From the NCBI GenBank assembly GCA_046760505.1, contig JBHIEG010000026.1:1-21268 (forward strand): a stretch of 21,268 bases of DNA. The letters are read 5' to 3'. This document shows, piece after piece, positions 1-21,268 of this stretch. The notes beneath the pieces were generated by a model. The model ran no database searches. It saw nothing but the letters and a program-made list of their open reading frames with translations, and was not told the origin of the DNA. Position numbers and translations under genes: made by a program. This DNA is from CAYFZR01 sp046760505 [NCBI: Candidatus Hydrothermarchaeota archaeon]. GTDB taxonomy: Archaea > CAYFZR01. The stretch's first letter is position 1. The number at the start of each line of letters is the position of its first letter.

Positions 1-117
1 TTTTAAGGTCTCAGGATTGATTTGAAAGGATCTTGTGGAATCTTTCCAGAGGATGTAAAATTTTTACCACAAAAAATATAGCGAGTTATTAAAGATCTAA
101 ATTGAAGGTGATATGAG
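1..117. other. Leader before first gene, no gene seen
   Basis: I see no coding region or RNA gene in these bases. An A/T-rich stretch at 71-80 (AAAAAATATA) could be a TATA box for the gene starting at 118, which would put transcription start near 103. A Shine-Dalgarno-like AAGGTGAT lies just before the TTG start. The bases may include the 3' flank of a gene outside the window. Confidence 0.4.
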
Positions 118-333
118 TTGGGGGAAAAGGAAGAGATTGAAAGAAGAAGTAGGCTCATTCAATCTAAACTGAGGGATATACTGAGACTATGTGATCTAGA
201 GAAATTAGATTTATTGGAGAGAGAACTAGAGGATATCCGTCAGAATCTCATACTATTCTGGGATTTTAGCGAGGTGGAGAAAGCCAAAGTGAAAAGATGC
301 CTTTGCTACAATCCCAGGAAGTGCCCGGCATAG
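118..333 (+). CDS. Small helical protein with Cys-rich tail
   Basis: Unrecognised 71-residue protein. The start is a TTG placed about 6 nt after AAGGTGAT, a good match to the archaeal anti-SD. Residues 1-58 are charged and look like two amphipathic helices, probably coiled. The last 14 residues carry three cysteines (C61, C63, C69) in a basic setting (KRCLCYNPRKCPA), and there is another at C25. This could be a small metal site, but the spacing matches no zinc finger that I know. It lies 37 bp before the GH57 amylase on the same strand and may share its transcript. The start codon, RBS and lack of any competing frame support it being real. Function unknown. Confidence 0.6.
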   Translation: MGEKEEIERRSRLIQSKLRDILRLCDLEKLDLLERELEDIRQNLILFWDFSEVEKAKVKRCLCYNPRKCPA

Positions 334-370
334 AGTACCGATAAAAAATTCAACAAGGAATTCGGCAAAA

Positions 371-1852
371 ATGCCAGATATATGTCTTTGTTTCGAAGTT
401 CATCAGCCCTACAGGCTAAATAAAGATTTTTACTGGAATAAAACTAGACTTAAAAAGGATATAGATCTTTTCAACCTCTACTTTGATGAGGTAACGGATA
501 AAAAAATACTGGATAGAGTGGCAAACAAATGCTACTTTCCGACCAATAACCTAATTTTGAAAGCCATAGATTTTTTTAAATCTGAGAAAGGCAGGATCAG
601 GATTGCATTGAGTTTGTCAGGAGTTTTCATAGAGCAGTGCGAAAAATACAATCCAGATCTGCTGGATTCGTTTCAGAAATTAGCAGACACAAAATGCGTT
701 GAATTTTTAAATCAAACTTACTACCATTCTTTAGCAAGTTTATACGAAGATAAGGATGAATTCATAGAACAGGTTGAAATGCATAGGTCTTTAATTAAAG
801 ATTTGTTCAAAATCGAGCCGGTGGTTTTTGAAAATACGGAGTTGATCTACAACAACAGAATAGCCAAGATAGCCGAAGAATTGGGTTTTAAGGGAATATA
901 TACGGAGGGAATAGAGAGAATATTAAATGGACGCTCTCCAAATTATATTTACAGGGCTTTTAACTCCGAGATAAAAGTTTTACTGAGAAATTATAGACTT
1001 ACAGATGATTTCGGATTTAGATTCTCAGCCAAATGGTGGGAGGAGTATCCACTTACTGCCGAAAAATACGCCACCTGGCTTGAGTCTACCCCCGGACAAA
1101 TAATAAATTTGTTCGCTGACTACGAAACTTTCGGCGAGCATCACTGGCCTGAGACCGGAATTCACGATTTTCTATGGCATTTGTTCCTTGAGGTTAACAA
1201 AAGACCTTCCCTTACTTTTATTACGCCGGGAGAAGCAATCGAAAAACATCAGGCAGCGGGAGAGATAGACGTTTACGAAAAAATAGATACGGTATCTTGG
1301 GCGGATTTAGAAAGGGATACAAGTTGCTGGCTTGGCAATCAAATGCAGCACGCATGTTATAAAGGGATAAAGGACCTTGGCAATCTGATTAAAGAAACTG
1401 AAAATGAGGAGTTTAAAAGAATATGGAGGCTCCTTCAAACTAGCGATCATTTTTACTATATGTTTACGGCTGGTGGAGCACCAGGAGAGGTGCACAGTTA
1501 CTTCAGTCATTTTAACACGCCCATGGATGCTTTTTTGACTTACTTCAGCATTTTATGCGATTTTGAAAATAGAGTCAAAGAGGGTATAAAAATCGTAGAT
1601 CCATTCTACTTCTTTATCAGAGATGGAGAATTTACAGGAAAGGTCGCTTTCAGTTTAAAGGGCTTTAAAAAAATTATAGAAAAAATAGACATTTCGAGCA
1701 TTGAGTACCATATGAAAAGGGGAGACATAGAGAACTGGATGAGTCATTCCATAAAAAATCAAGAATTGGCAAATAAAATCGCCAACCTAAAGGAAATGGA
1801 AGGTGAAAGGCTGAGAAAGGCTTTGATTAATCTAATAAGCCAAATTATCTAG
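371..1852 (+). CDS. GH57 alpha-amylase-like glycoside hydrolase
   Basis: Family GH57 retaining glycosidase of the alpha-amylase type (493 aa), acting on alpha-1,4-glucans such as glycogen or starch. There is no signal peptide, so it is probably cytosolic and used for storage polysaccharide turnover. The five GH57 regions are visible: HQPYRL at 11-16, SLSGVFIEQ near 81-89, FENTELIY at 153-160 with E157 as the expected nucleophile, FADYETFGEHHW at 248-259 with D250 as the expected acid/base, and SWADLERDTSCW near 309-320. Length fits the archaeal amylase branch. The RBS is weak (AAGGA about 12 nt upstream). The stop codon directly abuts the stop of the convergent tusB-like gene. No glycosyltransferase partner, often found beside this type, is in the window. 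Confidence 0.9.
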   Translation: MPDICLCFEVHQPYRLNKDFYWNKTRLKKDIDLFNLYFDEVTDKKILDRVANKCYFPTNNLILKAIDFFKSEKGRIRIALSLSGVFIEQCEKYNPDLLDSFQKLADTKCVEFLNQTYYHSLASLYEDKDEFIEQVEMHRSLIKDLFKIEPVVFENTELIYNNRIAKIAEELGFKGIYTEGIERILNGRSPNYIYRAFNSEIKVLLRNYRLTDDFGFRFSAKWWEEYPLTAEKYATWLESTPGQIINLFADYETFGEHHWPETGIHDFLWHLFLEVNKRPSLTFITPGEAIEKHQAAGEIDVYEKIDTVSWADLERDTSCWLGNQMQHACYKGIKDLGNLIKETENEEFKRIWRLLQTSDHFYYMFTAGGAPGEVHSYFSHFNTPMDAFLTYFSILCDFENRVKEGIKIVDPFYFFIRDGEFTGKVAFSLKGFKKIIEKIDISSIEYHMKRGDIENWMSHSIKNQELANKIANLKEMEGERLRKALINLISQII

Positions 1853-2125
1853 CTAAAACCAAGAAACGTTTTTTTCGTAGTTGAATATTAGATCCACCAT
1901 ATCGTCGTACGAAACAAGGTTTAAGTCTCCCTTCAATCCTCTAGCAAGAAAATCATCCTTAGAAACATAGATCTTTACATTAGGGTGTTCTTCAAAATTT
2001 AGATAGGCGTAAACTCCATCTTGAATCAGCAAAACTCCTACTTCCTCTTCTCTGCTCCTTATTTTAATCAGTTCTTTTACGAATGAGAGTTCTCTATTCG
2101 AAGCTATTATGTATAGAGTTGACAT
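1853..2125 (-). CDS. tusB: TusB/DsrH-like sulfur relay subunit
   Basis: A 90-residue DsrH/TusB homologue, the smallest subunit of the DsrEFH/TusBCD hexamer that passes persulfide sulfur between carriers in the cytoplasm. Family signs are the short length, LLIQDGVYAYL near residues 32-42, SKDDFLARGL near 55-64 (compare E. coli-type DLEARGL), a VDL segment and a terminal SWF. It contains no cysteine, so it cannot carry the sulfur itself. I chose ATG at 2125 because it lies one base after the stop of the tusC-like gene; a longer frame reaching 2158 would overlap that gene. Third gene of the leftward tusD-tusC-tusB operon. Confidence 0.82.
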   Translation of the reverse strand: MSTLYIIASNRELSFVKELIKIRSREEEVGVLLIQDGVYAYLNFEEHPNVKIYVSKDDFLARGLKGDLNLVSYDDMVDLIFNYEKNVSWF

Positions 2126-2126
2126 T

Positions 2127-2474
2127 TTACCAAGCCCATACAAAATCGCTTTTAGCAATAATCCGGTCTATTTCAGCCAAATCTACTTTATTAAAAAAGG
2201 AGGGGACCTCTTCAATTTTTCTCTTCATCAAATCTTTCTCATACACATAAAAACTGGCATTGGTCATTTTCAGAAGTTCAATATCCTTATAAATCTCCTT
2301 TTGGCTTATCAATGCGGATTTTTGGTCTGGTAATATGGAATAGACGCCTTCTCCAATGAATATCAGGTTTACGGAGTGGTCTCCTATTGTACATCCTACT
2401 GCAAGCCTTAATGCCTCCTCCGTATTCAAAGAACCGTATGGGGGCCTACGTATTACAATAGATATGGTACGCAT
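2127..2474 (-). CDS. tusC: TusC/DsrF-like sulfur relay subunit
   Basis: A 115-residue DsrF/TusC-type protein, second subunit of the sulfur relay hexamer. The N-terminal beta strand is followed by RRPPYGSLNTEEALRLAVG (9-27), the typical family pattern, then LIFIGEGVYSIL (37-48) and a terminal hydrophobic strand ending FVWAW. It has a single cysteine, C28. The RBS TAGGTG includes the stop codon of the preceding tusD-like gene, so the two genes are translationally linked. Context and order (D-C-B) match tusDCB and dsrEFH. Confidence 0.82.
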   Translation of the reverse strand: MRTISIVIRRPPYGSLNTEEALRLAVGCTIGDHSVNLIFIGEGVYSILPDQKSALISQKEIYKDIELLKMTNASFYVYEKDLMKRKIEEVPSFFNKVDLAEIDRIIAKSDFVWAW

Positions 2475-2482
2475 AAGAACAC

Positions 2483-2827
2483 CTAGACAAAACAGATTAG
2501 ACGGTCTACCTCCTTTACTATGTTGGATAGATCGTACATATCTCCGTACTTCGCATTTTTGATTAGATCTTTTTCTTCAAAACCTCTTTCCTTAACGTTC
2601 TGTCCGCAGGTAACCAGATTAATGTTTAACTTGGAAAGTTCATCTGGTATGTTTATCTTCTCCTTCGTAAACTCCAGGTTTGGACAGGCATTATAAATCC
2701 CGTTATCCATGAGAAACAATGATACACTATGTCCCTTTTTCAATGCAGATTTTATCAACTTCAGGACAGTGGTAGAATTTTGCGAATTAAATGGATCTGT
2801 ATAAAGTATTATTCCTAGATGTCCCAT
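2483..2827 (-). CDS. tusD: TusD/DsrE-like sulfur transfer subunit
   Basis: A 114-residue DsrE/TusD-type protein. In the family a conserved cysteine before an RG turn carries the persulfide. Here C74 in NLVTCGQNVKERG fills that role. Other signs are GHSVSLFLMDNGIYNA at 32-47 and the closing strand VDRLICFV. Further cysteines are C48 and C112. The RBS is GAGGGGAT just before ATG 2827. It is the first gene of the leftward set and the only one there with a TusD-type active cysteine. A TATA-like tract (2862-2872, minus strand) lies about 35-45 bp upstream. Confidence 0.85.
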   Translation of the reverse strand: MGHLGIILYTDPFNSQNSTTVLKLIKSALKKGHSVSLFLMDNGIYNACPNLEFTKEKINIPDELSKLNINLVTCGQNVKERGFEEKDLIKNAKYGDMYDLSNIVKEVDRLICFV

Positions 2828-2853
2828 GAAATCCCCTCGAAGGAGTTCCTTTG

Positions 2854-2899
2854 ATCGTTTAGATATATTTTTTTTATGGCATCAATTGCCGCAAACGAT
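2854..2899. promoter_or_regulatory. Inverted repeat in divergent sulfur-operon promoter
   Basis: ATCGTTT at 2854-2860 and its exact complement AAACGAT at 2893-2899 lie symmetrically between the two divergent sulfur-relay operons. The arms flank or overlap both putative TATA tracts (minus strand about 2862-2872, plus strand about 2904-2911). The arrangement suits an operator for one dimeric regulator controlling both directions. The arms are only 7 bp and the region is AT-rich, so chance is possible. Confidence 0.4.
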
Positions 2900-2941
2900 A
2901 GTGGAATATAGTATTTTTTGGTTAGGAAGTTGGGGAGTGAG

Positions 2942-3265
2942 ATGAAACTACTGCTAATATCGACGAAGGATCCAATCTCTCATGAACACCCGGAACTTGT
3001 ACTCGAAATAGCAAAAATAGCGAAAGAAAAAGGAGCCCATGTAAAGATATTCTTAATAGAGGACGGAGTCCTCCTTAGAAAGGGACAGGAAATAGAGGAA
3101 AAAGTGAAAGAAACAGCGGAAGCAGGAATCAGCATAAAGGCAGAGGACATTTCTTTGAAGACAAGAGGTGTTTCTGAGGACAAACTCGTGGATAATATAG
3201 AGGTATCGAATCTTGATGAACTCTTCGACTCCATAATTGAGTTCGATAGGGTGGTATGGTTTTAA
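2942..3265 (+). CDS. DsrE-like protein without cysteine
   Basis: A 107-residue DsrE/TusD-fold protein, first gene of the rightward sulfur operon. It shows the family layout: opening strand MKLLLIST, VKIFLIEDGVLL in the middle, then IKAEDISLKTRG and a closing strand FDRVVWF. It has no cysteine anywhere. At the place where DsrE proteins carry the sulfur-accepting Cys (before the RG turn) it reads ISIKAEDISLKTRG. It therefore probably acts as a structural or docking subunit. I chose ATG 2942, which has GGGGAGTG just upstream, over a TTG at 2918 that would add an atypical extension. It is followed after 12 bp by the CxxC paralogue. Confidence 0.78.
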   Translation: MKLLLISTKDPISHEHPELVLEIAKIAKEKGAHVKIFLIEDGVLLRKGQEIEEKVKETAEAGISIKAEDISLKTRGVSEDKLVDNIEVSNLDELFDSIIEFDRVVWF

Positions 3266-3277
3266 GAGGTGAAATAA

Positions 3278-3643
3278 ATGAGAAAAGAAATTACTTTCTT
3301 CATGGTAAGAGGACCATATGATGATGAATCAGTGTACACAGCACTAAGACTGGCTCAAAAAGCAAGAGAAAAAAAAGTCAACGTAAACTTCTTCTTCTAT
3401 CTTACAAGTACCGTGGTTGGAAATAGAGGACAAAAACCAGCGGAATACCCGCCAATTGAAGAGTTGGTAAGGGACATACTTAAGAAAGGTCTGAAGAACC
3501 CTAAAGCAGATGCAATCGCATGTATAAAATGTACAGACGCGAGAGGAGTTACGAATAGCCAGACGGAGGGCATCATAATAGGCGGTCTGTACGATCTAAT
3601 GGAGTGGATAAGGGATACAGACAAAACCATAATGCTGTCTTGA
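3278..3643 (+). CDS. DsrE-like protein with CxxC
   Basis: A 121-residue DsrE-family protein. It has the family's opening (ITFFMVRGPYDDESVYTALRLA), a middle FFFYLTSTVVG strand in place of the usual DGV motif, and ACIKCTDARG at 81-90. C82 and C85 form a CxxC at the expected sulfur-carrying position before the RG turn. This is the only cysteine pair among the three DsrE-fold genes of this operon, so it should be the redox-active or persulfide-carrying subunit. The RBS GAGGTGAAATAA precedes ATG 3278. CxxC-type DsrE proteins are known in archaea and anaerobes; the exact substrate is not inferable. Confidence 0.78.
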   Translation: MRKEITFFMVRGPYDDESVYTALRLAQKAREKKVNVNFFFYLTSTVVGNRGQKPAEYPPIEELVRDILKKGLKNPKADAIACIKCTDARGVTNSQTEGIIIGGLYDLMEWIRDTDKTIMLS

Positions 3644-3653
3644 GGTGATTGAG

Positions 3654-4031
3654 GTGGGAAAGAAGGTACTCACAATAATAACGAGGGCACCTTACGGAAG
3701 TGAAGACAATTTCGGAGCCTTAGACATGATCTCCACCGCTCCAGCCGCCGATTTGGAAGCAGAGGTAATATTCCTGGGAGGAGGAGTTCATAGCACGGTG
3801 AAGGGGCAGGAACCGGGATACGGTCCCCTTGCAATATGGAGAAAGGGAATACCAAGTGTCGAAGATAGAATTAATAATGCGAAGGAATTTGGAGTAAAAA
3901 TATCCGTGCTGGATAGAGATCTGAAAAGAAGGGGGATAGGAGAAGAAGAACTCATATCGGGCATTGATATAATCTCTTTGGAAGAGGTGACGGATAAGAT
4001 ATTAGAGAGTGATGCCACATTTGTATTTTAG
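3654..4031 (+). CDS. DsrF/TusC-like protein without cysteine
   Basis: A 125-residue DsrF/TusC-type protein. VLTIITRAPYGSEDNFGALDM opens it (compare RRPPYGSLNTEEALRLA in the leftward TusC), EVIFLGGGVHS follows, and the C-terminal half carries VLDRDLKRRG and a closing strand ATFVF. No cysteine is present. I chose GTG 3654 because AGGTGATT at 3643-3650 sits at proper SD distance; GTG 3645 lies inside that SD. With the two genes before it, it forms a second three-protein DsrE/F set, parallel to TusDCB but without a TusB-like third member. Confidence 0.75.
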   Translation: MGKKVLTIITRAPYGSEDNFGALDMISTAPAADLEAEVIFLGGGVHSTVKGQEPGYGPLAIWRKGIPSVEDRINNAKEFGVKISVLDRDLKRRGIGEEELISGIDIISLEEVTDKILESDATFVF

Positions 4032-4039
4032 GTGATAGG

Positions 4040-4276
4040 ATGAAAGAAATAAAGCCAAGCCATACACTGGATGTGAAGGGAAAGATATGTCCCTATCCCC
4101 TCTTCCATACAAAAAAGACGGTAGAAATACTCAATAAAGGAGAAATATTGGAAGTAATAGCAACCGACCCAGTGGCTCCTGATAACATTTCTTCATGGGC
4201 AGAAGACCACGGACATGAAATACTTGAGGTTAGAAAGGAAGGAGATGTGTTCAAAATATACCTGAGGAAGGGTTAA
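4040..4276 (+). CDS. tusA: TusA sulfur carrier protein
   Basis: A 78-residue TusA/SirA-family sulfur carrier. The hallmark CPYP at 17-20 supplies C17 as the persulfide-bearing residue, followed by the expected helix and the LEVIATDPVAPDNISSWAED stretch typical of the family. In known systems TusA takes sulfur from a cysteine desulfurase or rhodanese and hands it to DsrE/TusD. Here it follows three DsrE/F-fold genes with 8 bp spacing (RBS GGTGATAGG), so those proteins are its likely partners. It is the only TusA seen in the window. Confidence 0.92.
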   Translation: MKEIKPSHTLDVKGKICPYPLFHTKKTVEILNKGEILEVIATDPVAPDNISSWAEDHGHEILEVRKEGDVFKIYLRKG

Positions 4277-4277
4277 C

Positions 4278-4625
4278 TTGAGGGAGATAATTGCCAGGGG
4301 GGAGATGTGTGTTGGATGTAGAGCATGCGAAATCGCATGCTCTTATTACCAGCAAAAAACCTTCAATCCGTCTATTTCTTGTTTAATAATCTGGAGAGGT
4401 AATGAAAAGGAAGGAGAAACAGGAATAATGCTTAAAAAACCAGGAACATTCGTTTTGGCATATGAAACAGGCGACGTTGAGGTAATAAGGGAAGATGAAG
4501 CAAGTGGAGAGATGGCTGACAAGCCAATTCTAAGCAGAAAAGACTGCGATTCATGTGTTAAACTTGAAAACGCCCTTTGCACTATTTTTTGCTTGAGAAA
4601 TGCCTTAATCCAGAGAGAGGTATAG
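4278..4625 (+). CDS. Dicluster 4Fe-4S ferredoxin-like subunit
   Basis: A 115-residue iron-sulfur protein. CVGCRACEIAC (C11, C14, C17, C21) and C90, C93, C101, C105 give the CxxCxxCxxxC ... CxxCx7CxxxC spacing of two-cluster electron-transfer subunits (HycB or AOR-associated type). Expected ligand sharing is C11/C14/C17 with C105, and C90/C93/C101 with C21. C35 is extra. The start is TTG 4278, one base after the tusA stop; an internal ATG at 4305 would remove a strand conserved in such proteins. The stop is 2 bp before the TTG proposed for the AOR-like gene, implying translational coupling and a physical partnership with it. Confidence 0.8.
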   Translation: MREIIARGEMCVGCRACEIACSYYQQKTFNPSISCLIIWRGNEKEGETGIMLKKPGTFVLAYETGDVEVIREDEASGEMADKPILSRKDCDSCVKLENALCTIFCLRNALIQREV

Positions 4626-4627
4626 TT

Positions 4628-5806
4628 TTGACCTACAATAGATTAATTCTTCTGATAGATCTTTTTAAAAAGGAGTATGAAGAAATAGACCTTGAAGATG
4701 ATATTATAGAGGAGAAAATTGGCGGAATAGGAATAAATGAATACATTATGGAGAAATCAAACAGAAATTCGGTGATAATAGGGACCGGTCCGCTGACAGG
4801 ATCTCTGACATTGGGATCCTGCATAGGTGTTTTATCCGGATTTTCGCCGGTAACTGCCAAATTGGAGCACGTGGTTATAGATTGGCATTTCTCTCCTGAG
4901 TTAAAGTTCGCGGGTTATGATTTCCTAGTAATAAAGAACAAATCTTTAGAGCCAGTTTTTCTGTGGATACACGACGAGATCGCTGACATAATGAATGCGC
5001 ACGATTATTGGGGACTTGATGCCAGAACAACCACTGAAAAAATAAGAACGGATCTGGGTTATGAGAACGTTCAGGTTTTAAACATAGGGATTCCCGGAGA
5101 GTATAGAAAGAACATATCTTCTTTTGGTCTAAATTACACTCTTCTGAGAGATCCTTATGCATTATCTGCAGTTTTCGGGGAGAAAAATCTAAAAGCAGTA
5201 GCTGTCGCAGGTCTGGGGGATTTGTATCCTCATGATCCGGAAGAATTTATTAAGCTCTCTGAAAAAGTTATAGATAGATTAAGAAACAATAAATCAGCCA
5301 TAGAATTGATGGAAAACGGAAACATAAGCCTTTTAGATGGAGCACATGTATTGGAGGGAAAGAATGCCAGAAAAAGAGGCTGTTTCTCATGTCCTGTTGC
5401 ATGTCGCTTTCATATCTTGAGCGAGGAAATCTGTTTGTGGGGTTTAGATTCAACAGACGTATACGCAATGAGAAAACTTGATTTTGAGATCGAAACGATT
5501 CTCAAAATAATCGACAGGTGTCATGCTCTTGGATTAAACGTGGAGGGCACCTTGGATATCCTAAAGAAATATGGTGTTGAAGAAAAGGATGCTCTAGATT
5601 TCGTTGAAGAGATCGCCAGAGACAGGAAAAAGTATGTATCCGAAGTTAAAAGTAGTTTTATCGTTCAAAAATTAGAAAAATTCGAAAGTTACAGACTGGG
5701 TTTATTAACAGGCGTATGCCCGTTACTGATCCATTCGGGAGTATATGACAAAGAAATCTTACAGAGTTTGATAAGAACAGCGATAGGCATTGAGACACAT
5801 TTATAA
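4628..5806 (+). CDS. Short, degenerate AOR-family protein
   Basis: Homologue of tungsten aldehyde:ferredoxin oxidoreductase, about 392 aa against the usual 600 or so. Domain 1 is recognisable: KIGGIGINEYI, IGTGPLTG (51-58), ELKFAGYD (91-98), GEKNLKAVAVAG (184-195). The cluster ligands C252, C255, C259 (CFSCPVAC) and C364 (TGVC) are kept. The pterin and catalytic parts are not. The RGGxGAVMG loop reads RDPYALSAVFG, GLD reads GLN (302-304), the Asp of the second DxxGLC is absent, and the segment with the YDPRG and His-bearing RGGCH motifs is missing: only about 105 residues separate C259 from C364, against about 199 in P. furiosus AOR. Start TTG 4628 (RBS GAGGT) is preferred to ATG 4577, which overlaps the ferredoxin gene. 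Probably an iron-sulfur protein, not a working AOR. Confidence 0.78.
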   Translation: MTYNRLILLIDLFKKEYEEIDLEDDIIEEKIGGIGINEYIMEKSNRNSVIIGTGPLTGSLTLGSCIGVLSGFSPVTAKLEHVVIDWHFSPELKFAGYDFLVIKNKSLEPVFLWIHDEIADIMNAHDYWGLDARTTTEKIRTDLGYENVQVLNIGIPGEYRKNISSFGLNYTLLRDPYALSAVFGEKNLKAVAVAGLGDLYPHDPEEFIKLSEKVIDRLRNNKSAIELMENGNISLLDGAHVLEGKNARKRGCFSCPVACRFHILSEEICLWGLDSTDVYAMRKLDFEIETILKIIDRCHALGLNVEGTLDILKKYGVEEKDALDFVEEIARDRKKYVSEVKSSFIVQKLEKFESYRLGLLTGVCPLLIHSGVYDKEILQSLIRTAIGIETHL

Positions 5807-5812
5807 ACCATC

Positions 5813-5827
5813 TGTAAAAATTTTACA
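5813..5827. terminator. AT palindrome between convergent genes
   Basis: TGTAAAAATTTTACA is a perfect 15-bp palindrome in the 44-bp gap between the converging AOR-like and nitrilase genes. It could form a weak hairpin in either transcript with nearby T-runs, so it may serve as a shared 3' end. Its low GC makes the stem weak. Confidence 0.35.
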
Positions 5828-5850
5828 AAATCTGGAATATAACCGGATTC

Positions 5851-6585
5851 TCATCTTTTTCTAAACTTATACAGGTCTAATTCCGCTGAAACAATTTCTT
5901 CCTTGTTTTCTTTTTCTGCCTCGCGAACGATACCCCATGGAGATACTATCGCACTTTTGCTGCCTATAATTTTTCCCCTCGAAGATAACCCGAGACAGGC
6001 ATTTTTTAAAATAAACAATGAATTTTCCCTTGCCATTTTTACAGAAGCAGGATGCCCGGTTACCGGAGGATGATCTTCAGATGGCAAAGAGATCGGGAGG
6101 AATATTACATCAGCACCCATGACCGCTAATTTTTTTACCGTCTCTGGGTAGAGTATATCAGCACATATTAGAATGCCTATTCTAGCATGCCCAGAATCGT
6201 AAACAAAAAAGTCCTTACCCGCTTCGAGCCCTTTTTCTCTCTCTTTATCAGTTATATGTATTTTTTTGTATTTTCCTAGTATTTCGCCATTTTTAAATAA
6301 GAATGCTGTGTTATAATATTTGTCTTTCTCTTTTTCGATTACTGTTCCACCAACGATATAGATACCGAGCTTTTCTGATATCTCTTCGAGTAGTGAGATG
6401 GTGGGATAAAAGGTTCTCTCGTATATTTCCTCTATAGGCTCCTCTAAGGATGTTACTGAAAAATACTCTGGCAAGCAAATGAAATCGGGCTTGAATTCAT
6501 TGAAAGACTTCAGTATCAATCTTTCTGCCTTTTTCAAGTTTGATTCAAAATCTCTGATTTCCATTTGGATTAAACTTACTCGCAT
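5851..6585 (-). CDS. Nitrilase-superfamily amidohydrolase
   Basis: Carbon-nitrogen hydrolase (nitrilase fold, omega-amidase-like), cytosolic. The Glu-Lys-Cys triad is visible (numbered from the TTG at 6615): E50 in CLPEYF, K118 in KYKKIH and C151 in ILICADILYPE. The following block GADVIFLPISLPSE and the MARENSLFILKNA segment are typical. I prefer ATG 6585 (protein begins MRVSLIQMEI, 244 aa) because it matches the family N terminus; a TTG at 6615 overlaps the end of the upstream gene. Neither has a good RBS. Last gene of a leftward operon after two ThrRS editing-domain genes. The substrate is not deducible. Confidence 0.85.
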   Translation of the reverse strand: MRVSLIQMEIRDFESNLKKAERLILKSFNEFKPDFICLPEYFSVTSLEEPIEEIYERTFYPTISLLEEISEKLGIYIVGGTVIEKEKDKYYNTAFLFKNGEILGKYKKIHITDKEREKGLEAGKDFFVYDSGHARIGILICADILYPETVKKLAVMGADVIFLPISLPSEDHPPVTGHPASVKMARENSLFILKNACLGLSSRGKIIGSKSAIVSPWGIVREAEKENKEEIVSAELDLYKFRKR

Positions 6586-6607
6586 GCTATTTTCATGCTT
6601 ATTATGC

Positions 6608-7021
6608 TTATTCAATGGATCTGGAGAGTTCTGACAGAGGATGACCCTTGCACTTCAGTTCAAATTTTTTGTACCATCCAAATGGGGCTCTCGTTACTCG
6701 ATAGTTTTTTTCCTCCAGTCTTTTATGCACCTCATTTAACAATTCAACCGCTATCTTAGGAGAGGCTAGATTGGAAGAAAGATGGGCAAATGGATATAAA
6801 ACGATATCTTTCGCTTTTACCTTCTCTGCCACATCAATTATATTTTCCAAGGTTTTTTCAAGCGTTTTTCCATCCTCGTCAATTTTCTCTACTGCGGTGA
6901 AACAGACCAAGCAATCATGCACGGTTGTCTTTTCCTTTTTGATATCCTCCACTACAGGTATTTTGACCTTTTTAGTGGGCTCAAAACTGATGTAATCAGA
7001 GTGAATGAAAAGTATTTTCAT
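6608..7021 (-). CDS. Free-standing ThrRS editing domain
   Basis: A 137-residue protein equal to the archaeal ThrRS N-terminal editing domain (DTD-like fold), which removes serine from mis-acylated tRNA-Thr. It begins MKILFIHSDYISFEPTKK and carries IVLYPFAHLSS, APFGWYKKF and CKGHPLSELSR. Residues H80, Y117, K118 and E131 align with H83, Y120, K121 and E134 of the P. abyssi domain at a constant offset of 3, so it should be active. No aminoacylation domain follows: the frame stops at 6608 and the next gene is a nitrilase. Split ThrRS-ed/ThrRS-cat arrangements are known in some Crenarchaeota; the catalytic partner is not in this window. RBS AGGAGAG. Confidence 0.88.
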   Translation of the reverse strand: MKILFIHSDYISFEPTKKVKIPVVEDIKKEKTTVHDCLVCFTAVEKIDEDGKTLEKTLENIIDVAEKVKAKDIVLYPFAHLSSNLASPKIAVELLNEVHKRLEEKNYRVTRAPFGWYKKFELKCKGHPLSELSRSIE

Positions 7022-7029
7022 AGTCTCTC

Positions 7030-7401
7030 CTAGTTTGCTTTTATTTCTCTTGAAAGAACGGATAAAGGATGTCCTTTAGATCTCAAGGCTAAATTTCGAC
7101 ACATAAGACTTCCTGAAGTGACGTTATATCCTTTTTTCTCCAATGAATCCTGAAGTTTCTCCAGAAAACACGCGGCCTCGTCTACGAAGCATGACTCACA
7201 ATTTTTGAAGGGAGAGGAAGGGTATAACACAATATTTTTTGTTTTAACCTTCGATGCGACGTCCTCTATTTCTTTCACGGCTCCCTCTACTGATTTTAAC
7301 TCGTGTTCTAGGTCGCATTCTGTAATCATTACGGTTAATGCATTTGTTACTCTCTTATTTTCGATCTCTGTGAAGTCCGTGTGAACGAATAAAAATCTCA
7401 T
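7030..7401 (-). CDS. Inactive paralogue of ThrRS editing domain
   Basis: A 123-residue divergent copy of the next gene's product. The shared frame is clear: MRFLFVHTDF against MKILFIHSDY, VASKVKTKNIVLYP against VAEKVKAKDIVLYP, and SKGHPLSVLSREI against CKGHPLSELSRSI. All four key positions differ: His80 becomes Pro64, Tyr117 becomes Cys101, Lys118 becomes Arg102 and Glu131 becomes Val115. It has gained a cysteine cluster around 68-78 (NCESCFVDEAAC). It is probably a non-catalytic partner, since the editing domain and the related DTD fold form dimers, or it has a new ligand. Eight bp separate it from the active copy, and it is divergent from threonine synthase. Confidence 0.78.
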   Translation of the reverse strand: MRFLFVHTDFTEIENKRVTNALTVMITECDLEHELKSVEGAVKEIEDVASKVKTKNIVLYPSSPFKNCESCFVDEAACFLEKLQDSLEKKGYNVTSGSLMCRNLALRSKGHPLSVLSREIKAN

Positions 7402-7524
7402 TCAATCGCCCATCAAATTCACCTGCTAATTACCTTTATCCTTTTCGCCCTCTTATTACCGCTATGCATATTATAAGCGAAAAATATTAATAATAGTGAT
7501 TTTTAAGTTAAGCGAGGTGTTTCA
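7402..7524. promoter_or_regulatory. Divergent promoter, ThrRS-edit / thrC
   Basis: A 123-bp AT-rich gap between the leftward editing-domain operon and rightward thrC. For thrC, TTATAAGC at 7471-7478 or AAATATTA near 7483-7490 can serve as TATA, and GAGGTGT at 7513-7519 is the RBS. For the leftward operon the complementary tract around 7465-7478 is also TATA-like (CTTATAATATGC). Control elements are probably shared, but no clear operator repeat is seen. Confidence 0.4.
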
Positions 7525-8796
7525 ATGCATGTCATAGGATTAAGGTGCAGAGAGTGTGGAAAAGAGTATCCCCATGAACTACTGAATACATGTAATAAAT
7601 GTTTCGGTCCGCTTGAACCTGTCTACAATTTCGATTACATTCAAGAAAACATAAGTAAAAAAAATATCGAGAAGGGTCCCAGCAGTATTTGGAGGTACAG
7701 GATCCTTTTGCCTGTGGAAAGAGAAGAGGTTATAGATTTAGGCGGTGGTTATACTCCCCTGCATAAATGCAAAAATCTTGCCAAAGAATTGGGCTTGAAG
7801 GAACTTTATATAAAAGACGATACTGCAAACCCTACTAACTCTTTTAAGGATAGAGTAGTTCCAGTAGCAGTAACAAAGGCTTTAGAATTTAATATGGAAG
7901 CAGTAGGTTGTGCTTCCACGGGTAATTTAGCAGCAAGTCTTGCGGCTCATGCTGCTAAGGCAAATTTAGATGCATTCATATTCATTCCCTCCGGTTTAGA
8001 ACTAGGGAAAATAGTCCAGATGCTGATATTCGAGCCGAATGTAATAGCAGTGAGAGGCACATACGACGATGCAAATAGGCTCGCCACAGAAATCGCTGAT
8101 ATATATAACTGGGCCTTTGTTAACATAAACGTCAGACCTTATTATGTGGAAGGCTCAAAGACAAGCGCCTACGAAATCGTCGAGCAACTAGACTGGACCA
8201 CGCCTGATAGAATAATCATACCAATGGCCAGCGGAGCGTTGTTCTGCTCAATTGCCAGAGGCTTGAAAGAACTGGAAAAACTCGGTTTAATAGAGGAAAA
8301 CCATACAATGCTTACCGGAACCCAGCCTAAAGGGTGCAGCCCTATTGTGGATGCTTGGTTGGAGAAGAGGGATTACATAATACCAGTTGAAAAGCCGAAC
8401 ACAATAGCAAAGAGCCTAGCGATCGGAGATCCTGCTGATGGATACTATGCCCTAGAGACCATAAAAGAAACCAGAGGAAATGCATATGCCCCCACAGATA
8501 AAGAGCTGGTAGAAGCTATAAAACTGCTAGCAAGAACAGAGGGTATTTTTGCCGAACCAGGATCTGCAACTACAATAGCAGCCCTGAAAGCATTGCTAGA
8601 AAGTGGTGGCATAGAAAGAGATGAGAGAATCGTCTGTTATATAACCGGAAGCGGTCTGAAGACCACTGACTCTGTGGTAAACGAAACTATAAAACCCTAT
8701 GAAATAGATCCAACGGTAGAGTCCTTTAAGGAATATTTGGAAAAGGGGTGGTACCATGGCAAGGGTAAGGATAAGATTCTCTTCCGTGTTACATGA
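7525..8796 (+). CDS. thrC: Threonine synthase
   Basis: PLP-dependent threonine synthase (423 aa), converting O-phosphohomoserine to threonine and phosphate. The N-terminal zinc ribbon has C8, C11, C23 and C26 (CREC, CNKC). The PLP lysine is K108 in [17 protein letters not shown] binds substrate and cofactor phosphate, and [11 protein letters not shown] closes the site. ATG 7525 has GAGGTGT as RBS. The C terminus runs 41 bp into the MoaD-like gene, in another frame. It is divergent from two ThrRS editing-domain genes, so threonine supply and Ser/Thr proofreading neighbour each other here. Confidence 0.95.
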
Positions 8797-9037
8797 TTTA
8801 ACGAGGGAAAGAGAAACAGAGTTAGAGGGCGTAAGCACGGTAAAGTCCCTGTTCAACACACTGGTGGAGAAGTACGGTAAGGAATTTAGTGAGAGAGTTT
8901 TAGACGATACAGGAAGACCAAGAAGATTCGTGAACGTCTATGTGAATGGCAAGGATATCAGGCATCTAAAATATATAGACACCGAACTGAACGATGGAGA
9001 TGAGGTCTCCATACTTCCCGCTGTGAGCGGTGGATGA
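8756..9037 (+). CDS. MoaD/SAMP-type ubiquitin-like sulfur carrier
   Basis: A 93-residue beta-grasp protein of the archaeal MoaD family. It opens [16 protein letters not shown], has the [14 protein letters not shown] and [16 protein letters not shown] segments and ends in the essential Gly-Gly. The C-terminal glycine is adenylated by an E1-like enzyme and then carries a thiocarboxylate or is conjugated to proteins, so it can serve molybdopterin or tungstopterin synthesis, tRNA thiolation or SAMPylation; which one cannot be decided here. ATG 8756 lies inside the end of thrC with RBS AAGGGGTGG, so the two genes are translationally coupled. No MoaE or E1 gene is in the window. Confidence 0.9.
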
Positions 9038-9070
9038 ACCCTATTTCACAGTCTGTTCCATACATCAAGG

Positions 9071-9835
9071 CTATATATCAAAGAGATTGGAAGCATTCTC
9101 GTAGCAGGCTCTTTGAATATCCTTTTTTGGAATACCCATTTTCCTCATTTCTATCACAGATCTTGGTATTGCAAGAGGATCCGAAGGTATAGAGGATATA
9201 TCGCTATTCAAGATAAATTTAGATGATCCATATTCTTTTATAATCTCTGCCGCTTGTTTGTGGGTGAGTTTTGAGGGTGGTTGTATGGTCAGTCCTATGT
9301 ACACATCGGTATCCATGAGTCTCTCCACAAGATCTTTTGAAGCGTGATCTATCATTATTTTAGTTTGCTCTATTCCCTTTACCTCTACTATCTTTAAGAT
9401 TCTTTCCGCAATTTCAGTCTTGTTTTTCTTTGGTGTATGGGCTATTACCGGCATGTCCTTTTCAACAGCAAGGTCTACTTGTTTTTCCAAGATCTTTTCC
9501 TCTACATCACTTGCATTTTCTAAACCTACTTCCCCTATGGCAACCACGTATCTCTCATTCAATAACTTCGAAAGTTTTTCAAGTAATTCATTCCAGCCTT
9601 TTGGTATTCCACTCGGGTGAATGCCAAGGGCAACATATAGCTCGAGATCATTATCCCTTGCTCTTTTTGTCTCAATCCTCAATAGCCTATCATAGTGGTC
9701 TAAATAAACATCAGCGCTACTCATTCTATAAACGTCGTGAGCGCATGTTATCGCCTTCACTATTCCCGAAATAGCCATCTTTTCAAAATCCTCATAACTT
9801 CTTGTATCAGCGTGAATGTGTGCATCGATGTACAT
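9071..9835 (-). CDS. TatD-like metal-dependent hydrolase (COG1099 type)
   Basis: TIM-barrel amidohydrolase-superfamily protein, 254 aa, resembling the archaeal TatD-like group. Metal-binding motifs in order are YIDAHIHAD (D4, H6, H8), AIGEVGLE (the bridging Glu), VIAHTPKK, IMIDHAS and LNSDISS with the final Asp. TatD relatives act as nucleases or phosphoesterases, but the archaeal subgroup has no established substrate. It is the second gene after thiDN on the minus strand, with about 30 bp between them and probable co-transcription. No link to thiamine metabolism is known to me. It converges on the MoaD-like gene. Confidence 0.85.
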   Translation of the reverse strand: MYIDAHIHADTRSYEDFEKMAISGIVKAITCAHDVYRMSSADVYLDHYDRLLRIETKRARDNDLELYVALGIHPSGIPKGWNELLEKLSKLLNERYVVAIGEVGLENASDVEEKILEKQVDLAVEKDMPVIAHTPKKNKTEIAERILKIVEVKGIEQTKIMIDHASKDLVERLMDTDVYIGLTIQPPSKLTHKQAAEIIKEYGSSKFILNSDISSIPSDPLAIPRSVIEMRKMGIPKKDIQRACYENASNLFDI

Positions 9836-9865
9836 GAATCCGCCCCTTTCGATTTTAAGCAGATT

Positions 9866-11212
9866 TTAAGCATTTACCCTTTCGGCTATATTGATCACAG
9901 TATTGACCATCTCTCCTATCGAATGGGAAAATATCATTATTAACTTTTCCTTGCCCACCTCACCCAGATCGCAGACGACATTTGGCAGTTTCTCAGATTT
10001 GCTAACAGCATATTCAATACCCCATTCCGTTGTCTTGCCTTCTATCCTTTTTATTTCCTCAGGCTCATATTTCCTGTCAAAAAAAGATACGCTCAGACCC
10101 ATTTTTTCGCATACCTCAACGATACGCTCCGAGTATTTTATGTTCATTGCTGCCTTTACGTCTGTATATTTCCTCATCGCGAGTAAAGCCTTTGCCATAT
10201 GTCTAGAAACATCGAACCACGGACAGTAAACCGCTTTTACTCCGTTTTTGATTTTTACAATTCTACCTTCAATTCCCGCTATTTCTCTCTCGTTCATCGC
10301 ATAGGGCAGTGCATAAACCAAATTTGATCCAACCTCAGGTATTAAGTCCATTACTCTATCGTTTGTCTCAAGAAGTTTGATTCCCTCTCTTAACTCTTTC
10401 AGGACTTCATATCTTTTGGATTCATTCATTAGATATGCAAGATGATAAACAGGTCCATTTCCCTTTCCTAGGGGTAGAGAATATTTTAATGATCTCGTAA
10501 CAAATTCTTTCCCCTCTCTTACAGCATTTAATATATCCTCTCCCTTTGCCAGATAGGCTGTTATGGCAGCGGAAAGGGTGCAACCTGTGCCGTGGGTATT
10601 CTCCGTAATGATTCTTTTTTCCCTAAACTCATGGATCTCCCCGTCCTTGTAGAGAATATCTGATGAATACTCCCCGGACAGGTGTCCTCCCTTTATCAGT
10701 ACATTCTCAACCCCCAAATCCGATATCTCTCTTGCTGCCTCTATGCATTCGGAAACAGACGAGATCTTCATCTCTGCTAGAACCTCTGCCTCCTCTACAT
10801 TTGGAGTTAAAAGATAGGCTCTGGGTATCAGTTCCTCTTTCATGATACTTATCGCACTCTCTTTTATCAGAGGTGTCCCGGACTTTGCAACCATTACTGG
10901 GTCTACAATCAACCTTTCCATCGAGTACTCATCCATTTTTTTAGCAACAATCTTTATGTTTTCTTCGTTGCTTAACATGCCGGTCTTTGCTGCGTCAACT
11001 CCTATATCTGAAAAAACTGCATCTATCTGTGCGCTAACTGTATCTGGCTCTATATCTTGTATTTTAAGGACTCCTGTTGTATTTTGAGCAGTTACAGAGG
11101 TTATCACGCTCATCGCGTAAACTCCAAGGCTTTCCATCGTTTTTATGTCTGCTTGGATTCCTGCTCCACCTCCACTGTCAGAGCCTGCTATGGTTAAGCC
11201 CCTTGGAATCAT
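9866..11212 (-). CDS. thiDN: HMP-P kinase / thiamine-phosphate synthase fusion
   Basis: Bifunctional thiamine biosynthesis enzyme (448 aa). Residues 1-260 are ThiD: AGSDSGGGAGIQADIKT (9-25), VDPVMVAKSG (103-112) and NTHGTGCTLSAA (205-216) with C211 in the anion hole. It phosphorylates HMP and HMP-P. Residues about 265-448 are ThiN, the archaeal replacement for ThiE, which joins HMP-PP and thiazole phosphate: LIPEVGSNLVYALPYA (290-305), GRIV (316-319), VSRHMAKALL (335-344) with catalytic-type H338, and AMNIKY (355-360). Start ATG 11212 has a strong RBS (TAGGAGGT). A TATA-like GATATAAAC (minus strand, 11254-11262) would give a short leader. Confidence 0.95.
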   Translation of the reverse strand: MIPRGLTIAGSDSGGGAGIQADIKTMESLGVYAMSVITSVTAQNTTGVLKIQDIEPDTVSAQIDAVFSDIGVDAAKTGMLSNEENIKIVAKKMDEYSMERLIVDPVMVAKSGTPLIKESAISIMKEELIPRAYLLTPNVEEAEVLAEMKISSVSECIEAAREISDLGVENVLIKGGHLSGEYSSDILYKDGEIHEFREKRIITENTHGTGCTLSAAITAYLAKGEDILNAVREGKEFVTRSLKYSLPLGKGNGPVYHLAYLMNESKRYEVLKELREGIKLLETNDRVMDLIPEVGSNLVYALPYAMNEREIAGIEGRIVKIKNGVKAVYCPWFDVSRHMAKALLAMRKYTDVKAAMNIKYSERIVEVCEKMGLSVSFFDRKYEPEEIKRIEGKTTEWGIEYAVSKSEKLPNVVCDLGEVGKEKLIMIFSHSIGEMVNTVINIAERVNA

Positions 11213-11454
11213 TCTTTACCTCCTAATTTTTTATAATTCTGTAATTCGTATTTGTTTATATCATATTTGATGAAATAATTTTTGATTAAATCGATATTCG
11301 AAGTACTACCTGACAATTTTTTCAAATCAGGAGGTTCTTGCCTTTATGCCATCTCAGCACGAGAATCATCTTTCAGGTCTTGTTTTTAGGTGTCTCTTAA
11401 ATATCTGCGAAAAGTTGATATTAGTTTAGAAAATAAAGTTAGTGCGGTGTAGTC
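11213..11454. promoter_or_regulatory. Divergent intergenic region thiDN / S26e-like
   Basis: 242 bp without a gene. Near thiDN: RBS TAGGAGGT and a minus-strand TATA-like box at 11254-11262. Near the plus-strand gene: CTTAAATAT at 11396-11404 is a good TATA candidate, with start expected near 11427 and RBS GGTG before ATG 11455. In the middle, CCTGA at 11310-11314 and TCAGG at 11328-11332 form a short inverted repeat around an A/T-rich loop, which could be an operator or a weak hairpin. Confidence 0.4.
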
Positions 11455-12432
11455 ATGCCAGTAAGTAAGGCGCCATATAAGAGAGGTTACAAGCATACGA
11501 AGTCAAGGGGTAGCGATCCAGCCGTATGGTGCGAGATGTGCGGGAGAAGGGTTCCCAGATTCAAGTCCTTCTCCAAGATCCAGAGCTTTTACATAGCTGA
11601 TCCTGTGGTAAGGGGAGTGGTAGATCAACATTCCTTCAACGTTAGAAAGGTATATTACTGTCCTAAATGCGCCAAATTCCTTGGAATAGTTGAAAAGAAA
11701 AGACAAAGGATGGAACAACCTAAAAGGATACCTGAAGTATCCGGTAACGTGATTATAAGAAAGATACACGGTCCAGAAGTGATGTTTAAGCATAAAGATT
11801 ATGCCTTCATCATAGATGTTGAAAATAAGAAGGAAAGAATAAAAAATTTGATAATCAGGCCCAAGACAATAGTTCAAAACATCAACCTCGAGCCAAAAGA
11901 GGTAAGGTTTGACGTTCCGGAAAAAACCATAAAACAAATACATTTTAGAGCGAGAGTTGATGATGAAGTAACAATAAAGGGAACCGCAATTTCGTTCGAG
12001 ATTCTTAAAGATGGGAGGCCTCTAGAAAATAAGGTTCATTACGTCAGCATAATGGACGAAAGTGCCCTGAACAAAGAAATAAAACTGGAGATAGAAAAGA
12101 GGTTAGAAAGGACAAAGATTACCGCCAACGAAATGTTAAAGGTTGAATTAGTGGTCAAAAACACCGGAGATTATCCTGCATACTTCGAAATAAAGGATAA
12201 AGTACCGAAGGGATGGTTAACAAGAGGAGACACAAGAGTACACAGTTATCTACAACCCAAGGAAGAATTGGTTCACGTATATCAGATGAAACCCTTTAAA
12301 GCAGGAAAATACAGGATACCAAGATGCGAGATGATGTACGAAGACGATCTCGAGGTTAAAAGGGTTCTCAGCAATGAGGTAACAGTAGAAGTATTGCCTG
12401 CAAAAAAAGCATCAAAGGTGCCCCTAGAATAA
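11455..12432 (+). CDS. S26e-like zinc domain fused to beta-sandwich domains
   Basis: A 325-residue protein. Residues 1-90 closely resemble ribosomal protein S26e: a basic start, C26-x2-C29 followed by GRRVPRFK, then NVRKVYYC-PKC (C69, C72) with AKFLGIV and a basic tail. S26e proteins end here, but this one continues. Residues about 95-205 are rich in beta strands (VMFKHKDYAFIIDVEN, KEVRFDVPEKTI). Residues about 205-318 look like a DUF11/CARDB-type Ig-like fold (LKVELVVKNTGDYPAYFEIKD, KAGKYRIPRCEMMYEDD). No signal peptide or membrane segment is seen. It may bind the ribosome or RNA through the S26e-like part, but that is inference. RBS GGTG. Function unknown. Confidence 0.75.
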   Translation: MPVSKAPYKRGYKHTKSRGSDPAVWCEMCGRRVPRFKSFSKIQSFYIADPVVRGVVDQHSFNVRKVYYCPKCAKFLGIVEKKRQRMEQPKRIPEVSGNVIIRKIHGPEVMFKHKDYAFIIDVENKKERIKNLIIRPKTIVQNINLEPKEVRFDVPEKTIKQIHFRARVDDEVTIKGTAISFEILKDGRPLENKVHYVSIMDESALNKEIKLEIEKRLERTKITANEMLKVELVVKNTGDYPAYFEIKDKVPKGWLTRGDTRVHSYLQPKEELVHVYQMKPFKAGKYRIPRCEMMYEDDLEVKRVLSNEVTVEVLPAKKASKVPLE

Positions 12433-12446
12433 ATGAGCAAGCAAAA

Positions 12447-13478
12447 TCATATGTCCCAGTAAGGAGATATCTTCCCCCTGATCCTATTGATTATTTCTGA
12501 GACCCTTTCCGTGATTTTCTGCTCTGGAGGTGGATTTGGTTCTTCAATGGATAATTCCAGGTCCCCTAATTCATTCAGAATGCTTAAAACACCGTAAGAA
12601 ATTCCATCTGGGTGATATCCTCCCTCGAGTAACATGGTAACTCTATTTTTGCATTTCTCAGAAATTTCTCTGATTAAAGAGGCAAATTTAACGAAAGTAT
12701 TTATACTGTACCCTAGGTCTGATATGGGATCTAGGAAATAACCATCAAACCCAGAGGAGACAAGGATGAACTCGGGCTTGAAACTCTCTGTTACTGGGAG
12801 CAGAATCTGGTTCATGATTGCCAGTGCCCCGGCACCAGAGGTCTTTGGAGGAACAGGAGCATTTATGTTAAAGCCCTCTCCCTCTCCCTTTCCTACATCA
12901 TCTATTGAACCCGTCCCCGGATAGAGAGGATGTTGATGGATCGAAAAGTAGAGCACCCCAGGATCCGAGTAAAATATATTTTCAGTACCATTCCCGTGAT
13001 GAGCATCAAAATCTATTATCAAAATTCTCTCTAAAAATCCCTTTAGATAATTAGCGCATACAGCAATGTTATTGAAATAACAAAATCCCCCTCCAAAGTC
13101 TTTACCTGCGTGATGTCCTGGAGGTCTGATCAGAGCAAATGAAAGTGAATGGTTTTCCATTGTTTCTTTAACCGCTTCTATTGCTCCGCTGACAGAAAGC
13201 AGGGCAATATCGTAGGTATTTTTATATACTGGGGTGTCCAGTGTAAGCATTCCACCCCTACTGCTCAGATCTTTCACAAGTTTGACGTAGGTGCTTTCAT
13301 GAGTTTTTTCAACCAAGTGGGAATTCAGTGATTTGGGCTCAATTTTATTAACTTTCTGAAAAATCTCATAAACCTCAAGGAGATCAATGACCGATTGAAG
13401 TCTTTTTGGGTTTTCTGGGTGTCTTGATCCGGGATCGTGCTCCAAGTATTTGGGATGATAGATGATTGATATTCTCAT
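12447..13478 (-). CDS. Histone-deacetylase-family zinc amidohydrolase
   Basis: HDAC/AcuC/acetylpolyamine amidohydrolase superfamily, 343 aa. It removes acyl groups from acyl-lysine or acyl-polyamine. Motifs: SRHPENPKRL near the N terminus, RPPGHHAGKDFGGGFCYFNN (118-137) with catalytic H122/H123, IDFDAHHGNGTE (155-166) with zinc ligands D158 and H160, and SSGFDGYFLDP with the third ligand D245; LLEGGYHPDG lines the active site. All catalytic residues are present. The last 50 residues are Pro/Glu-rich and then helical. A TATA-like tract (minus strand, 13498-13506) lies about 25 nt before ATG 13478, so the mRNA is probably leaderless. It converges on the S26e-like gene. Protein and polyamine substrates are both possible. 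Confidence 0.92.
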   Translation of the reverse strand: MRISIIYHPKYLEHDPGSRHPENPKRLQSVIDLLEVYEIFQKVNKIEPKSLNSHLVEKTHESTYVKLVKDLSSRGGMLTLDTPVYKNTYDIALLSVSGAIEAVKETMENHSLSFALIRPPGHHAGKDFGGGFCYFNNIAVCANYLKGFLERILIIDFDAHHGNGTENIFYSDPGVLYFSIHQHPLYPGTGSIDDVGKGEGEGFNINAPVPPKTSGAGALAIMNQILLPVTESFKPEFILVSSGFDGYFLDPISDLGYSINTFVKFASLIREISEKCKNRVTMLLEGGYHPDGISYGVLSILNELGDLELSIEEPNPPPEQKITERVSEIINRIRGKISPYWDI

Positions 13479-13556
13479 GCTTTCATCTGATTTCTTTTTA
13501 TATAAAATTTTATCACGAAAAGCATAAATAAGCTCTTCATTTAAATGTTATATTGA

Positions 13557-13631
13557 GCGGTCGTAGTATAGGTTGGTCTAGTACATCGGCCTGCCACGCC
13601 GAGAACCCGGGTTCAAATCCCGGCGGCCGCA
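13557..13631 (+). tRNA. tRNA-Gly (GCC)
   Basis: A complete cloverleaf of 75 nt. The acceptor stem GCGGTCG pairs with CGGCCGC (one G-T). The anticodon stem is TCGGC/GCCGA around CTGCCAC, giving anticodon GCC. The T arm is CCGGG/CCCGG around TTCAAAT. The discriminator is A, and CCA is not encoded (CTT follows). No intron. A TATA-like ATAAATAA lies about 30 bp upstream, and a T-run at 13652-13659 may end the transcript. Confidence 0.95.
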
Positions 13632-13870
13632 CTTAAGACCTATTTAAACTTATTTTTTTAAATAATCCTAATCGCATCTACTATTCTATCAAAAAATATC
13701 TATCAAAAATATTATTCAGAGGTACATTCTGATACATTCTGGAGAAGTCTGACTCGTGTCAGAAAAAATCAGTTATAGCAATTCTTTAACAATTTTGAAT
13801 CGTATTACAAGCGTCTGACAAAATCGAAAGATTTTTAGACTTTGTTTTATAAAAATGAAGTGGGTACGCT
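13632..13870. repeat. Intergenic region with short tandem duplications
   Basis: No gene is seen in these 239 bp. They contain two near-identical 14-mers in tandem (CTATCAAAAAATAT at 13686-13699, CTATCAAAAATATT at 13700-13713), a 10-bp tandem pair (TACATTCTGA 13723-13732, TACATTCTGG 13733-13742) and an inverted repeat TCTGAC/GTCAGA at 13748-13763 followed by an A-run. TTTTATAAAA at 13845-13854 is a TATA candidate for the next gene. Confidence 0.5.
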
Positions 13871-14626
13871 ATGAATCTGCCAATTTTGCTGCTGCTCGTC
13901 TTTTTAATTGTTCCCATAAGGGGAGATGTAATCCTTGAGTCTACAGTCATTCCGGACCCCATACCCAAGGATGGCTCAGGGGTTCTAATCGTGGATGTTA
14001 GCGTTGTCAAGGACGATGACCCCCTTACAAAGGATACAGCCTACGATTTTTATTTAGAGATTTCATCAGATGCTTTCAAGGGGGAAAATTATATCAAAAC
14101 CAGACCCATAAATCTCCCTGTTAATACGAGCAAGAGCTACCAATTCGATATCAATCCAATTTCATCTGGAAAAGTAGACATCAAGGCTAAATACGGGATA
14201 ATCGTCTGTACAGATGATTACTGTCCCATAGAGCCGAACAAATTTGAGACAAAGACGCTATCAGTTTCATTTGAAGTATCAGATGAATACGCGCCATTAG
14301 GCTACACCGACATAGTAAAAGCAAAGGATATGCTTAAGAAGAATTATGAGAAGAGTTTTGAGGACATAAAAGATCTGAACACAACCATAGTTTCTTTAAG
14401 AGAAAAGTCATCACGCTTAAAAGATGCTTACCTTTCCACGCTATCGAGATATAATTTAAAGAAAGAAAAATTCGAGTATTTTGTAAAAGAAATGGATAGA
14501 GTCAAGAAAGAGAAGATCCTGATCGATTTTTTCTTATTTTTCTCCATTACATCGATCATGGTTAACGATTACATCAAATTAAGGAGAGGAAAAAAATGGC
14601 GAATAGTAAGATGGTCCTACCGATAG
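13871..14626 (+). CDS. Membrane-anchored DsbD-alpha-like exported protein
   Basis: 251 aa. Residues 1-18 form a signal peptide. Residues 19-137 are a beta-sandwich whose end, KYGIIVCTDDYCPIEPNKF, resembles the redox pair region of the DsbD N-terminal domain (Tyr, then Cys, a few acidic residues, Cys, Pro). C113 and C118 are the only cysteines. Residues about 147-216 form a coiled coil, about 217-234 a membrane helix, and the last 15 are strongly basic, placing the C terminus in the cytoplasm. The body lies outside the cell. The TATA box at 13845-13854 suggests a leaderless message from ATG 13871. Its 3' end overlaps the next gene by 31 bp. DsbD-alpha homology is by motif and context only. Confidence 0.7.
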   Translation: MNLPILLLLVFLIVPIRGDVILESTVIPDPIPKDGSGVLIVDVSVVKDDDPLTKDTAYDFYLEISSDAFKGENYIKTRPINLPVNTSKSYQFDINPISSGKVDIKAKYGIIVCTDDYCPIEPNKFETKTLSVSFEVSDEYAPLGYTDIVKAKDMLKKNYEKSFEDIKDLNTTIVSLREKSSRLKDAYLSTLSRYNLKKEKFEYFVKEMDRVKKEKILIDFFLFFSITSIMVNDYIKLRRGKKWRIVRWSYR

Positions 14627-15846
14627 TACTGCTCTTGCTCTCAACCCCTGTATGTTCCAAGGTTATTCTGGAGTACTTCTGGAATTCTGAATGCGCTGCC
14701 TGTAAACTTCTTGCCAAAGAGATGTTCTTTGAAAAACTGGAGGAGAAATATGGATCAAATCTGATCGTGAAGAAATACAATACGGACAATTCAGAGAACA
14801 GAGATTACTTCAAGACGAAATATAATGGAGAAATTCTTCCGCATGTCGTCATAAACGAAAGAATAAACCTGATAGGGTATGCTGAAATAACAAAAAATAC
14901 TGAACGCATAATTCAAGAAGAAATAAGGAATGGAGGAGTCTCAACAGTTGCGTTTACCAGCAGTATGTTAATCAAGCCTAAAATAAATCCGATCTTAACT
15001 CCTGTGGTTCAAAAAACAAAGGAGGAGACTTCAACCCAAAAAAGACCCCTCACTAGGTATGAACGAATCTCATTGCTTTTGGAAGATATAGAGAAAAAAA
15101 TTGGAAACCTGGAACTCATGGGTATCGACGTTACCGAAGAAAAAGAAAGCCTGAACAAACTTCAATTCAAACTTAGGGGTTTGGATGGGAAGGAAAATGA
15201 AGATGACTACGAGCCAAGGTTAAATGAAGTGCGCATAATGGGAGAGAAGTTGGATGAAAAGATTACAGAGAATGAAAAGAACCTAGCATATGATATGTTG
15301 TCTAAGGCAAGGGACGATTTAATTCCACCAAGAGAAATCTTTTTCATATCTCCAACTGGAAGAGAACTTCTAACCAAGGCCAACGAATATATAGAAAGGG
15401 CAAACTATCAGTACAGGGTGGCCGAAACCGCATATTATTCAAAAGACTACTTAAAGGCATATACATGGGCAGCAACTAGCCTCAACAGTATTAAAAATGC
15501 CAAAGAACTTATATCCAAAGCTGAAATAATGGAAGAGGCATATATTCGGGAAAATATTCAAGAAGATAGTAGAACCGTTAATAAGTATGCTGAAGGTCTA
15601 AGATATAACGACGAAAAGATAAACAAATTACGGAACGAGATATCTACCCTTAAGAGTGAAATCAAATTTTATGAAGACGGTATCGCCACTCATTCGAGGG
15701 GGATAGAAGAGCTGAATTCTGAGATGAAAGAACTCAGCAAAAATATAAACTCAAAGAGAGAGAGAAACTGGAGTTACAAGTTAGGCTTGCTGATTTACAT
15801 AACAATGCTTCTACTCTCAGCGCCTATAAAGGAGAGTGGGCTATGA
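14596..15846 (+). CDS. Exported thioredoxin-like protein, coiled coil, C-terminal anchor
   Basis: 416 aa. Signal peptide 1-20 (basic start, VLPIVLLLLSTPVC). Residues 22-110 have a thioredoxin fold: VILEYFWNSECAACKLLA with CxxC at C33/C36, KKYNTDN, and ILPHVVIN with the cis-Pro candidate P82. The linker about 115-140 is followed by long helical segments (about 140-390), probably coiled coil, and a membrane helix about 394-409. The redox domain is therefore extracytoplasmic and held by a C-terminal anchor. Mid-region blocks such as AETAYYSKDYLKAYTWAATSL suggest TPR-like helices. Start ATG 14596 has RBS GGAGAGG. It is translationally coupled to the DsbD-alpha-like gene before it. Confidence 0.78.
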   Translation: MANSKMVLPIVLLLLSTPVCSKVILEYFWNSECAACKLLAKEMFFEKLEEKYGSNLIVKKYNTDNSENRDYFKTKYNGEILPHVVINERINLIGYAEITKNTERIIQEEIRNGGVSTVAFTSSMLIKPKINPILTPVVQKTKEETSTQKRPLTRYERISLLLEDIEKKIGNLELMGIDVTEEKESLNKLQFKLRGLDGKENEDDYEPRLNEVRIMGEKLDEKITENEKNLAYDMLSKARDDLIPPREIFFISPTGRELLTKANEYIERANYQYRVAETAYYSKDYLKAYTWAATSLNSIKNAKELISKAEIMEEAYIRENIQEDSRTVNKYAEGLRYNDEKINKLRNEISTLKSEIKFYEDGIATHSRGIEELNSEMKELSKNINSKRERNWSYKLGLLIYITMLLLSAPIKESGL

Positions 15847-16064
15847 GGCTCCCTTGGGTAGTAATGATACTGGGCATGGTGATATTTACCCTCGGATTAG
15901 TAAAAGATATTGCAGATGAAGACATACTCACAAATTGGGAATTTACAGCAGGCTTGTCAGGATCTTTGAAGATTTTTTCAAAATCTTTACCGGTAGACGG
16001 CATTTTACTTGTATTCGGCGGCGCTTTCTTGGTTTTAATCGGGCATATTCTCATAGATTATTGA
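15843..16064 (+). CDS. Small two-helix membrane protein
   Basis: 73 aa. Its ATG overlaps the stop of the thioredoxin-like gene (ATGA), with RBS GGAGAGTGG. Membrane helices are predicted at about 5-20 and 53-71, with a short polar loop between (KDIADEDILTNWEF ... SKSLP). No cysteine and no recognised family. It is probably a membrane partner of the exported redox pair; it is too small to be a DsbD/CcdA electron carrier and lacks the cysteines for that. Confidence 0.65.
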   Translation: MRLPWVVMILGMVIFTLGLVKDIADEDILTNWEFTAGLSGSLKIFSKSLPVDGILLVFGGAFLVLIGHILIDY

Positions 16065-16135
16065 TGATGGAAAGGTTTTTAGTCTTAAATTAATCTTAAA
16101 TTCTATCTGAGCATTAAGGCTGAAAAACAACATAT

Positions 16136-16165
16136 ACACTAGATACAATAACACTAGATACAATA
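16136..16165 (+). repeat. Perfect 15-bp tandem repeat before tRNA-Val
   Basis: ACACTAGATACAATA occurs twice, back to back with no mismatch (16136-16150 and 16151-16165), ending one base before the tRNA. The repeat occupies the usual TATA-to-start interval of a tRNA promoter, so one copy may be a recent duplication that moved or doubled the initiation site. TATA candidates are CATATA at 16131-16136 or the AT-rich tract at 16086-16102. Confidence 0.8.
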
Positions 16166-16166
16166 A

Positions 16167-16240
16167 GGGCCCGTGGTCTAGCAGGTTATGACGCCACGCT
16201 CACACCGTGGAGATCGGGCGTTCGAATCGCCCCGGGCCCA
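16167..16240 (+). tRNA. tRNA-Val (CAC)
   Basis: A complete cloverleaf of 74 nt. The acceptor stem GGGCCCG pairs with CGGGCCC. The anticodon stem CCACG/CGTGG surrounds CTCACAC, giving anticodon CAC. The T arm GGGCG/CGCCC surrounds TTCGAAT. The discriminator is A; CCA is not encoded (CTC follows). No intron. A T-run at 16260-16265 may end the transcript. Confidence 0.95.
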
Positions 16241-16296
16241 CTCAGTTTTATAAAGATCAATTTTTGCTAGCTTTTCGAGTTTATTTCCCTTCATCC

Positions 16297-17328
16297 TTAT
16301 TTGTACCATTCTAAACTCTCTGCAACGTACTCAATAAAACCCACAAAGAATTCCTTGGTTTCCTCGGAGAGAGATGTCCCTTTTATTAATTCAACTGCCT
16401 TCTTTGCATGAGTCCTGGAATTCTCTTTGGCTTTTTCCAGAGCACCGCTCTTTTTTATGATTTCCTTGATTTCTTCTATCTCCTCTTTTGTCATATCGCC
16501 TTTCAACCTCAATTTATCTAAATTTTCTCCTCTAGAGAGTTCAAAGGCGTATACGGTATGCAGGGGTTTTTTTCCCAAAATAATATCTCCGGTCGGCTCT
16601 CTGCCGTACTCTTCTTTGCTCGCGAAACTTCCTATTATGTCATCTTGTATATCAAAGGAGTATCCTATGTGAGAGGCTGCATCTTTCAATTTAAGAATAT
16701 CTTCCCTAGGAGCTTCTCCTAAAATCGCTCCAGTTAAAATCGTGCAGTGGAAAAGAGATGCTGCTCTTTTACTAGCCATCACATACCATTCTTCTTTGCT
16801 GGGCTCCTTCCATTCAAAGAGAAGATCGAGAATTTGGCTTTCATTTACCCGCTGATAGTCTCTTGCAAATAACTTGAGCGTTTCTTTTATCAATTCGTCT
16901 TTGAAGCCAGAATTTTGGATCGCTTGAATACTCAATGCGTACATAATATTTCCCATGAATATGGCAAGCCCCTCTCCAAACCTCTCATTGTACTCCTCGT
17001 ATATTTTGTGAAATGCTTTACCTCCTCTTCTTAAAATATCTCTGTCGACCAAATCATCATGTGCGAGAATGCTGTGTCTGTACAGTTCGATTCCTACGCA
17101 CACGTCTAGGATTTCCTCATTGATCTCGTTGGTGTATCCTTTATAAGTTAACAACGTACTGCAAGAGGCTAATCTCTTTCCCTTTCTTAGCACATATTCT
17201 TGGAGATGCGAATATGCATCAAATATGAACGGATGATAGTCCCTTGCCTCATCTAAGAGATTTGCAAAGTATTTTTCCAGTCTTTTATTTATCATCTCAG
17301 TGTAGTCCTCTAACAGTTTTTCGTACAT
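16297..17328 (-). CDS. Polyprenyl (GGPP-type) diphosphate synthase
   Basis: Trans-prenyltransferase (343 aa) that condenses IPP with allylic diphosphates, most likely giving the C20 or longer precursor of archaeal lipids or quinones. GKR at 50-52 binds IPP. The first Asp-rich motif is DDLVD (91-95), followed by RRGGKA. The second is DIQDDIIG (226-233), the DDxxG form common in archaeal enzymes. GDIILGKKPLHT matches the usual DIxxGKxT. Chain length cannot be set with confidence. RBS AGGTGAA lies close to ATG 17328. It follows the M20 gene by about 15 bp in a probable operon. Confidence 0.92.
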   Translation of the reverse strand: MYEKLLEDYTEMINKRLEKYFANLLDEARDYHPFIFDAYSHLQEYVLRKGKRLASCSTLLTYKGYTNEINEEILDVCVGIELYRHSILAHDDLVDRDILRRGGKAFHKIYEEYNERFGEGLAIFMGNIMYALSIQAIQNSGFKDELIKETLKLFARDYQRVNESQILDLLFEWKEPSKEEWYVMASKRAASLFHCTILTGAILGEAPREDILKLKDAASHIGYSFDIQDDIIGSFASKEEYGREPTGDIILGKKPLHTVYAFELSRGENLDKLRLKGDMTKEEIEEIKEIIKKSGALEKAKENSRTHAKKAVELIKGTSLSEETKEFFVGFIEYVAESLEWYK

Positions 17329-17343
17329 TTTTTCACCTCTATC

Positions 17344-18609
17344 CTAAGTGGTCAAAAGCACACCAAGAAACTTAGCATAGTTCATTAAGTCATCTATTCT
17401 AACATTTTCATTCGCCGCGTGATCCTTGCTCTCCAAAAGTCTTCCCACACCATAGCAGCATACAGGAATTCCTGCTTTTTGGATAGCATAGGCTACGTCA
17501 AGACTTCCCTGTGCTCCAACAAGTTCTAATTCCTCTCCTCTCACATGACTTGCTATTCTCTGAACCTTCTTTGTCCATGGATGATTCGGATCGGTATACA
17601 TAGGTGGATAGAGTTCTTCATAGGTCCATCTAAATTCCAAATCAGGATCTCTTTCTCTCGATCTTTTTAAAGCCTCCTCGATTTCTGATACAACGTCTTC
17701 AATTCTTTCCTCTGGAATATACCTTCGATCTCCTTTCAGAATGCATTTGTCCGGTATTATGTTTTCCTTTATCCCGGCGTTTATCATGGTTATGTTCAGA
17801 ACAGGTATGACGTTTTTCAAATCGACCTTATCTCTTATGGCAGGAGTGCTGGGCAACCTAGATTTTCTCTTTTCTAGAACAGATTTCAGGTTAATGAATT
17901 CTTCCATAATGACCTTGGCTTTTTCTATTGGGTTAACGCCAAGAAAACTGCTACCACTGTGCCAGGATCTTCCATATACCTCTATACACCAGTTTATGAC
18001 TCCATTTGTACCGATTGTTATTGCATCGCCACTGCCATCCATGCTCAAAAAGTAATCCCCCTCCAAAATTCCCTCATCTGCGAAGTAACAGAGGCCAGAG
18101 TATGGACCGACCTCTTCGTCTGTAACAAGTACCACCCTAACATTGTATTTCAGTTCAATGCCTTTCTCCTCTATTGCGCTGAGAGCAGTCAGGAGTGCTG
18201 CTATCCCCGACTTTGAGTCAGAGGCGCCTCTCCCATAGATTCTGCTATCTTTTACCACTCCCTCAAATGGAGGCACATCCCATCCAGATCCGGGAGGGAC
18301 GACATCCAGATGGGTTGATACTATAACTGTCTCTTTAGCCTCTGTTTTAAGAAAGGCATGCAGGTTTACTCTCTTTCCTTTGAGTGATGGATTTTTCTCT
18401 CTCTGTCTTTTTTCAAAAATATCATCCGGCATTATAATCTTTTCGGCTTCAAATCCGAGACCCTCAAATTTTGGTATCAAAAAATCACATATTTCTTCGT
18501 ATTTGTCTCCCGGAGGAACTACGGTAGGATACTTGATAAGATCCCTTAACATTTTTATGGTCTGATTTCTCCTCCCTTCTATCTCAACCAGAGTATTTTC
18601 TTTCCCCAT
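17344..18609 (-). CDS. M20-family deacylase/peptidase (ArgE/DapE-like)
   Basis: Zinc-dependent M20 enzyme, 421 aa, in the ArgE/DapE/ACY1 group. Metal and catalytic residues: STHLDVVP (H100, D102), GASDSKSG with bridging D131, DEEVG with E165 and E166, and SMDGSGD with D191. The C-terminal His is in ESKDHAANENVRIDDL. The lid (dimerisation) domain begins near NGVINWCIEVYGRSWHSGSS. I chose ATG 18609, with GTGAT just upstream, over GTG 18618. A TATA-like ATATTTAAAT (minus strand, 18641-18650) lies about 35 nt upstream. The substrate, an N-acyl amino acid or dipeptide, is not determined. Confidence 0.88.
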   Translation of the reverse strand: MGKENTLVEIEGRRNQTIKMLRDLIKYPTVVPPGDKYEEICDFLIPKFEGLGFEAEKIIMPDDIFEKRQREKNPSLKGKRVNLHAFLKTEAKETVIVSTHLDVVPPGSGWDVPPFEGVVKDSRIYGRGASDSKSGIAALLTALSAIEEKGIELKYNVRVVLVTDEEVGPYSGLCYFADEGILEGDYFLSMDGSGDAITIGTNGVINWCIEVYGRSWHSGSSFLGVNPIEKAKVIMEEFINLKSVLEKRKSRLPSTPAIRDKVDLKNVIPVLNITMINAGIKENIIPDKCILKGDRRYIPEERIEDVVSEIEEALKRSRERDPDLEFRWTYEELYPPMYTDPNHPWTKKVQRIASHVRGEELELVGAQGSLDVAYAIQKAGIPVCCYGVGRLLESKDHAANENVRIDDLMNYAKFLGVLLTT

Positions 18610-18723
18610 CTTAATCACATGTTAAAACGTTGGCGGCAACATTTAAATATGTATTTTCAAACAATTCTCAAAAGAAAAGAGATTGATGTGAGAATATATT
18701 TTAAAATTAGAATTAAATGAGGA
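18610..18723. promoter_or_regulatory. Divergent promoter, M20 / CLC
   Basis: 114 bp. For the leftward M20 gene: TATA-like tract 18641-18650. For the rightward CLC gene: AATATATTTTAAAA at about 18693-18706, which would place the start near ATG 18724 (leaderless). GTTG-GCGG-CAAC at 18629-18640 is a short inverted repeat, too small to call an operator. Confidence 0.4.
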
Positions 18724-20583
18724 ATGGTTGGTAATTTGGTGAAAGAGGAAAAGGTGTCCCCGAGAAAAGGGTCTATGAGGAATCTCACATCCATATATTG
18801 TTCTCTCCGCGACATCACAAAGGAAAGATGGTTTAAGGTAGATATGCTCGCAATTTTAGCAGGTCTAGCCGGTGGAATCGGTGCTATCGTATTCAGAGGA
18901 ATGATAGCAATAAATCAAAAGATATTCTTCGGCACAATTCTCCCTGAAATTTCTCTTTTCGCAGGCAATCACAACCTAAGTTTAATACTTCTGCCTGCCC
19001 TAGGGGGATTGATAATAGGCCCCATAATTTACAAAGTCAGTCCAGAAACAAAGGGACATGGCGTTCCTGAGGTTATGGAGGCTTTAAGCCTGAGGGGTGG
19101 TAGAATCAGAACAAGAGTTGCCTTTGTCAAGATCATTGTATCTTCCATCACAATAGGTTCCGGGGGGAGCGCAGGAAGAGAAGGACCCATTGCACAGATA
19201 GGATCTTCAGTGGGCTCTATAATAGCACAGAGATATAAGCTAACAGAGAGAGATGTTAGATTGCTCGTTGTCTGTGGGGCAGCATCTGGAATAGCTGCGA
19301 CTTTTAACGCTCCGTTGGGAGGAGTTTTGTTTGGATTAGAAGTCCTACACAGGAGAATAGAACCCTTGGATGCCATACCAATTTTGCTTGCATCTGTAAT
19401 TGGAACCTCCGTGGCAATAAGCGTACTGGGACCAAATCCCTCTTTAGTAGTGCCTCCTTTTCCGTTTCCTAGGGTTCAAGAACTAGGCTTGTACCTTATA
19501 TTCGGCCTGATATTCGGTTTAATCTCTTTTATCTGGGTAAAAATTTTCTACTTAGTCGAGGATTTCTTCGATGAGATAAAATTTATCCCTCCCCAGTACA
19601 GGCTTGCAGTAGGGGGCATCTTTGTGGGAATATTTGGAATCATATCAATGAGTATAATTGGAATAAACTACGGAGGAACAAACAATCCTGAAATAATGAG
19701 GTTAATAAATGACAACATAATGGGAGTCGGATACGGCGGCATGGAACTAGCAATTGCAGGCGGTTTGCCTTTAGCCCTCTTACTTGTCCTTGGATTGCTA
19801 AAAATATGTTCAACATCATTTACAATAGGTTCTGGGGGTAGCGGAGGAATATTCGCGCCCTCTCTTTACATAGGATCAATGCTTGGTGGAGCCATGGGTT
19901 TGACCTTTCACAACCTTTTCCCTCATCTTGTTAAGACTCCTACCGCATACTGTCTGGTTGGAATGGGCGCTCTATTTGCTGGTGCAGCAAGTGCCCCACT
20001 AACTTGCATAATATTCATTCCTGAGATGGCAAAGAACTTCAACCTGTTTCTCCCTCTAATGTTGGCTTGCTCAACTAGCTATGCGGTATCGCACGTCTTG
20101 CTGAAGGGGTCTTCCATCTACACACTCAAGTTTGAGAGAAGGGGAGTAAAAATAAGGGAAGAATGGGCTCCCACTCTTGAAAAGATTAAGGTGGAGGATG
20201 CCATGAACACTAATCTGATTACAGTATCTCAAAATAGGTGTTTAGCAGATCTTCACGATATAATGCTGGAAAAACACCATCTTGGTTATCCTGTGGTTGA
20301 TGGCAATCGACTGGTAGGTATAATTACATTCGACGACTTAATTAAGATACCCTTAGAGAGGAGAGATAAGGTCCTGATCTCAGAAATCATGAGCAAAAAC
20401 CTTATTGTTACTTACCCAGATGAATCTTTACAAAAAGCATTAGATAAGTTACATAAAAACGACATCGGTAGGTTACCGGTAGTTGACAGAAAAAATCCAG
20501 ATAAACTGATTGGAATTATAACAAGATCCGACATCCTTCGCGCATTGGAGATTGCAGTCTCAAGGGAACGTGAAATGCACTGA
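18724..20583 (+). CDS. CLC chloride channel/transporter with CBS pair
   Basis: Integral membrane CLC protein, 619 aa. Selectivity motifs: GHGVPE (the GxGxP segment), GREGPIAQIG with the gating Glu, GGIFAPS, and the C-terminal Tyr in SSIYTLKF. Two CBS domains (about 485-610: VEDAMNTNLITVS ... ISEIMSKNLIVTYPDESL) probably sense nucleotides. In FNAPLGGVLFGLEVLHRR the position of the E. coli proton glutamate (E203) is Val, as in vertebrate CLC channels, so passive Cl- conduction is more likely than H+ exchange. The start is uncertain: ATG 18724 fits a leaderless message, but ATG 18775 is possible. The next gene begins 9 bp after its stop. Confidence 0.92.
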   Translation: MVGNLVKEEKVSPRKGSMRNLTSIYCSLRDITKERWFKVDMLAILAGLAGGIGAIVFRGMIAINQKIFFGTILPEISLFAGNHNLSLILLPALGGLIIGPIIYKVSPETKGHGVPEVMEALSLRGGRIRTRVAFVKIIVSSITIGSGGSAGREGPIAQIGSSVGSIIAQRYKLTERDVRLLVVCGAASGIAATFNAPLGGVLFGLEVLHRRIEPLDAIPILLASVIGTSVAISVLGPNPSLVVPPFPFPRVQELGLYLIFGLIFGLISFIWVKIFYLVEDFFDEIKFIPPQYRLAVGGIFVGIFGIISMSIIGINYGGTNNPEIMRLINDNIMGVGYGGMELAIAGGLPLALLLVLGLLKICSTSFTIGSGGSGGIFAPSLYIGSMLGGAMGLTFHNLFPHLVKTPTAYCLVGMGALFAGAASAPLTCIIFIPEMAKNFNLFLPLMLACSTSYAVSHVLLKGSSIYTLKFERRGVKIREEWAPTLEKIKVEDAMNTNLITVSQNRCLADLHDIMLEKHHLGYPVVDGNRLVGIITFDDLIKIPLERRDKVLISEIMSKNLIVTYPDESLQKALDKLHKNDIGRLPVVDRKNPDKLIGIITRSDILRALEIAVSREREMH

Positions 20584-20592
20584 GGAAATCGT

Positions 20593-21096
20593 ATGTGGAA
20601 AATTATTGAAGAAATATTTGATCCATATCCGGCTCAAAAAAGGGTTGTCCAATTATTGCTGGAAAGAGGATTCCAAGTTAGAGAGGACGAAAAAATTGTA
20701 TGCGGAAATATTGAGATACCCCACACGCAGATAGCAAAAGAAGCCGGTGTTGACAGGCGGGTAGTTGATGCTACTGCAAGGAAGATCCTTGAAAATGATC
20801 TTCTCCGCAGGATCTTCACCTACATAAGATCAATCGCTTTTTTAAGAGACGTAGCCATCCAGCTTGGACACGGAGTTATTGAAATCTCAGTTAAAGATGC
20901 AAGAAAACCCGGCATAATTGGAAGTATAAGTACAAAGATCGCAGAACATGGCATAAGCATCAGACAGGCAGTCGCTGACGATCCAGAATTGAGTGACGAT
21001 CCGAAGTTTACCATAATAACCAATGAACCCATCTCAAGCAGAGTTATAGAGGAATTGAAGAAGATTCCAAACATAAAGAGCCTAACCATCTATTAA
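20593..21096 (+). CDS. HTH-ACT regulator (COG2150 type)
   Basis: 167 aa. Residues 1-30 form a helical start and about 38-72 a winged-HTH-like segment (IPHTQIAKEAGVDRRVVDATARKILEND). Residues 90-167 form an ACT domain (GVIEISVKDARKPGIIGSISTKIAEHGISIRQAV), which usually binds an amino acid. This is the archaeal 'regulator of amino acid metabolism with ACT domain' type. RBS TGAGGAAAT. Co-directional with the CLC gene. Targets are unknown; the window's amino-acid genes (thrC, M20) are candidates only by proximity. Confidence 0.88.
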   Translation: MWKIIEEIFDPYPAQKRVVQLLLERGFQVREDEKIVCGNIEIPHTQIAKEAGVDRRVVDATARKILENDLLRRIFTYIRSIAFLRDVAIQLGHGVIEISVKDARKPGIIGSISTKIAEHGISIRQAVADDPELSDDPKFTIITNEPISSRVIEELKKIPNIKSLTIY

Positions 21097-21268
21097 AGAA
21101 GCGAACCCATTGTAAATTTCTAGAAGGGGGTTTTAAAGTATTTTATACTGTATTCACACTATTTTAACCTATCACCCCCTTTCTAAACCCCCATATGAGA
21201 AATGGAGAAGGTATCTCAGTCCAAATTGTCCTATCTTACCCTATCACCTCTTTACACCCCTTATAAAA
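21097..21268. repeat. Terminal non-coding region with repeats
   Basis: No gene is seen up to the window edge. TAGAAGGGGG at 21121-21130 and CCCCCTTTCTA at 21175-21185 are complementary apart from one extra base, forming a stem with a loop of about 44 nt. CCTATCACC followed by a C/T-rich tail ending in CCCC occurs near 21169-21192 and again near 21240-21260 as an imperfect direct repeat. Part of this may be the 3' end signal of the regulator gene. Confidence 0.45.

What the first reader, a model, noticed from the sequence alone, without database searches (positions are those of the whole stretch)
4628..5806. AOR-family protein that kept the iron-sulfur site but appears to have lost the tungstopterin site
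Seen: the CxxCxxxC ... C ligands (C252, C255, C259, C364) and domain-1 landmarks (GPLTG, ELKFAGYD, GEKNLKA) remain, while the AOR loops that hold the two pterins and the active site are altered or absent. RGGxGAVMG is now RDPYALSAVFG, GLD is GLN, the Asp of DxxGLC is gone, and the YDPRG/RGGCH segment is deleted (about 105 residues between the last two cluster Cys versus about 199 in P. furiosus AOR). Inference: a non-oxidoreductase AOR fold repurposed as a redox partner in sulfur transfer, coupled to the ferredoxin gene before it.
Basis: partly seen in the sequence, partly recalled or inferred. Interest (0 to 1): 0.85.

Follow-up and report, generated by a model that had tools for sequence, protein, structure and literature searches.

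The report
Tungsten-free AOR paralogue with pared-down ferredoxin
This archaeal gene encodes a shortened relative of a tungsten enzyme that keeps its iron-sulfur site but appears to have lost the tungsten cofactor site, and it sits beside an equally trimmed ferredoxin gene here and in three other archaea, which suggests a former enzyme turned into an electron-transfer pair.

Summary
ORF 4628-5806 (392 aa) is a short AOR/WOR-family protein that keeps all four [4Fe-4S] cysteines but lacks tungstopterin contacts, about 130 internal residues and the C-terminus. It is not a broken gene: three other archaeal genomes carry short homologues (408-427 aa, 31-37% identical), and the four form one clade (100/99) among full-length AORs. 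R76, G95, G96, N/D338, D489, H448 and the YDPRG Arg are replaced or missing in 4 of 4, and a Trp stands at G96. Each short gene directly follows a small ferredoxin gene resembling a WorS subunit without Cys motifs II and III, so both halves of a two-subunit tungsten enzyme look stripped. Among 344 genomes, strong matches to that ferredoxin occur in 3, all beside the short AOR (these three helped build the profile). AlphaFold2 (pLDDT 89, dependent on full-length rows) superposes on 1AOR at 1.8 A over 390 residues. Most likely it is a three-cluster electron-transfer pair. In the window it ends a DsrE-DsrE-TusC-TusA-Fdx-AOR gene run; that sulfur link is seen at 1 of 4 loci, so the sulfur-transfer reading is only partly supported. 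My paper searches found no description. Metal content, activity and partner are untested.

The parts
4628..5806 (+). short AOR/WOR-family protein, 392 aa: domain 1 plus a reduced domain 2/3 part; cluster ligands C252, C255, C259, C364; tungstopterin contacts lost
4278..4625 (+). small ferredoxin, 115 aa, 9 Cys (8 conserved): WorS-like with Cys motifs I and IV, without motifs II and III; TTG start 1 nt after the TusA stop, ends 2 nt before the AOR start
4040..4276 (+). TusA-family sulfur carrier, 78 aa, with CPYP
   Evidence: PF01206 E 9.8e-23
3645..4031 (+). DsrE/F (TusC)-like protein
3278..3643 (+). DsrE (TusD)-like protein with Cys in ACIKCTDARG
2918..3265 (+). DsrE-like protein (weak TusB-like), first gene of the apparent six-gene operon
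2483..2827 (-). divergent DsrE (TusD)-like protein
2127..2474 (-). divergent TusC/DsrF-like protein
1853..2158 (-). divergent TusB/DsrH-like protein

Best explanation
The gene encodes a pterin-free paralogue of the large subunit (WorL) of a two-subunit tungsten oxidoreductase. Its partner, encoded immediately upstream, is a pared-down small subunit (WorS). Shown by sequence and model: the AOR fold and the four cluster cysteines are kept; residues that anchor the tungstopterin are replaced or missing; the same gene pair exists in three other archaeal genomes; the short forms are one clade. Inferred: the two proteins form a heterodimer with one [4Fe-4S] cluster in the large and two in the small subunit and act as an electron-transfer device without tungsten chemistry. 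In this organism the pair ends a DsrE/TusC/TusA gene run, so it most likely exchanges electrons with persulfide-bearing sulfur carriers. That last step is the weakest.
For: Four short forms (window included): all cluster Cys kept in 4 of 4; R76, G95, G96, N/D338, D489, H448 and YDPRG-Arg replaced or missing in 4 of 4. In 43 full-length AORs those positions read R/K 42 (1 gap), G 42, G 40, N/D 42, D 39, H 43 and R 43. Tree of the N-terminal part: short forms are one clade, 100/99, in 100% of 200 bootstrap trees. AF2 model from 29 rows: pLDDT 89.0, pTM 0.91; Z 37.7 to 1AOR, rmsd 1.8 A over 390 residues, chain range 2..520. The small Fd gene lies directly before the short AOR in 4 of 4 loci, from an 8-nt overlap to a 12-nt gap. 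Its profile gives strong hits (E 4e-56 to 7e-54) in 3 of 344 genomes, all at the short AOR; next best 7.5e-11. The small Fd aligns with WorS minus Cys motifs II and III. Gaps of 1-12 nt in the window's six-gene run.
Against: No activity, metal or spectroscopic data. The three genomes with strong small-Fd hits supplied three of the profile's four rows, so they match by construction, and that search scored at most 13 first-look candidates per genome in the rows shown. Some positions are less telling: R182 is R in only 30 of 43 full-length AORs and N in 9, as in one short form; E313 is T in 4 of 24 full-length rows, as in three short forms; R186 is kept in one short form; D343 is kept in two; N93 and Y427 vary among full-length AORs. 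The sulfur neighbourhood is seen at 1 of 4 loci. With the four short rows alone AF2 failed (pLDDT 42.3). A small Fd of the same type also precedes a contig-cut AOR with intact domain-1 contacts in a Bathyarchaeota genome, so the small Fd alone does not mark loss of tungsten. Residues special to the short clade could mean a new ligand or catalytic site rather than plain electron transfer.
Confidence: 0.6

Rival explanations
1. The pair works specifically as a persulfide reductase or sulfide oxidase: electrons from ferredoxin pass through three clusters to sulfane sulfur held on TusA/DsrE (or back), in all organisms that have it.
For: Six-gene run DsrE-DsrE-TusC-TusA-Fdx-AOR with 1-12 nt gaps in the window; all three other genomes encode TusA and DsrE somewhere.
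Against: In the three other genomes tusA and dsrE are on other contigs than the short AOR (G606's short-AOR contig is only 6,955 bases). TusA rings in 11 of 14 and DsrE in 8 of 14 control genomes, so co-presence says little. In two genomes a tusA-dsrE pair sits beside iscS/iscU-like genes, named by inspection.
Confidence: 0.25
2. The short protein is a pseudoenzyme partner or regulator of full-length AORs, for example capping or extending a WorLS filament.
For: The three other genomes have further AFOR_N hits besides the short one: 5 (G606), 2 (G329) and 13 including one 57-residue match (G522). The A. aromaticum AOR forms a protein nanowire (PMC10413684: title and passages).
Against: No full-length AOR gene is seen next to the short gene in the stretches read (window; L076-L078); it has its own small subunit.
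Confidence: 0.15
3. The short protein is a chaperone or carrier that holds tungstopterin for insertion into true AORs.
For: It groups with pterin-binding AORs and co-occurs with other AFOR_N proteins.
Against: R76, G95, G96, N/D338 and D489 are replaced or missing in 4 of 4, and a Trp replaces G96 in 4 of 4.
Confidence: 0.05
4. A new catalytic or ligand site occupies the vacated cavity, built from clade-specific H81, W86, Y170 and R248.
For: These positions are identical in 4 of 4 short forms and occur in 0, 0, 2 and 2 of 24 full-length rows.
Against: Only four sequences, so chance identity at single sites is not excluded; no coordinates were available here to measure distances to the cluster.
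Confidence: 0.2
5. Sequencing deletion or decaying pseudogene of an ordinary AOR.
For: Internal segments are missing.
Against: Same architecture in three other genomes, one clade, open frame, conserved cluster Cys and conserved new residues.
Confidence: 0.02

Closest known systems
Class II tungsten oxidoreductases (WorL + WorS), e.g. PfASOR/WOR5, CbGOR (PMC13328260: abstract, sections 5 and 9 read)
   Same: Two-subunit layout of AOR-fold large subunit and ferredoxin-type small subunit; one [4Fe-4S] site in the large subunit; Cys motifs I and IV of WorS
   Different: Tungstopterin contacts lost; about 213 fewer residues than PfAOR (392 against 605); two instead of four predicted clusters in the small subunit
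P. furiosus AOR (1AOR)
   Same: Fold, rmsd 1.8 A over 390 residues; equivalents of C288, C291, C295, C494
   Different: R76, G95, G96, 338 and 489 replaced; H448 segment absent; nothing aligned beyond residue 520
Bathyarchaeota AOR with small 8-Cys ferredoxin (L039/L085, G001:C2)
   Same: Same small-ferredoxin architecture directly upstream
   Different: The AOR there keeps R76, N93, G95, G96, R182, A183 and R186; cut by the contig end
DsrEFH/TusBCD-TusA sulfur relay
   Same: TusA and DsrE/TusC-like genes are in the same gene run in the window
   Different: An AOR-fold or ferredoxin subunit is not, as far as I recall, part of described relays; one search found no paper holding all of AOR, TusA, DsrE and archaea

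Membership tests
AOR/WOR family, large subunit (fold-level membership) | AFOR_N domain | tested here: met
   E 6.7e-35, 121.1 bits against cut-off 29.8; 4 of 4 short forms match at E <= 0.1
AOR/WOR family, large subunit (fold-level membership) | four Cys of the [4Fe-4S] cluster (CxxCxxxC ... C) | tested here: met
   4 of 4 short forms and 43 of 43 full-length
AOR/WOR tungsten enzyme (WorL) | AFOR_C (domains 2 and 3) over the family cut-off; PMC13328260 section 5 identifies WorL by both InterPro domains | tested here: not met
   13.3 bits against 27 for the window protein. Weak matches at E <= 0.1 in 4 of 4 short forms, best 2e-9. At E 1e-20 24 of 29 rows match, as many as the full-length rows; the call does not name them
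AOR/WOR tungsten enzyme (WorL) | tungstopterin/Mg contacts (R75, N92, G94, R181, A182, D361, D504 in AORAa: PMC10413684 passages; PfAOR numbering through) | tested here: not met
   R76, G95, 338 and D489 replaced or missing in 4 of 4, G96 too. Less telling: R182 (L G V N; N also in 9 of 43 full-length), and the backbone contacts N93 and A183
AOR/WOR tungsten enzyme (WorL) | catalytic second shell E313, Y427, H448 | tested here: not met
   H448 missing in 4 of 4, present in 43 of 43 full-length. E313 is T/S in 4 of 4 but T also in 4 of 24 full-length; Y427 varies among full-length rows. BamB and YdhV lack usual second-shell residues yet keep the cofactor (PMC12096430, section 6)
AOR/WOR tungsten enzyme (WorL) | bound W or Mo bis-pterin | not testable with these tools
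   needs purified protein
WorS small subunit | four [4Fe-4S] clusters (16 Cys) | tested here: not met
   8 conserved Cys; motifs II and III absent in 4 of 4, present in the 15 sixteen-Cys ferredoxins aligned
DsrEFH/TusBCD-TusA relay (neighbours) | DsrE/TusC/TusA domains in one gene run | tested here: met
DsrEFH/TusBCD-TusA relay (short AOR as a constant member) | short AOR adjacent to the relay in relatives | tested here: not met
   0 of 3 other genomes; one of the three contigs is only 6,955 bases

The most novel reading that the evidence does not exclude
A whole two-subunit tungsten oxidoreductase was stripped once, in archaea, into a tungsten-free three-cluster redox device with a new conserved site (H81/W86/Y170/R248) where the pterins were. 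In this organism it serves as the electron gate of a sulfur-carrier relay, a new kind of persulfide-handling oxidoreductase.
Probability: 0.2. Interest if true: 0.78.

Novelty: new variant of a known kind. Interest (0 to 1): 0.62.

Why it matters
A 2025 review states that all known AOR/WOR members contain a W or Mo bis-metallopterin cofactor (PMC12096430, section 6). A monophyletic, conserved group that has lost it, together with half of its ferredoxin subunit, would be the first cofactor-free branch of this family that I know of. It would show how a metalloenzyme can be turned into an electron-transfer protein. It also warns that 'aldehyde ferredoxin oxidoreductase' labels based on the N-terminal domain can be wrong. 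The module is only two genes, so it can be tested directly.

Tried and rejected
A frameshift, truncation or pseudogene reading was rejected (homologues with the same architecture). The window's own genome is not held, and its taxon was not established; it is archaeal by gene content (archaeal ThrRS editing domains and ThiN; an S26e-like stretch by inspection). The first AF2 job, with the four short rows only, was poor (pLDDT 42.3) and was not used further. Scans of genome contigs with the window protein and of viral contigs with the four-row alignment found no relative. A search of 398 genomes of the Bathyarchaeota locus's phylum with the four-row profile at E <= 1e-60 was empty; at most four candidates per genome were scored in the rows shown, and the tool warned that an empty answer without a known positive shows nothing. 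The earlier single-protein search of 300 genomes there, at E <= 1e-30, found one full-length AOR; the two samples overlap. In 195 genomes of the Thorarchaeota locus's phylum, 23 had matches at E <= 1e-28, all within query residues 2-249; 21 of 23 frames were 630 aa or longer and the two shorter ones (432 and 419 aa) run to contig ends. These phyla were sampled, not exhausted; other archaeal phyla and bacteria were not reached, so the true distribution is unknown. 'Relatives' of G522 (246 genomes) gave no new short form. Paper searches for a short or pterin-free AOR, or for AOR with TusA/DsrE or sulfurtransferases, gave nothing relevant in their listings; (DsrE/TusA in archaea) listed 15 of 54 papers and none of these was opened. 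PMC13197769 and PMC9424855 were seen in passages only and did not bear on the question. Only open-licence PMC papers are held. GLN versus GLD, R182, E313 and Y427 were dropped as main evidence because short or full-length forms vary there.

Full report
What is there. ORF 4628-5806 (+) encodes 392 residues from a TTG start, 2 nt after the stop of a ferredoxin gene (4278-4625), which itself starts 1 nt after tusA (4040-4276). Upstream on the same strand are three DsrE-family genes (2918-3265, 3278-3643, 3645-4031); the gaps along the run are 12, 1, 8, 1 and 2 nt, so the six genes look like one operon (Pfam and NCBIfam). A second, divergent DsrE/TusC/TusB-like triple lies at 1853-2827 (-). A convergent nitrilase-like gene occupies 5851-6615 (-).

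Relation to AOR. AFOR_N is hit at E 6.7e-35 (residues 7-195), while AFOR_C reaches only 13.3 bits against a cut-off of 27. phmmer finds P. furiosus AOR (1aor) as the best solved structure, E 1.1e-23, over residues 44-223. AlphaFold2 on a 29-row alignment gave pLDDT 89.0 and pTM 0.91. The model superposes on 1AOR with Z 37.7, rmsd 1.8 A over 390 residues, 1AOR residues 2..520; Foldseek ranks 1aor first, E 1.5e-27. The missing parts are therefore internal segments (about 129 residues within 2..520) and what follows. With only the four short rows the prediction failed (pLDDT 42.3), so the confident model leans on full-length AOR rows.

It is a family, not an accident. A search of 344 genomes of the phylum that holds the Halopiger locus found 5 genomes at E <= 1e-28. 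Three matched over the full length with open frames of 409-430 aa (G606, G329, G522; E 2.8e-63, 4.5e-61, 4.7e-47); the other two were 638-644 aa AORs. Searched with the four-row profile, the class of G606 had short forms in 2 of 58 genomes and the class of G522 in 1 of 59; these are the same three genomes. None appeared in 195 genomes of the Thorarchaeota locus's phylum or in the samples of 300 and 398 from the Bathyarchaeota locus's phylum. The group is rare in what was searched but lies in at least two classes. In a tree of 48 rows (4 short, 43 full-length, 1 fragment; N-terminal part up to just past the first cluster motif) the short forms are one clade with support 100/99, inside a 35-row side of the tree supported 95/99; the root is a midpoint only, and the window row has a long branch.

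Loss of the cofactor site. The structural paper on A. aromaticum AOR lists contacts R75, N92, G94, R181, A182, D361 and D504 and cluster Cys conserved in 99% of proteins (PMC10413684, passages). The review PMC12096430 names Asn93 and Ala183 as main-chain Mg ligands and Glu313, His448 and Tyr427 as second shell (passages). Mapped through the 1aor alignment, 43 full-length AORs have R/K at 76 in 42 (1 gap), G95 in 42, G96 in 40, R/K at 186 in 43, N/D at 338 in 42, D343 in 43, the YDPRG Arg in 43, H448 in 43 and D489 in 39. The four short forms read I/L/L/G at 76, D/A/V/T at 95, W in all four at 96, P/K/F/R at 186 and H/C/A/S at 338. At 489 they have a gap or L/Y/L/Y depending on the alignment; at the YDPRG Arg they have no Arg in either alignment; at H448 a gap in both. 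The four cluster Cys are kept in 4 of 4. Between the third and fourth Cys lie 103-124 residues against 199-214 in 24 full-length forms; after the last Cys 28-41 against 107-139. Neutral or against my reading: D343 is kept in two short forms, R186 in one; R182 is R in only 30 of 43 full-length AORs and N in 9, as in one short form; E313 is T in 4 of 24 full-length rows; positions 93 and 427 vary among full-length AORs.

New conservation. E29, G67, H81, W86, E117, Y170, R248, E289, V305, P365 and L367 are identical in all four short forms and present in at most 3 of the 24 full-length rows. W86 takes the place of G96, beside the G95 contact. With four sequences this is suggestive only.

The ferredoxin partner. 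All four short genes directly follow a 111-115 aa ferredoxin with 8 conserved Cys. Searching 344 genomes with its profile gave strong matches (4.3e-56 to 7.1e-54) in 3 genomes, each at the short AOR. These three are in the profile by construction and at most 13 candidates per genome were scored in the rows shown, but no other strong copy was seen. The remaining nine hits (7.5e-11 and weaker, in G522, G606 and four further genomes) include 16-Cys WorS-like subunits beside full-length AORs. Alignment with 15 sixteen-Cys ferredoxins, 13 of them from loci of full-length AORs, shows that the small ferredoxin keeps Cys motifs I and IV and lacks II and III. From recalled knowledge of 16-Cys polyferredoxins, motifs I+IV and II+III form two separate two-cluster domains, which would make this a clean removal of the inner domain. 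PMC13328260 defines Class II WORs as WorL plus a four-cluster WorS (section 9); both halves appear reduced here. One Bathyarchaeota genome has the same small ferredoxin before an AOR with intact domain-1 contacts, cut by the contig end, so the reduction of WorS may have come first or more than once.

Function. Shown: fold (by model), cluster ligands, loss of cofactor contacts, paired genes, one clade. Inferred: a heterodimer with three [4Fe-4S] clusters that moves electrons without tungsten chemistry. The sulfur link rests on the window's operon alone. In the three other genomes TusA and DsrE exist but on other contigs, in two genomes beside iscS/iscU-like genes (names by inspection). The short-AOR neighbours there differ from each other; in G329 they include an HdrE/HdrD-like pair within about 3 kb and hyp-like genes within 10 kb (names by inspection). 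All three genomes also have other AFOR_N hits, so the short form is an additional paralogue.

Verdict. I found no paper that describes such a form in the searches.

Noticed in passing
window 6608-7021 and 7030-7401 (-): Two free-standing archaeal ThrRS editing domains (tRNA-Thr_ED) in tandem, E 3.9e-52 and 1e-12, next to a threonine synthase-like gene.
   Followed up: no
window 7525-8796 and 8756-9037 (+): Threonine synthase-like gene overlaps a ThiS-family gene ending in GG by 41 nt, possibly a thiocarboxylate-fed synthase.
   Followed up: no
window 1853-2827 (-): Second, divergent DsrE/TusC/TusB-like triple, so six DsrE-superfamily genes in 2.2 kb.
   Followed up: partly
L085:1-1238: Bathyarchaeota AOR with intact domain-1 pterin contacts preceded by a small 8-Cys ferredoxin instead of a 16-Cys WorS.
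   Followed up: partly
G522 (loci L102, L104, L107, L110, L112, L114, L116-L123): One archaeal genome with 14 AFOR_N hits, including the short form and a match of only 57 profile positions.
   Followed up: no
window 11455-12432 (+): Protein with an S26e-like zinc-ribbon N-terminus (by inspection) and a C-terminal BatD-like match below the cut-off.
   Followed up: no
window 14596-15846 (+): Secreted-looking protein with an N-terminal CxxC thioredoxin-like stretch (by inspection); no Pfam family at E <= 0.001.
   Followed up: no
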